Shown: piece by piece, positions 1 to 64,000 of the stretch | How positions within the stretch are numbered: position 1 is the first letter of the stretch | Layout: each line of letters starts with the position of its first letter | Assembly: GCA_016794925.1 (NCBI GenBank) | Contig: JAEUIW010000002.1 | Span: forward strand, 248,001 to 312,000 | Length of the DNA stretch: 64,000 nt | Direction: 5' to 3' | Source: Phycisphaerae bacterium | Lineage (GTDB): Bacteria > Planctomycetota > Phycisphaerae > Phycisphaerales > UBA1924 | The notes under the pieces: model-generated | The model's input: only the letters and a program-made list of their open reading frames with translations | Database searches by the model: none | Told to the model about the DNA's origin: nothing | Program-made: the position numbers and the translations under genes

Positions 1-869
1 GCCCGCTCGGCGCCCGCGGAGAGTTCGTGGGCCTCCGCAGCGAACCGCTCGCTCTCGGCCCGGGCCTCGCGCACGAGCGACTCGAGGTCGCCGGTCAGGG
101 CGTCGAACGCGGATGCGACGCGGCCCGCCTCGTCGGCGCGGTCCATGTTGAGCCGCGGCGGGCGGTCGCGAACGTCCCGCTCGATGTGGTCCGCGAGGGT
201 CTCGATCGGCGTCGCCACGCCGTTGACGACAAAGACCGACAGGCCCGTCGTCAGAACTGCGATGCCGATCACGAACAGCGTGAAGGCGGTGAGCACGAAG
301 GCGAATGATCCCTCGGCCCCGCGACGGGCGTTCGCCACCATCGCGGCCGCGTTCGTGATGGCGTGGTCGAGCGCGTTCCGATGCCGCCGTCCGAGTTCCG
401 CCAGCGGACCGACCGCGATCGCTCGAGCTTCGTCCGGCACACCCTCGCGAAGGGCAGGGAGGAGACCGAACTCGGCGAGCCGGAAGAACTCAACGGAAAT
501 GTCCCGCGCGAGTTCAATTCGCGCACGCTGGTCGCGGCCCGTGATCGGATCGCCTGCCTCGGTTGAATGCAGGTCGCGGGAATTGACTCGGAGCTGCGCC
601 AGCCGAGCGGATAAACGAGCGGTCGCGTCGGCGCTCGCGTCGTCCAGCGTGTCGCGCACGGCGAGTTCGGCCTCCGCAACGGCGGCGCGGCATGCGGGGA
701 GGCGGGCGACCAGCTCGGCCGCTCGATCCGCATCGGCCCGCCCGGGCCCGCCAATACTCACGGCCTCGATCGTGCGGTACGCGGCGGCACCCACGGCGAT
801 GATCGCGACGAGCGTCACGCCGATGAGCAAGTGGAGCTTGGCGCGGATGCGCAGGCTGCTGAACGACAT
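1..869 (-). CDS. HAMP-domain membrane protein, probable methyl-accepting chemotaxis protein (3' end outside window)
   Basis: The minus strand is open from the ATG at 869 to the window edge, giving 289 residues without a stop. The protein begins with a short basic segment and a membrane helix (about residues 11-30). A helical extracytoplasmic part of about 155 residues follows, then a second membrane helix (about 188-214) that leads straight into a HAMP-like segment (PIETLADHIERD, then a DEAGRVASAFD helix). The last visible part is Ala/Glu-rich coiled coil. This TM-sensor-TM-HAMP-coiled-coil order is that of chemoreceptors and is in keeping with the flagellar genes of this window. The diagnostic signalling tip is not included, so a histidine kinase or cyclase with the same front end cannot be excluded. 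Confidence 0.62.
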   Translation of the reverse strand, partial: MSFSSLRIRAKLHLLIGVTLVAIIAVGAAAYRTIEAVSIGGPGRADADRAAELVARLPACRAAVAEAELAVRDTLDDASADATARLSARLAQLRVNSRDLHSTEAGDPITGRDQRARIELARDISVEFFRLAEFGLLPALREGVPDEARAIAVGPLAELGRRHRNALDHAITNAAAMVANARRGAEGSFAFVLTAFTLFVIGIAVLTTGLSVFVVNGVATPIETLADHIERDVRDRPPRLNMDRADEAGRVASAFDALTGDLESLVREARAESERFAAEAHELSAGAER

Positions 870-1083
870 GCCGTTGACCTCGCACACCGTGCAACTCCGC
901 GCGATCCGCCCGCACGAGCCCGCGGCTGTTCATTGGATCGGTCGGCCCCAATGACCGCTTCAGCCCCGCCCGTGCCGGGGGCCGCAATGGCGTGATCCGC
1001 AGCCGGATAATCCGCTGCGGACGTGCACGAGGCGGCGTACAACCCCGACGCAATCGGAATCGATGCGGCGCCTACGTTGCGGT

Positions 1084-2193
1084 TCATTGACTCCGCGCGG
1101 TGGTTGAAGGCCGACGTTCCCAGCTCCAGCGGAGCGCAGGATCCAGCGGCGTGACCTGCGCGCGACTCATCAGTTCCTGCGCGAGGCGGTCCATCTCCAG
1201 CCGTTCCTGTCGCCTGCGCACCTCCTCGCGGATATCGCCCTCGACCGCCGGGAGCGTCACACCCGAAGGTGGGAGCCTCTGCTCCAGCAGCGCCAGGGCA
1301 TAGCCGCGGTCCAGCGCGATGACGGGCGTGATCGCGCCGACCGCCGTGCGCTCCAGCACGGAGCGGAGCGACGACGGGTAGGACGGATCGACAGGGCTCA
1401 GGGCCTCGATCTGCCCGCCCCGCACCGCGGAAGGGTCTTTCGAGACGCCGCGTGCGAGTTCCGCGAAGCGTGCCGCCAACTCGGCGCCGGACAGCCCGTT
1501 GAGCGCCTCGGCCGCGTGGGTCGCGTCGCGCTCGTTCTCGGTGGTGATGATCCGGATCACGAATCGCTCCCCGTGCCGGATGCGATAGACCTGCTCGATG
1601 AGCGGCTCTGGGATGGCCACGCGCTCCCGGATCAACGCCCGCAGCAAGGCGCTGCGCCGCAGCAGCGCGGAGAACCGCGCCTCGCCCAGCCCCCGAGTCC
1701 GCCGCAACTCGCCGACCAGTTCGGCGGCCTGCGACTCGGCGGCGGCCGCGTTCCGCCCCAGCGACTGGCGCAGCAACTGCTCTTCGCGGCGGGCATCGGC
1801 ATCCGAAACGCTCACGCCCCGGCGGACGGCTTCCTCGGAAAGAGCGAGATCGAGCGCGAGCTCCTCGACGATGATCCCACCGCCGTACTCCAGCAACGCC
1901 GCGCGGAGCGCCTCGCAAGTGACAGGTTGTCCACCCACGAGCGCAACCGGAGTATCGGTTCGACGGGCGGATCCCGAGCCAGAGGTGCCCGCCCCACCGC
2001 CGCGGACTTCTTCCTCCGCGCGCCGCAGCCCGCGCTCAGGCAAGGGGGTCTCGCGCGCCCCGTCGGTTTCGGCCCAGCCGAGTCGGCCCCGGTCGGCGGC
2101 GGTCCCGGTGGATGCGGTACAACCGCACAGCAGCGCCAACGCGATGCTCACGCTCGCCGCGACCTCAGCCCGCAGCCAATGTTTGGAATTCAT
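1084..2193 (-). CDS. PpiC/parvulin-type peptidyl-prolyl isomerase lipoprotein
   Basis: Product of 369 residues with an N-terminal lipoprotein-like signal: hydrophobic stretch IALALLCG followed by Cys25. The Cys at -2 makes the lipobox slightly unusual. Residues about 70-215 are a helical SurA/PrsA-like chaperone part. Residues about 220-330 fit a PpiC rotamase: the ERFVIRIITTE strand, an Ala-rich helix ending LAARFAELARGVSKDPS, a GGQIEALSP turn and a final GYALALLEQR strand. Known PpiC lipoproteins assist folding of exported proteins at the outer face of the inner membrane or in the periplasm. It stands alone between the HAMP protein and the divergent prepilin pair. Family assignment is good; the substrate is unknown. 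Confidence 0.72.
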   Translation of the reverse strand: MNSKHWLRAEVAASVSIALALLCGCTASTGTAADRGRLGWAETDGARETPLPERGLRRAEEEVRGGGAGTSGSGSARRTDTPVALVGGQPVTCEALRAALLEYGGGIIVEELALDLALSEEAVRRGVSVSDADARREEQLLRQSLGRNAAAAESQAAELVGELRRTRGLGEARFSALLRRSALLRALIRERVAIPEPLIEQVYRIRHGERFVIRIITTENERDATHAAEALNGLSGAELAARFAELARGVSKDPSAVRGGQIEALSPVDPSYPSSLRSVLERTAVGAITPVIALDRGYALALLEQRLPPSGVTLPAVEGDIREEVRRRQERLEMDRLAQELMSRAQVTPLDPALRWSWERRPSTTARSQ

Positions 2194-2436
2194 GGGGGAT
2201 CATGAGGTGACGACCGGGAGGGTGTCAACTCTGTGGGTCATACCGCACGGGTTGCGAACCTCGCCCGGGGCAGACGCTGCAACCAGTCCGCCCCATGCCG
2301 CGTATAGCCGATACGATCCTTGGTAGTCGTGCGCAACCGCTTAACCCGGGACCAATCGCCTCTTCGCCCAGTCTCCGGACACTCGTTCGGGACCAACGAC
2401 CTGAACCGGGCCAGACAGCACGATGGAGAATTGCCC

Positions 2437-3441
2437 ATGACCGCTCGCCGGCGCGCGTTTACGTTGATCGAACTTTTGGTGGTGATCTCGATCGTGGCCC
2501 TGCTGGTGGGCATCCTGCTGCCGACTCTGGCGGAGGCGCGCCGGACCGCGCGCATGTCCGCAGCGCTGTCGAATGTCAAGCAATTCGGACTTGCCGCGCA
2601 GGCATACGGGGCTGATTTTCAGGATCGGTGGTGGAACTTCTCCTGGAGAAAGGGATCTGCGCTCTCAGAATGGAGTGAGCTCAACGGAGCGGGAAACGAC
2701 TTGCAAGCTGCTGCTAACCAAGCGGTCGATATCATTCGCAGACGCGCGGCATGGCCGGATTTTCCCGTGCAGAATGGCTGGATCCCGCACATCTTGTATT
2801 CGCACCTGACGGTGATGGACTACATGGAGGCGCGCCTGCCCTCACAGGTGGCGGTCGATCCGGCCGACAAACTGCGGTACCTTTGGCAAGAGGACCCGAG
2901 GAACGCCAAGGCTAAGTTCGGTCTCCCATCGGAGCGTTGGGTGTTCAGTGCCAGTTATACGGCGGCTCCGGCAACGTACTGCCCCGATCAGGAAACTTCG
3001 GGGTATCTGCGGCAGGCGAGCAACGGCGCCTTCTGGAGCTACAACTATGTATCCGGCGGCGACACTTACCGCTTGGGGTTGCGCAAGCTCTCCGACACGC
3101 GATTCCCGGATAAGAAGGTTGCGCTCTTCGATGAGTACATGCGACACTTTGGCAACAAACCAGCATTTTTTACTCATCCGAGCTCTCGCCTGCCGTTGGG
3201 CTTTTCAGACGGCAGCGCCTCGGTCAGGCTTACTCCTGACGCCAACAAGGGTGGGTATTACCTTGCGGACGGCGGTACACGTCAAGCGCCGATCAATTTC
3301 ACGGGCGAGGATCTCAAGCTTGACGATTTTCCCTGGCCCGACAACCAGCCCAAGATTCAGCCCGGGCGGTATCGATGGACGCTGGGAGGCTTGAGAGGCG
3401 TGGATTTCGGTGGGACGGACGCGTATCAAAGCCCGTGGTGA
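2437..3441 (+). CDS. Prepilin-like protein with N-terminal methylation motif, copy 1
   Basis: Product of 334 residues. The start at 2437 is chosen because GGAG lies 8 bases upstream and the prepilin signal follows at once: MTARRR then [11 protein letters not shown]. The residue before the cleavage point is Ala, not the usual Gly. A hydrophobic helix (residues 8-28) runs into EARRTAR. The remainder is a soluble domain with many Trp and Tyr, an [13 protein letters not shown] segment resembling the H-Xn-DG motif of planctomycete DUF1559-type proteins, and a conserved tail [14 protein letters not shown]. It is clearly paralogous to the next gene. Such proteins are processed by a prepilin peptidase and belong to type IV pilus or type II secretion-like fibres or surface structures. 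Codon use is visibly less GC-rich than in copy 2. Confidence 0.8.
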
Positions 3442-3538
3442 GACCAAGCTCTCCCACAAAATGGTGGTGCTACTTACCCGGAATCAAATTGTATCCATTC
3501 CCGCAATCTGGACCGAATCCGGCAAATTTTGACAGGAA

Positions 3539-3567
3539 TTGGAAAGTCGCGCGAAATGCAGTAGACT
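3539..3567 (+). promoter_or_regulatory. Putative sigma-70-type promoter of second prepilin-like gene
   Basis: TTGGAA (3539-3544), a 17-base spacer and TAGACT (3562-3567) match the -35 and -10 consensus at four of six positions each. They lie about 75 bases before the ATG at 3642, in an AT-richer gap. A strong ribosome site (AAGGAGA) precedes that ATG. The promoter suggests copy 2 can be expressed independently of copy 1. Confidence 0.45.
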
Positions 3568-3641
3568 CGTGACATACGCCCCATATCCGGCCGCGCCCGC
3601 GTTCTGCGGATGACACGTCAAGCGGCCAAGGAGAATCGAGC

Positions 3642-4667
3642 ATGAAGGTCAACGCGTTGTGGTTCGTCAAGCGGAGGCAAGGGTTCACCCTGATCGAGTT
3701 GCTGGTTGTGATCGCGATCGTGGCGCTGCTGGTCGGGATCCTGCTCCCGACGCTCGCGGACGCCCGTCGGACGGCGCGCCTGAGCGTGGCGATGAACAAC
3801 CAGAAGCAACACGGCATCGGGGCCCAGTCGTACTCGGCCGACTTCCAGGACCGCATGTGGGGCTTCTCGTGGAGGAAGGGCGAGCAGAAATCGACCTTCT
3901 CCGATCTGAACGGCGCGCCGGACGACCTGACCGCGGCCCACTATCAGGCCGTGGACATCATCCGCCGCCGCTCGACGTGGGGCGACTTCCCGACCCAGGG
4001 CGCGTGGATCCCTCACGTGCTGTACAGCCACCTTTCGCTCCTTGACTACATGGAGGCCAAGCTACCGACCCCGATTGTGGTGGACCCAGCGGACAAGGTT
4101 CGCTTGTTGTGGCATCAGGAGCAGCCGTGGGACGCGGTGAAGAAGTTCAACCTGCCCAACGAGCGCTGGCCGTTCAGTTCCAGCTACGTGCTCGGCCCGC
4201 GGTTCTACTCGCCGGACCAGGAGTCCGGCGGCGGCTACCTGCGTCAAGCGGGGTCGTTCAACACGTTCAACTACGTGCAATCGGATTCCTACCGACTCGG
4301 GCTTCGCCGCCTGAGCGACATCCGGTTCCCTGACAGAAAGGTCATGATCCAGGATAACTTCGGCCGCCACTTCGGCAAGGCCACGATCTTCTACACGCAC
4401 CCGTCGGTCCGCATGCCGATGATGTTCTCGGATGCGTCGGTGTCGGTCCGATTGACGAACGACGCCAACCTTGGCGGATACTGGCTCTCGACCGGCGCAG
4501 CGGCCAAGGCGCCCGTGAATTACACCAATGAGAACTCCAACGTGGGTGACACCCCCTGGCCCGATGGCAGCGCCAAGAGCCGCCCCGGACTGATGCGGTG
4601 GACCCTGCAGGGGCTTCGCGGCGTGGATTACGGCGGCTCGGACGTCATGAAATCGCCCTGGCCGTAA
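3642..4667 (+). CDS. Prepilin-like protein with N-terminal methylation motif, copy 2
   Basis: Product of 341 residues, starting [21 protein letters not shown], with a canonical Gly before the predicted prepilin peptidase site and Glu at position 5 of the mature protein. The hydrophobic helix continues to DARRTAR. The C-terminal domain shares with copy 1 the blocks [14 protein letters not shown], DYMEAxLP, VDPADK, PDQE, RLGLRxLSD and the final GLRGVD. Where copy 1 has SDG in the H-Xn-DG-like segment, this copy has SDA. The pair arose by tandem duplication. A well-formed intrinsic terminator follows 35 bases after the stop, so the pair is a self-contained transcription unit. Exact role (pseudopilin, minor pilin or surface protein) is unknown. 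Confidence 0.82.
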
Positions 4668-4702
4668 GCCATCAGATCGTCGTCAATCTCTCGCATGTTC
4701 GA

Positions 4703-4732
4703 GAGCCCGGGCGTTGGCCCGGGCTCTTTTTT
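4703..4732 (+). terminator. Intrinsic terminator after the prepilin pair
   Basis: A perfect 10-bp GC-rich stem (4703-4712 with 4717-4726) with a GTTG loop is followed by six T residues (4727-4732). It lies just past the stop of the second prepilin-like gene and just before the 3' end of the convergent recJ. Confidence 0.9.
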
Positions 4733-4772
4733 CATCAGGTGGATCCCCGCCGCGGCCAAGCCTGGCTGGGTA

Positions 4773-6521
4773 TCACGCCGGCCCGGCATCGACCAGTTCG
4801 ACATGGACGCTTGCGCGGCCACCCCAGGTGGAGATCTTGGGCCCGACGACAAGGTCCATGCGGGCGCCGGCGTGCAGCTCCTCGCGGCGCGGGGCCCAGT
4901 TCCACGCCACCACCCGGACGGTGCTCTGTCCCTGTCGGGCGAAAAATGACAGGTGGGCGCCGGTCGCGCCCAACGCCCGAGGCGGCCCTTGAACCGCCAC
5001 GCCGCGAAGGAGGGTGCGAATCTCTGGGTTGCCTCGGCCGCAGGGCTCCATGCGCTGCAGGTCCCGGAGGCTGTCGATGGAGAGCTCGTCGAGGTTCGCT
5101 TCGCAATCCACGACCACCTCGGGCGTGAGCTGATCAACGCTGAGCCGGGCGGTGGCGTCGGCTGTGAACGCCTCGGCGAAGGCGTCAAGTCGGTCGGCGC
5201 GGAGAGCGAGACCGGCGGCCATGTCGTGCCCGCCGAAGCGATCGAGGTACTCCGATGCTCGCTCCAGCGCGGCGTGAAGATTGAATCCCTCGATTGAACG
5301 CCCGGATCCGTGGCAGACGGAACCCGTCCGTTGAAGCAGGATGGTCGGTCTGTGGTACCGCTCCACCAGGCGGGAGCAGACGATCCCGATCACACCGGCG
5401 TGCCAGTCGGAGTGGGCCAGGACGATGGCGCGGCGGTCGTCCGCGGTCATTCCGGCGCGCCGGGCCTGCTCATCCGCCTGCTCCGTGATCCGTGACTCGA
5501 CGCCGCGTCGGTCGTTGTTCAGACGGGTCAGTTCCTCGGCGATCACGCGGGCCCGATCCCCGGTGGCCACGGTCAGGAGTTCGACGGCCTCGCGCGCGTG
5601 GCCGAGGCGGCCGCAAGCGTTCAGACGCGGGGCGAGGCGGAATCCGACGTCCCATGTGCCGACTTTCTCACCGGCCAGCCCCGAAGCCTCGATGAGCGCC
5701 CGCAGACCCTCGATGGGTGTGTGGCGGAGGCGTTCGAGGCCGAACCGCGCGAGAACGCGATTCTCGCCGACCAACGGGACCACATCCGCGATGGCACCCA
5801 ATGCCGCGGGGGCGAGCATCTCGATGAGACAGGTTCTCAATTCCGCACGGACCCGCTGTCCGCCGGCATCGAGCGTCGCCAACCGCCAGGCAAGTTTGTA
5901 CGCGACTCCGGCGCCGGAGAGGTCTGGGAACGGGTATGCCGAGTCGTGCCGACGAGGATGGACCACGGCGAACGCTGGGGGAAGGTCCAACGCGGAACCA
6001 GGCGGATTGTGGTGGTCGGTGATGATGAGATCGAGGCCGAGCTCGCGGGCACGGCGGGCGGGCTCGTGCGCGGTGACGCCGCAGTCCACCGAGACCACGA
6101 GACCGCGCTCGCCGGACGCGCGGAGTTCCTCGGCAATGGACTCGATTGCCGTGGTGTTGAGGCCGTACCCCTCTTCGAGGCGGTGCGGCACATAGGATCG
6201 GACGTCGGCGTCGGGCGCGATGGCGCGGAGCACATGGTAGAGAATGGCGGTCGCCGTGATGCCATCGACGTCGTAGTCACCGTAAATCACGATTCGCTCG
6301 CCGGATCGGGCGGCGTGGAAAATCCGCTCCGCGGCACGATCGAGGTCCGGAATCAGCGACGGGTCGTGGAGCTGCGTCAGGCGCGGATCAAGAAATACGC
6401 TCGCGTCGATCGGGTCGCCTAGACCACGGGCGGCGAGCACCCGTTCGAGGAGCGAGGACGACCCTTTGACGCCGGAATCTTGCCCGCCGCGCATCCGCCA
6501 ACGCTTGGTGAGGCCGCGCAT
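4773..6521 (-). CDS. recJ: Single-stranded-DNA-specific exonuclease RecJ
   Basis: Product of 582 residues with the complete RecJ plan. The DHH phosphoesterase motifs are DYDVDG (residues 82-87), SVDCG (about 144-148) and DHH (169-171). The DHHA1 domain follows, with the GxIGIVCSRLVER-like helix and the GGHDMAAG motif, then the C-terminal OB-type domain ending near IRTLLRG and beyond. RecJ degrades single-stranded DNA 5' to 3' in recombination and repair and needs divalent metal bound by the DHH Asp and His residues; all are present. It is transcribed alone, convergent with the prepilin pair and divergent from the adenosyltransferase gene. Length is normal for the family. Confidence 0.95.
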   Translation of the reverse strand: MRGLTKRWRMRGGQDSGVKGSSSLLERVLAARGLGDPIDASVFLDPRLTQLHDPSLIPDLDRAAERIFHAARSGERIVIYGDYDVDGITATAILYHVLRAIAPDADVRSYVPHRLEEGYGLNTTAIESIAEELRASGERGLVVSVDCGVTAHEPARRARELGLDLIITDHHNPPGSALDLPPAFAVVHPRRHDSAYPFPDLSGAGVAYKLAWRLATLDAGGQRVRAELRTCLIEMLAPAALGAIADVVPLVGENRVLARFGLERLRHTPIEGLRALIEASGLAGEKVGTWDVGFRLAPRLNACGRLGHAREAVELLTVATGDRARVIAEELTRLNNDRRGVESRITEQADEQARRAGMTADDRRAIVLAHSDWHAGVIGIVCSRLVERYHRPTILLQRTGSVCHGSGRSIEGFNLHAALERASEYLDRFGGHDMAAGLALRADRLDAFAEAFTADATARLSVDQLTPEVVVDCEANLDELSIDSLRDLQRMEPCGRGNPEIRTLLRGVAVQGPPRALGATGAHLSFFARQGQSTVRVVAWNWAPRREELHAGARMDLVVGPKISTWGGRASVHVELVDAGPA

Positions 6522-6734
6522 TGCTGAGCGTAGGGCGCGGCATCGAACGTGCTCTCAGCCCGAGTTGCGCGACCTCCTTCCCTCGCACTCCCTTCCCCCA
6601 CCGCGATAGACTCACCCTTGTTCACTCGACGATTCCACTCTCACCGCCTTGCCCCAACACGGCCGTCACAACCTGATCGCTGCGCGCGTCCGTTACGGAT
6701 TCTCTGAAGCCAAGCGACAGCGCCGGAACCCCAC

Positions 6735-7337
6735 GTGGTCAAGCTCAATCGCATCTACACGAAGACAGGAGACTCGGGCATAACCGGTCTGGGCAACGGC
6801 GCACGCGTGTCCAAGACGGATCCGAGGGTGGAGTCGTACGGGGAGGTGGACGAGGCGAACGCGGCGCTGGGCCTGTGTGTTGCGGCGGCTCAGGCCGAGA
6901 TCGCGGGTTCGCCTGGTGCGACTCTCGGGGAGTTGCTGGCATCGATCCGTCACGATCTGTTTGACGTTGGGGCGGACCTGTGCTGCCCGATCGAGCCCGG
7001 AGAGGCGCCGCACTCGCGCCTGCGCGTGTCGAGCGCCCAGACACTGCGACTGGAACGGGAGATCGACCGGTGGAACCACGACCTGCCCCCCCTGACCAGC
7101 TTCGTGCTGCCCGGGGGTTCGGGGTTGGCGGCGCACCTGCACCTGGCCCGAACGGTGGTGCGACGAGCGGAGCGGCGGGTGGTGGCGCTGCTGTCGTCCG
7201 AGACGGCCCGCACCAACGCGGAGGTGCTCCGGTACCTGAACCGCCTGAGTGATCTTCTGTTTGTGCTCTCACGGGTCGCCAACGGGGGCGGGGCGGGCGA
7301 CGTGCTTTGGATCCCCGGCGCGAACCGAACGAAGTGA
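6735..7337 (+). CDS. pduO: Cob(I)alamin adenosyltransferase, PduO type
   Basis: Product of 200 residues from a GTG start, opening with IYTKTGDSG, the conserved ATP-binding N-terminus of PduO-type adenosyltransferases. Further family signatures are ESYGEVDEANAALG, the RLEREIDRW helix, the F-V-L-P-GG-S-G turn, and RTVVRRAERRVVAL followed by LNRLSDLLFVLSR near the end. The enzyme transfers the 5'-deoxyadenosyl group of ATP to cob(I)alamin, making the cofactor of B12-dependent mutases or reductases. A B12-domain protein is encoded at 47550. The downstream phosphatase gene starts 28 bases after this stop on the same strand. No cobalamin riboswitch was recognised in the 213 bases upstream. Confidence 0.9.
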   Translation: MVKLNRIYTKTGDSGITGLGNGARVSKTDPRVESYGEVDEANAALGLCVAAAQAEIAGSPGATLGELLASIRHDLFDVGADLCCPIEPGEAPHSRLRVSSAQTLRLEREIDRWNHDLPPLTSFVLPGGSGLAAHLHLARTVVRRAERRVVALLSSETARTNAEVLRYLNRLSDLLFVLSRVANGGGAGDVLWIPGANRTK

Positions 7338-7365
7338 GCATGGATTTCCCGAGGGACAATTCCGC

Positions 7366-9129
7366 GTGACCAGCTCCACATTCACGACAGAATTCGGGCA
7401 CGAATTGGAGGTGGAGCGACACCAGTGGCTGCGCCGGCGATTCCTTTGGTACGCGGGTGTGATGATCCTGTTGACCTCGGCGTGGTTGCTGATATGGGGT
7501 GCCGGGTTGGCGGCGATACGCGCGGGCAACCGAACCCTCGGCACGGAGGTGCTCGAACTCGACACCCAGAGCCTGTCGATCATCGAGGGCGGGGCGACGA
7601 TCGCGCTGGGACTCGTCTCCCTGGCGATGTACATCTGGGCGTTCGTCCACGTGTACCGGAAGTCGGTCGGGGGGCCCGGGCTCAACCGCCTCGCAGTTCG
7701 CCTGCTGGTTGCCGCCGGGGTGCTGAGCCTGATCACGCTCGTCGTCTCGGCCGAGGTTCGGGCGAACTTGGCGGCACGCCCGCAGCCCGCCCAACGGCGG
7801 GAGGATTCGCCGGTGGGCATGGCGGGCACCGGACCCGTTGCCGCCGAACTCGCGACTGACAAAGCAACCCTGAATGGAACGGGCGATGCTTCACGGCCGG
7901 TCGAGTATGGCGCGATGCCCGAAGTCCGCTCTCGGTCTCGATCCGATGATGCGGGAGGGCCCCTCGATCCTCTGGCGATGGCGTCCGCCAACGAACGTGC
8001 CCGAAGCGCCCGGACGAGCACAATCATCGGTGCGGGGCTGTGGCAGATCTTCGCGTACCACTTCTTCGCGTGCCTGTTCTTCCCGTGGACGCCGCGCGAG
8101 TCGGCTCGCCCGCTCATGCCGCTGCTGGGACTCAACGCGTTGGTGATCGTGGCGTACATTGCGCTGGGAGTGAGCCTGACCGCGGGGTTGGTGTCGATCG
8201 CGCTCTCGCCGCTGGTGGGCGTCCCGGGCGCGGCGATCTGCTGGTGGCGGCACAGCGTGTTCCGCGACCGGTTCACGAATCAGATGCTCCGGGGGCGCTA
8301 CCTCGAGGTGCGGCGTGAGCTGGTCGACGCGCGGCGGATCCACGAGTCGCTCTTCCCCCGCCCGCTGACCGAGGGGGCGTTCCGTTTCGACTACGTGTAC
8401 CGACCGATGCGCCAGATCGGCGGCGACTATCTGTTCGGTCGCGTCACGGGAGAGGCGAATTCGGGCGCGCACGCATTCAACCTGGTGCTGATGGACGTCA
8501 CGGGGCACGGCATCGCCGCGGCGCTGACGGTGAACCGGCTGTACGGCGAGCTGGAGCGCCTGTATGCGGAGCGGCCCGACGCGTCTCCGGGCGAGATCCT
8601 GCGGTCGCTCAACCGGTACATCCACTTGACGCTTGCTTCGCACTCGCTGTACGTGACCGCGTTGTGCGTGCGCGTGAACCTCGAACGGGACACGCTGGAC
8701 TACGCGAGCGGGGGCCACCCGCCGGCGTTCCTGCTCGGCGTGGACGGCTCGATCGAGGAACTCGCCTCGACGGCGCTGGTGCTGGGCGCGGCCGCGGACG
8801 AAGATTTCGAGAACGAGGAACAGACCCGCACGTTTCGCAAAGGAGACACGCTGCTGGCGTACACGGACGGCGTGATCGAGGCCCGCAACGCGCAGGGGCG
8901 CATGATCCGGGTCGAGGGCCTGTCCTCGATGCTCGCGACGCTCGTCCGACGCGGCGGTCACCACCGCACCGGGCCGCTGCTCCGGCATGTGCTGGAGATG
9001 GTTGACGGCCATCAATTCGGCCCGCAGACCGACGACGTGCTGGTTGTCGAACTGGCGCGGGGCGTCGCGACGACGGAGCCCTCGCGGCCGAACTTGACCG
9101 GCCCGCGGACAAAGGGAGTTCGCGCGTGA
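7366..9129 (+). CDS. Membrane-anchored PP2C/SpoIIE-type serine phosphatase (RsbU-like)
   Basis: Product of about 587 residues. GTG 7366 is chosen because GAGGGA lies 9 bases upstream; the open frame extends back to 7249 but would overlap the adenosyltransferase. Three hydrophobic helices (about 29-49, 74-96, 107-128) are followed by a variable polar stretch and further membrane helices. The C-terminal 240 residues are the phosphatase: an ARRIHESLFPRP linker helix, QIGGDYLF and MDVTGHGIAAALT carrying metal-binding Asp residues, ASGGHPPAFLL, and YTDGVIEARN near the end. SpoIIE/RsbU phosphatases usually dephosphorylate anti-anti-sigma factors. No such partner is adjacent, so the target is unknown. 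Its stop overlaps the argC start (GTGA). Confidence 0.82.
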   Translation: MTSSTFTTEFGHELEVERHQWLRRRFLWYAGVMILLTSAWLLIWGAGLAAIRAGNRTLGTEVLELDTQSLSIIEGGATIALGLVSLAMYIWAFVHVYRKSVGGPGLNRLAVRLLVAAGVLSLITLVVSAEVRANLAARPQPAQRREDSPVGMAGTGPVAAELATDKATLNGTGDASRPVEYGAMPEVRSRSRSDDAGGPLDPLAMASANERARSARTSTIIGAGLWQIFAYHFFACLFFPWTPRESARPLMPLLGLNALVIVAYIALGVSLTAGLVSIALSPLVGVPGAAICWWRHSVFRDRFTNQMLRGRYLEVRRELVDARRIHESLFPRPLTEGAFRFDYVYRPMRQIGGDYLFGRVTGEANSGAHAFNLVLMDVTGHGIAAALTVNRLYGELERLYAERPDASPGEILRSLNRYIHLTLASHSLYVTALCVRVNLERDTLDYASGGHPPAFLLGVDGSIEELASTALVLGAAADEDFENEEQTRTFRKGDTLLAYTDGVIEARNAQGRMIRVEGLSSMLATLVRRGGHHRTGPLLRHVLEMVDGHQFGPQTDDVLVVELARGVATTEPSRPNLTGPRTKGVRA

Positions 9130-10154
9130 GGATTCCCGTCGCGGTGCTCGGCCCCACGGGGTACACGGGACTGGAATTGCTCGAGATTCTGTCCCGTCAC
9201 CCCGGCATGGAGGCCGCGTACCTGGGGAGCGCTCGATCGCCGGGGCCGCGTATCGACGAGGAATTCCCGCGGTTGATCGGGCGCACGGCTGAAGATGTCG
9301 TGCGATGCATGCCGATCGATCACGACGCGATCGGGCGCGCGGCGAGGCTGGCGTTCCTGTGCCTGCCGCACGAGGCCTGCCTGACGCACGCTCCGGAACT
9401 GCTCCGCCGGGGCGTGCGGGTGGTGGACCTTTCCGCGGCGTATCGGCTTGCGGATGCGGGCGCGTATGAGCTGGCGTACGGGCACCGCCACACGGACGCC
9501 GGCAACCTGAGGGGCGCCGTGTACGGGCTTACTGAATGGACCCGCGACCGGGTGCGTGGGGCGGCGCTCGTCGCGAACCCGGGGTGCTATCCCACCGCTG
9601 CCGCGATCGCGCTGCTGCCGCTGCTTCGGGCGGGGGTGATCCGGGAGTCAACCATCATCATCGACGCTGCTTCGGGCGTCTCCGGCGCGGGCCGCGAGCC
9701 CAAGCCTCACCTGCACTTCGTCGAGACCGCCGGGAATTATTCCGCGTACGGGATCGGAACGCATCGTCACCAGCCGGAGATCGAGCAGACGCTCCGGACG
9801 CTCGGTGCTCGGCCCGCCGCGCGAACGCTGTTCGTGCCTCATCTGCTGCCCGTGGAACGGGGGATTCTCGAGACCATCTACGCCGAGCCCGTGGATGCGC
9901 GGACCGACACGGCACGGCTGCAGGAAGCCCTGAACGAGTCGTATGCCCGGGAACGATTCGTCTGCGTGCGGGAGCACGCGCCGTCGCTCCGGGACGTGGT
10001 CCGGACAAACCGAGCGCACGTCAACGCCAGGGTTGTGGCGGGCCGCGCGGTCGTGGTCGCCGCAATCGACAACCTGGTGAAGGGCGCGGCGGGTCAGGCG
10101 GTTCAGAACGCGAACGTGATGCTCGGGCTCGATGAGCACGCGGGGCTGGAGTAG
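9126..10154 (+). CDS. argC: N-acetyl-gamma-glutamyl-phosphate reductase
   Basis: Product of 342 residues beginning at a GTG that overlaps the phosphatase stop codon by GTGA. The Rossmann fold opens with GPTGYTGLELLEIL. The catalytic Cys154 lies in NPGCYPTAA, and the active-site His lies in the HRHQPEIEQ segment. SGVSGAGREPK and the C-terminal VKGAAGQAVQN block are also typical. ArgC reduces N-acetylglutamyl phosphate to the semialdehyde with NADPH, the third step of arginine synthesis. No other arg gene is in the window, and linkage to a regulatory phosphatase rather than argJ/argB is unusual. Assignment is firm. Confidence 0.94.
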   Translation: MRIPVAVLGPTGYTGLELLEILSRHPGMEAAYLGSARSPGPRIDEEFPRLIGRTAEDVVRCMPIDHDAIGRAARLAFLCLPHEACLTHAPELLRRGVRVVDLSAAYRLADAGAYELAYGHRHTDAGNLRGAVYGLTEWTRDRVRGAALVANPGCYPTAAAIALLPLLRAGVIRESTIIIDAASGVSGAGREPKPHLHFVETAGNYSAYGIGTHRHQPEIEQTLRTLGARPAARTLFVPHLLPVERGILETIYAEPVDARTDTARLQEALNESYARERFVCVREHAPSLRDVVRTNRAHVNARVVAGRAVVVAAIDNLVKGAAGQAVQNANVMLGLDEHAGLE

Positions 10155-10179
10155 GACACACCCGCGCCGCGTGGATGTT

Positions 10180-10503
10180 CTACGCCTTCACGCCTTCGAC
10201 ACGACCGGGCGTCGTGTACTTCGAAAGGGCTCGCGCGAGGTCGACCCCGTTGATGTTCGCGAGGGTGACGAGCCAGGCGATGACATCCGCGAATTCCTCT
10301 TCAAGATTGGCCCGCTCCTCGGGGGAGGGAGTTTTCCCCGGGCCGTTGTTCTGCAACGCGGTCGCGAGCTCGCCCAGCTCTTCGACGAACCACATGAACG
10401 TCGCGGGCGTACCACGGGCCGCGTCGGTGGTGAAGTAGCGATCTCGGATGAGCCGCTGGAACCCGTTGACGGTCAAGGAGGCTGCGTCGATCTGATCCGG
10501 CAT
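10180..10503 (-). CDS. MazG-like nucleotide pyrophosphohydrolase
   Basis: Product of 107 residues; the ATG at 10503 gives MPDQIDAASL, the size of single-domain MazG proteins. The all-alpha NTP-PPase signature is visible: the first helix has EELGELATAL (the ExxE metal pair) and the second has EEEFADVIAWLVTLAN (the ExxxD pair). MazG-like enzymes remove pyrophosphate from non-canonical or excess nucleoside triphosphates. The gene is convergent with argC and only 25 bases from its stop. The open frame continues upstream past 10503, but that part lacks family similarity and would overlap the leader of the divergent lipoprotein gene. Confidence 0.75.
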   Translation of the reverse strand: MPDQIDAASLTVNGFQRLIRDRYFTTDAARGTPATFMWFVEELGELATALQNNGPGKTPSPEERANLEEEFADVIAWLVTLANINGVDLARALSKYTTPGRVEGVKA

Positions 10504-10640
10504 GTCGGCGACCCTCGTTCGGCGTGAGTTCGGATGAGATCCGAGCGCGTACACTTGGTACGCGGTCCCGGCGATCTCCCGGGGCGCGCTCCGGAGCGCG
10601 ATCCACCCGTAATGACCAGACAGTACACCCACCGGCACGC

Positions 10641-12107
10641 ATGATCGCTGGTCCGCCTCATTCAGACTCGCCTGATGCACCAGCCGCCGGTCGAGGCGTG
10701 CGTGGGATGGCGACGCTAGCTGCCAGCGCCTGCCTGGCGGGTTGCTCGGGATTCGAGGACCACCGCGCGGCGCTGAATGCACTGCACGCGCAGGGCCGGT
10801 ACGAATCTGCCGCGTCGGTCCTCAGCCTCCCCGAGACGGAAGCGATGTACGGCGACCACAGCCGGCTGCTCCTCTGGCTGGACCGAGGAGCGGTAGCGTT
10901 AGCGCGGCACGATGCGCAGGGTTGTCTCGAGAATCTCGAGCGTGCTGAGGCGTACATCGAGGCCGCGCACGGCTCGGACCCCGCCGGGGACGCGGCCCGA
11001 TGGCTGATGAACGACACCGCGGCTGCGTACCTCGGTGAGCCGTATGAGGACCTTTACATCAATGTCCTGAAACTGCTCGCGCAGCTCGAGTCGGGACACG
11101 TGCAAGGCGGTGCGACCGTAGAGGCACGCCGCCTTGCATCCAAAGCCGACACGCTTCGGGATCGGCACGTCCGATACCGTGACGCCGCGTTGAAGAAAGG
11201 GGGAGACGACTACACCTCCGCTTTGGAATCGATCTCTTCGGCGGGGCTGGTTTCCTCGGCAGAAGCGGGCCGGTTCATCGAATCGACGCTGGGCACTTAC
11301 CTGACGGCGGTCACGTTCATGCACTCGGGTGAGACTGAGTTTCAACGGGTGGCGGGCCGGCGACTGCGCGATTCGATCCGGCTGCAGGGCTCGTTGATCG
11401 GGCCGGTTCGTGCCGAGGCATTTGCCGGTCTAGGTGAGCGTCCGGCGGCGGGTAGTGGACGAGGGGACGTGCTGGTCGTGGCGCTGTCCGGGCGCGGACC
11501 TACGAAATTCCCTCGAACGATTGGACCGATTCCCGTATTTGACTGGCCGGTGTACTTCCAGCTTCCGGTGCTCGCGGGAGGCTGTGCGGAAGCTCAACGC
11601 GCAAGACTGATCCTCGCGGAAGAACCCCGAATGGGCATCACGGGCGATCCATCGGCGCTCCCCGGTGGGACAGTGGGCCAGTTCACCCTTTGTACCGCCA
11701 TCGAGATGGAATTGGTCGAAGACATGGCATCGGTCGCAACCGCCAACCACGAGCGAGAGCTACCACTGATCTACGCCCGCACGCTGCTCCGGTCGAGCGC
11801 CAAGGCCGGACTGTCGTTCGCCGTTACGCAGAGCGTTCGAAGGCGCGACCGAGACGGATGGGCGACATTGGCGAGCGTGCTTGGGGGCTTGGCCGCGGTC
11901 GCGCTCACGGAGAAGGCCGACCTTCGCTGCTGGGCGTTTCTTCCGGGCCGCGCGTACGTGGCGCTTTCCGACGTCAAACCGGGTCGGTACCTTGTCCGTA
12001 TCGAGTATCTCGCTGCTTCCGGGGGGGTGCTGCACACGACCTCCTGGCAGACGGCCGACGTACAAGCGGGCGGCCTTACCACGATTGTCGAGCATTTCTG
12101 GAGATAG
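10641..12107 (+). CDS. COG3014-like lipoprotein of unknown function
   Basis: Product of about 488 residues if started at ATG 10641. That start gives an n-region with two Arg (GRGVRG), a hydrophobic MATLAASACLAG core and a lipobox Cys. ATG 10707 is possible but leaves no basic n-region, and neither start has a good ribosome site. After the Cys come helical, TPR-like segments (HAALNALHAQGRYESAASVL; ALARHDAQGCLENLERAEAYIE), a central polar domain and a beta-rich C-terminus with GRYLVRIEYLA. Size, layout and the downstream LpoB-like gene resemble the COG3014 lipoprotein/LpoB pairs of other Gram-negative bacteria, which points to an envelope role. This is inference from context. Confidence 0.6.
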   Translation: MIAGPPHSDSPDAPAAGRGVRGMATLAASACLAGCSGFEDHRAALNALHAQGRYESAASVLSLPETEAMYGDHSRLLLWLDRGAVALARHDAQGCLENLERAEAYIEAAHGSDPAGDAARWLMNDTAAAYLGEPYEDLYINVLKLLAQLESGHVQGGATVEARRLASKADTLRDRHVRYRDAALKKGGDDYTSALESISSAGLVSSAEAGRFIESTLGTYLTAVTFMHSGETEFQRVAGRRLRDSIRLQGSLIGPVRAEAFAGLGERPAAGSGRGDVLVVALSGRGPTKFPRTIGPIPVFDWPVYFQLPVLAGGCAEAQRARLILAEEPRMGITGDPSALPGGTVGQFTLCTAIEMELVEDMASVATANHERELPLIYARTLLRSSAKAGLSFAVTQSVRRRDRDGWATLASVLGGLAAVALTEKADLRCWAFLPGRAYVALSDVKPGRYLVRIEYLAASGGVLHTTSWQTADVQAGGLTTIVEHFWR

Positions 12108-12166
12108 ATCCGCACCACGCATGCGACCCGGGGCGTACGACCCGGAGCGCCCTCACGGAGCCCACC

Positions 12167-12787
12167 ATGAACAACACGCCTTGCACACGCACGCGGCCCT
12201 ACCCGCTCATCTTGCTCGCGGGCGCCGCGCTGAATCTTTCCGCGTGCGCTCCGACGCGCGAGGTCACACGTGTCGACCCGTCCGCGCAGACCGATGTGGA
12301 CTACCGGTTCAACGATACCGACGCCCGGGTCGTCTACGAGTCGATGGTCAACGACACGCTGTACCGCAAGTGGATCGACCGGTTCCAGGCAACCAACAGC
12401 CGGGCGCCGGTCGTCGTGGTCGGCCCGGTGCGGAACGACACGCAGGACTACATCGACACCAAGCTGTTCACCACGGAGTTCGAGCGCGAACTGATCAACT
12501 CCGATCGCGTCCGCTTCGTGGCCATGAGAGAGCAGCGCGGGGACGTCCGCGAGGAGCGTGCCCAGGGACAGGAGTGGTCACGCCCCGAAACGCGCAAGCA
12601 GATGAAGTACGAACTCGGCGCGGACTTCATCATCCTGGGCAGGATCGGCGACAACAAGGAGCGTTCGCTCGATGGGCGTACGCTGGTGAATTTCTACCAG
12701 GTGAACCTGGAGATGGTGGATCTGGAATCCAACGAGAAAGTCTGGATCGGTACTTCGAAGATCAAGAAGATCTCACGAGATCGGTGA
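12167..12787 (+). CDS. LpoB-like lipoprotein, possible penicillin-binding-protein activator
   Basis: Product of 206 residues; the ATG at 12167 is preceded by CGGAG. The lipoprotein signal ends in LSAC with Cys27. The mature part has the LpoB/PF13036 pattern: PVVVVGPVRNDTQDYIDTKLF, FERELINSDRVRFV, a charged RxxVREERAQGQ helix, ELGADFIILGRI and the strands FYQVNLEMVDLES and KVWIGTSKIKK. LpoB in enterobacteria is an outer-membrane lipoprotein that activates the bifunctional peptidoglycan synthase PBP1B. The gene lies 59 bases downstream of the COG3014-like lipoprotein gene in the same orientation. Its presence is notable because planctomycetes have unusual, thin peptidoglycan. Confidence 0.75.
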   Translation: MNNTPCTRTRPYPLILLAGAALNLSACAPTREVTRVDPSAQTDVDYRFNDTDARVVYESMVNDTLYRKWIDRFQATNSRAPVVVVGPVRNDTQDYIDTKLFTTEFERELINSDRVRFVAMREQRGDVREERAQGQEWSRPETRKQMKYELGADFIILGRIGDNKERSLDGRTLVNFYQVNLEMVDLESNEKVWIGTSKIKKISRDR

Positions 12788-12888
12788 GTTCATCGGGGCA
12801 GATCCGGGCCGCACCCTGTATCGACCACTGGTGAAGCCCGTCACCCGCACGAAATCCGACCATTGATCGGGATGGCATGTTCTCCCGC

Positions 12889-12916
12889 TTGCCGGGGCCA
12901 CGGTGACGGCTACACT
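12889..12916 (+). promoter_or_regulatory. Putative promoter of rpsL-rpsG
   Basis: TTGCCG (12889-12894), a 16-base spacer and TACACT (12911-12916) resemble -35 and -10 hexamers at four of six positions each. They lie 45 bases before the rpsL start, in the 173-base gap after the LpoB-like gene. Confidence 0.4.
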
Positions 12917-12960
12917 TCCTCCCTTTCCATCCGACCAAACACAGGACGGTCTCCGCCACC

Positions 12961-13335
12961 ATGCCGACGATCAACCAGCTCGTACGCAAGCCACGCCGCT
13001 CGCCCCGCACCAAGACGAAGGTGCGAGACCTCGAGGGTGCGCCATCAAAGCGCGGCGTGTGCACAATTGTCCGCACCATGACTCCGAAGAAGCCGAACTC
13101 GGCTCTCCGGAAGATCGCTCGCGTGCGACTCTCCAATGGTCGCGAGGTGACCGCGTACATCGGGGGCGAGGGCCACAACCTTCAGGAGCACTCGATCGTG
13201 CTCGTGCGCGGCGGTCGGGTGCGCGATCTGCCCGGCATCCGCTACCACATCGTTCGCGGCTCGCTCGACTGCCTCGGCGTCGAGAAGCGGAAAAAGAGCC
13301 GCTCGAAGTACGGCGCCAAGAAGGGCAAATCCTGA
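12961..13335 (+). CDS. rpsL: 30S ribosomal protein S12
   Basis: Product of 124 residues with the unmistakable S12 sequence: [12 protein letters not shown] at the start, [20 protein letters not shown] (the streptomycin-relevant loop with PKKPNS), then [31 protein letters not shown] and a basic tail. S12 sits at the decoding centre of the 30S subunit. It is followed 75 bases later by rpsG, the usual partner. In most genomes fusA and tuf follow; here transcription stops after rpsG. Confidence 0.98.
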
Positions 13336-13410
13336 ACGGCCCCGAATACTCCCTCACACTCCCCCCCACCACGAACACCCCGCACAACAGAAAATTGAGG
13401 TCCATACGAC

Positions 13411-13902
13411 ATGGCAGGCAGCCGCACGAGTTCTGAAGCCCAGCTCAGGCCCGACCCCAAGTTCGCCGATCTGGTGCTGTCCAAGTTCATCAATTGCATG
13501 ATGGTGCGGGGCCAGAAGGCCAGCGCCCAGCGCATCGTGTACGACGCCATGGACATCATCGACAAAAAGCTCGCCAAGGAAACCGACCCTGCCGCGCCCA
13601 AAGAGGCGATCGTGGTATTCCATCGGGCGATCGAGAACGTCAAGCCGTTCGTGGAGGTTCGCTCGAAGCGGATCGGCGGTGCCAATTATCAGGTGCCGAT
13701 CCAGGTCAGCAGGAAGCGTCAGCAATCGCTGGCGTTCCGCTGGATCATCACCTCGGTGCGCGGTGAGAAGGGCCGCCCCACCGCCTTCAAACTTGCCGAC
13801 GAGTTGTTCAACGCCGCACGAGGCGAGGGCAAGGCCATGCAAACCCGGGATCAGACACACCGCATGGCCGAAGCCAACAAGGCCTTCGCGCACTACGCCT
13901 GA
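13411..13902 (+). CDS. rpsG: 30S ribosomal protein S7
   Basis: Product of 163 residues, slightly longer than the 156-residue norm because of an N-terminal MAGSRTSSEAQ extension. Family blocks are DPKFADLVLSKFINCMM, GQKASAQRIVYDAMDII, IENVKPFVEVRSKRIGGANYQVP, an R-SLAFRWII stretch and the C-terminal TRDQTHRMAEANKAFAHY. S7 nucleates assembly of the 30S head and in some bacteria feeds back on its own mRNA. A strong intrinsic terminator follows 28 bases after the stop. Confidence 0.97.
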   Translation: MAGSRTSSEAQLRPDPKFADLVLSKFINCMMVRGQKASAQRIVYDAMDIIDKKLAKETDPAAPKEAIVVFHRAIENVKPFVEVRSKRIGGANYQVPIQVSRKRQQSLAFRWIITSVRGEKGRPTAFKLADELFNAARGEGKAMQTRDQTHRMAEANKAFAHYA

Positions 13903-13930
13903 TCACGCACCGCCCGCCTGCTTCCATGAG

Positions 13931-13957
13931 CCCGCCGCGTTCGGCGGGTTTTTTTTT
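13931..13957 (+). terminator. Intrinsic terminator of rpsL-rpsG
   Basis: A 7-bp stem CCCGCCG/CGGCGGG (13931-13937 with 13942-13948) with a CGTT loop is followed by nine T residues. It ends the two-gene ribosomal unit. Confidence 0.9.
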
Positions 13958-14044
13958 CACCGAACTGGCTGCCAAGGCAATACCGCGCCAAGTCCGACAG
14001 ACCTGTCCCACGACCGGATCCGCATCACTACGCTCATCCGAGTC

Positions 14045-15454
14045 ATGCATGAGCCCGGTCCATGGCGATCACGCACCGCGTCGCGACGCGTCACGTTCCT
14101 TCTCACGATATGGCTATTCGCGACCGTGTCCGGGTCACTCCTGCACTGGCTCGTGTGGCGGGATCTTCGGTCCGCGCCCGCCAGCGCTGATCCGCCCGCG
14201 ATGAAGGACGGCGGGTTGCTCAAGCCCGTTGCCAACGCGTTCGACGCACTCGCGACACCGGGCTGGGTCATCGCTCGCTTCGTCAGCGGCCTTTCGGGCC
14301 GTAGCGACGAACTGCCGGTGACCATCGCCGCGCACGGGATTGCGTGGGCGGGGTGGGTCGGCTCGTTCGGCCTGTTGACCCGGCTCCGCTCGGCGCGACC
14401 AGAATCCAAGGCGTTTCGACCGTCGGGCACGGGTCACGGCACCGGCGCCGAAAGAGACGTGACCGGTGACATCGACACGGGGAGGCGTCGCGTTCTCATC
14501 GATTCCGTGGCCGCGGCAGTGGGCGTGGCCGGAACCGGCTCCTGGCTTGCCGGCACGCTCCGGGAACCCTGGCGCCTTCGCCTGACCGCGTACGAGGCAG
14601 CCATGCCCGGCCTGGCCGCGGAGCTCGACGGGCTCCGCCTGGTCCAGCTCTCCGACCTCCACCTGGGTCCCAACGTGCCGAGCTGGCTGGTGGAGGAAGC
14701 GATCGCTCGAGCGCTGGCGTGCCGGCCCGATATCGTTCTGCTGACGGGCGACTATGTGCACGCGGGACGACGATACCTGCGCGAGGCCGCGAGCCTGCTC
14801 GCCGCGTTCCCCGAAGCGGGGTTGCCGACGGTCGGCGTGCTTGGGAACCATGATTGGTACGGCGACGCCCCGGCGATGTCACGCCTGCTCTCGAGCGCCG
14901 GAGTTGTCATGCTCGACAATCGTCGCACGTTCGTGGACCCGTCCACGCGCCGACTCGTGTCAACCGTTCCGGGATCCAATGCGAGCGGCCCATCCCCGCT
15001 CTGCCTCGCGGGTGTTGGCGATTTTCTCGAGGATTACTCGAGTTACGAGGACGCGCTGCACGATGTTCCGGCTCGCATCCCGCGCCTGGTGCTCTCCCAC
15101 AATCCGGATGCTTCGCAGACCGATGAACTGCTCGCCGCCGGCACCGCAGGCGCCACAAGATACGCGGATCTGATTGTGAGTGGGCACACGCACGGTGGCC
15201 AGATCAGTCTGCCGTTCATCGGCCCACCCATCGTTCCCAGCCAATACGGCCGCAAGTACGCCTGGGGCGCTGCGGAGGGCCCGTGCTGCCCGGTGCTCAC
15301 CTCTTGCGGCGTGGGCATGACCATCCTCCCGGTTCGCCTGGGCACGGTACCCGAGATCGTGCTCATCACGCTCCGAACAGGGCCGGATCGAGTTGCCTCG
15401 GTCCGGGGTGCCGTCGTTACGGGGCCGACATTCCCGAGAACGACAAGGCCCTAG
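14045..15454 (+). CDS. Membrane-anchored metallophosphoesterase
   Basis: Product of 469 residues from ATG 14045; the ribosome site is weak, so the start is provisional. The N-terminal 130 residues contain hydrophobic segments (FLLTIWLFATVSGSLLHWLVW and a GIAWAGWVGSFGLL segment). A later hydrophobic or Tat-like RRRVLIDSVAAAVGVAGTGSWL precedes the catalytic domain. That domain carries the calcineurin-like signature LSDLHLG, LTGDYVH, GNHDWY and SGHTHGGQI, which bind two metals. YkuE/YaeI-type proteins with this layout act on membrane phospholipids or precursors, but the substrate here is unknown. The downstream ThiF-like gene starts 17 bases after the stop. Confidence 0.82.
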   Translation: MHEPGPWRSRTASRRVTFLLTIWLFATVSGSLLHWLVWRDLRSAPASADPPAMKDGGLLKPVANAFDALATPGWVIARFVSGLSGRSDELPVTIAAHGIAWAGWVGSFGLLTRLRSARPESKAFRPSGTGHGTGAERDVTGDIDTGRRRVLIDSVAAAVGVAGTGSWLAGTLREPWRLRLTAYEAAMPGLAAELDGLRLVQLSDLHLGPNVPSWLVEEAIARALACRPDIVLLTGDYVHAGRRYLREAASLLAAFPEAGLPTVGVLGNHDWYGDAPAMSRLLSSAGVVMLDNRRTFVDPSTRRLVSTVPGSNASGPSPLCLAGVGDFLEDYSSYEDALHDVPARIPRLVLSHNPDASQTDELLAAGTAGATRYADLIVSGHTHGGQISLPFIGPPIVPSQYGRKYAWGAAEGPCCPVLTSCGVGMTILPVRLGTVPEIVLITLRTGPDRVASVRGAVVTGPTFPRTTRP

Positions 15455-15471
15455 GCTTTCGTACTGACGCC

Positions 15472-16572
15472 ATGTTTGAACGCCACGCCAGACAGGTTGC
15501 GCTGCCGGGAATTGGACCCGAGGGTCAGGATCGTCTCTCCCGCGCCCGCGCGGTGATTGTCGGGTGCGGAGCGCTGGGGACAACCGCGGCGGATTTGCTC
15601 ACCAGGGCCGGAGTGGGTTCGATCGCGCTGATCGATCGCGACGTCGTCGAGATCTCGAACCTGCAACGGCAGACACTTTTCAATGAGCGCGATGCGTTGC
15701 TCGGACGACCCAAGGCCGAAGCAGCTCGCGAGGCGCTCCTGCGTGTGGCGCCCACTGTGTCCATCGATTCGCATGTCGCCGATCTCACGCCGATGAATGC
15801 ACTCCAGCTGCTCGCCTCGCGCACGCCCGGCACATCTGGAATGGTCGGGATTGACTGCACGGATAACTTCGAGACCAGGTACCTGATCAACGACGCGTGC
15901 GTATCCGCGGGTATACCACTGATCTACGGCGCGGCGGTTGGCGCGTTGGGGATGAACATGACGATCCTGCCCGGTCAGTCGGCGTGCCTGCGGTGCGTGT
16001 TTGAGGACCCGCCGCGACCCGGCGCCGCCCCCACGTGCGAGACGGCGGGCGTGCTCGGACCCGTGGCAGCACTCGTCGCCTCGCGTCAAGCGGCCGAGGC
16101 AATCAAGTTGCTCACCGGCGCGGCGGCGGCCGACCCCTGCCTGCGGAGCGTTGACTTGTGGTCGAACGAAGAACGGGCATTAGACCTGCGCTCGCTCGGC
16201 CCCCGCGCAGATTGCCCCTGCTGCGGCCAACGACGATTCGCGTTCCTGCAGGGCGCGCATCGCACGCTTTCGGCTGTGATCTGCACGCGCGACGGCGGCG
16301 GCGTGCAAATCCGACCCGGTTCGACCGGGCACGCAACCTCCGCTGCCCCGTCGCCGGCCCCGGTGACCCTTGAGGCTCTTGCCGCGCGACTCGGAGATTC
16401 GGGCGATTTTCGTGTCGAGTCGGGTCTGCTCCGGGGTTTCCTGCACTACGAACAGGATGACGCGGGGCGAGCGCTGCGGCTGACCGTCTTCCCCGACCTG
16501 CGAGCCGTGATCCGCGGCACGGATGACATCGTTCGCGCTCGCGCGATCTACGCGCGCTACATCGGCGTATGA
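15472..16572 (+). CDS. ThiF/MoeB/HesA-family sulfur-carrier adenylyltransferase
   Basis: Product of 366 residues starting MFERHARQVALPGIG, the usual opening of ThiF/MoeB enzymes. It has the nucleotide-binding GCGALGTTAADLLTRAGVG, the NLQRQTLF loop, GIDCTDNFETRYLIND and the zinc ligands CLRC and CPCC. The conserved Cys in PTCETAGVLGP corresponds to the site proposed to accept the carrier protein. The C-terminal 80 residues are a small alpha/beta extension unlike rhodanese. These enzymes adenylate the C-terminal Gly-Gly of ThiS or MoaD. Without ThiS or MoaD nearby, the choice between thiamine and molybdopterin pathways is open. Confidence 0.85.
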   Translation: MFERHARQVALPGIGPEGQDRLSRARAVIVGCGALGTTAADLLTRAGVGSIALIDRDVVEISNLQRQTLFNERDALLGRPKAEAAREALLRVAPTVSIDSHVADLTPMNALQLLASRTPGTSGMVGIDCTDNFETRYLINDACVSAGIPLIYGAAVGALGMNMTILPGQSACLRCVFEDPPRPGAAPTCETAGVLGPVAALVASRQAAEAIKLLTGAAAADPCLRSVDLWSNEERALDLRSLGPRADCPCCGQRRFAFLQGAHRTLSAVICTRDGGGVQIRPGSTGHATSAAPSPAPVTLEALAARLGDSGDFRVESGLLRGFLHYEQDDAGRALRLTVFPDLRAVIRGTDDIVRARAIYARYIGV

Positions 16573-16591
16573 CGCCCGGCGGATGCCGCCA

Positions 16592-17131
16592 TCAGAATCC
16601 GGCGGGGAACCCCCGGCATCGCGGGATCAGGACGCGTTCGACCAGGCTCTTGCCCTGCGCGTCCGAACCGAAGACCTTCTGCAAGTAGGCGGTCAACTGG
16701 AGGTTCAGCGTCTGACGCTCGGGCTCCTTGAGCTGCGCGTGCTGGGCCCGGGACATGATCTGGCTGACTCCTTCCTTGATCTCGGCGTTACGCTGCTCCA
16801 GGGTCTTCTCGATGCGCTCCGCGTGCATGGCCTTGACCTGCACATACACCGCGGCATCCCACAGCCACACCCGCCCCGTCTGGAGGTTCTGGAACTTGTC
16901 CTCCGCAACCAGGATCTCCTGCGTTTCGGCCGCCTGGTCCGGCTTGAGATCGTGCGTCTCGGCGCCCTCGGAGGCCTTGGGCGCCTTGAGACCAATCAGG
17001 AACAGCAGGGCCGCGGCTTCCGCGATCATGACTACGAGCACAACCGCGATGGTCTTGATCGGCATCTTGCTCTTCTTCGCCGCTTCGGGCTCTGCGGCCG
17101 GAGCGGGGCTTGCGGCGGCTTCCTTGGACAT
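16592..17131 (-). CDS. fliL: Flagellar basal body-associated protein FliL
   Basis: Product of 179 residues; the ATG at 17131 gives MSKEAAASPAP. A short cytoplasmic Ala/Pro/Lys-rich tail precedes one membrane helix (about residues 27-47). The periplasmic part has the FliL pattern: ETQEILVAEDKFQNLQTG, a strand-rich LWDAAVYVQVKA, a long helix RIEKTLEQRNAEIKEGVSQIM, and the C-terminal LxxYLQKVFG segment where FliL usually has LNxxLxxG-like turns. FliL forms rings round the stator. It is last in the flagellar run, 214 bases after flgE, so it may also have its own promoter. Divergence is typical for planctomycete flagellar proteins. Confidence 0.78.
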   Translation of the reverse strand: MSKEAAASPAPAAEPEAAKKSKMPIKTIAVVLVVMIAEAAALLFLIGLKAPKASEGAETHDLKPDQAAETQEILVAEDKFQNLQTGRVWLWDAAVYVQVKAMHAERIEKTLEQRNAEIKEGVSQIMSRAQHAQLKEPERQTLNLQLTAYLQKVFGSDAQGKSLVERVLIPRCRGFPAGF

Positions 17132-17345
17132 GCTGGTTCTCGCTCGCGGGCAGGAGTGCTCGTCGGGGCCTGGTCCGCGCGAACGCGGCGGGCCCGCACA
17201 CGCGGCCCCGATGTCCATCGGTTGCCCGAACGGTGGCATCGCAGGCGCGGGGTCCGTACGCGACGATCGTGGAGTTGCCTGCGCGCGCTATCCGGCGCAA
17301 GTCATACGGTGCGCGGGCGTACTCGGACCCCGCGCGAGTTATCGA

Positions 17346-19073
17346 CTATCGCCCGAGAACCAGCAACTGCTGCAGCAGCTGGTCGTTGGTCGTGATGACA
17401 CGGGACGAAGCGGAGAACATGGTGGAAGCAAGGATCAGGTTGGTGAATTCCTGCGACAGATCCACGTTGGCGGACTCAAGGGCACCAGCGACAATCCGGC
17501 CCGTGCCGAGCACGCCGGGCGCATTCACCGCGGGCGATCCGCTGTCCGGTCCGGCCGAGAACAAATTCTGCCCCTCCGAGATCAAGCCCTGATTGTTCGC
17601 GAACTTGGCCAGCACCACCTGTCCCATCGTCCGTGTCTGGCCGTTGCTGAACGTCCCCGTGATCAGGCCGTCGGCCCCGATTCCGAAACTGCTGAGCGTG
17701 CCGATGGGCGATCCATCCTGGAACACCGCCGCCAAGCTGGACCGCACGTCGGCGAGCGCCGTCACCTCCCCGGACGCGGAACGGAGCGACAAGTCCAACT
17801 CAAGCGGGTCCGCCGCGCCGGTTCCCTGACGGTTGATGGTCACACGCAGGGGATCCGCGGCCAACAGCCGCCCGTCAGAATCAAAGGAGATGTTCCCTGA
17901 TGCCAATCGAAGGTCGCCATCGGTGTCATCCGCGCTTTCGAGGTAGTAGCGCCAAGTCGTACCTTGCGCGTTCTTGTCGGCAAGTACCAGTGAGACATCC
18001 GCGGTCACCGCCGCGCCGAGCGAGTCGTATCCAACAAAGGTGGTCCGTACACTCTCCCCGTTGGCGGAGCTCACTTTGGTTGGCTTGAGGGGCGAACGAA
18101 ACGCGTCGCCAGCCGCGTTCAGCACCTGAAGATCCCTCGCTTCGATGTCCAGTTCGTTGACCCTTCCCGCGTTGGACACAACGCTGATGACTCCGGTGGC
18201 CGGATCGAGCTGGGCTCCGGGAATGACGCCGTCGGTGTTGGTTCCGGACGCGGTATCAATCGCAAGGGCGCTCGCGAGAAAATCAAGCAACTGCTGGACC
18301 GTTGTGGAGGTCGTGACGGCGAGGGCCGCATCCGGGAGCAGTTTGCCGCCTTTCTCGGCTCCGCTCAATCGCAGGCTCTCGCCCGCGTCGAACAAGCGCC
18401 GGGTCGAGTCCGTGGGGTCGCTAATCTCGGTCAGCAGGCTCGATGCTTCGAGTACGTTGCCACTCCCCGTCGCCCCCCCCGCGAGTGCGAGCGCGGGCAG
18501 ATCGACGCGGGAGCCCGTGGTTGCAATCTCACCCCCCGCGTTCAGATTGCCCGTGAGCCGCACGTTCCGCGTGGCCTCCGCGATCGTGGTCTTGCCCAGC
18601 GGTACCGCCAGTGGCGCGAGTTGGCCGGTGGCGAGCTGAAAATTGTCGTCAACACTATACCCCATGAGCCTCTCGCCCGAGGGTGCCGACAGTTCGTCCT
18701 GAGCATTGGGACGAAACGCCCCGGCTCTCGTGTAGTAATCCGTTCCGTCGCGTCGCACAACGAACAGCCCATCGCCCTCGATTGCCAGGTCGCGTGCATC
18801 GCCCGAGGTCGCAATGGAGCCACCGTTGAAATTCCGTTGCGTGCCGGCGATACCCACCCCGAGCCCGACCTGCTTGGGGTTCGTGCCGCCCGTGTTGGCG
18901 CTGGGCGCCGAGCCGGGATCGAGTGTGCGGTAGATCTGATCCGCGAAAACGGTGCGTGAGGACTTGAACGCGGTCGTGTTCACGTTCGCGACGTTGTTGC
19001 CTATCACGTCGATGCTGCGCGACGCGGCGATCATGCCCGACAGGGCCGTGTACATCGCGGTGGTGGAGGCCAA
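17346..19073 (-). CDS. flgE: Flagellar hook protein FlgE
   Basis: Product of 575 residues with the two terminal signatures of axial flagellar proteins: at the N-terminus MYTALSGMIAASRSIDVIGNNVANVNTTAFKSSR in short overlapping pieces (LSGM, IGNNVANVNT, FKSSR), and at the C-terminus NVDLSQEFTNLILASTMFSASSRVITTNDQLLQQLL in the same sense (SQEFTNLI, ITTNDQLLQ). Between them, DLAIEGDGLFVV and YTRAGAF are the standard FlgE D0/D1 blocks, and the variable middle forms the hook surface domains. Length is larger than enteric FlgE (about 400) but usual for hooks with extra domains. The gene follows flgD and the small flagellar operon protein. Confidence 0.93.
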   Translation of the reverse strand: MASTTAMYTALSGMIAASRSIDVIGNNVANVNTTAFKSSRTVFADQIYRTLDPGSAPSANTGGTNPKQVGLGVGIAGTQRNFNGGSIATSGDARDLAIEGDGLFVVRRDGTDYYTRAGAFRPNAQDELSAPSGERLMGYSVDDNFQLATGQLAPLAVPLGKTTIAEATRNVRLTGNLNAGGEIATTGSRVDLPALALAGGATGSGNVLEASSLLTEISDPTDSTRRLFDAGESLRLSGAEKGGKLLPDAALAVTTSTTVQQLLDFLASALAIDTASGTNTDGVIPGAQLDPATGVISVVSNAGRVNELDIEARDLQVLNAAGDAFRSPLKPTKVSSANGESVRTTFVGYDSLGAAVTADVSLVLADKNAQGTTWRYYLESADDTDGDLRLASGNISFDSDGRLLAADPLRVTINRQGTGAADPLELDLSLRSASGEVTALADVRSSLAAVFQDGSPIGTLSSFGIGADGLITGTFSNGQTRTMGQVVLAKFANNQGLISEGQNLFSAGPDSGSPAVNAPGVLGTGRIVAGALESANVDLSQEFTNLILASTMFSASSRVITTNDQLLQQLLVLGR

Positions 19074-19122
19074 GGCGCTTCTCCTTTGTCACACACGGAC
19101 ACGATCAAGAGCAATGCAGGGC

Positions 19123-19596
19123 TCAGGCGGTTCGCCGCGCAAGCAGGTCAACGAGCGACCCGTTGCTCGGGACGCCGAAAGAATGAGCCGCGAGAGGATG
19201 ACCCTTCGCGTCCGGTGCCTCAACGGGCACGACGCCGTCGATCCCATCGACCCCGATCGCACCGAGCTCCAGGTCCAGGGATCGCGTCACCGTGCGGGTG
19301 GGAACATCGACGACCAATGCCTTCCCATCGATGAGCACCAGCGGCGATTTCAGGCCTGACACTTCGGCGCGGTCTATGGCCGCGCCGAGGCGGCTGATCT
19401 GGTGCTGGTCGAGCCCGAGCTTCAGTTCAGACGGTACCGTCACGGTGTGGCGGGTTACGAGACCACCATTTTCCGCGCGACGGAGCAACTCGCCAAAGTC
19501 CGCCGCGTGAGCCGGCGCGTGCTCGCTCTGGCCGGGCCGAACGGCGGCCGGGGAAGCTCCTCCAAGCACCCGGATCGCGTCATTTGGGAGGGTCAT
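19123..19596 (-). CDS. Flagellar operon protein (TIGR02530-like)
   Basis: Product of 157 residues. Its middle has a helix LGLDQHQISRLGAAIDRAEVSG followed by SPLVLIDGKALVVDVPTRTV. This corresponds to the helix and strand pair of the small flagellar operon protein found between flgD and flgE in many bacteria, whose function is not settled. The N-terminal 40 and C-terminal 45 residues are extensions without clear features. The start overlaps the flgD stop by four bases (ATGA), indicating coupling. Position between flgD and flgE supports the assignment. Confidence 0.7.
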   Translation of the reverse strand: MTLPNDAIRVLGGASPAAVRPGQSEHAPAHAADFGELLRRAENGGLVTRHTVTVPSELKLGLDQHQISRLGAAIDRAEVSGLKSPLVLIDGKALVVDVPTRTVTRSLDLELGAIGVDGIDGVVPVEAPDAKGHPLAAHSFGVPSNGSLVDLLARRTA

Positions 19597-20051
19597 GATT
19601 CGGCCCCGTTCTCAGGCGCATCCCCGCGCACCGCGGCCTCCAGGATCGATTCCAAGCCGGAATATGGCAGTTTGCGGCCGCCATCGAGCGTAAGGACCGC
19701 GCCCTCTTTCGTCTTCGTCACCGAAATCACCTGGCCCTCGATCCGCTCCGCGTCCGGATCAAGCCCCGCCACACGGCGGCCGATCAGCCCCCCTGCCGAG
19801 GCCAATTCGTTCTGACCAACCAGCCGTGCGAGACGATCTGAGAGATCGACGTCCGACTGAATCGAGCGGATAGTGGATAACTGCTGCAGCAGCGTGTTGG
19901 TATCGTTCGGTTTCAGCGGATCCTGCTTGCCAAGCTCTGTGAAAATGAGCTTGAGAAAATCCTGGCTTCCGAGCGCATCAACCCCTTTGGATGCCGGGGG
20001 AGCGGATACGGGCGAGCGCGCAGATGCGTTCACGGATTGGACCGTGGCCAT
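19593..20051 (-). CDS. flgD: Flagellar hook capping protein FlgD
   Basis: Product of 152 residues with the FlgD N-terminal block: ALGSQDFLKLIFTELGKQDPLKPND followed by LLQQLSTIRSIQSDVDLSDRL (split here into DFLKLIFTEL, QDPLKP and LLQQLSTIRSIQ). A short SLIGRRV-like segment (GGLIGRRVAGLD) and a beta-rich tail follow. It lacks the FlgD tudor/FnIII part of enteric proteins, so it is a minimal form. FlgD caps the growing hook so that FlgE can polymerise. The gene sits between fliK and flgE, as expected for a hook-assembly set. Confidence 0.88.
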   Translation of the reverse strand: MATVQSVNASARSPVSAPPASKGVDALGSQDFLKLIFTELGKQDPLKPNDTNTLLQQLSTIRSIQSDVDLSDRLARLVGQNELASAGGLIGRRVAGLDPDAERIEGQVISVTKTKEGAVLTLDGGRKLPYSGLESILEAAVRGDAPENGAES

Positions 20052-20093
20052 GACAGAGCCTCCTGCTCCCGGACCGAACCGGGCGCGGCGAGA

Positions 20094-21452
20094 CTAGGCA
20101 ATCGCGTTCACTCCCTGACCGACAAGGCCAGAGGGCTGGCGCGCCTCCCGCGCCCCAAGTAGTTGATGCCGTACTCCGCCGGCCGCGTCTCCCGCCGTGA
20201 GAACTCCGTCCTCGACAGATTCGGGTCGCTCGCCTCCGCGAGCAAACGGGTGCTGGAACGGGCCTCCGCCCGAATGGGACCTGCTCCCATCAGATCCGGA
20301 GCCGCCCCATCCTGGGGTCGAGTTCGGATCACCCTGCGTCCCGGGCCGGGCCTCCGTGCCCGTTTCGAGAGGGCTCTTCTGCCCTACAGGTGTCTGCTCA
20401 GCGCCATCCCTGGCGACCAAGAAATCCAGACGGTCGACGCTCAGGCCGCGCGCTTCGAGCGTGGTCCGGAGCATCACCGAAGACCCTTCGAGCAATTGCC
20501 GTGCCGTTTCATTCGCGGTCTCAAAGCGGACACTCACGGTCGAATCACGCAACTCGAGACGAACGCGAATGTCGCCGAGCAATGGCGGATCGAGCCTCAT
20601 GTTGACACTGCCGCCTCGCTGGTGGAGTGACGCGACCAACGCTCGAAGCACGGAACGCTCAGTCCGCGATTGCGTTTCGTGAGCCCGCGGTTGCGCAGGA
20701 TCGGACCATTGTACCTGTGGTCGATCCGCGCGGGTTGTGCGCTGCAGCGCACTGAGTGCGCTGGTTCCCCGCTCCAATTCCTGCCCGATCGATATGCTCT
20801 TTCCACCGGATACCACAGCGAACGCGCTCGTTTCAGGTATCGAGACGGCCGAATTCGCATCCGGAACCTGGGCAGAGGCTACACGTGACGGCAAGGTCTG
20901 GCGCGAAGCTCCATCGACGTTTGTACGCGCGTCCGAGACCACGCCTGCGCTTTCCCGGTCAGCCTGAACTTCGGGCGGGTCCGTCTCAAGCCGCGTGCGC
21001 CGCGTAGACGATTCGATCGAAGCAGAGGCCTCCTCCGGCTGCGGTGCCGAACCGCAGCCTCCTTCGTGGTGCGCGTCGCCACAATCCACCCCGCCATGCT
21101 CAGAAGCAGCGGCTGATAGTCGCTGTGCTCGCCCCGCTGCTGCAGGGCTCGATCGCGGGTCCGGGCCCGCGCCCCGCGCCGCGCCTCCGCTCCCGCCCAC
21201 CGTAATTCCGCTGAACGCTCGGAGCACCGCCGGATCGGTGGAGCCCAGCAACTCCGCGAGACGACGCGCGGTCAACGGCTCAACGTCCGAACGGATCGAC
21301 TTGCCCGCGGGTTCGCGGCGTGCGGCCTTGAGATGCGCTCGGAACGCGCCGTCCGCCTCGGCAGGCCCGGCCGTGAACTCGCCTCGCAGGGTGCATCCGA
21401 ATTCAATCGATGCAGCGCTTGGCGGTAAGGTGGGTGCCGGACTTTGGTTCAC
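20094..21452 (-). CDS. fliK: Flagellar hook-length control protein FliK
   Basis: Product of 452 residues. The first 280 residues are Ala/Ser/Gly/Glu-rich with few hydrophobic clusters and are probably unfolded, as in the ruler part of FliK. The C-terminal Flg_hook domain is clear at about residues 285-365: ALVASLHQRGGSVNMRLDPP, LLGDIRVRLELRD, TVSVRFETANETARQLLE and LEARGLSVDRLDF. The last 80 residues are again low-complexity. FliK is secreted during hook growth and switches the export apparatus to filament substrates. Its ATG overlaps the MotE-like stop by ATGA. Confidence 0.87.
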   Translation of the reverse strand: MNQSPAPTLPPSAASIEFGCTLRGEFTAGPAEADGAFRAHLKAARREPAGKSIRSDVEPLTARRLAELLGSTDPAVLRAFSGITVGGSGGAARGAGPDPRSSPAAAGRAQRLSAAASEHGGVDCGDAHHEGGCGSAPQPEEASASIESSTRRTRLETDPPEVQADRESAGVVSDARTNVDGASRQTLPSRVASAQVPDANSAVSIPETSAFAVVSGGKSISIGQELERGTSALSALQRTTRADRPQVQWSDPAQPRAHETQSRTERSVLRALVASLHQRGGSVNMRLDPPLLGDIRVRLELRDSTVSVRFETANETARQLLEGSSVMLRTTLEARGLSVDRLDFLVARDGAEQTPVGQKSPLETGTEARPGTQGDPNSTPGWGGSGSDGSRSHSGGGPFQHPFARGGERPESVEDGVLTAGDAAGGVRHQLLGAREARQPSGLVGQGVNAIA

Positions 21453-22141
21453 TTCGATGGGCCTTCGGTACCCAGGACGAGGCCCCGGGTCCGAAGTCGC
21501 TCAAGCAAATCTGCTGCCATCTTGGCGTCCTCTTTCACGAATTCGGCGATGATCTTCGCACGCACACGTTCCTGCATCGCGTTGAGGTATGCCACGGCCT
21601 GGTCCAACTGGCCCAAGTCGATGATCGCGCGGAGAACGCTCTTGGCCTGCGCCGGCTTTTGCGCTTCGAGTGTGGCCAGCGCTCGCTTGAACTGATCGGT
21701 TCCCTCGATCCGGCGCGCCTGCTCGCGCTGTGCCTCGAAGGCCTTCCGCGATGTCGCAAGTTCCAGCGCCTGCTTCTCCACAATCCCGCGCTCGGTTGCC
21801 AGCGCTCGGCGCAGATCATCGACCTCCCTCTGCAGCCGCATCGCCTGCTGCTGCGCGACCTCTCTCATCTCATGGGATCCGATGATGCTCTCCGACGCGG
21901 GAACAGGGGGCTGCGCCAGCTTGCGTTCCTCCTCGACCTTTGCCGATTCCGCCTTGGCTCGCGCGTCCGCCGCCTCCTTCTGCCGTCGCTCGTCCGACAC
22001 CGTGTGCATCAGCACTTCGCGTATGCGCTCGACCCGATCGGCGCTGAGGCGGTCCGTGACCGCAAGAAAAGCGACAAAGCCCACCAGACCGATTACGTTC
22101 GCAACCGCCACCGTTGTCAGAATGGCCCAGAGCGTTCTCAC
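21449..22141 (-). CDS. MotE-like flagellar membrane/coiled-coil protein
   Basis: Product of 230 residues: one N-terminal membrane helix (about residues 5-28), then a long charged coiled coil (about 35-150), then a compact helical C-terminus with ALATLEAQKPAQAKSVLRAI and AKMAADLLERL. The C-terminal pattern resembles the MgtE_N-like domain of MotE/FlbB-type flagellar proteins, where LExxxPxxxxxIL helices recur. It lies between fliJ and fliK and overlaps both (ATGA at each end). MotE proteins help assemble or stabilise the stator/export platform in some bacteria. Assignment rests on architecture and position. Confidence 0.6.
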   Translation of the reverse strand: MRTLWAILTTVAVANVIGLVGFVAFLAVTDRLSADRVERIREVLMHTVSDERRQKEAADARAKAESAKVEEERKLAQPPVPASESIIGSHEMREVAQQQAMRLQREVDDLRRALATERGIVEKQALELATSRKAFEAQREQARRIEGTDQFKRALATLEAQKPAQAKSVLRAIIDLGQLDQAVAYLNAMQERVRAKIIAEFVKEDAKMAADLLERLRTRGLVLGTEGPSK

Positions 22142-22704
22142 GTCGGCACCTCCGGAACCTCTTGGGTCCGATCATACGGCGTCGCACCGCAATCGAAGCC
22201 GCCCTTCGCGTCCATCGACGCGGCCGATCGCCGCGCCCCTTGATCGTCTCGACCCCAACGCATCACGCTGAGCTCGTCCAGTTCACCGGATTCGGCTCGT
22301 CGCACACGATCGGTCCACTCGGTCCACCGTCGCTCACGCAGGATCTCCACGCCGCGCCGCGAACGCGCGGCTTCGAGCAGATCGGCCCGAGCCCGTTGCA
22401 GACGCCGCATGATCGCGCCGAGTTCCAGGGAAAGCCGGTGGATCAGCATCATCTGACCGCCGGCCAGGTGCGCGCGACGGCGGATGTCAACCATATCGAG
22501 CGTTATCGATGCGGTGCCTCGGCAGTCCGCCATGGCCCGGACTTCTTCTCGACCGGCGGCGATCTCGCGCTGCGCAAGCAGGATCCTGGATTCGATCCGC
22601 AGCCGCTCCATTTCCAGCGCGGCAACGACCCGTTGACGCTCGCGCTCGACGCGGCGTCGAGCGTCGAGCACGGTCTCCAAGTTGAATCGGAACTTGACTG
22701 GCAT
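22138..22704 (-). CDS. fliJ: Flagellar export protein FliJ
   Basis: Product of 188 residues beginning KFRFNLETVLDARRRVE, the usual FliJ opening. It is almost entirely helical and Arg/Glu-rich, including a coiled-coil VVAALEMERLRIESRILLAQ and a second helix with LELGAIMRRLQRARADLLEAA. The last 40 residues are polar and probably disordered. FliJ is the central-stalk-like general chaperone that contacts the FliI ATPase ring and FlhA. It follows fliI by 14 bases and overlaps the MotE-like gene. Sequence similarity between FliJ proteins is low, so context weighs heavily. Confidence 0.83.
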   Translation of the reverse strand: MPVKFRFNLETVLDARRRVERERQRVVAALEMERLRIESRILLAQREIAAGREEVRAMADCRGTASITLDMVDIRRRAHLAGGQMMLIHRLSLELGAIMRRLQRARADLLEAARSRRGVEILRERRWTEWTDRVRRAESGELDELSVMRWGRDDQGARRSAASMDAKGGFDCGATPYDRTQEVPEVPT

Positions 22705-22718
22705 CGTCCCTCACTCGT

Positions 22719-24071
22719 TCACGTTCGGCGCGGTCCGGATTGCAGCGCCGCGCCCGCCTCCACCGCCAGTCGGATCATCCTCGCCCGCGCTGCATCGAAC
22801 GATTCGTCATCGGTTGCGTCCTGTCTGAGAATCTCGTCCAGCCGGGACTTGAATGCAATCGCGGCGTCGGCCTCCGGGCTGGATCCCTTGGCGTACGCAC
22901 CGATCTGGACCAACTCCTCCACCTGGCGGTACGCGGAGAGCAGCCGCGTGAACTGCCGACGTGCCGCGACGTGCGCACCATCGCAGACGTCATCGGCAAC
23001 GCGCGAGATCGAGTCGAGCACGTCCACGGCCGGATAATGCCCCTTCCGCGCCAATGCTCGGGACAGCACGATGTGCCCGTCCAGGATGCCCCGCGCCGCG
23101 TCCGAAATCGGCTCGTTCATCTCGTCGCCCTCGACGAGAATTGTGTACAGACCGGTGATCGAACCGCCGCGTGCTCCGCCTGATTCGGGCTCAACCGCTC
23201 CGGCCCGCTCCAGGAGCCGGGCCATCGCGGCGAACACGCTCGGCGTGTAGCCTTTGGTCGCCGGAGGTTCACCCACGCTCAACCCGACCTGCCGTTGCGC
23301 GTGCGCAAACCGGGTGACGGAGTCCATGGTGAGCAACACGTCAAGCCCGTCGTCACGGAACTGCTCGGCCGCGGCGCACGCGACGTGCGCGGCTCGGATC
23401 CGCATCAGCGGCGATTCGTCCCCGGTCGCCACGACCACCACGCTCCGTTCGAGCCCCTCGCGCCCCAAGACGCCGTCGATAAAGTCACGCACCTCGCGCC
23501 CCCGCTCGCCGATCAGACCGATGACGTTCACGTCCGCACGCGTCCGACGGGCAGCCCGTCCCAGCAGCGTCGACTTGCCCACGCCCGGGCCCGCGAACAC
23601 GCCCATCCGCTGACCACGGCCGAGCGTCGTCATCAGGTCGATCACGCGCACGCCAGTGGGCAGTGGCTCCGTAATTCGTCGGCGACGCAACGCCGAAATC
23701 GGCTCCGGATCAATCAGCCGTGGGACGGCTTCTCGGATGGGCCCACGCCCATCGATCGGCCGCCCGAGGCCGTCGAGCACGCGCCCCAACAACCGCGCGC
23801 CCACCCCTACCGTCTGGGTCACTTGAAGTGCGCACACCGCATCGCCCGTCTGCACGCCTCCGGTCTGCACCAGCATCATCACAATTGCGCGGGAACCCTC
23901 GAATCCGACGACCTCACCCAGGTGCGCCGAACCGACACGTACCAGCGAGCCGACCGGCGCCGGCAGGTCCTCAACGTGCAGAGCCATGCCACGCAGCGCC
24001 ACGACCCGACCTTCGACCCTGATCGTGCGGAGTCGCCGGACCGATTCAAGATAGGGCGAGAGAGCGTTCAT
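22719..24071 (-). CDS. fliI: Flagellum-specific ATPase FliI
   Basis: Product of 450 residues, the normal length. Features are an N-terminal beta-barrel domain, Walker A GPGVGKST (161-168), the VIGLIGERGREVRDF segment, Walker B in DVLLTMDSVTRFAHAQR, and GEPPATKGYTPSVFA, typical of the FliI/YscN branch of F1-like ATPases. FliI powers or primes export of flagellar proteins at the cytoplasmic face of the basal body. Its start overlaps the fliH stop by four bases, as expected for genes whose products form a complex. Confidence 0.96.
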   Translation of the reverse strand: MNALSPYLESVRRLRTIRVEGRVVALRGMALHVEDLPAPVGSLVRVGSAHLGEVVGFEGSRAIVMMLVQTGGVQTGDAVCALQVTQTVGVGARLLGRVLDGLGRPIDGRGPIREAVPRLIDPEPISALRRRRITEPLPTGVRVIDLMTTLGRGQRMGVFAGPGVGKSTLLGRAARRTRADVNVIGLIGERGREVRDFIDGVLGREGLERSVVVVATGDESPLMRIRAAHVACAAAEQFRDDGLDVLLTMDSVTRFAHAQRQVGLSVGEPPATKGYTPSVFAAMARLLERAGAVEPESGGARGGSITGLYTILVEGDEMNEPISDAARGILDGHIVLSRALARKGHYPAVDVLDSISRVADDVCDGAHVAARRQFTRLLSAYRQVEELVQIGAYAKGSSPEADAAIAFKSRLDEILRQDATDDESFDAARARMIRLAVEAGAALQSGPRRT

Positions 24072-24862
24072 GCCGCGTCGTTCGCACGCCTCGGCCCGGC
24101 CTGCCCGATCACACCCGCGCGCTGGCCCGTCGCGGGCAGCAGCGCCTCGACGATCCGCTGCACCTGTGTCCCGATCGAAGCGTCGATCACTCCCCCGGAA
24201 GCGGATCCGCCCGAACCAGCCGACGCGCTCCCGCCCTCCACGCGCAGCACGCAGGAGCCACGCGAAACCGACGCGTCTTCCTCGACCCGCACATGACGTG
24301 CCGCGACCAGCCGCGAAGACATGACGGGCAGCGCCCGCTCGACCATGGCCCGGTCCTCGGGGTTGATGAACAGGCGCAGTTCAGCACGCCGCGCCACCAG
24401 CGCCAGCGCCGCTTCCACCTGATCCACAACCACCGACGGATCCTGCTCGATGATGCGATGCGTCAAGCGCTCGGCGATCAGCACCGCGAGTCGCAGCAGG
24501 TCCGCCCGCGCCGCGTCATTCAGCGCATCCCGATCGCGCTCGAACGCATCGATCTCGGCGACAAACCCCGACTGCAGCACCTCCAGCGCCGCGGTCGCCG
24601 CGCTGAACGCCGCCGCGGCGCCCTCCTCGGCCCCCTTGGCGCGCCCTTCAACAAGACCGGCCTCAAACCCGCGTGCGTGCCCCTCTTCCGAGGCGCCGGC
24701 GATGATGCGCTCACGCTCCTCGTGAGCGGCTCGCCGAATCTGTTCGGCCTCTGCGCGCGCGCGTGTCAGCAGCTCCTCGCCTTGACGACGGAGGTCTCCC
24801 AGATCGAGCACCAACGCGTCCCGCGCCATGAATTCGGCCTGAGGATTCCGGAGCAGGGCCAT
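24068..24862 (-). CDS. fliH: Flagellar assembly protein FliH
   Basis: Product of 264 residues. A charged coiled coil (about 25-60) with Ala/Glu/Arg repeats leads into GFEAGLVEGRAKGAEEG, the Gly-spaced helix repeats typical of FliH. The C-terminal domain has LLRLAVLIAERLTHRIIEQDPSVV and RLFINPEDRAMVE, matching the FliH/YscL/V-ATPase E-subunit fold. FliH binds FliI and regulates its ATPase. A Ser/Gly-rich linker and a short helix close the protein. It overlaps fliI and follows fliG by 45 bases. Confidence 0.88.
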   Translation of the reverse strand: MALLRNPQAEFMARDALVLDLGDLRRQGEELLTRARAEAEQIRRAAHEERERIIAGASEEGHARGFEAGLVEGRAKGAEEGAAAAFSAATAALEVLQSGFVAEIDAFERDRDALNDAARADLLRLAVLIAERLTHRIIEQDPSVVVDQVEAALALVARRAELRLFINPEDRAMVERALPVMSSRLVAARHVRVEEDASVSRGSCVLRVEGGSASAGSGGSASGGVIDASIGTQVQRIVEALLPATGQRAGVIGQAGPRRANDAA

Positions 24863-24907
24863 GATGCACTCCGCGCGTCGGCGCGATGGGAAGAGACTCG
24901 GCGCGGG

Positions 24908-25948
24908 TCAGACCAGCAACTCGGTGTCACCGCCCCGACCCGCAATGACGATCTCACCGGCGGTCTCGAGCCGCCGCACGATGTCCACGATCCGCTGCTG
25001 CGCCGCCTCCACGTCGCTGACCCGCACCGGCCCCATGTACTGCATGTCCTCCCGGATGAGCGCCGCCGCGCGCTCCGACATGTTCTTGAAGATCTTCTCC
25101 TTGAGTTCCTCGCTGGCGGTCTTGAGAGCGAGTGCGAGCTCGTCGTTATCGACCTCCTTGAGGATGGTCTGGATGCCTTTGCCGTCCACCATCTTGATGT
25201 CCTCGAACACGAACATCAGCCTGCGGATCTGCTCGACCAGGTCGGGGTCCTCGGACTCGAGCCCCTCCATGATTGATTTTTCCGTGGACCGATCCGCGAG
25301 GTTGAGAATCTCGGCAACGGTCGGCACCCCCCCCGCTTTCTCCATGCTCTGCACGAGCATGTTGCTCAGCCGGCTCTCGAGCCCCTTCTCGACTTCACGG
25401 ATGACCTCCGGGTTGGTCTGCTCCATGTTCGCGATGCGCTTGATCACTTCGATCTGCTTCTGCAGCGGCAGGCCTCCCAGAATCTCGGCCGCCTTGTGAT
25501 GCGCCAGGTGGCAGACGATCAGAGCGATGGTCTGCGGATGCTCGTCCTGGATGAACGTCAGCAGGTTCTCGCTCTCGGCTCGTTGGAGAAACGAGAACGG
25601 CGTCTTCTGCACCTGGGTCTGGATCTGCTGGAGCACGCGCTCGGCGGACTTTCCCTCCATCGACCGGCTCAGGAGCTGCTTGGCGTAGTCCAGGTCGCCC
25701 TCGTTGGCGTATTGGCTTGCGATCGACGTCGCGTAGAACTCATCGAGCACGGCGTTGCGCAGCGAATCGGGCACGCGCCCCAGTCCCGCGAGTTCCCTCG
25801 TGACTTCCTCGACGGCCTCCGGCGTGAGCTGCTTGAGCAACTCGCTGGCGGTCTCCTCACGCACCGTCAGCAGGAGAATCGCGGCCTTCGTCAGGCCCTC
25901 CAGCTCCTTCGCGTCGGTGGGCAGCTTGTCGGTCTGCTTGCGTGGCAT
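24908..25948 (-). CDS. fliG: Flagellar motor switch protein FliG
   Basis: Product of 346 residues with all three FliG domains. The N-terminal part (KAAILLLTVREETASELLKQL) binds FliF. The middle domain carries EHPQTIALIVCHLAHHKAAEIL, the EHPQ motif that binds FliM. The C-terminal domain has FVFEDIKMVDGKGIQTIL with the charged torque helix region DNDELALALKTASEELKEKIFKNMS. FliG rotates against the stator and sets rotation direction. It is 15 bases downstream of fliF, the usual pair. The C-terminus ends in a short Gly/Asp tail. Confidence 0.95.
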   Translation of the reverse strand: MPRKQTDKLPTDAKELEGLTKAAILLLTVREETASELLKQLTPEAVEEVTRELAGLGRVPDSLRNAVLDEFYATSIASQYANEGDLDYAKQLLSRSMEGKSAERVLQQIQTQVQKTPFSFLQRAESENLLTFIQDEHPQTIALIVCHLAHHKAAEILGGLPLQKQIEVIKRIANMEQTNPEVIREVEKGLESRLSNMLVQSMEKAGGVPTVAEILNLADRSTEKSIMEGLESEDPDLVEQIRRLMFVFEDIKMVDGKGIQTILKEVDNDELALALKTASEELKEKIFKNMSERAAALIREDMQYMGPVRVSDVEAAQQRIVDIVRRLETAGEIVIAGRGGDTELLV

Positions 25949-25963
25949 GAACGGACCTCCGCG

Positions 25964-27679
25964 TCAGTTCGCGATCCAGCGGTTCACCAGCTGGGCCGCG
26001 TCACGCGGATTCTCCTTGATCATCTTCGACACTTGCTCGAGCACGTTCTTGGCGCTGAGCGCGCCCTCGTCGAGTTCGATGCCCGTCATCGCGGTCTCCC
26101 CCTCCTCCGCCTCGCCCACGATCTCCTCCGCGCCCTCGAGCGCCGGGGGTACGCCCCCGAGCTCTTGTGCCGTCGGAAGTGGGGGCGACTTGGTGCCGGA
26201 CCGGACCAATACCAGCATCATGCCCAGCGCCGCAACGGCCAGGCCGCCCAGCACCACCGGCTTGATCAGCCCACCGAGCGGGCCCGATGAACCCGAGCCG
26301 TCGGCAAGGCTCGACAGCGTGCCCATGAGCCCCGCGCCCGCTCCCGCTGGTGCCGGGCCGACCTCGATCGCGCCGCGCGGCACGGGAATCAGCGACACCA
26401 CGATCGTTCCCGTCGGCGCCGGGGAACCGGGGTCCGATGACGCGGTCTCCACCAGCGGCAGGAGATCGCGACGCAACCGCTCGGATTCGGTGGCCCACAT
26501 CTGGTTCACTTCGTCCGCTGTGGGTTCCGTGTCCGCCGCGCCGGCCGTCGGAGGGGGCTTGCTCTGGCGCACCAGTGCAACAACGTACTCGCGCGGCACG
26601 CTGACCATCGCGTTGACTTTCGTCGGCATGCCCTTGGGATCGATGGTCGTCTCGTTTGTCGAACCGACGATGTTCTCGTACTCCGTCTCGGACCGCTCGT
26701 CGACCGTCCTGGCGCCCCCGCCGCCCCCACGCCGCAGGTCCATCTCGACGTTGGCGCGCGTCCCGGCCTCGGCGGCCGTGCCCGCCTCAGACTGGTTCTT
26801 GGAGTCCGATGTCTCGCGGGACACCAAGCCCAGGGAGCCCTGCCCCACCGGGAGCATGCGCCGGGTCGTGCTCGTGGTGCGCCGCACATCGACCTGCGCG
26901 TTCACCGCGACGATGACGCTCGGAATGTACGCCAGCGCCTCGTGCAGCTTGGCCGTCACGCGCTGCTCGACCGCGGTCACGTGCTCGAGGTACGTCGAAG
27001 CCTGAACGTCCTCCGCGGCCCGTGCCCGATAGTGCCTCGTGCCGTCGGAGATCGAGACGTTCCGAGGATCGAGCCCGGCCTTTGCACTCGCGACCATCGA
27101 GGCGATCGCGTCCACGGTCGGCGTTTCCAATGGCCGCCCACCTCGCGTCACCACGAGAACCGAAGCGGTGGGCTTGCGCACGGCGGCGCCGAGACCGGCG
27201 GGCTCCGGTGCGTCGATGATCACCGTCGCCGATTGCACACCCCGGAATGACCGCAACGCCAGCGCCAACGTGTTCTGCAGCGCCGTGTTGTAGATCTGGT
27301 CATTCTGACTCTTGGGATTCATCCAGTTCTGTTTCTCGATGAAATTCCGGAACGTGACCGCCGCGTCCTCGGGCAGCTTCCCGGCTTCACCGAGCATCCC
27401 GAGAATAGACAAGGAACGCTCCGCAGAAACGTGGATCTTGCCGTTGACCCATTGGTAGGGAACACCGACCGCGTCGAGGTGCGACGCGGCACGCTGCAGA
27501 TCCGACGCGGATGCTTCAGGCAGCAGTTCCGTCGTCTTTGTTCTGCCCGCGTACTGGTTGACCACGAACAACGTCATGATGGCCACCACAACCAGCGAGG
27601 CCAGCAGCAGTTTGACCGAAAGGCCCATCGAGCCGACTTGCGTCCGGATGTTCGCCAGGACTCGACGCAGCGATTCCAT
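25964..27679 (-). CDS. fliF: Flagellar MS-ring protein FliF
   Basis: Product of 571 residues; the ATG at 27679 is preceded by GAGGAGG, while an upstream in-frame start would add 14 residues without support. Membrane helix 1 is at about residues 19-40 and helix 2 near 480-505. The periplasmic YscJ/FliF part includes GxPYQWVNGKIHVSAE-like strands, AVTFRNFIEKQNWMNP, ATVIIDAP and SVLVVTRGGRPL. The C-terminal cytoplasmic tail ends VSKMIKENPRDAAQLVNRWI, the FliG-binding motif. FliF builds the first ring of the basal body in the inner membrane. A 201-base gap without a gene separates it from fliE. Confidence 0.93.
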   Translation of the reverse strand: MESLRRVLANIRTQVGSMGLSVKLLLASLVVVAIMTLFVVNQYAGRTKTTELLPEASASDLQRAASHLDAVGVPYQWVNGKIHVSAERSLSILGMLGEAGKLPEDAAVTFRNFIEKQNWMNPKSQNDQIYNTALQNTLALALRSFRGVQSATVIIDAPEPAGLGAAVRKPTASVLVVTRGGRPLETPTVDAIASMVASAKAGLDPRNVSISDGTRHYRARAAEDVQASTYLEHVTAVEQRVTAKLHEALAYIPSVIVAVNAQVDVRRTTSTTRRMLPVGQGSLGLVSRETSDSKNQSEAGTAAEAGTRANVEMDLRRGGGGGARTVDERSETEYENIVGSTNETTIDPKGMPTKVNAMVSVPREYVVALVRQSKPPPTAGAADTEPTADEVNQMWATESERLRRDLLPLVETASSDPGSPAPTGTIVVSLIPVPRGAIEVGPAPAGAGAGLMGTLSSLADGSGSSGPLGGLIKPVVLGGLAVAALGMMLVLVRSGTKSPPLPTAQELGGVPPALEGAEEIVGEAEEGETAMTGIELDEGALSAKNVLEQVSKMIKENPRDAAQLVNRWIAN

Positions 27680-27880
27680 CCGTGAACCTCCTCGTCCACC
27701 GGTCCCGCTCCCGCATCTCACACCCGACCCGCGCGAGCACGGTCACCCTGCTCTTCAGGTACACCTCGGTCCCATATCACGTCGGACCGCTGCGCCATGC
27801 CGCTTGAATCACGCGCAGGTGCCACGACCGATGTTGCGCGAATGCGCAAGGATTGCGCTGGCATCTGACGACCCAGCCCG

Positions 27881-28204
27881 TCAGACGCGCATCTGCTTCA
27901 CTTCTTCATACGCCTGCACGACCTTGTTCCGAACCGCCAGCAGCATCCGGAATGCCGTGTCAGCCTTTTGCGTAGCCAGCAGCACACCCTCAAGATCGTT
28001 GCGCTTGCCCGAGACCAGGTCTTCGGTCGCGGTCGTCGCTTCCTGATGTGCTTGATTGACCTGCTTGATGTTCGCCATCAGCAGGTCCTTGAACGATGCC
28101 TCCGACGACCCTCCCGGGCGATTCGCGCCCCCGGCCCCCGGCGGCGGACCACCCGCGGGGTTAATCCCGCGCGAGCCCCCCAGCATCCCCAATGGATCGG
28201 ACAT
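27881..28204 (-). CDS. fliE: Flagellar hook-basal body complex protein FliE
   Basis: Product of 107 residues. After a Gly/Pro-rich N-terminus of about 35 residues comes the FliE core: SFKDLLMANIKQVNQAHQEA, the LVSGKRNDLEGVLLATQKAD segment and FRMLLAVRNKVVQAYEEVKQM (quoted in parts). FliE is the adaptor between the MS ring and the rod. It follows flgC by 36 bases. Length and pattern are normal for the family. Confidence 0.92.
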   Translation of the reverse strand: MSDPLGMLGGSRGINPAGGPPPGAGGANRPGGSSEASFKDLLMANIKQVNQAHQEATTATEDLVSGKRNDLEGVLLATQKADTAFRMLLAVRNKVVQAYEEVKQMRV

Positions 28205-28240
28205 GCTATCGCCCTCCCGGCGCGAAGCCCCTCACTCCAC

Positions 28241-28669
28241 CTATGCAAGCAAACGCAACGCCTGTGCGATCATCGACTTGGACGCCTCCGCGGCCGCAAC
28301 ATTCGCCTCGTACGCTCTCGACGCGGCGAGCGCATCAATCTGCTCGTATACCGGATTCACGTTCGGAGCCGGCACATATCCCTTGTGCGATCCAGACTTC
28401 TCTGCGTAGGGGCTCTCGGGCTCATACCGCCAACTGGGTGGGGTCGGGTCCTCTTGAATCCCCGTGACATGCACGCCAAGAGCTCGTCCGACCTCGGTCC
28501 GTGCCGTGGGGTCCCCCGACGCGAGCATGACCATCTTTCTCCGATACGGACTCAACCGGCCCTGCGAATCCAGGATCACATCGCGGTTGGCCAAATTTGC
28601 GCTGATCGCTTCCAGTCGCGTCCGTTGCGCGATCATGCCACCAACCGAGATGTCGAGCGATCCGTACAT
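28241..28669 (-). CDS. flgC: Flagellar basal-body rod protein FlgC
   Basis: Product of 142 residues. The N-terminal rod block DISVGGMIAQRTRLEAISANLAN, the middle PYRRKMVMLAS and the Y-V-P-A-PNVNPVYEQIDALAASRAYEANV C-terminal block are those of FlgC (YEANVAAAEASKSMI). FlgC is a proximal rod protein. Its promoter region is unusual: a textbook -24/-12 element ends about 33 bases before the ATG at 28669, although flgB lies just upstream in the same direction. Confidence 0.93.
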   Translation of the reverse strand: MYGSLDISVGGMIAQRTRLEAISANLANRDVILDSQGRLSPYRRKMVMLASGDPTARTEVGRALGVHVTGIQEDPTPPSWRYEPESPYAEKSGSHKGYVPAPNVNPVYEQIDALAASRAYEANVAAAEASKSMIAQALRLLA

Positions 28670-28701
28670 GCGTTCGAGCCTTCGTCAGCTGACTATTTCC
28701 G

Positions 28702-28718
28702 AAGCAACCGACGTGCCA
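28702..28718 (-). promoter_or_regulatory. Sigma-54 (-24/-12) promoter of flgC
   Basis: Read on the minus strand the site is TGGCACG-TCGG-TTGCTT, an exact match to the -24 TGGCACG and -12 TTGCT elements with the correct four-base spacing. The predicted start of transcription is near 28692, about 23 bases before the flgC ATG at 28669. An NtrC-family activator with GAFTGA is encoded 0.6 kb upstream. Confidence 0.82.
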
Positions 28719-28792
28719 GCTTTCGTACCACCCTTCAGCGTTATTCGCACACGCACCTGAAACGGGGTTTGATACCGCATACGTGCCAGCTT
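28711..28792 (-). repeat. 12-bp direct repeat in the flgB-flgC gap
   Basis: ACGTGCCAGCTT occurs at 28711-28722 and again at 28781-28792, 70 bp apart. The first copy contains the -24 box of the flgC promoter. The second has TGGCACG on the minus strand but no GC at the -12 position. A perfect CTTAGC/GCTAAG dyad lies at 28805-28821, at the flgB stop. Confidence 0.7.
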
Positions 28793-28816
28793 GCTGCCCG
28801 AGCCCTTAGCCATTCG

Positions 28817-29263
28817 CTAAGCACGTTCGGCGATCGCGGCCCGCAGCGATTCGAACCGCCCACGCAACAACTCCGAAGCGACGCGGTACATCGCGACGTT
28901 CTCCGCCTGCGACTGCATGAGCCGTTCCACGTCTCGGTTGTTCCGATCGTGAAACAGAATGTTCCCTGACGGCGAGCGGGGAACGACCCGCAGCTCACCG
29001 GATCCCGCGGCCCTTCTCAACTCCTCCGTTTCACGCCAGGCCAGCCCACCGACCCCGCCGGCCCTTCTGCTCCGGCTCTCCGCGATCGCCTCCCGCATCA
29101 CCCTCTGAAAACCCTCGGGTGAGGCGTCCACGGGTCGGTAGTCGGGCGTGGTTAGGTTCGCGATGTTGCTGGCGATGAAACGCTGCCGCTGCCCCGCGAA
29201 CCGGAACGCCATTTCCAGCGCCGGAATCGAACCTGACTCGAATAATTCACCAACGTTGAACAC
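28817..29263 (-). CDS. flgB: Flagellar basal-body rod protein FlgB
   Basis: Product of 148 residues from a GTG start (29263) preceded by GAGGAG. The rod signature is RFAGQRQRFIASNIANLTTPDYRPVD, including the family-typical N-I-A-N-x-x-T-P-x-Y/F turn. The C-terminal helix has NNRDVERLMQSQAENVAMYRVASELLRG, as in FlgB. The central part is shorter and Arg-rich. FlgB is the most proximal rod subunit. It is the first structural gene after the two-component genes and has its own -24/-12-like promoter. Confidence 0.93.
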   Translation of the reverse strand: MFNVGELFESGSIPALEMAFRFAGQRQRFIASNIANLTTPDYRPVDASPEGFQRVMREAIAESRSRRAGGVGGLAWRETEELRRAAGSGELRVVPRSPSGNILFHDRNNRDVERLMQSQAENVAMYRVASELLRGRFESLRAAIAERA

Positions 29264-29309
29264 CGCCGCATCTCCTCGACGTCGTGCGCCTGTTTCCGCA
29301 TCGGCTTCC

Positions 29310-29324
29310 GCACGCCGCGTGCCA
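29310..29324 (-). promoter_or_regulatory. Sigma-54-like promoter of flgB
   Basis: On the minus strand the site reads TGGCAC-GCGGC-GTGC: a perfect -24 box and a -12 box with the essential GC but GTGC in place of TTGC. Spacing is correct. It lies in the 67-base gap between the response regulator and flgB, with a predicted start about 35 bases before the flgB GTG. Confidence 0.62.
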
Positions 29325-29330
29325 GAGCCA

Positions 29331-30835
<1,505 letters not shown>

Positions 30836-30839
<4 letters not shown>

Positions 30840-31792
30840 GCTGCCTGACCTCCCGATTGGACCTCGCGGCCCTCGCCCGACAATCGTTCCGGGAGCAGCA
30901 GCTCCACGCTCGCCCCCCCACCCGCCCGGTCGCCGATCCGGATCCGACCGCCGTGCGCATCCACGATCCGATGCACGATCGCAAGCCCCAGCCCGGTCCC
31001 TTGCCCTCGCGTCGTAAAGAACGGATCGAACAGACGCGCCCTGATCTCCTGCGGAATTCCCGGCCCCGCGTCCGACACGCCCAACACCACCGTCCTCCGC
31101 CGAACACCATCCCGACCCGCGAACCAGCCCTTCCGCGCGCCCAGCACCAGCCGCGGAACCGCGCACCCCGCTTCGGTCATCGCCTCGAGAGCATTGCGGA
31201 TCAGATTCACCAAGGCTCGCGCCACCATGCCGCCGTCGCACTCAACCCACAACTCCGCGGCCCCGGCTCCGGGACCCTCAACGGCCACGCCAGACAAGGC
31301 ATCCGTGCCCAGGTCGCCGCCGCGGCACAGCTCAAGTGCCCTCGAGAACAGGCTCGCCGCGTCGATCATCGCCGGACGCACCTTCTCGTCACGAGCGAAC
31401 GCCAGCACCTGGGCCACAACCTCGTCGAGCCCCGCGGCCGCGGCCGTGATCTTGCGCGCCGTCACTTCCAAGTCGATGTCGCCACGTGCCCGCAAGTCGT
31501 CCTGCAAGATCTTCGCGTAGAGCCGGATCGATCCCAGCGGGTTCCTCACTTCATGTGCGATGCCCGCGGCCATCTCTCCAAGGGCCGCCAGCCGGCGCGA
31601 CCGCTCGACCTGCTGGTTTGCCCCGGCCAGCTCCTCCCGCAGCCGAATCACCTCGCCCTCCAATCGCTCATGTGTCGCGCGAAGAGCCTCCGTCCGTGAG
31701 TCGAGCTCGCGGATAATCTCCGCAAGATCCAGCCGGCTCAGCGCCCCGGGCCCTTCTCCCGCCTCGCTCGCTTTGGCCTGCAACGTCGTCAC
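30836..31792 (-). CDS. Soluble sensor histidine kinase (NtrB/FlrB/FlgS-like)
   Basis: Product of 318 residues from GTG 31792, chosen because AGGAGG lies 9 bases upstream; the open frame reaches back to 31870 into the previous gene. There is no membrane segment and no PAS domain, only about 45 residues of coiled coil before the H-box LGEMAAGIAHEVRNPLGSI with His80. N-box LVNLIRNALEAM, G1 DAGPGIP and G2 GTGLGLAIV complete the ATPase. The minimal architecture equals cytoplasmic kinases that read the state of flagellar assembly in other bacteria. It is coupled to the response regulator by a four-base overlap. Confidence 0.9.
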
Positions 31793-32294
31793 GGGATCAC
31801 GCCTCCTGATCCCGGAACGCCGGCACAGCCACGGAGCCACACCGATACGCCCCCAGCGCATCCCGACCACGATCCAATTCCAAGAGCTCGTCCGCGATCG
31901 CCCGCCGGCGCGCCTCCAGCCGTTCGGAGAGCGCCCTGTCGGCCGCCATCAACTGGCCCACCAGCGTGGCGCACCGTTCCAGCGAACGAGTCAACTCGTC
32001 CCGCTGACGCGGCTCCGCCCCGGCCAGCACCGAATCCCATCGCAACCGCAGCCCCTCAAATTCCGAGGCGTCCGCGGCCAGTTCGTCCACCAAGGACTGT
32101 CGGGCCGCCAGAAATTCCAGAACCTCACCGGGGTCGAACCCGCTCTCGTCCACAAGACGACCCACCCGGTCCGCTCGCTGGTTCAATTCCGAAGCCGCCG
32201 CGCACTGGCGGGCCAGCAACTCGGCGGCCCGCGCCGCGATCGCGTGTCGTGTTGTTCCTGACTCGGTCATCCTTGACCCCTGCAACGTCGTCAC
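31777..32294 (-). repeat. 16-bp exact direct repeat at two adjacent gene starts
   Basis: GTGACGACGTTGCAGG (minus strand) occurs at 31792-31777 and at 32294-32279, 502 bp apart. In the first copy the GTG is the kinase start. In the second the GTG overlaps the stop of the TPR gene and is in frame with the FlgN-like gene. Both copies would encode V-T-T-L-Q. Confidence 0.85.
31797..32270 (-). CDS. FlgN-like flagellar chaperone (tentative)
   Basis: Product of 157 residues from ATG 32270, with AGGGG upstream; a GTG at 32294 would add eight residues. It is wholly alpha-helical with repeated Leu, Arg and Ala, including VLEFLAARQSLVDELAADASEF and LSERLEARRRAIADELLELDRGRDALGAY. FlgN chaperones (hook-filament junction proteins) have the same size, helix content and a tail ending near a Tyr. 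Position directly before the flagellar two-component genes supports a flagellar role. The family is poorly conserved, so a generic helical protein cannot be excluded. The kinase start follows the stop by four bases. Confidence 0.5.
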   Translation of the reverse strand: MTESGTTRHAIAARAAELLARQCAAASELNQRADRVGRLVDESGFDPGEVLEFLAARQSLVDELAADASEFEGLRLRWDSVLAGAEPRQRDELTRSLERCATLVGQLMAADRALSERLEARRRAIADELLELDRGRDALGAYRCGSVAVPAFRDQEA

Positions 32295-34819
32295 TCCGGA
32301 CGAGCACCTTCTCCGCCCGCATCCGCCCGGCCGTCCAGCGCCGCGCGGCTCTTGAGCCATTGCTCCCAATGCCGGCGTTCCATCGGCAGATTCGGGCCCG
32401 ACCACGCGGATTCGGGCAGCGATGCAAAGTGCTGTCGCGCCCGCTCGTTCGCGGTGGCCGCCTTCGCCGGCTCGCCCTGCTCCAGGTACGCAGCCACGAT
32501 CTGCACCATCGCCACGAGCGAGGACGGGTCCTCCGGATACGCCTGCCGCGCCGCGTCGTATTCGCGGATCGCCGCGTCGAACTCCCGCAGGTCGAATGCA
32601 CAGTCTCCGATGTAGAACATCGCGTTGCGCAGGTAGAGCCGCTCCGCCGCGCCCAGGAAGTCCGCCGACCGCGCCCGCAACTGACTGACCACCGACGCGT
32701 ACAGCGGCCGCGCCTCGCGCAGCCGCGCCAACCGCGCCTTGATCAGCTCGTCGCGCTCGGCCTGGGGCCGAGCCTCCGCCAGATCCTGCTCGATCTGGCG
32801 CGCCGAGAGCCGGCACGAGTCGGCCAGTTTGAAGCACAGGCGCACCCGGCCCGCGTCATCCGGGTATCGCTCCACGGCTTCCCGCAGCCGCGTCACCGCT
32901 TCGGAGTGCCTGCCCTCATCGTACAGCATCTCACCGAGCTCGATCAGCGCCGCCTGGTACTCGGGAGATTCCGGGCCGACCCTCCCGCCCTCCAGCACCG
33001 CCGCCAGCAGCCGCTCAGCCTCTGCGTCGTTGCTGGCGTCGCCGTCCGATCGCAGGCACCTCGCGAGAGGGACCACGCTCGCATCCGACCACACGCCGGC
33101 CCCGCCCGCGGGCGCGGCACGGTCGCGCGAGGACGCGAGTTTCTCGTAAAAACTCGCCGCCGTCGCGAACTCACCCCGTGCCTCGTACAACTGCCCCAAG
33201 CGAAATTGCGACTCCGCCCGACGCGGGTCCTCGTCCCCCGCCCCAGCCAGGTACTCCGTAAACGCCCTCACCGCCTCCTCGTTGTCACCACCGCGATCGA
33301 AGCTGTCCGCCGCGGACCAAAGCGAGTCTTTGTACGCCCCGATGTCGTTGATCACCACCAGCCGCGCGTGCTGGCGGAACGCGTCCGCCGCGGCGAGAAA
33401 GTACCGCTTGACCTCCGCCCGAGTCACGGGGCTCACGCGGTCCATCGAACGAGCCGACGCCCCCGCGCCCACCGCATCTTCAAGACCCGCCAGCGCCAAC
33501 CGGAAATTGGTCGTCGCCAGTGCACGGAGCACCTCCGTCGATTGCTCCGAGGCCCCACGGGCGCTCTCCGCCAGCAACGCGTACCGCAACGCCGACTCGT
33601 ACCGGCCCCGCGCGAAACGCTCCGCATGCCGGAGCATCAGGCTCTCAGTCACTTGCCCCGCCGAGATGTCACGCCGGTGCTTCAACCGAGGCAACTCCGC
33701 GACCACCTCGGCGTACCGCTCCAACGCCGTGTCGTCTGCGTCCGCCGCCGCGTCGAGCTCCGCCAGACCCAGCAGCGCGGGTCCGCGGACCCCGCCCGTA
33801 TCCGGGCTCTGCTCCGCCGCGGAATACCGCTCTCGCGCCTCCTCCGCGCGACCATCCGACTGCATCGCACGCCCCAGCAGCACCATCGCTTCCGCCCGAG
33901 CGGGAGACGACCCCGGAAGATCCTCCACCGCGCGCAGCAGGTGCTCCTCCGCGCTGCGCCGCTGCCCGGCCGTCAGGTACGCACGGCCCAGCAGCGCCAG
34001 GAGCTCGGCCCGACGCTCGCGCGAAGCCCCGTCCAACCGCGGCATCGCACGCAGCAGTTTCGTGACCGCTTCCTCCGTATAGCCCATCGTCAGCCGCAGC
34101 TCGCCCTGCTTGGCCACCGCCCACGCCCGCTCGTCGGCTGTTCCGGACGGATCATCCGCGATCTCATTGAGCAGACCCAGCGTCAGGTCGTACTTCACGT
34201 CCTCCGATTCGATGTTCCTCGTGACCACACGCCGAATCAGCTCTCGCCCCGCTCCCCGCATCTCAGGCGGCAACGCCCGAATCCGCTCCAGCGCCGGTTC
34301 AATCTCGCCCATCGAGACCAGCGCCCCAGCCAGGCTGAACCGCTCGCCCGCGTCAAGCGCCGCGCCGGCTTTTTCCGCGGCCCTCAAGTCGCCCGCGATC
34401 ACGCGCGCGTTCTCCACGCGCTCCACACCGAGTTCCGCCTGCCCCTGCGCAACCGCCCGCGCCCGCAAGCGGAAGAACTCCTGCGTGATTTCGCGGCCGG
34501 CCTTCCCCGACGCCACCATCGGCATGGCCCGTGTGTTCAGGGTCTCGATCGCCTCATCGAACTTCCGCTCGCCCAACTGCGCGGCCGCCGCGGCGAGCGG
34601 CTCACGCGGATCGTCCGCGGGAATCGACGACGCGATCCGCCACACGCCCGCGCCAATCGCCACCAGCGCCAGCGCGCCGATCGGGAGCGGCCACAACAGA
34701 CGCCGGTGCCGCGACAGCGAGCCCCCGACCCCAAGCGTGCTGGATGGTCCGTCAGCCATCGAACCGGTGCTCCCGCCAATATCAATCGGCTCAACCACGT
34801 AGACGCTCGGGCCGACCAC
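32291..34819 (-). CDS. Large TPR-repeat membrane protein
   Basis: Product of 842 residues from a GTG start. A polar N-terminus of about 38 residues precedes one membrane helix (about 40-62). The rest is a string of TPR-like helix pairs, for example LGERKFDEAIETLNTRA, LLGRAYLTAGQRRSAEEHLLRAV, FRLGQLYEARGEFATAASFYEKL, LIELGEMLYDEGRHSEAVTRL and FDLREFDAAIREYDAARQAYPED. TPR arrays bind peptides or proteins; here they would face the periplasm or the cytoplasm depending on topology. The stop overlaps the second copy of the 16-bp repeat at the FlgN-like start. It may be a platform for flagellar or envelope assembly, but no specific function is visible. Confidence 0.72.
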   Translation of the reverse strand: MVGPSVYVVEPIDIGGSTGSMADGPSSTLGVGGSLSRHRRLLWPLPIGALALVAIGAGVWRIASSIPADDPREPLAAAAAQLGERKFDEAIETLNTRAMPMVASGKAGREITQEFFRLRARAVAQGQAELGVERVENARVIAGDLRAAEKAGAALDAGERFSLAGALVSMGEIEPALERIRALPPEMRGAGRELIRRVVTRNIESEDVKYDLTLGLLNEIADDPSGTADERAWAVAKQGELRLTMGYTEEAVTKLLRAMPRLDGASRERRAELLALLGRAYLTAGQRRSAEEHLLRAVEDLPGSSPARAEAMVLLGRAMQSDGRAEEARERYSAAEQSPDTGGVRGPALLGLAELDAAADADDTALERYAEVVAELPRLKHRRDISAGQVTESLMLRHAERFARGRYESALRYALLAESARGASEQSTEVLRALATTNFRLALAGLEDAVGAGASARSMDRVSPVTRAEVKRYFLAAADAFRQHARLVVINDIGAYKDSLWSAADSFDRGGDNEEAVRAFTEYLAGAGDEDPRRAESQFRLGQLYEARGEFATAASFYEKLASSRDRAAPAGGAGVWSDASVVPLARCLRSDGDASNDAEAERLLAAVLEGGRVGPESPEYQAALIELGEMLYDEGRHSEAVTRLREAVERYPDDAGRVRLCFKLADSCRLSARQIEQDLAEARPQAERDELIKARLARLREARPLYASVVSQLRARSADFLGAAERLYLRNAMFYIGDCAFDLREFDAAIREYDAARQAYPEDPSSLVAMVQIVAAYLEQGEPAKAATANERARQHFASLPESAWSGPNLPMERRHWEQWLKSRAALDGRADAGGEGARPE

Positions 34820-34995
34820 CCGCTAGTGCGACCCGTTTCACACCACAGACATGTGCTATCGGGCAATCCAACCCGGCCTCTACACGAACGCAGTTTCTGC
34901 GCTCATGACACTCAATTGGGGGCACCGAATTTCCACAACCCTATTCGTGGGATTCGGAACAGCAACGAGGACGAGCTTGTCTGCTACAAACCCCC

Positions 34996-36693
34996 CTATT
35001 CGGGATCCGGCGAGTCCGCCCCATCCCCATTCTCATCCCGCACCACAACCTGGGTGCCCGACAGAACGTCCGCGGCATGCCTCGACTGCGCATCAAAGAA
35101 CGCGGTTGCCAAGAGCGGCGGCATGGACCATTTCAGCGCGTTTCTCAATGCTGATTGGACGAGCCCGCATGACGATTCTCCCACCGCTGGCCGCCGCGCA
35201 TCGGCCACCCCACACCCGCACACGAGCTTTCCCAAGCTCTGTCCCAACAGCCCTTCCGCGACCGTACCCAACAACCAACCACAAAGCACAAAGCGTCCAA
35301 GGATCTGAACGGCGGCCTCGGCTCCTCCCCAATACAAGGGAATGAACAGGTCTCGCACTGACATGTCCAGTGTCGCCGCGGCAATCAGACCGACGAGGCC
35401 GATGTCCGCCAGCATCGCCGCGCTGCGCCGGCGCAACGGCGCGGACCGCACACCCGCCGCGAACGTCACCGGCCGCCGTGCGCCGGGGCGCATCAACGTG
35501 GCAGCCGCCAACACGATCAACACCAACATCAAGAAGCCCAATGCCCGAATCTGCGTCGGCGTCAGGATCGAGACTGCGTGCGCGGGCCCACGGAACATCT
35601 CTCGCCCGGTCGCGACCGACCATTCGCAGACTTGGACGGCCCGCCACGCGCTCGCACCGCGCGCCGCGTCCGCTCCGCCCGCTGCCGCCCATGCCACCAC
35701 CAGGCGCGACAGCCCTTCCAGTGGCAGCACGACGCTCGGCACGGGAACCTCACCGATGGTGCCAATCCGCTCCGCCTCGCGCTCAGTCACGGACCACACG
35801 TCCATTGACGATCCCGACCTCGTCAGGCCGATCAGTCGATCCTCGACCCAGAACACGCCAAAGTCGCTCGCGCCTTCCAACGCACGCGCCGGAAGACCAA
35901 CGAACCGACGCGTCCACCCAACTGAACGCACCGAATTCGGTGTTTCCATATCCGCAAGCCACAACTCCCCACGTGCCGTCTCACCGGCCCGGCACACCAG
36001 CGCGCCAAAGCCCTGCCGCGCCGGAACCAGCCATGCGCGCTCGACCTCGCTCCGATCCGCCGCGTCGGGCTCCGACACCCAAGCCGGATCGAGCCGGATC
36101 CACTCCGAGTTCATCAGCACGAACAAACCCCACGACCTCGGCCCCGCGCCCACCCCCTTGAGCAGGGCCACGGGACCGCAGGGTGATCCGACGAAACCGT
36201 GCAGCGACCCGGAACCAAGCAGCGCGGCCTCCATGCGAGGCCCTTGTGCTGGCGCGATCCCCCACCCGTCCCACGCTCCCTTCACGGCACGCAAAGACAG
36301 CACCGACCGCCGCGGAGCGCCCCCCTGCTCCCCGGCCTCGGGGTGGAACATCAGGAACACTTGGTCGTCCCGCGCCGCCAAGGCCGCGATTCGGCGACCA
36401 AGGCTCCACGCCGCGTGCATAGCGCCCGGTCCCTCCGACCCCGATCGAACCACACCCGGGTGTCGGGGTGGAAGGTGATGCAACGTCCACCGATCCCCGC
36501 GTCCGGGTGTCGGGAGGACCATCCACGCATGCCCGGTCCGGAATGTCGCGTCCGTCCAACCCATGCCCGCCGCGGCCGGCTGCGGCTCCGCGCGCACGGG
36601 GCAGCACCACAGAACCAAGACGATCAGCGCCGCGAGGGCGCTACCTTGGGGGAAGCTGCCGCGTCGGACCATCAGGAGCGCCGGATCCGTCAC
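34996..36693 (-). CDS. RDD-family membrane protein with large N-terminal extracytoplasmic domain
   Basis: Product of up to 565 residues. MVRRGSF at residue 8 is an attractive alternative start, as it gives a normal signal peptide (ALIVLVLWCCPVRA). About 370 residues of beta-rich sequence follow, with regularly spaced Trp and Gly suggesting a propeller. A membrane helix follows near 392-412, and the C-terminal RDD domain has RRRSAAMLADIGLVGLIAA, a second helix and GQSLGKLVCGCGV. RDD domains occur in several transporters and in proteins of unknown role. The gene overlaps the upstream lipoprotein gene by 53 bases. Nothing identifies a substrate. Confidence 0.68.
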   Translation of the reverse strand: MTDPALLMVRRGSFPQGSALAALIVLVLWCCPVRAEPQPAAAGMGWTDATFRTGHAWMVLPTPGRGDRWTLHHLPPRHPGVVRSGSEGPGAMHAAWSLGRRIAALAARDDQVFLMFHPEAGEQGGAPRRSVLSLRAVKGAWDGWGIAPAQGPRMEAALLGSGSLHGFVGSPCGPVALLKGVGAGPRSWGLFVLMNSEWIRLDPAWVSEPDAADRSEVERAWLVPARQGFGALVCRAGETARGELWLADMETPNSVRSVGWTRRFVGLPARALEGASDFGVFWVEDRLIGLTRSGSSMDVWSVTEREAERIGTIGEVPVPSVVLPLEGLSRLVVAWAAAGGADAARGASAWRAVQVCEWSVATGREMFRGPAHAVSILTPTQIRALGFLMLVLIVLAAATLMRPGARRPVTFAAGVRSAPLRRRSAAMLADIGLVGLIAAATLDMSVRDLFIPLYWGGAEAAVQILGRFVLCGWLLGTVAEGLLGQSLGKLVCGCGVADARRPAVGESSCGLVQSALRNALKWSMPPLLATAFFDAQSRHAADVLSGTQVVVRDENGDGADSPDPE

Positions 36694-37576
36694 GACGTTC
36701 GTCCTCCTGGATCACCCGCTCGACGGCGAACCGGCGCGACAGCGCCTCGAAATCAAACGCCTCCGGGCTGATCCGCCTCGCCCCATCCTCGTGCGCCGAA
36801 AGATAGAGCCTCACGCTCGCCCCTGTGGGAACGTGCAACGCCCAGATCAGCCCCGGCGCACGCGGCGCGATGCTCCCGTCGCCGCGCAGCGATACGAAGT
36901 CATAGTCCCGCAGGTCCGCCACCACTTCCACCTCATCCCGCGCATCGAACAGCTCCACCTTCCGCGGCTCCCACGACTCCGGGTCGAGCCACACGCGTGT
37001 TGCCCCACCCGCACGGCCGCGTGTCGAAACTCCCAGCAGCGTCCCATCGCTCGACCACTGCGTCGAACCCAACTCTCGCTCCGGTTCCACGGGCATCGGG
37101 AGCACACCCAACAACGGAAGCAGGTCCAGCGGGTGAACCGCAAGCCCCGCTCGAGTGCCCGAGGACTGCGCGGCCCGCTCCGAACCCACATGGGCGATCT
37201 TTTTCTTGTACAACTCGAACCACCACCACCGCCTCTCGTCGCACCCGATCCAAAGACCTTTCTCCCCCATCTTCCCCACCGAGAGCGCCAGCCGGCGCGG
37301 CCGTGCAACCTGCAACACTCCCGTTCCCTGCTCCGATCGCGCCGTCCCCTCCCCGTCCGTCCAGTCGATCTCCACCACGGCTTCCGCCCATAGCGACGTG
37401 AGCCGCTCCACACGTTCGTTGTATCCCGCCGCGGCTTCGCTGTAGGACGGCGGCGGGCCCACAATCGGCCGCTCCCGTTCCCCCCCCCTCACCCCGTTTA
37501 CCTGCTGATCGTGGCACCCGGCCGCGAGCACCCCGGCCAACGCCAACCCCGCTCTCGCGCCGCGCCCGTATCTCAC
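36641..37576 (-). CDS. LolA/LolB-like lipoprotein (tentative)
   Basis: Product of 311 residues with a lipoprotein signal: MRYGRG, a hydrophobic LALAGVLAAG and Cys21. The mature part begins with a helix (YNERVERLTSLWAEAVVEIDW) and then alternating strands: GTGVLQVARPRRLALSVG, KGLWIGCDERRWWWFEL, TRVWLDPESWEPRKVELFD and VVADLRDYDFV. This is the antiparallel beta-sheet rhythm of LolA/LolB-type lipid carriers. Similarity is structural in pattern only, and LolA's classical Arg is not evident. It overlaps the next gene by 53 bases and its own ATG overlaps the upstream gene's stop, so three genes here are coupled. Confidence 0.55.
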   Translation of the reverse strand: MRYGRGARAGLALAGVLAAGCHDQQVNGVRGGERERPIVGPPPSYSEAAAGYNERVERLTSLWAEAVVEIDWTDGEGTARSEQGTGVLQVARPRRLALSVGKMGEKGLWIGCDERRWWWFELYKKKIAHVGSERAAQSSGTRAGLAVHPLDLLPLLGVLPMPVEPERELGSTQWSSDGTLLGVSTRGRAGGATRVWLDPESWEPRKVELFDARDEVEVVADLRDYDFVSLRGDGSIAPRAPGLIWALHVPTGASVRLYLSAHEDGARRISPEAFDFEALSRRFAVERVIQEDERRDGSGAPDGPTRQLPPR

Positions 37577-38148
37577 ACGCCCTCTCCCGATGGCGTTGCC
37601 CGCTCCACCGCGCGCGACCCGCCCGCTCGCCCGCCGAGCACGCCCCCGATCTCATCGATCACCTCCGCGATCGTCGCCTCGTCCATCCCCGGATCGACGA
37701 GATCGCGATCCCGGTCTTCACCCTTTCGCCGCACGAGTAGCACCGAGGTCCCGTCCGGCCTCCTCACCGTTCCCGACGCGACGAGCAATCGCTTGCGGAT
37801 CAGCAGCAGACCCAGAACGAATCTGAACGCCTGCCGCCGTGCCTCGTTCGACTCCGCCAGTTGCTCGAAGAGATCCTGCAGCGCGTCGTCATCGAGCAGC
37901 GCGGGGCCATCTCGCCCTACCTCACGAACCACCGTGCGCCAGTGCCCGAACAGACGCGCCGGCGCGTTCGGCCGCGCACCCGCGTCCCACTCCCGGGCCA
38001 GAAAATCGATCCGACGCAATGCCCCGCCCGGTTCGTCCTCGACCAGCGCCGCCACGCACGCGACGCCCGTGCTCAGGGGAACCCCCGTCGCCGCGCACAC
38101 CCCCGAACCGCTCCCCACCGGGTATTTCGACTCGAACACGCTCGCCAT
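37573..38148 (-). CDS. Conserved hypothetical protein, 191 residues
   Basis: Not recognised. The N-terminus has two Cys close together (GSGSGVCAATG and GVACVAAL), the sort of spacing a zinc site or disulphide uses. The middle is helical (LFEQLAESNEARRQAFRFVLGLLLIRKRLL), followed by TSVLLVRRK and an acidic tail helix (DEATIAEVIDEIGGVL). There is no signal peptide or membrane helix, so it is probably cytoplasmic. Its stop overlaps the LolA-like gene start by four bases, suggesting joint expression. About 200 bases without a gene separate it from the small zinc-ribbon gene upstream. Confidence 0.65.
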   Translation of the reverse strand: MASVFESKYPVGSGSGVCAATGVPLSTGVACVAALVEDEPGGALRRIDFLAREWDAGARPNAPARLFGHWRTVVREVGRDGPALLDDDALQDLFEQLAESNEARRQAFRFVLGLLLIRKRLLVASGTVRRPDGTSVLLVRRKGEDRDRDLVDPGMDEATIAEVIDEIGGVLGGRAGGSRAVERATPSGEGV

Positions 38149-38355
38149 GCGCCAACTCTACCACGGCCAAGACTCTTTCACTTGGAGCGGGGGTGGGCGC
38201 GCGGGCAGACTCACTGGACATTGGGGAATCGGTATCGCGCCTGCACCAGCACCTGTTCAGGCGGCGCGTGTCTTCCATGACCGCTGCTATCGGTGCATGG
38301 CGCGGCCAATTCGGCCCCCACACAACTCACGCGCGGCGGCGCAACCGTGCGTTTT

Positions 38356-38622
38356 CTATGGCGTGCAGGTCACCCGGAACGACCGTTTCATCGTCCCTCC
38401 CGGCCCGATCGGGAACGAGATTTTCTTGCCGCACCGCGGGCAACAGCCCGTGTACGCGTCCCCCTGGACCGATCTCGCGGCCCGGCCGTACAGCCCGGCA
38501 CAATCAAACCACAGCCGCAGGAACGGCGTGGGCCGGGCCAATCCTCGCACCACCGCGACATCTCCGTCCGATGCTCGAGGCCCCAGGCCGGCAATATCCA
38601 CGATGTCTCGATCGCGATCCAC
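38356..38622 (-). CDS. Small zinc-ribbon-like protein
   Basis: Product of 88 residues. An in-frame stop three codons upstream makes GTG 38622 the first possible start, and AAGGA precedes it at normal distance. The N-terminal half (IVDIAGLGPRASDGDVAVVRGL; FLRLWFDCAGLYG) is a short alpha/beta segment. The C-terminal 30 residues contain GCCPRCGKKISFPIG and end in RVTCTP, giving a CxxC pair plus a distal Cys that could bind zinc. No function can be named. It lies 207 bases upstream of the 191-residue gene and faces lpxI divergently. Confidence 0.6.
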   Translation of the reverse strand: MDRDRDIVDIAGLGPRASDGDVAVVRGLARPTPFLRLWFDCAGLYGRAARSVQGDAYTGCCPRCGKKISFPIGPGGTMKRSFRVTCTP

Positions 38623-38784
38623 TCTGGATCCTTATCGGTTCCGACTTGGCGGTAACCGGGCCAAATTCGTGGCGAGTCAGCAAGCCGCATCGCGGCCGCG
38701 TCCGAACCCCGATTCGAGCAGGATCCGTTGCCGGAGCGATCACCCAAGAATACCCTTGTGACGAGCGTGCGGCCCGAACTTTGA

Positions 38785-38805
38785 CCGATCAGAAAGGTTG
38801 ATCGG
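38785..38805. promoter_or_regulatory. Inverted repeat upstream of lpxI
   Basis: CCGATCA and TGATCGG (38785-38791, 38799-38805) form a perfect 7-bp dyad with a seven-base centre, 36 bases before the lpxI ATG. It could be an operator or a leader hairpin. No clear -10 box accompanies it. Confidence 0.4.
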
Positions 38806-38841
38806 CCCGGGTCGGAATGGTCGATCCCGGCTCCAGCGACG

Positions 38842-39777
38842 ATGGTTAGTCCACTCACGATCCTCCCTGATCCACCGCCCCCGCCGACGCCCATCGGGCT
38901 TATCGCCGCGGGCGGCAACCTCCCAGTGCTCATCGCCCGAGCGTTGCGTGAACGTGGGCACCCTGTCCACGGTTTGGGGTTGGCCTCGCAATTCGAGCCC
39001 GCTCTACCGACGCTCTGCACGACCTTCCGTTCCGTGGGCGTGCTCCGGGTGGGCACCTGGGGCCGCCATCTATCCAACCGTGGCGTGCGGCACGCCATCA
39101 TGGTCGGCAAGGTGGACAAAGCCGCTCTGATGCACAACCCGCTGCGGATCCTGCAGCACCTGCCCGACATGCGGACGTTGCTCGCCTGGTACCGGAACCT
39201 GAGGCATGACAAGCGATCGCACGCGATCCTCACCGCGGTCGCCAACGAGCTGGGCCGCTGCGGAGTCGAACTGCTCGACTCGACCGCCCCGATCCCCGAC
39301 CAGCTCTCCGAGACCGGCTGCATGACCGCACGCCAGCCCACCCCGCAGCAGCGATCGGACATCGCTTTCGCCTGGCCGCTGCTCAACGAGTTGCTCCGCC
39401 TGGACATCGGCCAGGCCATCGCCGTGCGCGAGCGCGACACCATCGCCGTCGAGGCCGTGGAGGGCACCGACCGGATGATCGAACGTTCCGGACAGCTCTG
39501 CCGCGCCACCGGATGGACGCTCTGCAAGGGAGCCCGCACCGGGCACGACCGCCGCTCGGACGTGCCCACCGTCGGCATCCGCACGATCGAAAATCTGCAC
39601 GCGGCCGGCGGACGCTGCCTGGCCCTCGCCGCGGGCGACGTGATCATCGTGAACAAGGCCGAAACTCTCGAGGCGGCGGATCGGCTGGGCATCGCGGTGC
39701 TGGGCGTGCCCACCATCGCGACGACGCTCGACACCGACGCGGTTACCGCGCTGGCCGGCCAGGGTGGGGCTGTCTGA
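38842..39777 (+). CDS. lpxI: UDP-2,3-diacylglucosamine pyrophosphatase LpxI
   Basis: Product of 311 residues with the LpxI (DUF1009) pattern: IGLIAAGGNLPVLIARALRERG at the start, MVGKVDKAALM, SDIAFAWPLLNELLRLDIGQAIAVRER, the GTDRMIERSG turn, and the C-terminal KGARTGHDRRSDVPTVG, AGDVIIVNKAETLEAAD. LpxI cleaves UDP-2,3-diacylglucosamine to lipid X and UMP, the fourth step of lipid A synthesis, in bacteria that lack LpxH. A Pro-rich stretch PDPPPPPTP precedes the domain. The gene supports a Gram-negative outer membrane with lipid A. The TlyA-like gene follows within 40 bases. Confidence 0.9.
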   Translation: MVSPLTILPDPPPPPTPIGLIAAGGNLPVLIARALRERGHPVHGLGLASQFEPALPTLCTTFRSVGVLRVGTWGRHLSNRGVRHAIMVGKVDKAALMHNPLRILQHLPDMRTLLAWYRNLRHDKRSHAILTAVANELGRCGVELLDSTAPIPDQLSETGCMTARQPTPQQRSDIAFAWPLLNELLRLDIGQAIAVRERDTIAVEAVEGTDRMIERSGQLCRATGWTLCKGARTGHDRRSDVPTVGIRTIENLHAAGGRCLALAAGDVIIVNKAETLEAADRLGIAVLGVPTIATTLDTDAVTALAGQGGAV

Positions 39778-39817
39778 GCACGACCGTTCCCTCGCCAACA
39801 GCGGCCGCCGGTGCGGC

Positions 39818-40423
39818 ATGAAGTCGCCGGATCCCCCACACCCATATGTCTCCCGGGGCGGCCTGAAACTCGCCCACGCGCTGGAGTCCTTCGGCATCGA
39901 TCCCCGCGGGCTGTGTTGCGCGGACCTCGGTTGCTCGACCGGCGGCTTCACGGACTGCCTGCTCCAGCGCGGCGCGGCGCGAGTCACGGCCATCGACACC
40001 TCGTACGGCGCGTTCGCGTGGCGGCTGCGGAATGACCCACGGGTCCGCCTGCTTGAGCGGACCAACGCGCTGCACGTCGCACCCCTCACCGGCGAAGCGC
40101 CGCTCGACCTGGTGGTGATTGACCTCGGCTGGACACCCCAGCGACTGGCGATCCCCGCGGCGCGGCGTTGGGTCCGCGGCCCGACCGGACGGATCGTCAC
40201 GCTCATCAAACCGCACTACGAGCTGACGCCTGACGAAAAAGCCACGCTCCTGCATCGCGGCGTCCTCGAGGACGCCGACGCCGAGCGCATCGTCCGCCGC
40301 GTGCTCGACGCGATGCCCGGGATCGGCGCGCGAGCCCTTGAGATCACGCCCTCTCCGATCCGCGGCTCGCCCGATCGCTCGCGTGGGAACCTGGAGTGGC
40401 TGGCGCTGCTCGAGCCGTCCTGA
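39818..40423 (+). CDS. TlyA/FtsJ-like rRNA methyltransferase lacking the S4 domain
   Basis: Product of 201 residues from ATG 39818; a GTG at 39764 overlapping lpxI would add 18. It begins almost at YVSRGGLKLAHALESF, the linker and start of the TlyA methyltransferase domain, then has the SAM-binding DLGCSTGGFTDCLL, VTAIDTSYGAFAWRL, LLERTNAL, and VVIDLGW. The lysine of the K-D-K-type catalytic set lies in TLIKPHYEL. TlyA proteins 2'-O-methylate 16S and/or 23S rRNA and normally carry an N-terminal S4 RNA-binding domain of about 60 residues; this one does not. It may use a partner or a different substrate. Confidence 0.78.
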   Translation: MKSPDPPHPYVSRGGLKLAHALESFGIDPRGLCCADLGCSTGGFTDCLLQRGAARVTAIDTSYGAFAWRLRNDPRVRLLERTNALHVAPLTGEAPLDLVVIDLGWTPQRLAIPAARRWVRGPTGRIVTLIKPHYELTPDEKATLLHRGVLEDADAERIVRRVLDAMPGIGARALEITPSPIRGSPDRSRGNLEWLALLEPS

Positions 40424-40488
40424 TCCCCCGGGCCCGCGCCGAGGTACACTGTGCGCAGATCCACACACGTCACGAAAGAGAGGCCCGC

Positions 40489-41796
40489 ATGCTGATACCG
40501 ATGACCGCCGCCGCGCTGCTCACCGTCAACGGACCCGTGACCTCGGCCCCGCCGGCGCTCTCCGCCGCCGACTCCGCGGCGGGCTGGGCGCTGTACACCG
40601 GCTCGAACGCCTCCACTCTCTGGCGGGGATACAAGGAAAAGGGATTCCCTTCCAAAGGCTGGAAGATCGAGAATGGCGAACTGTCCATCTCCAAGGGCGG
40701 AGGGGGCGGGGACCTGATCACCAAAGAGCAGTTCGCGGACGTCGAGATGAGCTTCCAGTTCAGGCTGGGGGAAAAGGCGAACTCGGGCGTGATGTGGCGG
40801 GTCGCGGAGACCGACGGCCCCAGCTACATGACGGGCCCGGAATACCAACTGCTCGAGGACGCGACGTACGGCGCGAAACCCACCGACCCTCACGCGTGCG
40901 CGGCGCTGTACGACCTCTACCCGCCCGGCGCGAACAAGACGACCAAGCCGGTCGGTCAGTGGAACGAGGGGCGCATCTACATCCGAAACGGCCTGGTGCA
41001 GCACTGGCTGAACGGGAAGAAGGTGGTCGAGGCCCGTGCCTTCGACGCCGCGGGCAAGCCCACAAAGGAATGGTCGGACAAGATCGCCGCGAGCAAGTTC
41101 AAGGACGCCAAGGGGTTCGGCGTGCAGCCGAAGGGGCACCTGGCAATCCAGGATCACGGCGACACCGAATTGGCGCTCCGGGACGTGCGGATCCGCGACC
41201 TCGCCGCCCCGCTTCCGGGCGAAATCTCGCTGTTCAACGGAAAGGACCTGACCGGATGGAAGGCCGTGGTGCCGGACCTGGCCGCCAAGCAGCAGCCCGA
41301 GACTCAGGTGTGGGAGGTCCGCGACGGGGTGCTCATCTGCAAAGGGAGCCCGGCGGGTTACATCCGGACGGAGAAGGACTACACGAGTTACGTGCTTCGA
41401 CTGGAGTGGCGTTTCAATCCGGCGAAGGGACCCGGCAACAGCGGCGTGCTGCTGCGGATGGTCGGCGCGGACAAGGTGTGGCCCAAGAGCGTCGAGGCGC
41501 AACTCGAGTCCGGCAACGCGGGTGACTTCTGGAACATCGACAACTTCGTGATGACCGCCGCGAAGGACCGAACCAACGGACGGAACACGAAGAAGACCCA
41601 CGAGGGCGCGGAGCGACCCGTGGGCGAATGGAACGAGTACGAGATCATCGTTGACGGCGGCACCGTGGTGCTGAACGTCAACGGTGAAGAACTCAACCGC
41701 GCCACCGGGGTCGAGGTCGTTCCGGGGAAGATCTGCCTGCAGTCGGAGGGCGCCGAGATTCAGTTCCGCAACATCCGCCTGTCGCCCCTGAAGTGA
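40489..41796 (+). CDS. Secreted protein with two DUF1080 (3-keto-disaccharide hydrolase-like) domains
   Basis: Product of 435 residues; ATG 40489 follows GAGAGG at normal spacing and gives a short, weakly hydrophobic leader (LIPMTAAALLTVNGPV). Two tandem beta-jelly-roll DUF1080 domains follow, about residues 30-235 and 240-434. Each opens with a W-x-L-Y/F-G motif (GWALYTGSNAS; ISLFNGKDLTGW) and contains F-x-L-E/S-F-x-F-R and NSGVMWR or NSGVLLR, and each ends in an I-x-F-R-N/D-I/V-R-I/L strand. DUF1080 proteins are abundant in planctomycetes; characterised members cleave 3-keto glycosides. It is the only carbohydrate gene on this strand nearby. Confidence 0.83.
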   Translation: MLIPMTAAALLTVNGPVTSAPPALSAADSAAGWALYTGSNASTLWRGYKEKGFPSKGWKIENGELSISKGGGGGDLITKEQFADVEMSFQFRLGEKANSGVMWRVAETDGPSYMTGPEYQLLEDATYGAKPTDPHACAALYDLYPPGANKTTKPVGQWNEGRIYIRNGLVQHWLNGKKVVEARAFDAAGKPTKEWSDKIAASKFKDAKGFGVQPKGHLAIQDHGDTELALRDVRIRDLAAPLPGEISLFNGKDLTGWKAVVPDLAAKQQPETQVWEVRDGVLICKGSPAGYIRTEKDYTSYVLRLEWRFNPAKGPGNSGVLLRMVGADKVWPKSVEAQLESGNAGDFWNIDNFVMTAAKDRTNGRNTKKTHEGAERPVGEWNEYEIIVDGGTVVLNVNGEELNRATGVEVVPGKICLQSEGAEIQFRNIRLSPLK

Positions 41797-41814
41797 CCGG
41801 CGATACCGTAGCGA

Positions 41815-42195
41815 TCATGCGAATGGGCCCGGCTCGTAGCGCATCACTTCCTTCACTTCGTTCTCGGCGGACATGATGAGAACCGTGGGCCGGTGGCCGC
41901 GGTACTCCTCGTCGGTCATGAGCGCGTAGTGCATCACGATCACACGGTCGCCGACCTCGAAGAGCCGCGCCGCGGCGCCGTTGAGTTCGATGCGTCGCGA
42001 CCCGGCCGGAGCCGCGAAAATGTACGTCTCCAGCCGTTCGCCGGTGCGGCAGTTGGCGACCGCGACCAGATCGCTGGCTCGCATTCCCGAAACCCTCAGC
42101 AGATCGGCATCGATCGTGATCGAGCCGACGTACTCCGGGAACGCCCCCGTCACGCGGGCGAAGTGGATCTTGCTGTGCAACACGCTCCTGAGCAT
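41815..42195 (-). CDS. panD: Aspartate 1-decarboxylase precursor
   Basis: Product of 126 residues from ATG 42195, the usual length. MLRSVLHSKIHFARVT and the self-cleavage site Y22-V-G24-S25 (EYVGSITID) are conserved. Cleavage between Gly24 and Ser25 makes the pyruvoyl cofactor. ANCRTGERLETYIFAAP, LNGAAARL and GDRVIVMHYALM complete the fold. PanD converts aspartate to beta-alanine for pantothenate and coenzyme A. No other pan gene is near; the gene is convergent with the DUF1080 gene and follows the sugar dehydrogenase gene in transcription order. Confidence 0.95.
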   Translation of the reverse strand: MLRSVLHSKIHFARVTGAFPEYVGSITIDADLLRVSGMRASDLVAVANCRTGERLETYIFAAPAGSRRIELNGAAARLFEVGDRVIVMHYALMTDEEYRGHRPTVLIMSAENEVKEVMRYEPGPFA

Positions 42196-42270
42196 CGATC
42201 CTCCGAAGCACCCGTCGGGCGAGCCCGCACGTGCCGGGACGCTAGGCCCGACCCCGCGCGGCGTCACCGT

Positions 42271-43770
42271 TCATTTCGCCGGGACGAGGCGGATGACCTT
42301 GTCCGGCTCGTTGAGCGTGACGTACACCGTGCCGTCGGGGCCGCAGACCACGTCGCGGACCCGACCCAGCCCGTGCAGGAGTTCCTCGCGCTCGACCAGC
42401 CCGCCGCTCTTCACGCGGACGCGATCGACGTTGGCCCCGGAGAGTCCGCCCGCGAGCAGGTCGCCCCTCCAGGCGGGGAACGCGTCGCCGGTGACCAACC
42501 CGAGCCCGCACGCACCAATCGAAGGCAGCCAGCGATCCACCGGCATGACGATGCTCTTGCCCTCGGCCTCGCGCTCCAGATCAGGCCAGGGTGTACGGAA
42601 GGGAGCGCCGTTGTAGTTGATCCCGTGCGCCACGATGGGCCATCCGTAGTTGCGGCCCTTGAGAACGAGGTTCAGCTCGTCGCCGCCGCGAGGGCCGTGC
42701 TCCGTGTCCCACAAGTTGCCCTCTGAGTCGAAACAGGTGCCCTGCGGGTTGCGGTGGCCGAACGACCAGATTGACGGGTACGCGCCGCCGCCCACGGACA
42801 CGAAGGGGTTGTCGGACGGGATCGCGCCGGTGTCCTTTACGCGGTGGATCTTGCCGTTGGGACGGGTCAGGTCCTGGGCCATGTCCTGGTGGCCGCGCTC
42901 GCCGATGCCGAAGTACAGAATGGAAGAGTCCCCGGGATCAAACGCGAGCTTGCACCCGAAGTGCAAGCCGGTATTGAGGTAGTGCTCGGGACGGGCCTCG
43001 AACACCGTCTGCTGCTCCGTCCACATGACCGTGCCGCCGGAGGCCCTGAGCTTGCCGCGCACCACCTTGGTCATGCACTTCCTGCTGGCCCGATCGGAGG
43101 AAAGCGGATCAGCGAAGGCGAGGTACACCCAGCCGTTCGAGGCGTACTCGGGATGCACCTCGACGTCCATCATGCCCCCTTGTCCGTTCTCGATCGTCTC
43201 GGGTGTTCCCTCGATGGTGGTGAGCGTGCCGTCGCGCCACAGCACCACCGAACCCGGCCGGTTGGTGATCAGCATGCCCCGGGCGGGGCCGACGGGGACG
43301 AACGCCACGGACCAGGGAGTCTTGAGCCCCTTGTCCACCACGGTCTCGATGCGGAATTTCGCACGCGCGGACGCGTACACGCCGGCGGCGTCGGGCTTGG
43401 GGTCACCGTGAGTCTTGCGGTAGTCGGCGGCCTGCAGCTCGCGCAGGTAATTCACCAGGCCCCAGATCTGCGCGTCGGTGAGTGTCTGGCCGAAGGCCTC
43501 CATGCCACGGTCGGGCATTCCCGTCTTGATCGCATCGAAGAGGAAGCGGTCCTGCTTCACGCCGGAACCGTTGCCCCCCGCCGCCCCACCCTCGACACCG
43601 AACGTCGCATCGAGCAGCGTCCGGGTCCCCGCGCCGCCGCCCTGCCCGCGATCCCCGTGGCACTTGGCGCACATGTCCGTCCACATCTTGTCCACGCCTT
43701 GCGCCGACGACACGCGCGCGACGTACCCGAACGCCAGCACGCACGCGAGGATCCGGATTGATCGAGCCAT
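42271..43770 (-). CDS. Cytochrome c fused to a PQQ-type sugar dehydrogenase
   Basis: Product of 499 residues from ATG 43770. A signal peptide ending ARVSSA/QG exports it. Residues about 28-120 form a class I cytochrome c: CAKCH binds haem, and GMPDRGMEAFGQTLTD supplies the distal Met. The following 360 residues are a GSDH/Asd-type beta-propeller: TPWSVAFVP, RPGSVVLWRDG, GGMMDVEVHPEY, GIGERGHQDMAQDL, NGKIHRV, YPSIWSFGHRNPQG and GDELNLVLKGRNYGWP. Such enzymes oxidise aldoses or related alcohols in the periplasm and pass electrons to cytochrome. Haem domain first and propeller second is one of the known orders. Substrate unknown. Confidence 0.85.
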   Translation of the reverse strand: MARSIRILACVLAFGYVARVSSAQGVDKMWTDMCAKCHGDRGQGGGAGTRTLLDATFGVEGGAAGGNGSGVKQDRFLFDAIKTGMPDRGMEAFGQTLTDAQIWGLVNYLRELQAADYRKTHGDPKPDAAGVYASARAKFRIETVVDKGLKTPWSVAFVPVGPARGMLITNRPGSVVLWRDGTLTTIEGTPETIENGQGGMMDVEVHPEYASNGWVYLAFADPLSSDRASRKCMTKVVRGKLRASGGTVMWTEQQTVFEARPEHYLNTGLHFGCKLAFDPGDSSILYFGIGERGHQDMAQDLTRPNGKIHRVKDTGAIPSDNPFVSVGGGAYPSIWSFGHRNPQGTCFDSEGNLWDTEHGPRGGDELNLVLKGRNYGWPIVAHGINYNGAPFRTPWPDLEREAEGKSIVMPVDRWLPSIGACGLGLVTGDAFPAWRGDLLAGGLSGANVDRVRVKSGGLVEREELLHGLGRVRDVVCGPDGTVYVTLNEPDKVIRLVPAK

Positions 43771-43805
43771 CGCCGCCTCTCCTGATTCCGATTCCGTTCC
43801 GATCG

Positions 43806-44222
43806 TCACGACCTTCTGAGCAGCGCGGCCACACGCTCCCGGAGCGTCCGCTCGCTCAGGTCCTTCAACTCGCCGCAATCCAGCAGCACGCCGCGGCAGC
43901 GGGGACAGATCGACTCCAACACGTGCGGCTGGCCCGGATCGGGCCGGTCGATGAGCTCGGCCCCGTCACGCGGGCAATGCGTCGCGCCCAGCATGGTGAT
44001 TCCGGTGCCGTCCCCGAAGCGGCCGGCGTCCGCCCGCGCGGCCGCGCCCTTGATGGTCAGCAGGCGCTCCATCTCGCCCGCGTCCAGCCAGAGCGTGCCG
44101 CAGCCGGCGCAGCGGTCGATGAGCACCCCCCCGATCTGCTCTTTCTCCATGAGTCGACCGTCGCGCGGACAGCGCAGCTTGCGCTCACCGTGCGATGTTC
44201 CGGTCTGCGTCGCGTCCGCCAT
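43806..44222 (-). CDS. Protein with two TFIIB-type zinc ribbons
   Basis: Product of 138 residues from ATG 44222. Two zf-TFIIB units are visible: CPRDG...RCAGCGTLWLDAGEMERLL near residues 18-54 and CPRDG...ICPRCRGVLLDCGELKDL near residues 83-126. Each gives a CPxDG/CxxC four-Cys zinc site followed by the acidic-Gly-Glu helix typical of the family. Function is unknown in general. The gene lies 35 bases upstream of the sugar dehydrogenase on the same strand and is divergent from the dipeptidase gene, 56 bases away. Confidence 0.82.
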   Translation of the reverse strand: MADATQTGTSHGERKLRCPRDGRLMEKEQIGGVLIDRCAGCGTLWLDAGEMERLLTIKGAAARADAGRFGDGTGITMLGATHCPRDGAELIDRPDPGQPHVLESICPRCRGVLLDCGELKDLSERTLRERVAALLRRS

Positions 44223-44278
44223 GCCGAGACTATACCCGGGCGCGGGACCTGCGCCGACTCCGTCACTACGCTGTGCGC

Positions 44279-45409
44279 ATGCCCGCGGATCTGATCTTCG
44301 ACGCGCACCTGGACCTGGCCTGCCTGGCCGTCCGCGGAAGGGACATGACCACCTCGGTGGAGCGGGACGCGGCACCCTGGCCGCCCGCATCCGTGTCGCT
44401 GCCGGCCCTCGCCGCTGGGGGCGTGCGGTTCGCGCTCGCCACGATCTTCACCGAGCCGGTCGCAGCCGACGCCGCGACGGTGGGGCCGGAGCAGTACCGC
44501 TCCGGTGACACGGAAGGAGCGCATCGACGGGGGCGGGCTCAGTTGGAGGTCTACCTCACGTGGCGCGATCGAGGGCTGCTGGCGATCGACCTCCCGGCGT
44601 GCCTGCGCGCGGACGCATCGGTTGGTGAATTCCGCGGCGGGATGGGCGCGGCGCGCCCGATCCCGTTCCCGCTGGAGAAACGGATCGCTCGCTTGGGCCC
44701 GTCGCCGCCCTTGCACATCGGGCTGCTGATGGAAGGGGCGGATCCGGTCCGCGAACCGTCGGAGCTGTCCTGGTGGCACGAGCGCGGCGTCGGGACGATC
44801 GGCCTGACATGGGCGCGATCGTCGCGCTACGCGGGAGGCAACGCCGCACCGGACGGCCTGACGGACGCGGGCCGGCAACTCGTGCGCGAGATCGACCGCC
44901 TGAACATGACGCACGACGTGTCCCATCTGTCGGACCGATCATTCGCGGAACTGATCGAGCGGTCGGAGTTTCCCGGCGGCGTGGTCGCGTCTCACTCCAA
45001 CTGCCGAGCCCTGCTCGGAGACCACGCGAATCAGCGGCACCTTTCGGACGCGCAGATCCGACACGTGGTGGCCCGCGATGGTGTGATCGGGCTCAACCTG
45101 TACTCGAAATTTCTCGTCCCGGCCTCGCGGCCCGCGAACGGTGACGACGGGGAACCCGTGCGCGCGACGATCGCCGAGTGCCTTGCGCACGTGGATCACA
45201 TCTGCTCGCTGGCGGGCGACACCCGCCACGTCGGCCTCGGCTCCGACATGGACGGCGGCTTTGGGGCCGATCAACTCCCCGACGTGATCGACGGGCCGGG
45301 AGACCTCGCACGGCTGAGCGAGGGACTCTCCGAGCGCGGGTGGTCGGACGGCGACGTGGCAAACTTCGCGTGGCGAAACTGGGCCCGCTTCTACGCGCGT
45401 GAGTCGTAG
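44279..45409 (+). CDS. Membrane (renal-type) dipeptidase, peptidase family M19
   Basis: Product of 376 residues from ATG 44279. Metal ligands expected for M19 are in place: FDAHLDL (the H-x-D pair), LLMEGAD (bridging Glu), and His residues in DVSHLSD and ASHSNC. GSDMDGG is the conserved C-terminal Asp site. The enzyme hydrolyses dipeptides, including some with a D-residue. No signal peptide is seen, so it is probably cytoplasmic despite the family name. The last residues end a helix NFAWRNWARFY typical of the family. It is convergent with the M48 gene, 19 bases apart. Confidence 0.9.
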   Translation: MPADLIFDAHLDLACLAVRGRDMTTSVERDAAPWPPASVSLPALAAGGVRFALATIFTEPVAADAATVGPEQYRSGDTEGAHRRGRAQLEVYLTWRDRGLLAIDLPACLRADASVGEFRGGMGAARPIPFPLEKRIARLGPSPPLHIGLLMEGADPVREPSELSWWHERGVGTIGLTWARSSRYAGGNAAPDGLTDAGRQLVREIDRLNMTHDVSHLSDRSFAELIERSEFPGGVVASHSNCRALLGDHANQRHLSDAQIRHVVARDGVIGLNLYSKFLVPASRPANGDDGEPVRATIAECLAHVDHICSLAGDTRHVGLGSDMDGGFGADQLPDVIDGPGDLARLSEGLSERGWSDGDVANFAWRNWARFYARES

Positions 45410-45428
45410 CGCCGGCGTGAAGTTCCGC

Positions 45429-46376
45429 TCAAGGTCGCGCGGCGTTGCCGTGCGACGCGGGGGCGCAATGCACGCACCAGATCTCCGCGCCGGGCGCTCC
45501 CGCGTACGCCAACCCGAACTCCACGTTCCCGTCGCGATGCAAGGCGGGCGGGAGCGCCGCCATGCGCTTCAGGAAGCGATCGCGGAAACGGTCCTCGAAA
45601 AGCTGGTACTCGGGATTGTTCACGGTGTGCTGATAGTACTTGGCCATTCGATTCTTCAACTCGGCGATCCGTTTCTCGGAGGGCGGGTGCGTGGAGAGAA
45701 TCTCGGGCGGGCGGCTGCCCCCACCCTCGGTCGAGGCCTTGAGGAGGATCTCCTGCACCTGGATGGCGCCGACCGGGTTGTACTTGAGTTTCTCCATGTA
45801 ACGCATGCCGAGCCGGTCCGCCTCGATCTCCTGATCGCGAGAAAAACTGAGAGAGACGAGCTGGCCAACCTGCGAGCCGGCATCCTCAGCGCCCGCCGCC
45901 GCGCCCAGAAGCGTGCCGAGCCCCACCGCGATGGTGGACTGGCCCATGCGTTCGTTGGTGTGGCGAGCGGTGACATGGCCGATCTCATGGCCAACGACCG
46001 CGGCGAGCTGCGCCTCGTTGGTCATGCGGGCCGCCAGACCGCGCGAGACAAACACCTTGCCGCCGGGGAGCGCGAAGGCGTTGATCACGTCCGAATCGAG
46101 CAGCGTGAATTCCCATGGCAGGCTGGGATTGTCGGCCTCGGTCACGGCGGCGAGCTTGCGGCCGATGTCGGCGACGTACCCCTGCAGGTCGGCGTTCTTG
46201 ACCTTGCCGCCAAACTCCTTGGTGAGTTCCGGCATGGCCTGTGCGCCCATCGCGATTTCCTCATCGCGGGAATAGATCGCGAGTTGGCTGCGCCCGGTCG
46301 TGGGGTTGGTCGTGCAGCCCGAAAGGACTGACGCGAACAGAATCGCGCCTGCCAAAGCTGTGCGCCTGCCGATCAT
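45429..46376 (-). CDS. M48-family metalloprotease lipoprotein
   Basis: Product of 315 residues from ATG 46376, with GGAG upstream. The signal is MIGRRTALAGAILFASVLSG ending at lipobox Cys21, followed by TTNPTTGRSQL, a motif usual after the Cys in this subfamily. The zinc site is VVGHEIGHVTARH, and the third ligand Glu is in EIEADRLGMRYM. A C-terminal STHPPSEKRI motif is also standard. BepA/LoiP-type relatives are periplasmic proteases or chaperones for outer-membrane proteins. The gene is alone between convergent and divergent neighbours. Confidence 0.9.
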   Translation of the reverse strand: MIGRRTALAGAILFASVLSGCTTNPTTGRSQLAIYSRDEEIAMGAQAMPELTKEFGGKVKNADLQGYVADIGRKLAAVTEADNPSLPWEFTLLDSDVINAFALPGGKVFVSRGLAARMTNEAQLAAVVGHEIGHVTARHTNERMGQSTIAVGLGTLLGAAAGAEDAGSQVGQLVSLSFSRDQEIEADRLGMRYMEKLKYNPVGAIQVQEILLKASTEGGGSRPPEILSTHPPSEKRIAELKNRMAKYYQHTVNNPEYQLFEDRFRDRFLKRMAALPPALHRDGNVEFGLAYAGAPGAEIWCVHCAPASHGNAARP

Positions 46377-46492
46377 GCAAGGTCTCCACGTTGAGTTGCG
46401 TTTGACATGAGCCCCGTGAGGAGCGTATCTGCTCAGCATCGTCTGTACTGCTCCCCGCGAGCGGAGGATCGATGTCGCGCTACCATTGAGCG

Positions 46493-47293
46493 ATGCCGTC
46501 GTCAGGCGAAAAAGGTCCTATAACCGAATCTCCGACTGTCTGGGACCCAACTCGTCTTCAGGATCCTCATGCCACTGCGGACAAGCACGAGCGCGTGCGC
46601 GGCATGTTCGGCCAGATCGCGGAGCGGTACGACCTGAACAACCGGCTGCACTCGCTGTGGCGCGACCAGGCGTGGCGGCGATTCGCGGTTCGGCAGGCTC
46701 GTCTGGGACCGACTGACGAGGTCCTGGACGTGGCGTGCGGGACCGGGGACCTGACGAGGGCATTCGCGGAGGCCGCTCCACCGCCACGACGAGTGGTGGG
46801 ATTGGATTTCACGCCCGAGATGCTGCTTGTGGCGGAGCGGAAGCGACGGTCCGGGCGCGGGACGTGGCCGGAGCGATGTTCCTATCAGCAGGGCGATGCG
46901 CAGTTTTTGCCCTTTCCGGATTCGTCGTTCGATGTGGTTTCGATCGCCTTTGGCATCCGCAACGTGGCCGATCCGAGGCGGGCGCTGCGTGAATTTGCGC
47001 GCGTGATTCGGCCGGGGGGAAGGCTGATCGTGCTGGAGTTCGGCGTGCCGCGTCTGGCGCTGGTTCGGTGGTTCAACGCGTTGTATTGCACGCGCGTGAT
47101 GCCTCGGACGGCGGCCTGGCTGGCAGGTGATCGTTCCGGGGCGTACCGGTACTTGCCCGCTTCTGTGGCGACATTCCCTGATCAAGTTGGACTCGCCGCG
47201 ATGATGCGAGATGAGACGGGATGGCCTCAAGTGGAGAGCCACGGGTTGAGTCTGGGAATCTGCTACTGCCATCGTGCAATCCGGCCTCAATGA
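46493..47293 (+). CDS. ubiE: UbiE/MenG (demethylmenaquinone/ubiquinone C-methyltransferase)
   Basis: Product of 266 residues. After a polar N-terminus of about 30 residues the domain starts at VRGMFGQIAERYDLNNRLHS, the UbiE signature. It has the SAM site VLDVACGTGDLT, GDAQFLPFPDSSFDVV, the AFGIRNV motif, RVIRPGGRLIVLEF and the second UbiE signature YRYLPASVATFPDQ. It methylates the quinone ring in menaquinone or ubiquinone synthesis. No other quinone gene is adjacent, so which quinone is made cannot be told. Confidence 0.92.
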   Translation: MPSSGEKGPITESPTVWDPTRLQDPHATADKHERVRGMFGQIAERYDLNNRLHSLWRDQAWRRFAVRQARLGPTDEVLDVACGTGDLTRAFAEAAPPPRRVVGLDFTPEMLLVAERKRRSGRGTWPERCSYQQGDAQFLPFPDSSFDVVSIAFGIRNVADPRRALREFARVIRPGGRLIVLEFGVPRLALVRWFNALYCTRVMPRTAAWLAGDRSGAYRYLPASVATFPDQVGLAAMMRDETGWPQVESHGLSLGICYCHRAIRPQ

Positions 47294-47549
47294 TGTTATT
47301 GGACAGAACAATCGAGATATCGGACTACACTAGAGCATCGAAAATAGTTATAGGACGATCAGTATTGCCCATTTGGTGGTTCGAAATGGTTCGAAGCGGA
47401 TTGCATGGATTCGGGGTTGATGGGTTCGATAGAGCAGACGCCGGGAAGAAAATCGCGCCGGCACCGGAGCGGCGGACTCCGGATTTTCAAACCAGTGCTC
47501 GGGCCCCGGAGGAGCCGGGGCACGATACGACCTTCGTGGAGCCAGACCC
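47294..47549 (+). other. AT-richer intergenic region with 9-bp tandem repeat
   Basis: These 256 bases contain no convincing gene. TGGTTCGAA occurs at 47377-47385 and 47387-47395, exactly 10 bp apart, one helical turn. The first half is much less GC-rich than its surroundings. A TTGGAC/TACACT pair exists at 47299-47304 and 47326-47331, but the 21-base spacer is too long for a normal promoter. Confidence 0.4.
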
Positions 47550-48278
47550 GTGACCGACACGACTTCAGTCGAGCAGTTGTTCGAGATCCTGATCAGCGGC
47601 GACCGTCCCGCGGCGCGCCAGTACATCGAGGGCGTGCTGGCTCGAGGTGCGACGGCCGAATCGCTGGTGACCGGCCTTTTCTGGCCGACGTACGAGTTGA
47701 TCGAACGGCTGTTCCGACAGGATCAGCTCTGCACAATGAGCCACCACTTCGCGATGCGGCTGCTGCGGGTGCTGGTGGACCAGAACGCGGGCCGGCTGTC
47801 GTTCGAGCCCAGCCGCGGCAAGACCGTGCTGGTCGCGTGCGGGAGCAACGAGGCGTGCGACATGGGGGCGCAGATGGCGGTGGATCTTCTGGAGTGCGCG
47901 GGCTTCACGGTGCAATTCGCGGGGGGCGGGATCGCGGGCGACGAGATCCTGGGCCGGGTGAACGAGACCAAGCCCGATGTGCTGCTGATGTTCTGCTCCG
48001 CGCCCACGGACCTTCCTGACATCCGCCAGTTGATCGACACGATCCGCGAGATCAACGCGTGCCCGCACCTGCAGATCGCGGTGGGCGGGGGCGTGTTCAA
48101 CCGGGCCGAGGGCCTGGCGGAGGAGATCGGGGCCGACGTCTGGTCCAAGACGCCGCTGGACATGGTCGAGACGATCATCGCGGAACCGGAACGGCGCGCC
48201 ACGGCCTCGCAGCGAACGGTCGGGAAGAACCAGCGGAAGCCATCGAGCGCAACGGGCTCGCAGCGCGCGGCCGCCTGA
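47550..48278 (+). CDS. B12-binding-domain protein without the canonical cobalt-ligating His
   Basis: Product of 242 residues from a GTG with GGAG 8 bases upstream. The N-terminal helical bundle (residues 1-85), including LFWPTYELIERLFRQDQL and SHHFAMRLLRVL, resembles the B12-binding_2 cap of CarH/MetH-like proteins. The Rossmann domain follows: KTVLVACGSN, ECAGFTVQFAGG, VLLMFCSAPTDL, LQIAVGGGVFN. Where the family has D-x-H-x-x-G, this protein has E101-A-C103-D-M-G, so the axial His is a Cys. It may bind cobalamin base-on, another tetrapyrrole or nothing. There is no HTH, so it would need a partner to act in gene control. A terminator follows. Confidence 0.72.
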   Translation: MTDTTSVEQLFEILISGDRPAARQYIEGVLARGATAESLVTGLFWPTYELIERLFRQDQLCTMSHHFAMRLLRVLVDQNAGRLSFEPSRGKTVLVACGSNEACDMGAQMAVDLLECAGFTVQFAGGGIAGDEILGRVNETKPDVLLMFCSAPTDLPDIRQLIDTIREINACPHLQIAVGGGVFNRAEGLAEEIGADVWSKTPLDMVETIIAEPERRATASQRTVGKNQRKPSSATGSQRAAA

Positions 48279-48320
48279 CGCCCACGCGATCGCACTCGCT
48301 TCCGAGTCGGTCCACCCTCA

Positions 48321-48344
48321 CCCCGCGGAGCACGCGGGGTTTTT
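48321..48344 (+). terminator. Intrinsic terminator after the B12-domain gene
   Basis: Stem CCCCGCG/CGCGGGG (48321-48327 with 48333-48339), loop GAGCA, then five T residues. It lies 42 bases after the stop. Confidence 0.88.
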
Positions 48345-48392
48345 CGTTGCTCGGAGCTGGCGTCGTGCGAACGGGCCGGGCTCGTGACGGCA

Positions 48393-49958
48393 TCAGCGCT
48401 GCGGGAGTGGCGCGGGCTTGGGGCCGAGGGGCGGACGCTTGGCGCCGGTGCGTTCACGGAGGCGGATGGAGTCGAGGCCGAGCTTGAAGCCGGCGGAGTT
48501 GGGATTGGCGGAGACGCACTCGAGTCGGAGCGTGTGGGAGCCAGGGGGGAGGGGCGCGTCGCCGACGGCGCGGGGCCGAACTTCGACACGGGGAGCGTAC
48601 AGGTCGTCGGGCGGACCGTATGGGCCGCCGTCGAGAGAGACCTGGTACGTGCCAAAGTCGTAGGAGTGCGTGAGCGAGAGGATCAGCATGCGGGGGCGAT
48701 CGGCGGGAACGTTGAAGGTAACTTCGAGCGAAGCGCCGACGCCCTGACCGTCGAAGAAGAGCTGACCGTCACCGATCCAGAGGGTGCCGGCCTGAAGAGA
48801 AACGGCGCCCATCTCCGCCTTGGCGGACGGCAACAGGTCCTTTCCCTGTACGACGACGTCGATGGCGGGCAAGCGGCGCTGGGCGGCCGAGGGAAGCGTG
48901 GCGAACCTCTTGGGCTTGCCGCGCTGGTACCAGAACGCAACGGTGGCGAAGTCGTCGTTGCGTTCAACGTGGCCGTTGACGAGGCCGGTGGTGGTCTCGT
49001 CCGCGGACATCCAGCCCTTATGCTCAAGGACGAAACGAAGGGAACGGGTAAACCGGACGGGATCTTCGAGATGCCAGCGGTACATGGTGCCGGCGTCGCC
49101 CAGATCGCCGAGCCAACCGTCGAGCTGCGTCACGCCGAAGGACGGGAAGGACTGCCGCTCCATGCCCCAGGCATTGAGGAAATAGTCTTCGGTGCCCGTG
49201 CCCCATATGGTGGGCTCGGCCTCACCATCGAAATAGAACTTGTCGTCACCCTCGCCGAACCACTGGGGTGAACGGGACCGGACGGAGAGAACCGTTCCGA
49301 CGTAGTGGCCGCCGCCGTCGGGCGCTTCGATATCGGCGACCAGGTAGTCGTCGCCGGAGTTGCACGGGAATTCCTGGCGGTACTGCGCGCAGAAATAGGC
49401 GGAGTCGGGCGGAGGTGTCTCGCGGGTGTAGTCGACGTGGTAGTAGAACGCGGCGAGGGGGCGGGCGCTCTCGTTGGTGACGGTGACGCGAGCGGACTTG
49501 AAGAACGGCATGGTCCAGAAGCAGTTGTACGAGTCTCCCGCGACACCCTGGACCTGAACCGGGACGGAGTTGACCTCGGCGCGACGGCCGAACCCGCAGG
49601 CAAAGAAATCGCCCAGCGGGGCCTCGACGGCGGGCTCGTCCTGACCGTCCCAGTACATGCGGAGCACGATCTCGGAGGGATCGGCGCAGCCTTCGCTGGA
49701 GATCCAAGACGGTGAAGACTCGGGAAACGTCAGCCAGATGTGGCGGATGACCCCCGGGCATCCGATATCGGCGATGGTCAGGGTGTCGCCGGGCTTGATC
49801 CAGCGATTGTCGCGATTGGACCAGTCTTCGGGCGCGGCGGAGGATGCACGCGCGGAACGGGCCTCGCGGACACGGGAGAGGGTGTCGAGTGATTGGGCGT
49901 GGGCGGTGGACGCGAGAATCGGGCTCGCGAATGCCAAGGCGAGTGACATGGCACGCAT
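48393..49958 (-). CDS. Secreted DUF2961-family protein
   Basis: Product of 521 residues from ATG 49958, preceded by GGAGGAT. A signal peptide (LALAFASPILASTAHA/Q) precedes a beta-rich protein with the DUF2961 features: NRDNRWIKPGDTLTIADI, GVIRHIWLTFPE, RMYWDGQDEPAVEAPLGDFF, AFYYHVDYT and the GTGTEDYFLNAWG motif. It ends in a C-terminal carbohydrate-binding-like lobe. DUF2961 proteins are common in polysaccharide-degrading bacteria, and several have been shown or proposed to be glycosidases. Together with the GH43-like lipoprotein just upstream it may act on an alpha-linked polysaccharide. Confidence 0.83.
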   Translation of the reverse strand: MRAMSLALAFASPILASTAHAQSLDTLSRVREARSARASSAAPEDWSNRDNRWIKPGDTLTIADIGCPGVIRHIWLTFPESSPSWISSEGCADPSEIVLRMYWDGQDEPAVEAPLGDFFACGFGRRAEVNSVPVQVQGVAGDSYNCFWTMPFFKSARVTVTNESARPLAAFYYHVDYTRETPPPDSAYFCAQYRQEFPCNSGDDYLVADIEAPDGGGHYVGTVLSVRSRSPQWFGEGDDKFYFDGEAEPTIWGTGTEDYFLNAWGMERQSFPSFGVTQLDGWLGDLGDAGTMYRWHLEDPVRFTRSLRFVLEHKGWMSADETTTGLVNGHVERNDDFATVAFWYQRGKPKRFATLPSAAQRRLPAIDVVVQGKDLLPSAKAEMGAVSLQAGTLWIGDGQLFFDGQGVGASLEVTFNVPADRPRMLILSLTHSYDFGTYQVSLDGGPYGPPDDLYAPRVEVRPRAVGDAPLPPGSHTLRLECVSANPNSAGFKLGLDSIRLRERTGAKRPPLGPKPAPLPQR

Positions 49959-50059
49959 GAGATATCCTCCGGCAAGGGAGCGGTCAGGATACCAGTTGCG
50001 GGGGCCGGACAGAGGCGCCCCGCGCGGAGCGACGTCGATCGGCGAAGGGGCGAGTGAGG

Positions 50060-51058
50060 CTACCTGGCGCCGCTGGTCTTGCCCAGGCGAGCCGCGACGT
50101 CCGGCGGAATCTGGATGAACGTGCCGTGGCGCGCTCGGGGCGGGAAGGACATGAGCTTCGAGACGTCGTCCCAGCCCTGATAGTCCTCGGTGCGTATCGC
50201 CCCGTACCGGCCGGCGCGGTACTCGTCGAAATACACGATGTCGCGTGAGCCGACGTGAAGCACGGCGGGCGCTTCGACGCGATGGACCGTGAGGGCATCC
50301 GAGATCCGGCCCCACGGGCCGAATGGAGTGGGACCGGAGGTCAAGCGGAGTTGCTTCTTGTCCGGAGTATCGCGCTCGTCCTTGAAGAGCAGCCGCCAGC
50401 CGGAGCCGGTCCTGGCGAAGGCCGGGTCAATGACGGGGTAACCGGGATCGAGGAGGAGCCGAGGGGGATCGAAGCGAATCCAGTCACGCGTGGTGGTGGC
50501 GTACAAACGGTGATTGGCCTTGGCGAGATTCGTGGTTTCCTCGAAGCAACCCGAGACCTGGGATGACCACGCGATGATCCAGCGTTGATCGGCCTCGTCG
50601 TAGGCAACCTCCGGAGCCCAGCAGGCGGATGTGCCGGGTGTGAATTCCATGATCCGAATCGCGCGCACGGGGGACCACGAGAAAAGGTCCGGGGAAGATG
50701 CGTAGCCGATCGCGTCGGGCCCGCCGCCCGTGAAGACCATGTGATAGATGCCGTCGGGCCCGCGGGCAATACTGGGATCGCGGAGACCAAAGGAAGAGAC
50801 CATGAGTGGAGCGCCGGAGTTGCCGGGCGTCCACTGATATCCGTCACTGCTGATGGCGACGTAGAGCCCCGCGTCTTCCTCCTTGAAGTACAGGAAGGCG
50901 AACGCGGTGCTGGCGGGGAGCGTCTCGGGACCGCTCACGAGCACCGGCAGCGTGCGCTGGATCTTGTGTATTTCGGAATGAAACTCGTCATCATCGAGGA
51001 GTGCGCACCCGGCAAGGAACGGGACGAGCGCGAGCACACCGAGTCGCGACGCGGTCAT
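50060..51058 (-). CDS. Glycoside hydrolase family 43-like lipoprotein
   Basis: Product of 332 residues. ATG 51058 gives the lipoprotein signal MTASRLGVLALVPFLAGC with Cys18. The mature protein has five-bladed-propeller repeats with the usual Asp/Ser-x-D-G and RDPSI signatures: YVAISSDGYQWTP, SFGLRDPSIARGPDGIYHMVF, SACWAPEVAYDEADQRWIIAWS, YPVIDPAFARTGSGW and HVGSRDIVYFDEY. The WAPEV and D-P-S/A patterns are typical of GH43/GH117-type arabinanase or galactosidase relatives. Catalytic residues cannot be fixed by eye. It precedes the DUF2961 gene by 101 bases on the same strand. Confidence 0.75.
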   Translation of the reverse strand: MTASRLGVLALVPFLAGCALLDDDEFHSEIHKIQRTLPVLVSGPETLPASTAFAFLYFKEEDAGLYVAISSDGYQWTPGNSGAPLMVSSFGLRDPSIARGPDGIYHMVFTGGGPDAIGYASSPDLFSWSPVRAIRIMEFTPGTSACWAPEVAYDEADQRWIIAWSSQVSGCFEETTNLAKANHRLYATTTRDWIRFDPPRLLLDPGYPVIDPAFARTGSGWRLLFKDERDTPDKKQLRLTSGPTPFGPWGRISDALTVHRVEAPAVLHVGSRDIVYFDEYRAGRYGAIRTEDYQGWDDVSKLMSFPPRARHGTFIQIPPDVAARLGKTSGAR

Positions 51059-51198
51059 GCGATCATGATAACTACGCAGCCGACGGAGCGTTCGTCCGCA
51101 CCGCCGCCCACGACGAAGAACGCGTTGGTTCATAACGACAGTTGATATCGCTCGCCCACGTTCGTGCCACCACGCCGGGGCGTCCGAACGAACCCCGG

Positions 51199-51870
51199 TC
51201 AGACCGCGACGGTTCCGACGTTCGGCGCGACGAGGAACTCGCCTTCGGTGCGGCTCCTGATGTCGTCGACCGTCGCGCCGGGGGCAAGCTCGGTGAGCAC
51301 AAACCGGCGCCGTGCTTCGTCCATGACCATGACACACAGGTCGGTGATGAGCATGGACACGCAGCGCTGGCCGGTGAGGGGGAGCGAGCAGCGCCGAACA
51401 AGCTTGGGAGCGCCGTCCTTGGAGTTGTGCTCCATGGTGACCACGACGCGTTTGACTCCGGCGACGAGGTCCATGGCACCCCCCATGCCCTTGACCATCT
51501 TGCCGGGGATCATCCAGTTGGCGATGTCGCCGTCCTGAGAGACCTGCATGGCGCCGAGGATGCACATGTCCACGTGCCCGCCGCGGATCATGGCGAAAGA
51601 ATCGGCCGAGGAAAAAAAGGAGGCGCCGGGGCGAGCGGTGATCGTCTGCTTGCCAGCGTTGATCAGGTCGGCATCGACCTCGGCCTCATTGGGAAAGGGA
51701 CCGATGCCGAGCAGACCGTTCTCGGACTGGAGCCAGACGTCCATGCCCTTGGGGATGTGGTTCGCGACGAGCGTGGGCATGCCGATGCCAAGGTTGACGA
51801 TGTAGCCGTCGCGGAGCTCGCGTGCGGCGCGGATGGTGATCTGATCGCGCGTGAGAGGGGTGAGGGGCAT
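51199..51870 (-). CDS. scoB: 3-oxoacid CoA-transferase subunit B
   Basis: Product of 223 residues from ATG 51870. It has IVNLGIGMPTLVANHIPKG and the catalytic Glu in LQSENGLLGIGP, then FSSADSFAMIRGGHVDMCILGAMQV and a W-M-I-PGKMVKGMGGAMDLV block. LTGQRCVSMLITDLCV and VNV-like end strands are also family features. SCOT transfers CoA between succinyl-CoA and acetoacetate. Subunits A and B are usually adjacent; here a SIMPL gene (51981-52745) stands between them on the same strand, so both are probably still co-expressed. Confidence 0.93.
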   Translation of the reverse strand: MPLTPLTRDQITIRAARELRDGYIVNLGIGMPTLVANHIPKGMDVWLQSENGLLGIGPFPNEAEVDADLINAGKQTITARPGASFFSSADSFAMIRGGHVDMCILGAMQVSQDGDIANWMIPGKMVKGMGGAMDLVAGVKRVVVTMEHNSKDGAPKLVRRCSLPLTGQRCVSMLITDLCVMVMDEARRRFVLTELAPGATVDDIRSRTEGEFLVAPNVGTVAV

Positions 51871-51980
51871 TGGGGCTCCGGAAGATCGGATCCGAGCGTC
51901 CGCGGGTGACCGCCGCCAGCGGTCCGTCGGCGTCCAGAGGATAGGAGCCGGCATCCGGGAGGCGGGGGGCCCGGGACCCG

Positions 51981-52745
51981 TCAGCTTCGGATGCCGAACG
52001 AGACCGAGACCGTCACGCTCACGTCTTTTTCGACGGTCGTGGTATCGTACGAGCCCCCGCCGCTGACCTCGGTGGAATTCGGCACCGTCACCTGGAAGGG
52101 TCCGGCGGAGACGCGTCGGACCTCTCCGAGGGAGCACCCGGATTTTCCGGCGATTTCCTCGGCTCGCGACCGGGCGTCCTTGGCCGCGTCACCCATCATG
52201 CTGACCCTCACGTCCGACAGGCCAGAGATGAGGTACTGCGGGCTCGCGGACGCGACTTCGAGGCCTTCCTTGAGCAGGCGCGTCACCTCTCCGCTGGCCC
52301 GGGTGACCCGTCGGACGTCGGGGGTCGAAACAGAAAACACGCGGGTGAGGGTGTACCCGCTCACCTTGCGGGTGGTGTTGCCCTTCTCATCGCGCTCGAA
52401 GTGCGTCGCGGTGTCGATCGGCGAGAGTTGCAGGTTCTGGTCGCCGAAACCGGATTCCGCGAGGAAATTTCGCACGCGCTCGGCCGCCGTCTCGATGGAC
52501 GAGAACGCCGCGGGCAACGATTCGCCCTGCGCACGGAGCGTGATGGACCACGTGGCGAGGTCGGCCACGACGCGCTGCCGCGCCGAACCGCGGACGGTGA
52601 CTTCCTGGTCCCGCGAGGCGGTCTGTCGTCCCCTGTTTTCATAGGCCCGGCCGGCGACGACCGTCGAGACGATCGCGGAGAGGCCGATGATCGCGACCAC
52701 GAACGCGGCACTGCCCGCGATGCGGACTCGCACGTTGTATTCCAT
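51981..52745 (-). CDS. SIMPL-domain (DUF541) membrane-anchored protein
   Basis: Product of 254 residues from ATG 52745. An N-terminal membrane anchor (AAFVVAIIGLSAIVSTVVAG) is followed by the SIMPL domain: DQEVTVRGSARQRVVADLATWSITL, the RVRNFLAESGFGDQNLQ segment, GYTLTRVFSVSTPDVRRV, DARSRAEEIAGKSGCSLGEV and KDVSVTVSVSFGI at the end. Proteins of this family are exported or periplasmic and have no agreed activity (E. coli YggE is linked to oxidative stress). Its place between scoA and scoB is unexplained. Confidence 0.85.
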   Translation of the reverse strand: MEYNVRVRIAGSAAFVVAIIGLSAIVSTVVAGRAYENRGRQTASRDQEVTVRGSARQRVVADLATWSITLRAQGESLPAAFSSIETAAERVRNFLAESGFGDQNLQLSPIDTATHFERDEKGNTTRKVSGYTLTRVFSVSTPDVRRVTRASGEVTRLLKEGLEVASASPQYLISGLSDVRVSMMGDAAKDARSRAEEIAGKSGCSLGEVRRVSAGPFQVTVPNSTEVSGGGSYDTTTVEKDVSVTVSVSFGIRS

Positions 52746-52884
52746 ATTCGGACCTTGGTGTGGATGTGTGCCGGCGGGGTCCGCGCGGCCGCGCGGGAAG
52801 GCTGCTATCGACGTGGGTCTACCGGGGGGATCAGAAAAGCGGTGCGGAGCTCGCGGCGATCCTGCACGTCTGACCTTCGTGACG

Positions 52885-53703
52885 TTACTTCCGAACCGTT
52901 CGCTGCTCGATGCGCTTTTCGACTCGAGCGGGAACCACGCGGTCAATGTAGCTGCCCGGGGTGTGGACCTGGTCGGGGTCGAGCGCGCCGACGGGGACCA
53001 GGCGCTCGACTTCGGCGATCACGAACGCGGCGGCCTGGGCCATCATGGGATTGAAATTACGCGCGGTCTTGCGGTAGACGAGGTTGCCGAATTCGTCGGC
53101 CGTGTGGGCGTGGACCAGGGCGAGGTCGGCGTACAAGCCGGTCTCGAGGATGTACTCCCGGCGAGCCGGGGCCGAGGCGGCGCGGGGAGCGACTCTGGCC
53201 TTCATGTCCGTGAAAGTCCCGGTCACCGCCTCGGGCGAGCGGTTGTGATAACGCGTGTCCTCCGACGGAAGATGAAACTCACGGATCTCTTTGCCCGCGG
53301 CGACGGGGGAGCCCACGCCGGTGGCGGTGTAGAACGCGGGTATGCCGGCGCCGCCGGCGCGAATACGTTCGGCGAGCGTTCCCTGGGGATTGAACTCGAT
53401 CTTCAACTCTCCAGAGAGGAACTGTTTCTCGAAAATCGCGTTTTCGCCGACGTACGAGGAGATCATCTTGCCGATCTGGCGGGTCTGGAGCAGCAGACCC
53501 AGGCCGAAATCATCCACGCCGGCGTTGTTGGAGATGCAGGTGAGGTCACGGACTCCCGAATCGCGGAGGGCGATGATGAGGGTCTCGGGTATGCCGCAGA
53601 GCCCGAAGCCACCGACCATGACCGTCATCCCGTCACGCAGTACACCCGTGTCCTTGAGGTCGGCGAACGCGGCCGGGGCATCGCGGAAGGTTTTCGCGGG
53701 CAT
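52885..53703 (-). CDS. scoA: 3-oxoacid CoA-transferase subunit A with internal insertion
   Basis: Product of 272 residues from ATG 53703. Family motifs are VMVGGFGLCGIPETLI, CISNNAGVDDFGLG, SYVGENAIFEKQFLSGEL, EFNPQGTLAERIRAGGAGIPAF and GNLVYRKTARNFNP. Compared with the usual length of about 235, there is an additional Arg/Ala/Ser-rich stretch of about 38 residues after KEIREFH and before YILETGLYADLALV. The reading frame is continuous, so it is an insertion and not a frameshift. It would place a surface loop near the subunit interface. Confidence 0.92.
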   Translation of the reverse strand: MPAKTFRDAPAAFADLKDTGVLRDGMTVMVGGFGLCGIPETLIIALRDSGVRDLTCISNNAGVDDFGLGLLLQTRQIGKMISSYVGENAIFEKQFLSGELKIEFNPQGTLAERIRAGGAGIPAFYTATGVGSPVAAGKEIREFHLPSEDTRYHNRSPEAVTGTFTDMKARVAPRAASAPARREYILETGLYADLALVHAHTADEFGNLVYRKTARNFNPMMAQAAAFVIAEVERLVPVGALDPDQVHTPGSYIDRVVPARVEKRIEQRTVRK

Positions 53704-53811
53704 GACGGATTCCGGGAGGGGAGTGAGCGTGTGCGGAGCCGGGATTCGGCCTCCAGAGGATAGGAAGCCACAGGGCCGATCGAGGCGGCGGCCCCGCGCG
53801 ATTGATTCCAA

Positions 53812-54300
53812 TCAGAAGAGTGATTGCTGGTCCTTGACGTTCTTGGGGCGCGAGGTGAGCGCGTGCAGCTCGCTGAGGAGTTCATCCTTGGACTGGAATC
53901 GGTGATGTTCGGATGCGAACCGGATATACGCAACCTCATCGATGTCACGGAGGCGGAGACAGACCAGAGCCCCGATGACGGAGGAGGGCACCTCGCGCTC
54001 GTACTCGCGGGCGACCTGCTCCTCGATCTCGTCGACGAGGCGGGTCTTGACATCCTGGGGGATGGGGCGTTTGCCGCACGCGACCATCACGCCACGCAGG
54101 ATGTTGTCGCGGTTGAAAGGCACGCGGGCGCCATCGCGCTTGACCACCATGAGCCGGGGCAGTTCGTCCACGCGCTCGTACGTTGTGAAGCGTTTACGGC
54201 ATGAGAGGCATTCGCGGCGACGGCGAATGACCCGGCCGCCCTCGGACGAGCGTGAGTCGATCACCTTATCATCGTTGGACTGGCAGAAGGGGCAGATCAC
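53812..54300 (-). CDS. nrdR: Transcriptional repressor NrdR
   Basis: Product of 162 residues if it starts at GTG 54300, which gives the canonical V-I-C-P-F-C beginning. An upstream ATG at 54366 would add 22 residues without family support. The zinc ribbon has CPFC and CLSCRKRFTTYER. The ATP-cone domain has LPRLMVVKRDGARVPFNRDNILRGV and IEEQVAREYEREVPSSVIGALV. NrdR binds NrdR boxes before ribonucleotide reductase genes and responds to ATP/dATP levels. No nrd gene is in the window. The C-terminus ends in a helix and a polar tail. Confidence 0.93.
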   Translation of the reverse strand: MICPFCQSNDDKVIDSRSSEGGRVIRRRRECLSCRKRFTTYERVDELPRLMVVKRDGARVPFNRDNILRGVMVACGKRPIPQDVKTRLVDEIEEQVAREYEREVPSSVIGALVCLRLRDIDEVAYIRFASEHHRFQSKDELLSELHALTSRPKNVKDQQSLF

Positions 54301-54384
54301 GACCAGAGAATGTACGTCCCTCGGCCTTGGGGGGCGAGCCCCCGTTACACGAACGGACTCGACCATCCGTGCGCGGAGGTCGGT

Positions 54385-55977
54385 CTATCGGGCGCCCGCC
54401 AACGTGGGAGCGGGACGGTCGATGAGTTCGATGATCTTGCCGACCGCGTCAACCTGATCGGACGTGGACCCGAAAATGACGCTGTTGGTCGACGTCTCGA
54501 TCGCGATTGAACGTGGCGTGGGACAGTTTGCCAGATAGGGCGAAGTTCCGAAGATCGCGTTCAGCAACGCGGCGGTCCTGGTCGCGTCGATATGGGACAG
54601 CGGGAACGAGCGCGTGTCACCCGAGGCGTGCGTGGTCTTGGGAACAGGGCGATCCAGGATCGCGACCAGATCGGAAACGGTTCGAACCTGCGATTCGGTG
54701 GCGGAGAATTCCAGTCTCTCCGAGGTGCCGGCCGTGATCACCAATCCCCTGGGCACAGGGCAAGACTGCAGGGCGGGCGAGAGTTCGAAGATCGCTCCGA
54801 GGATTTCCCGGAGGTCCTTGGCCTTCATGGAATCGAGTTCGAATGCCCGCGAGGCCGGCGCGGCCGAACCGAGAGCGGATGCACCCGAGGAATCGAGCAC
54901 GGTCAGCCGCGGCACAAGCTTGAATTCGACCGCGACGCCTTGCCCGTCCGAGGCGCGGCTTTGAGGGACGGCGGGGCGAGCCGCGACCTCGTCCAGCACC
55001 CACTGGATCTGCGGCTGAACGCGCTGGGGGGCGCGCACAAAGAGCTTGGCACCGAAGAACGTGACGACGCCCCGATCCCCGCCCCGTTCGGCCCAAATGG
55101 TCGGGTGGACGAGCGAGGTAATCAAGGCCTGGATGGACTGCATGACTCGACGGACGCTGTCCTGACGCGGCGCCTGCTCGCCAAGGGTGGCGTTCACAAC
55201 GGTCGTCAGGTCAAACGTAACGAGGGTTGATTCCTGCCGGTCAAAGTAGGAGCTTGATGCAAAGACAAGCGTGCCGTTCTGCACGCGGTAGTCGATGCGG
55301 TCGTCTTCCGTGAGGCTAAGCGCATCATTCAGGAACGCAATCGCGGCGTTGAGGGGCATCCCGGGCGCACGGAACTCGACGCCGGCGACCCCGTCCGGCC
55401 CGAGCTCTGCGCGAAGCGACTGGAGGTGGTTCCACAAAACCTGGACCGGCAGGGATGCGGCCTTGCCGGCCTGCGTGAACACCGATGACCAAGTCTGGTT
55501 CGCATCGATGATCACGGGCTTCTCGTCCGCGGCATGCGCCGCGGCTGGGGGCTGGAAGACTGATACTCCTTCGACGGTGCTCTCGCGCGGCTGTCGCACG
55601 AGTCCCGTCACGGCAAACGAGAGGCCCACGGACGCAACGAGAATCATGCCGATATTCACGAGTCTTCTCCTACGAGGGGCGGCAAGGGCCGCTCCCAGGC
55701 GTGCGGCGAGCAGAGCGGGATCGCCCAGCTCGATCGCCGCGAGCTTCGCGGCTTCGGGTTCCGACATGCCGGCGACCATCAGGTCGCGGGTTCGATCGGT
55801 GAGGTGAGCTTCGATCTCGGCGAGCAGTTCCTTACGGCGTGTGGCGCCGACGCGAAGGTGCGTGGAGAGGCGGTCAACGAACACTCGGTGGTCCTCGGGA
55901 CTGCGCTCGGCGGACATACTGAGGTCCCTGGGCAGCGAAGAAGGTGCGCCGGTGCGGACCAGCTTGAGGGCGCTCAT
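54385..55977 (-). CDS. PadR-linked membrane protein: HAAS-like domain, TM helix, secretin-like repeats
   Basis: Product of 530 residues. Residues 33-97 form a helical domain (HLRVGATRRKELLAEIEAHL; GMSEPEAAKLAAIELGDPALL) resembling the HAAS/DUF1700-type domain that often accompanies PadR regulators. A membrane helix is at 106-126. The external part has an STN-like region (about 154-240), a planctomycete-type segment with TSLVHPTIWAERGG (about 250-330), and two tandem secretin/NolW-like repeats (379-445 and 456-525). Each repeat carries a C-P-x-P-R motif (SCPVPR, NCPTPR) and ends LDRPVP or IDRPAP. Its ATG overlaps the padR stop by four bases. The fusion of this cytoplasmic domain with secretin-type repeats is unusual. 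Confidence 0.7.
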   Translation of the reverse strand: MSALKLVRTGAPSSLPRDLSMSAERSPEDHRVFVDRLSTHLRVGATRRKELLAEIEAHLTDRTRDLMVAGMSEPEAAKLAAIELGDPALLAARLGAALAAPRRRRLVNIGMILVASVGLSFAVTGLVRQPRESTVEGVSVFQPPAAAHAADEKPVIIDANQTWSSVFTQAGKAASLPVQVLWNHLQSLRAELGPDGVAGVEFRAPGMPLNAAIAFLNDALSLTEDDRIDYRVQNGTLVFASSSYFDRQESTLVTFDLTTVVNATLGEQAPRQDSVRRVMQSIQALITSLVHPTIWAERGGDRGVVTFFGAKLFVRAPQRVQPQIQWVLDEVAARPAVPQSRASDGQGVAVEFKLVPRLTVLDSSGASALGSAAPASRAFELDSMKAKDLREILGAIFELSPALQSCPVPRGLVITAGTSERLEFSATESQVRTVSDLVAILDRPVPKTTHASGDTRSFPLSHIDATRTAALLNAIFGTSPYLANCPTPRSIAIETSTNSVIFGSTSDQVDAVGKIIELIDRPAPTLAGAR

Positions 55978-56351
55978 CGCGGGGTCCTTTCGTCACCGAT
56001 CTTGCGACCCCCGATGAAGGCATCGATAACGCCGCGGAACGCCCGGTGCGACGCGACGCGCTGATCGAGCCTTCGGCGGCCCTTGCTCGTGAGTCGATAC
56101 CACTTACGCCGACGGCCCTCGGCATCGGGCGCAGCACGCTCGGACTTGATCTCTTCCCACGATGAGGCGATCAGGCCCTCGGCCTCCATGCCATTCAGCA
56201 GCGGGTAGAGCGAGCCCGGGGCCAGCTTGAGCGTTCCGCCGGAGCGGGCAGCGATTTCCTTTGAAATCGAATAGCCGTAGCCGGGGCCGTCGCCGAGCAG
56301 CGACAGCACCACGAGCTCTGCCGATTCACTCGCCCAGTCGAACATCGCCAT
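55974..56351 (-). CDS. PadR-family transcriptional regulator
   Basis: Product of 125 residues from ATG 56351, with AAGGAG 8 bases upstream. The winged helix is standard: ELVVLSLLGDGPGYGYSISKEI, then LAPGSLYPLLNGMEAEGLIASSW, RRRKWYRLTSKGRRRLDQ and a C-terminal helix for dimerisation. PadR proteins are usually autorepressors relieved by a ligand or by a membrane partner. The strong promoter immediately upstream contains dyad sequence in its spacer, which fits autoregulation. The gene is translationally coupled to the membrane protein downstream. Confidence 0.93.
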   Translation of the reverse strand: MAMFDWASESAELVVLSLLGDGPGYGYSISKEIAARSGGTLKLAPGSLYPLLNGMEAEGLIASSWEEIKSERAAPDAEGRRRKWYRLTSKGRRRLDQRVASHRAFRGVIDAFIGGRKIGDERTPR

Positions 56352-56377
56352 CCTCTGCTCCTTCCATGTCTCCGACC

Positions 56378-56406
56378 AATATATCGGATACAGATACGTC
56401 GGTCAA
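56378..56406 (-). promoter_or_regulatory. Strong promoter and putative operator of padR
   Basis: On the minus strand TTGACC (56406-56401), a 17-base spacer and TATATT (56383-56378) match consensus at five of six positions each. The spacer contains repeats of GTATC/GATAC and the perfect palindrome TATCGGATA (56382-56390). CCGAC and GTCGG flank the region (56372-56376, 56398-56402). PadR binding here would block polymerase. Confidence 0.75.
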
Positions 56407-56570
56407 GAGGTGGCGCGAGAACATCCGGATCGTTGTGCCGCCGCGTGCGGTCGGGCCCGAGGCGGGGGCGCTCGAAGCGCCGGCGTGGCGTCCGGCATCG
56501 CAACGGGCTATGCTCGTGGTTCACCATGGCCCACGCAGTGGACAGCACGACGACCCGAACCAATCGCCGC

Positions 56571-56638
56571 GGCTAGGCTGGAACCGCGAGCGAGTGACGG
56601 AACCTCACTGAGGCCCAGCCCCCAAACCGGCTGGGCCT
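56571..56638 (+). promoter_or_regulatory. Structured thrS leader with competing hairpins (T-box-like)
   Basis: A 10-bp hairpin AGGCCCAGCC/GGCTGGGCCT (56611-56620 with 56629-56638, eight-base loop) lies 30 bases before the thrS ATG. Its 5' arm can instead pair with GGCTAGGCT at 56571-56579, nine positions with one mismatch and one G-U pair. Between them lies TGGAACCGCG (56579-56588), which resembles the T-box bulge consensus, and an AGTGA/TCACT hairpin. The hairpin has a poor U-tract, so control of ribosome access is as likely as termination. No Stem I with a Thr specifier was identified with certainty. Confidence 0.4.
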
Positions 56639-56668
56639 GTCTGTTTCCAGAATCGAGAAGGAACTCCG

Positions 56669-58894
56669 ATGCCCGTCATCATCCTGCCCAATGGGGACAA
56701 GAAAGCGTTCGAATGGCCCCTGACCGCCGCGGAGGTCGCGGCGTCGATCGGTTCCGGTCTGGCCAAGGCCGCGCTGGGCGCCAAGATCGACTTCGGCGAG
56801 GGGCCGGAGCTGCGCGACCTGAGCACGCTGATCGACCGGGATGCTTCGATCGCGATCGTGACTGCGCCCAGGCATGGGCAGGCGGCGAGCGCGGATGCGC
56901 TGTTCTTGATGCGACATTCCGCCGCGCACGTGATGGCGGAGGCGATCCAGGACGTGGTGGGCAAAGACGTGCTGCTGGCCTACGGCCCACCGACGGAGAC
57001 GGGGTTCTTCTACGACATGTTCGTGCCGGAAGGGAAGAAAATTTCTTCAGATCACTTCGATGCGATCAACAAGAGGATAGCGGAGATCATCAAGGAGGAC
57101 AGGCCGTTTGCACGCTTCGAGCTGAAAGCCCGTCCAGCTATGAACAAGCTTGATGCCGAAGGAAACAAGTACAAGAAGGACAACGCGCTCCGAGCGCTGC
57201 AACTCCAAGTGCGTAGCTCGCCGAGCAGGGACACGTTCATTACTCTGTCGGACGGGACGCGTATTCCCATGCCCGAGGATGGCGTTCTTTCCTTCTATGC
57301 AACAGGAACCCCTGGCACCGACTGGGAGGACCTCTGCCGCGGACCGCACGTGCCATCCACCGGGCGCATCGGGGCGGCGCGTGTGATGTCCCTCGCCGCC
57401 TCTTACTGGCATGGTGATGAGAATTCCGACCGGCTGACCCGCGTATACGGCACCGCGTTCCCCACCCAGCAGGAGCTCGACGCGTACCTCAACCAACTCG
57501 AAGAGGCTAAGAAACGCGACCATCGTGTCATCGGCAAGAACCTCCGGCTGTTCCACATCGATGAGGACGTGGGGCAGGGGCTGATTCTCTGGACTCCTAA
57601 CGGCTCGGTGATCCGCAAAGAACTGCAGGTGTTCATCGCCGCGGAACTCAAGAAGCAGGGCTACACCGAGGTGTTCACGCCGCACATCGGGCGGCTGGAG
57701 CTCTACAAGACCAGCGGCCACTTCCCCTATTACAAGGATTCGCAGTTCGCGCCGATCATCGAACGGCAGGCGCTGGAAGAGCTGTGCAAGACAGGCTGCA
57801 GCTGCGCCGACATGCTCAACCGCGTGGAGGCGGTAAGCGAACGGCTCGCCAGCGGGATCAACGAACGCACCCGGGCCCAGACGATCACGCCCGACCGCGT
57901 CCGGCCGGACGATGAGCTCGTCGAGGGCTTCATGCTCAAGCCGATGAACTGCCCGCACCACGCGAAGATTTTCGCATCGGCCCCTCACTCCTACCGCGAT
58001 ATGCCGGTGCGGCTGGCGGAGTTCGGCACGGTGTACCGCTGGGAGCAGTCGGGCGAGCTCAACGGAATGACCCGCGTGCGCGGCTTCACCCAGGACGATG
58101 CGCACCTGTTCTGCACGGAAGATCAGATCCCCTCCGAGATTCAGGGGTGTCTCTCGCTTGTCAAGATCATCTTCGGCACGCTGGGGATGAAGGACTACCG
58201 GGTGCGGGTGGGTCTGCGCGACCCCGACAGCAACAAGTACACCGGCTCCGCGGAGAGTTGGGACAAGGCGGAGGCCGCGTGCCTGGCCGCAGCAGAGTCC
58301 TTGGGCGTGCCTTTCAGCCGGGAGCCCGGGGAGGCCGCCTTCTACGGACCGAAGGTCGATTTCGTTGTGAAGGACGTGATCGGACGCGAGTGGCAACTTG
58401 GAACGGTTCAGGTCGATTACAACATGGCGAACCGTTTCGATCTGTCGTACATCGGGCCGGACAATCGGGCCCACCGCCCGGTGGTGGTCCATCGGGCACC
58501 CTTCGGCAGCATGGAGCGGTTCTGCGGTGTCCTGATCGAGCATTTCGCCGGCGCCTTCCCCACCTGGCTGAGCCCTGAGCAGGTACGAGTGCTGCCCATC
58601 AGCGACAAGTCGCGGGGATATGCCGAGAAAGTCGAGCGGGCCCTGATGGACGCTGACGTGCGCGTGCGGGTGGACGGCTCGAACGAACGAATCCAAGCAA
58701 AGGTGAAGGTCGCGGCGGACGAGAAGGTCCCGTACATGCTGATCGTTGGTCCACGCGACGCGGAGAGCGCCGCGGTGAGCGTGCGCGTGCGCGGGATTGA
58801 GAAGGACCTGGGTTCGATGCCACTCGGCAGATTCGTTGATGGAGTCAGGGGAGAGATCACGGAACGGAGAGCCGAACTGAGCGTGAGACCCTGA
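56669..58894 (+). CDS. thrS: Threonyl-tRNA synthetase
   Basis: Product of 741 residues, about 100 longer than the enteric enzyme; ATG 56669 follows AAGGA. It has the N-terminal TGS domain (PVIILPNGDKKAFEWPLT), the editing-domain core (MRHSAAHVMAEAI; CRGPHVPSTGRI), and the class II catalytic core. That core has KTSGHFPYY, MLKPMNCPHHAKIF with the zinc-binding Cys, VRLAEFGTVYRWEQSGELNGMTRVRGFTQDDAH and the C-terminal anticodon-binding domain. About 50 additional residues (roughly 358-422) with the cluster CKTGCSC lie between KDSQF and the zinc motif. The enzyme charges tRNA-Thr and edits Ser-tRNA-Thr. Its leader looks regulated. Confidence 0.96.
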   Translation: MPVIILPNGDKKAFEWPLTAAEVAASIGSGLAKAALGAKIDFGEGPELRDLSTLIDRDASIAIVTAPRHGQAASADALFLMRHSAAHVMAEAIQDVVGKDVLLAYGPPTETGFFYDMFVPEGKKISSDHFDAINKRIAEIIKEDRPFARFELKARPAMNKLDAEGNKYKKDNALRALQLQVRSSPSRDTFITLSDGTRIPMPEDGVLSFYATGTPGTDWEDLCRGPHVPSTGRIGAARVMSLAASYWHGDENSDRLTRVYGTAFPTQQELDAYLNQLEEAKKRDHRVIGKNLRLFHIDEDVGQGLILWTPNGSVIRKELQVFIAAELKKQGYTEVFTPHIGRLELYKTSGHFPYYKDSQFAPIIERQALEELCKTGCSCADMLNRVEAVSERLASGINERTRAQTITPDRVRPDDELVEGFMLKPMNCPHHAKIFASAPHSYRDMPVRLAEFGTVYRWEQSGELNGMTRVRGFTQDDAHLFCTEDQIPSEIQGCLSLVKIIFGTLGMKDYRVRVGLRDPDSNKYTGSAESWDKAEAACLAAAESLGVPFSREPGEAAFYGPKVDFVVKDVIGREWQLGTVQVDYNMANRFDLSYIGPDNRAHRPVVVHRAPFGSMERFCGVLIEHFAGAFPTWLSPEQVRVLPISDKSRGYAEKVERALMDADVRVRVDGSNERIQAKVKVAADEKVPYMLIVGPRDAESAAVSVRVRGIEKDLGSMPLGRFVDGVRGEITERRAELSVRP

Positions 58895-58974
58895 CTTGCG
58901 CGCGAAAGGAGTGCCGGGGGAGTCGCCCGCAAGGTGGCTGAGATGGGCACGAGCGGATGGGGACGCGGCTGTTC

Positions 58975-59008
58975 AAAAAAAAGCCCGGACCGTGATGGTC
59001 CGGGCTTT
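58975..59008. terminator. Bidirectional terminator between thrS and the RRM gene
   Basis: A 12-bp stem (58980-58991 with 58997-59008) with loop GTGAT is preceded on the plus strand by a run of A residues (58975-58982). On the minus strand this is a strong terminator with eight U residues for the RRM gene. On the plus strand the T-run is short (three T), so thrS termination is weaker. Confidence 0.85.
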
Positions 59009-59066
59009 GTGTGTTGCGTGCGGGACTGAATCATGGTTGACCCAGGCCCATTCGTGTCCGAGGTAC

Positions 59067-59387
59067 TTACCAGCCGCCGCGACCGCCTCGGCCGCCACCA
59101 CCTCCGCCGCCGCCGTAGCCGCCGCGGCCGCCTCCGCCACCCGCCTCGCGCGGCTTGGCCTCGTTGACGGTCAGATCGCGACCGTCGACGTTCTTGCCGT
59201 TGAGGGCGGTCATGGCCGCCTTGGCGTGCTCGGCGTTGCCGAATTCGACGAACCCGAAGCCGCGCGGACGGCCGGTTTCGCGGTCCATCACGAGCGAGGC
59301 CGAGGTGACGTCGCCGTGCGCGGCGAACATTTCGCGGAGCTGCGCCTCGGAGGTGTTAAAAGAGAGATTGCCGACATAGAGCTTCAT
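59067..59387 (-). CDS. Small RRM-type RNA-binding protein with Gly-rich tail
   Basis: Product of 106 residues. One RRM fills residues 1-80: RNP2 is LYVGNL and RNP1 is RGFGFVEF, with the usual aromatic residues on both. The last 25 residues are Gly/Arg-rich (GGGGGRGGYGGG type). This is the layout of the bacterial RNA-binding proteins known from cyanobacteria and other phyla, where several are induced by cold and act as RNA chaperones. A long 5' leader of about 120 bases is likely, with a palindrome over the -10 box. Confidence 0.92.
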   Translation of the reverse strand: MKLYVGNLSFNTSEAQLREMFAAHGDVTSASLVMDRETGRPRGFGFVEFGNAEHAKAAMTALNGKNVDGRDLTVNEAKPREAGGGGGRGGYGGGGGGGGRGGRGGW

Positions 59388-59503
59388 GCTGATGCTTCCA
59401 TCGTGCCCGAGAGTGACATTGAACCAGACCGTTGCTTGAACTCGGGCTGAGGAAGCGTCGGGAGACCTGACAGGACTCGACCGACAGGGCCGGGCCAGAA
59501 CAG

Positions 59504-59519
59504 CTCACGCGTGAGTATA
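59504..59519 (-). promoter_or_regulatory. -10 box with overlapping 12-bp palindrome upstream of the RRM gene
   Basis: CTCACGCGTGAG (59504-59515) is a perfect palindrome. It overlaps TATACT (59519-59514 on the minus strand), which matches the -10 consensus at five of six. No good -35 box is seen at 16-18 bases. The arrangement suggests a repressor site. Confidence 0.45.
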
Positions 59520-59671
59520 GGCACGCGAAATGGGCGAGGCTTCCCCCAGGGCCAAGAACCCGGCACGCGTCCACCGCACTTCGGACTTGGACCACTACCG
59601 GTGACATCGCGGAGGTCCGGCAGAGGACTGGTTCTGAACTCAAGGAGCGCGGCTGCGACCCGCAGCGCGGC

Positions 59672-60259
59672 TCAGCGGCGCGCGTGCATGCTCTCGGCGC
59701 TTCGTTTTACGAGCCCGAACCACACGATGCAGAAGACGGGCCAGATGGAACTGAGCGCAACACCAATCGCCAATCCGATCCACTGAAACGACTTTCCCTG
59801 GTTGATCTGATCGGCCCACTTGGTGCCGGGATTCTGCGCCGCCCAATCATTCATGGCCTGTTGCTGCTGCAATGTGAACCACACGCTCATCGCCGCGAGA
59901 ACAAAGCTGCCAACGGCGTAAAGCAGGTGGAGCGGGCGGGCGGCCGGACGGCGCATGACGCACATGATGCCCGCGACCATGAGCAGCACCGTCCACGCGG
60001 CGCCCGAGCCGAGTTGCACAAACTGATGGATCGAGGGCTGCATGGCGGCGGGCATCGGCCCTTCCATCGCCTTCTCCATCGACTCTTTCATCATGACCGG
60101 AACGAACATCCCGATGACGCCGCAACCGATGCAGGTGAGGCCGAGCACGCTCCAGCAGATGCTGATGATGCCGACCACCTTGGGCCAACCCGGGGGATCG
60201 TCCGGGATGAGGGCCTCGATCTCGGGCGGGATGGCGGACACCGGGTTCTGCGGTTGCAT
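59672..60259 (-). CDS. Four-helix integral membrane protein
   Basis: Product of 195 residues from ATG 60259. Four hydrophobic segments lie at about residues 28-56, 84-103, 110-130 and 158-183. Helix 1 has two Cys (CIGCG) in its middle. The loop between helices 1 and 2 is Met-rich (FVPVMMKESMEKAMEGPMPAAM), and a QQQQ run lies after helix 3. The family is not recognised. The ATG lies 17 bases after the pheS stop, so the two are co-transcribed; similar small membrane proteins next to synthetase genes have no known role. Confidence 0.68.
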   Translation of the reverse strand: MQPQNPVSAIPPEIEALIPDDPPGWPKVVGIISICWSVLGLTCIGCGVIGMFVPVMMKESMEKAMEGPMPAAMQPSIHQFVQLGSGAAWTVLLMVAGIMCVMRRPAARPLHLLYAVGSFVLAAMSVWFTLQQQQAMNDWAAQNPGTKWADQINQGKSFQWIGLAIGVALSSIWPVFCIVWFGLVKRSAESMHARR

Positions 60260-60276
60260 GAGAGGCTCCTGAGCGA

Positions 60277-61299
60277 TCAGAGCTGCGAGAGGAAGCGAAC
60301 GTCGTTCTCGAACAGCATGCGGATGTCCGGGATGGAGTACTTGCCCATGGCCAGCCGTTCGATCCCGAAGCCGAAGGCAAAGCCGGTCCAGGCCTCGGGG
60401 TCGATCCCGCAACCCTCGAGCACGGACGGATGCACCATGCCACAGCCACCGAGCTCCATCCAACGCTCGGGCTGGTCCGGTCGGAGCCGGATCTTCATGT
60501 CGAACTCGGCGGAGGGCTCGGTGAACGGGAAGAACGAGGGCCGGAGACGGACCTCGGCATCCGCGCCGAAGTACGCGCGAGCAAAGTGGAAGAGCGTGGA
60601 CTTGAGGTCGGCCATCGAAACGCCGCGGTCGATGCAGAGGCCCTCGATCTGATGGAACATGAACGAGTGCGTTGCGTCCACGGTGTCCGGGCGATAAACA
60701 CGCCCGGGTGCGACGATGCGGATCGGCGGTTTGCGGGTCTCCATGACCCGGATCTGGACTGTTGAGGTCTGCGAACGGAGCATCCGGGGCCGAGCGCTGC
60801 GGAGCGGGTCGTCCACGTAGAAATTGTCCGAGGGCTCGCGCGCGGGATGATGGGGCGGGATGTTGAGCTTGACGAAATTGTGCTCGTCGTCCTCAAGCTC
60901 GGGGCCCTCGGCCGTCTCGAAGCCCATGCGCGCGAAGACCTCGCAGAGTTCTTCACGGACGCGCGTGATCACGTGTCGCCGTCCGATCGTCTCGGACCAG
61001 ACCCGTCCCGGCTCGGTAACGTCCGGGGCGGGGCCCGCGGCCACCGTGGCGGCCGCGCCGCCGAACTCGGCACGGCGGGCTTCGAACGCGGCGTCCAGCT
61101 GATCGCGAAGGGCATTGATCCGGGCGCCGAAAGCGGGGCGGTCCGCGATCGCAACGGCCTTCACGCTCGCCATCGCGGCCCTGATCTTCCCCTTCGCTCC
61201 CAGGTACGCGATGCGCCACGACTCGAGTCCCGTGATATCGGAAACCGAAGCGAGTTCGGTGAGCGCAGCGGAGGCCAGAGAATCCAGATCGGCGGTCAT
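60277..61299 (-). CDS. pheS: Phenylalanyl-tRNA synthetase alpha subunit
   Basis: Product of 340 residues. The N-terminal coiled coil is followed by the class II core: HVITRVREELCEVFARMGFETAEGPELEDDEHNFVKLNIP (in parts ELCEVFARMGF, HNFVKLNIPPHHPA), motif 2 with APGRVYRPDTVDATHSFMFHQIEGL, and motif 3 in GFAFGFGIERLAM. The EGLCIDRGVSMADLKSTL segment is standard. It charges tRNA-Phe together with PheT, which is not in the window, so pheS and pheT are unlinked or pheT lies elsewhere. Confidence 0.96.
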   Translation of the reverse strand: MTADLDSLASAALTELASVSDITGLESWRIAYLGAKGKIRAAMASVKAVAIADRPAFGARINALRDQLDAAFEARRAEFGGAAATVAAGPAPDVTEPGRVWSETIGRRHVITRVREELCEVFARMGFETAEGPELEDDEHNFVKLNIPPHHPAREPSDNFYVDDPLRSARPRMLRSQTSTVQIRVMETRKPPIRIVAPGRVYRPDTVDATHSFMFHQIEGLCIDRGVSMADLKSTLFHFARAYFGADAEVRLRPSFFPFTEPSAEFDMKIRLRPDQPERWMELGGCGMVHPSVLEGCGIDPEAWTGFAFGFGIERLAMGKYSIPDIRMLFENDVRFLSQL

Positions 61300-61353
61300 C
61301 GTACCTGAGTGTACCCGCGATGAAGCGAACGCGGGCCGCTTGTGTCGGGTCGC

Positions 61354-61380
61354 AAAAAACCCCGGGTTCTCCGGGGCTTT
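61354..61380 (-). terminator. Intrinsic terminator of the Cys-rich lipoprotein gene
   Basis: Stem CCCCGG/CCGGGG (61360-61365 with 61371-61376), loop GTTCT. On the minus strand six U residues follow (61359-61354). It lies 30 bases after the lipoprotein stop and before pheS. Confidence 0.82.
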
Positions 61381-61409
61381 GATCGATCAACCATGATGGT
61401 TCGCTGGAA

Positions 61410-61634
61410 TCAGTTCTGCTTGGAGCCGGTGACCGGACAGGTCTTGGCGTCGGCGGCGGACTTGCTGTCGGAGCAGGTGCCGCTCGTCTTGCAGCACTCG
61501 CCACCCTTCTCAGTAGTGGCGGACGCGCCGCTCGCGGTGGTCGAGGAGACGCGCTCGCCCGATGTCGAAGCGCAGCCCGCGACAAACGCGGCGAGGATGA
61601 TCCCGGAAACGACGGTGAATTGACGACGGTTCAT
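61410..61634 (-). CDS. Small Cys-rich lipoprotein
   Basis: Product of 74 residues. MNRRQ, the hydrophobic FTVVSGIILAAFVAG and Cys21 form a clear lipoprotein signal. The mature 54 residues are Ser/Thr/Ala-rich and contain four further Cys in GGECCKTSGTC and KTCPV, suitable for a small metal site or disulphides. No family is recognised. Because the gene has its own terminator and good signal, it is likely to be real despite its size. Confidence 0.68.
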   Translation of the reverse strand: MNRRQFTVVSGIILAAFVAGCASTSGERVSSTTASGASATTEKGGECCKTSGTCSDSKSAADAKTCPVTGSKQN

Positions 61635-61689
61635 GCTGCTTCACTCCGTTGTTGGGGTCGGCGGCCAGGGCCGCCGACCGGTGGTGGGT

Positions 61690-62310
61690 CTACTTCTTTT
61701 CCGCGGCTTCCTTGCGAACCTTGGCGGCGTACGTTGTCCGCTTGTCGGCGTTGCGACGACGCGTGGACGGCTTGCCGCCGATCTCGGGCCCTTCCTCGGC
61801 ACCAACGAATTGGAGCACGCACAACTCGGTGCCGTCGCCGATTCGATGGCGTCCGAGTTTTACGATCCGCGTGTACCCGCCGGGCCGCGACGCGAATCGT
61901 GGGGCAACGTTCTCGACGATGTGCTTGACAAGCTTGGGCGCCTTGCGGAGCTCACCGTAGCGGTTCCGCTCGACCAGTGCCGAGTCGGGGATGGGAAAGA
62001 AACCCGAAGCTCGTGCCGCGAGCTTGCCGACATGGGCTTTCTCCGCGTCATCCGCGCCCTTGGACAAATAGAGCCAGTCGAACGCCATGCGATCACGGCC
62101 GATCTTGGAGATAATCTGCCGCCGCGCATGCAGTCCGCCACGCTTGGCGGTCGTGATGATTTTTTCCACCATGGGCTGGACGGCCTTGGCCTTGGGGATG
62201 GTGGTGGTGATCTGCCCGTGCTCAAAGAGCGCCGCGGCAAGGTTACGCAGCGTCGAGAGACGGTGCGAACTGGTGCGGCCGAGTCGATATCCGGCCCGTT
62301 GATGACGCAT
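61690..62310 (-). CDS. rplQ: 50S ribosomal protein L17 with C-terminal extension
   Basis: Product of 206 residues from ATG 62310. MRHQRAGYRLGRTSSHRLSTLRNLAAALFEHGQITTTIPKAK is the universal L17 N-terminus (recognised in parts MRHQ, LGRTSSHR, LRNLAAALFEHG). RPGGYTRIVKLGRHRIGDG and AVL/VLQFV are the C-terminal core. L17 in E. coli has 127 residues; this one has a longer central part (YLSKGADDAEKAHVGKLA) and a basic tail ending AAEKK. It follows rpoA by 94 bases, as in most bacteria. Confidence 0.96.
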   Translation of the reverse strand: MRHQRAGYRLGRTSSHRLSTLRNLAAALFEHGQITTTIPKAKAVQPMVEKIITTAKRGGLHARRQIISKIGRDRMAFDWLYLSKGADDAEKAHVGKLAARASGFFPIPDSALVERNRYGELRKAPKLVKHIVENVAPRFASRPGGYTRIVKLGRHRIGDGTELCVLQFVGAEEGPEIGGKPSTRRRNADKRTTYAAKVRKEAAEKK

Positions 62311-62404
62311 GGTGAACTCCAGTCGATCCCGTGAACATACCCTTGTTGGGGGAGCGGGGATGGTAGGCTCGTGCGGCAGTTTCCGCACGGGGACAGTGGG
62401 GCAA

Positions 62405-63415
62405 TCAGGCGGACGGCGCGGGGGGGGCGAAGCCTTCAGGGAGCTTGATACCAAGATCAAGACCGATCTCGAGGAGTTTCTTCTTCACTTCGCGCAAGGA
62501 CGTTCGCCCGAACGCCCGCACCTTGAGAAGCTCGGCATCCGTCTTCGTGACCAGATCGGCGACAGTGCTGATTGCGGCTGATTCCAGGCAGTTCGAAGCG
62601 CGAACGGACAAATCGAGATCGCCTATGCTCATCTGGAGCTTGCGGATGAGCTCCTCGTCAAGGCTGGCCGCGGCGGCGGCTTCCGCCGAGACCGTTTCCA
62701 TGCCGATCTCGAAGTACTGCACGAACGCGTTCAGGTGCTTGCGCAGGATTTTCGCTGCTTCGACGAGAGCCATGTCGGGGGTGAGCGTGCCGTTCGTCCA
62801 CACCTCCATGACGAGGCGATCGTAGTTTGTCTTCTGACCGACGCGCGTCTCCTCGATTCGGTATCGCACGCGTTGCACCGGAGAGAAGATCGAGTCCGTG
62901 TGGATGACCCCGATCTCCTGTTCCTCGGCCGAGTTGTACCGCTCGGCAGCCGGGACGTACCCGCGGCCCTTCTCGACGCGGAGTTCCATCTCGAAGTCCA
63001 CGGCCTCGGTCAGTGTGGCGATGACGAGGTCCTTGTTGATGATGGTGACGGCCGGGTCGGCCTCGATGAGATCGGCTGTGACCTCACCCGGACCACGGGC
63101 CGCGAGTCGCATCGACTTGGGCTCATCCCCATCGAGGCGAACGACCAGGCTCTTGACGTTGAGGATGATGTCGGTGACGTCCTCCATCACCCCGGGGATG
63201 GTGGAGAACTCGTGCTGCACTTTCTTGATCTTGACGCTCGTGACGGCGGCGCCCTCGAGCGAGGAGAGCAGGATGCGGCGCAGCGAGTTGCCGACCGTAG
63301 TGCCGAAACCTCGTTCGAACGGCTCCACGACAAAGCGACCGAACGTGGGCCCGCTGAAGTGCGGGTCGATCGTCACACGAGAGGGCAATTCAAGCCCGCG
63401 CCACTTGATGCGCAT
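62405..63415 (-). CDS. rpoA: RNA polymerase alpha subunit
   Basis: Product of 336 residues. The N-terminal assembly domain has RFVVEPFERGFGTTVGNSLRRILLSSLEGAAVTSVKI (LERGFGTT-type block) and EDVTDIILNVKSLVVRL. The central part has KGRGYVPA and the C-terminal domain has IGDLDLSVRASNCLESAAISTVADLV and KVRAFGRTSLREVKKKL, the DNA/activator-binding site. It is preceded by rpsK with no rpsD between, and followed by rplQ. Confidence 0.98.
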   Translation of the reverse strand: MRIKWRGLELPSRVTIDPHFSGPTFGRFVVEPFERGFGTTVGNSLRRILLSSLEGAAVTSVKIKKVQHEFSTIPGVMEDVTDIILNVKSLVVRLDGDEPKSMRLAARGPGEVTADLIEADPAVTIINKDLVIATLTEAVDFEMELRVEKGRGYVPAAERYNSAEEQEIGVIHTDSIFSPVQRVRYRIEETRVGQKTNYDRLVMEVWTNGTLTPDMALVEAAKILRKHLNAFVQYFEIGMETVSAEAAAAASLDEELIRKLQMSIGDLDLSVRASNCLESAAISTVADLVTKTDAELLKVRAFGRTSLREVKKKLLEIGLDLGIKLPEGFAPPAPSA

Positions 63416-63469
63416 AGGTCAACCTCGGATTTCCAGCGGTCGCCGACGCGAGTGCTTCAACCGGCTCTC

Positions 63470-63501
63470 GAACGGCCCGCCCGCTGTTGCACGGGCCGTT
63501 C
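63470..63501. terminator. Stable hairpin in the rpsK-rpoA gap
   Basis: GAACGGCCCG and CGGGCCGTTC (63470-63479 with 63492-63501) form a perfect 10-bp stem with a 12-base loop. On the plus strand TTCTCT follows, on the minus strand GAGAG, so for rpoA transcripts there is no U-tract. It may be an attenuator, a processing site or a leader structure for control of rpoA; true termination is uncertain. Confidence 0.5.
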
Positions 63502-63590
63502 TTCTCTCCGGCGGCACGGAATCTCGTCCCCCACTTCCATCCCTACCCGGCTGGGCCCCGCGAAAGATCTCGCGCACCCGATGCTCGGAA

Positions 63591-63968
63591 TCAGACGCGC
63601 CGACGCTTGGTCGGGCGACACCCGTTGTGCGGAACGGGCGTGTGGTCCTCGACGGCGGTGACCCGAAGTCCCGCGGAAACGAGCCCGTTCACCGCGGATT
63701 CGCGCCCGGACCCGGAACCGCGGATGCGGATCTCGATCTCGCTCAGCCCGATCTTTCGAGCCTTTTGCCCGCACGCCTCGCCGGCGCGTGTCGCGGCGAA
63801 CGGCGTGCTCTTGCGCGTGCCCTTGAAGCCCATCGTTCCCGCCGAATCCCAGCAGAGCGTTTCACCATTGGTGTCGGTGATCGTGACAAGCGTGTTGTTC
63901 TGACTGGCGCGGATGTGCGCGATGCCGCGCACCACGTTCTTCCGGACTTTCTTGACCTTCTTGCTCAT
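63591..63968 (-). CDS. rpsK: 30S ribosomal protein S11
   Basis: Product of 125 residues. [49 protein letters not shown] is the conserved core (recognised in parts [34 protein letters not shown]). The C-terminus has [20 protein letters not shown], the near-universal HNGCRPPKRRRV tail with Thr in place of the second Pro. S11 lies in the 30S platform. It belongs to the alpha operon, and the next gene here is rpoA. Confidence 0.97.
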
Positions 63969-64000
63969 GTGCTGGTAAACCTCGGTGTTGCTCGTGTGGG

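Follow-up and report, generated by a model that had tools for sequence, protein, structure and literature searches.

By published definition, HAAS domains always accompany a stand-alone PadR regulator, and in 2024 it was suggested that the HAAS-PadR dyad could serve in place of two-component systems (PMC11237479). Sensor domains fused to HAAS were proposed to shift its conformation and thereby alter PadR, and the domain was described as having a conserved GxP motif in its third helix (PMC11237479). The published fusions carry multi-TM domains, PspC, LiaI-LiaF-TM, Toastrack, FtsX/MacB or FtsW/RodA; planctomycetes are not mentioned in the text of that survey, and secretins appear there solely in reference titles. 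In Listeria, the PadR-family regulator LltR is encoded beside a membrane protein with DUF1700, a member of the HAAS superfamily, and represses its own operon (PMC6624303). A related layout is found in PupR, a FecR-type regulator with the order ASD-TM-CJM-STN, which reads an outer-membrane transducer (PMC7186176). There are few HAAS-PadR cases in which the sensor, the regulator and the target promoter are all defined.

The pair described here lies in the window, the whole 64,000-nt stretch of DNA that was analysed, and both of its genes are on the minus strand. The first, padR (55974..56351), encodes a short winged-helix repressor of the PadR family (125 aa; PF03551, 73.6 bits, cut-off 27). The second (54385..55977) encodes a 530-aa membrane protein, hereafter the partner, with the order HAAS, TM helix, N0/N1-type module and two Secretin_N repeats. 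Both open reading frames were found where the earlier note had placed them, and the four-base overlap it had described is an ATGA (55974..55977, minus strand, read from the sequence) that joins the padR stop to the partner start. As in the HAAS-PadR dyad, including LltR/lmo0600, a stand-alone PadR-like wHTH gene (the PF03551 match) adjoins the gene of a membrane protein that begins with a HAAS domain. The locus also resembles PadR genes linked to permease-prefix proteins (padR_acidobact, perm_prefix_1): the prefix domain is the same and the PadR subgroup is related (75.5 bits to NCBIfam padR_acidobact, below its cut-off of 101.8), but no permease is present here. The partner differs from the published HAAS fusions in having one TM helix followed by a secretin-type periplasmic part. 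The dyad itself is already known, and this periplasmic part is a new variation on it; no published report of a HAAS-secretin fusion or of planctomycete HAAS/PadR was found in the open-licence literature. We interpret the pair, with a probability of roughly 0.6, as a self-contained, autoregulated PadR-HAAS signalling unit in which the partner reports the state of the envelope through its secretin-type periplasmic domains.

The N-terminal part of the partner is a HAAS, or permease-prefix, helical domain at residues 30-99 (55681..55890, minus strand). It matched NCBIfam perm_prefix_1 at 46.1 bits (cut-off 30), in agreement with the earlier description of a helical domain of the kind that accompanies PadR, and was the only perm_prefix_1 domain in the window's own genome. 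The Pfam HAAS profile scored 24.3 bits, just below its cut-off of 27, and exceeded the cut-off in the relatives at loci L008, L094 and L098. In the AlphaFold model the HAAS helices span residues 30-40, 45-68, 73-84 and 87-99. The GxP motif corresponds to G85-D86-P87, of which the glycine is kept across 23 relatives and the proline is not. No solved HAAS structure was among the fold matches listed with the whole-protein model as query. The model of the whole partner, with a mean pLDDT of 68, comprises the HAAS helices, the TM helix and four small alpha/beta domains.

The TM helix was placed by the model, with low pLDDT there, at residues 103-124 (55606..55671, minus strand), just after an RRRR stretch. 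The earlier claim of one TM helix agrees with a single hydrophobic segment at about residues 105-127 (hydropathy peak 2.2 at 109-127). This sole hydrophobic segment follows the HAAS domain, and the protein has no N-terminal signal peptide. The HAAS domain is predicted to lie in the cytoplasm, with the helix running N-in, C-out.

Beyond the membrane segment, two domains form an N0/N1-type module. The N0/STN-like domain (residues 154-250; 55228..55518, minus strand) showed fold matches to the STN of a FecR-type anti-sigma regulator (4m0n) and to PilQ N0. Residues 154-243 gave middling Z-scores of 7.2-7.3 against the anti-sigma STN structures 4m0n and 4m0h (4m0n: 2.7 Å over 74 residues). The N1-like domain (residues 250-333; 54979..55230, minus strand) matched a GspD N-domain (Z 7.3, 2.0 Å, 61 residues) and contains the conserved positions W295, G299-G300 and A316-P317-x-R319. 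Residues 146-338 modelled alone reached a pLDDT of 89.9. The best score for the module as a whole, Z 7.4 against 3gr5, is also middling and spans both domains with a large rmsd. These scores gain weight because a profile of the core module matched residues of about 615-810, ahead of the barrel, in a secretin of 1180 aa encoded in the same genome (E 7.2e-17). Searched against the PDB by sequence, neither the core profile nor the whole partner gave a meaningful match; the structural matches came from fold comparison. The STN-like region named in the earlier note thus stands on fold comparison and has no Pfam match.

The C-terminal part carries two Secretin_N stretches (Pfam PF03958, 45.3 bits, cut-off 28.2). 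The first repeat covers residues 374-443 (54649..54858, minus strand), where residues 373-443 matched the fold of XcpQ 5ngi with Z 8.6 and 1.8 Å. The second covers residues 453-523 (54409..54621, minus strand; best PF03958 stretch 455-524) and matched XcpQ 5wln, which aligned to residues 449-523 with Z 9.4, 2.5 Å and 30% identity over 69 residues (VIA-align). Foldseek on the whole-partner model also placed secretins at the top (best E 9.5e-7). The two repeats aligned to each other with a score of 126, compared with at most 44 in 500 shuffles. The two secretin-like repeats proposed earlier were therefore borne out by both Pfam stretches and by GspD/XcpQ N-domain folds, and a search for a secretin-type fold at the C-terminal end, by which that proposal could have failed, returned matches over residues 374-523. 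The paired C-P-x-P-R motifs are present at residues 406 and 485, but they belong to the window protein only: as a family motif the pair was rejected, since no tail region of a relative retains more than one Cys-x3-Arg.

The partner shares N0-, N1- and Secretin_N-type periplasmic domains with secretins such as GspD/XcpQ, PilQ and MshL; in contrast to them, it has no PF00263 barrel (no Pfam match up to E 10), and a cytoplasmic domain precedes its inner-membrane anchor. It belongs with the HAAS membrane proteins, carrying secretin-type periplasmic domains, and is not a secretin. With FecR/PupR (PMC7186176) it has in common a cytoplasmic regulatory domain, a single TM helix, a periplasmic part with a candidate STN domain in the corresponding place, and membership of a small transcription-controlling regulator pair. 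However, HAAS stands where those regulators have an anti-sigma domain, and PadR replaces the ECF sigma factor. No FecR or anti-sigma domain match was found in the partner with Pfam or NCBIfam, and the paired gene is a PadR by Pfam, not an ECF sigma factor. The N0 domain is followed by N1, not by an all-beta juxta-membrane subdomain, and Secretin_N repeats are added. The HAAS-TM-secretin-domain architecture put forward in the earlier note is thus supported by profile matches together with predicted folds.

A contig search with the single window protein as query found no relatives. Many partner relatives were present among 120 genomes of the same family, and the named matches are Phycisphaerales MAGs. 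We compared 40 distinct loci, of which 39 were readable upstream of the partner. In all 39, padR lay directly upstream, and in 38 the two genes overlapped by 4 bp (ATGA, GTGA or TTGA). A phylum-wide sample of 392 genomes gave three strong matches outside Phycisphaerales (L113-L115), with padR adjoining each. The pair is conserved in Phycisphaerales, with rare members elsewhere in Planctomycetota. The coupling of the partner to PadR therefore extends far outside the window's genome, and the two-gene arrangement, whose absence from related genomes would have counted against the earlier proposal, is conserved. The HAAS domain, the TM helix and the N0/N1-type module were common to all loci compared, with HAAS among the best conserved parts. 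Invariant partner positions include E54, H58, R62, G85, D246, W295 and R319. For deriving patterns, a 23-row alignment was too diverse, and six closer rows were used instead.

What appears to be a second STN/N1-type unit, together with a Secretin_N match below threshold, is present in the PadR-linked HAAS protein of L113 (2608..4605, plus strand; 665 aa), from outside the order. The partner at L041 (4668..6240) occupies two frames (4668..5555 and 5251..6240), owing to a frameshift or a sequencing error.

One or two Secretin_N repeats were found in the tails of 13 of the 40 loci. Other tails consist of coiled coils, Pro/Gly-rich stretches, an SLBB domain or almost nothing; the relative at L029 (1402..3123, plus strand), for example, ends in a coiled coil and an SLBB-like domain (21.8 bits, below the cut-off of 27). 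The Secretin_N repeats are one of several interchangeable tails on a constant HAAS-TM-N0/N1 core. On the core tree no fewer than four changes in the Secretin_N state are required, of which strongly supported branches force only two. A single origin of the tail was rejected on the count of at least four, and the tree suggests that repeated gain or loss is likely. Of the two functions offered in the earlier note, the envelope sensor is supported, while the trans-envelope scaffold is disfavoured because many relatives have no Secretin_N repeats. The sensory part does consist of secretin-type domains, but what is conserved is the N0/N1-type module (residues 154-333) rather than the two repeats.

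Upstream of padR, a sigma-70-like promoter, TTGACC-17-TATATT (56378..56406, minus strand), was the only one in 53700..56720 (mean of 0.3 in shuffles). Its -35/-10 spacer is filled by a predicted PadR operator, GACGTATC-TGTATCC-GATATATT (56378..56400, minus strand). Across the family, the operator is a palindrome, GATATATC-N7-GATATATY, between TTGAC and TATATT upstream of padR, and the layout TTGAC - GATATATC - N7 - GATATATT, or a close variant, is near-universal among the loci. The predicted operator occurred with at most two mismatches in 38 of 45 loci, other half-site spacings occurred in at most three loci, and 2,250 shuffles never gave fewer than three mismatches. In the window, the left half-site has two mismatches.

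The window's own genome contains a single predicted operator even at three mismatches. The predicted operator was always at padR in the 20 scanned genomes that have the pair; two of them had one extra 2-mismatch site elsewhere, and one had two overlapping sites at padR. It was absent from seven genomes without the pair, and a reversed control pattern gave 0 sites in all genomes scanned (20 with and 7 without the pair). A wider PadR regulon was rejected, as no further site was present in the own genome at up to three mismatches. The palindrome is a candidate binding site at which PadR would act as a repressor; its conservation by itself points neither to a particular protein nor to repression. 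Since the operator is conserved and the own genome has it at padR only, PadR probably regulates just its own operon through this private predicted operator. The earlier statement that the partner is controlled by PadR thus holds for the pair's own operon and does not extend to a wider regulon. The earlier account of the locus had the pair right but missed the operator and promoter at 56378..56406, as well as the conserved neighbours nrdR and thrS.

The preferred reading of an autoregulated signalling unit joins these elements as follows. PadR would bind the single operator inside its own promoter and repress the padR-partner operon, possibly together with nrdR. Such autorepression was shown in Listeria (PMC6624303) and is only predicted for the window pair. 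The partner would sit in the inner membrane, where its cytoplasmic HAAS domain is expected to contact PadR, with the N0/N1 module and the two Secretin_N repeats facing the periplasm. If, in the periplasm, these domains bind a ligand or a partner, oligomerise or lose a partner, the HAAS-PadR contact may be altered and the promoter freed. More partner protein would be made, closing a loop in which the sensor is also the output. We infer the topology, the HAAS-PadR contact and the direction of the response. Within one order, the sensor core stays constant while the periplasmic tails are swapped, and there is one operator, sharply conserved, through which the circuit could readily be tested in a reporter strain.

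An alternative, which we regard as doubtful, is that the partner is itself the effector, serving a secretin of type II secretion or a type IV pilus as periplasmic scaffold or chaperone, and that PadR simply limits its dose. It would dock the secretin by its N0/N1 and Secretin_N domains, and HAAS would merely report the amount of partner. Secretin-type domains are oligomerisation and docking modules, several secretins are encoded in the own genome, among them one of 867 aa and a giant one, and the partner's own operon is the only predicted PadR target, as expected if its product is the output. The growth defect of an lltR mutant was likewise traced by deleting the other genes of the operon, whose regulated membrane/exo proteins were treated as effectors (PMC6624303). 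However, most relatives lack the Secretin_N tail and so present no constant effector surface beyond N0/N1, and the pair adjoins thrS and nrdR, not secretion genes.

A quite improbable alternative is that PadR answers a small cytoplasmic ligand and that the membrane protein is simply regulated, with no signalling back. PadR-family repressors such as LmrR and LftR do respond to small molecules. The near-invariant HAAS-PadR pairing, with its 4-bp overlap across the order, points instead to a direct partnership. The pairing is also general in the published survey (PMC11237479), and HAAS is among the best conserved parts of the partner.

Both neighbouring genes were named by eye from the sequence. 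Divergent thrS (56669..58894, plus strand) lies upstream, and at least 19 of 46 loci have its homologue next to the pair, a count limited by many short stretches. Downstream and co-directional lies nrdR (53812..54366, minus strand), with its first possible start 18 bp past the partner; 29 of 46 loci have an nrdR homologue adjoining the pair, and nrdR may be co-transcribed with padR and the partner as a third operon gene. The thrS/nrdR gene order is common to many relatives, so the locus has probably been vertically inherited. That nrdR is the real output, tying envelope state to ribonucleotide reductase control by co-transcription, would fit its same-strand position, the 18 bp gap and its recurrence, but is very unlikely, as no nrdR was present within the stretch read for 17 of 46 pairs (some stretches being short), gaps of roughly 50-220 bp in relatives fit a separate promoter, and the gene order may reflect an inherited neighbourhood.

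If the pair is an envelope-signalling unit, a cognate outer-membrane secretin is the leading, still tentative, guess for the sensed signal. In known machines, the secretin rings, secretin-type domains pair with one another, which makes a secretin a natural candidate. It is favoured by the relationship of the core module to the pre-barrel part of the 1180-aa secretin, a protein present in most genomes of the order, and by isolated secretin C-module signatures (e.g., VPMLGDLPILNNLF) in partner proteins, far above chance (8 of 41; 0.02 expected). These signatures occur at three different positions, with no barrel, and are absent from the window partner; the partners listed with one are L006, L007, L008, L010, L017, L031, L036, L041 and L099. 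The secretin as signal is weakened because no genomic link of the pair to secretion genes was found and there is no strict co-occurrence of Secretin_N tails with the giant secretin. A strict link of that kind was rejected, the giant also being present in genomes with a tailless pair or without the pair.

A more specific version, equally speculative, is that the partner is a secretin-assembly sensor whose N-module engages the N-domains of the 1180-aa secretin or of the 4333-aa giant, by docking or by co-assembly, and that PadR-HAAS turns mis-assembly into transcription. If true, this would be a non-PSP route for sensing secretin stress; a periplasmic part that reads a secretin would make the partner a dedicated Planctomycetota envelope sensor built of pore parts.

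The 1180-aa secretin is encoded in the own genome on contig C289 (L112, 804..4346, plus strand) and has a TPR-like N-terminal half. Many of the Phycisphaerales genomes searched have open frames of roughly 1100-1300 aa that give this core match. The giant secretin of 4333 aa is encoded on contig C322 of the same genome (L070, 3502..16503, minus strand). It has an N0-like beginning, some 46 Secretin_N repeats in tandem and, near its C-terminus, a complete GspD-type barrel, and no published description was found in the literature searched. Its repeats are the best relatives of the window repeats in the own genome, a comparison to which a best-of-46 bias applies. Were these repeats to stack as they do in GspD, the giant secretin would form an extremely long tube. 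Frames longer than 2,500 aa with a Secretin match were present in at least 61 of the 120 family genomes.
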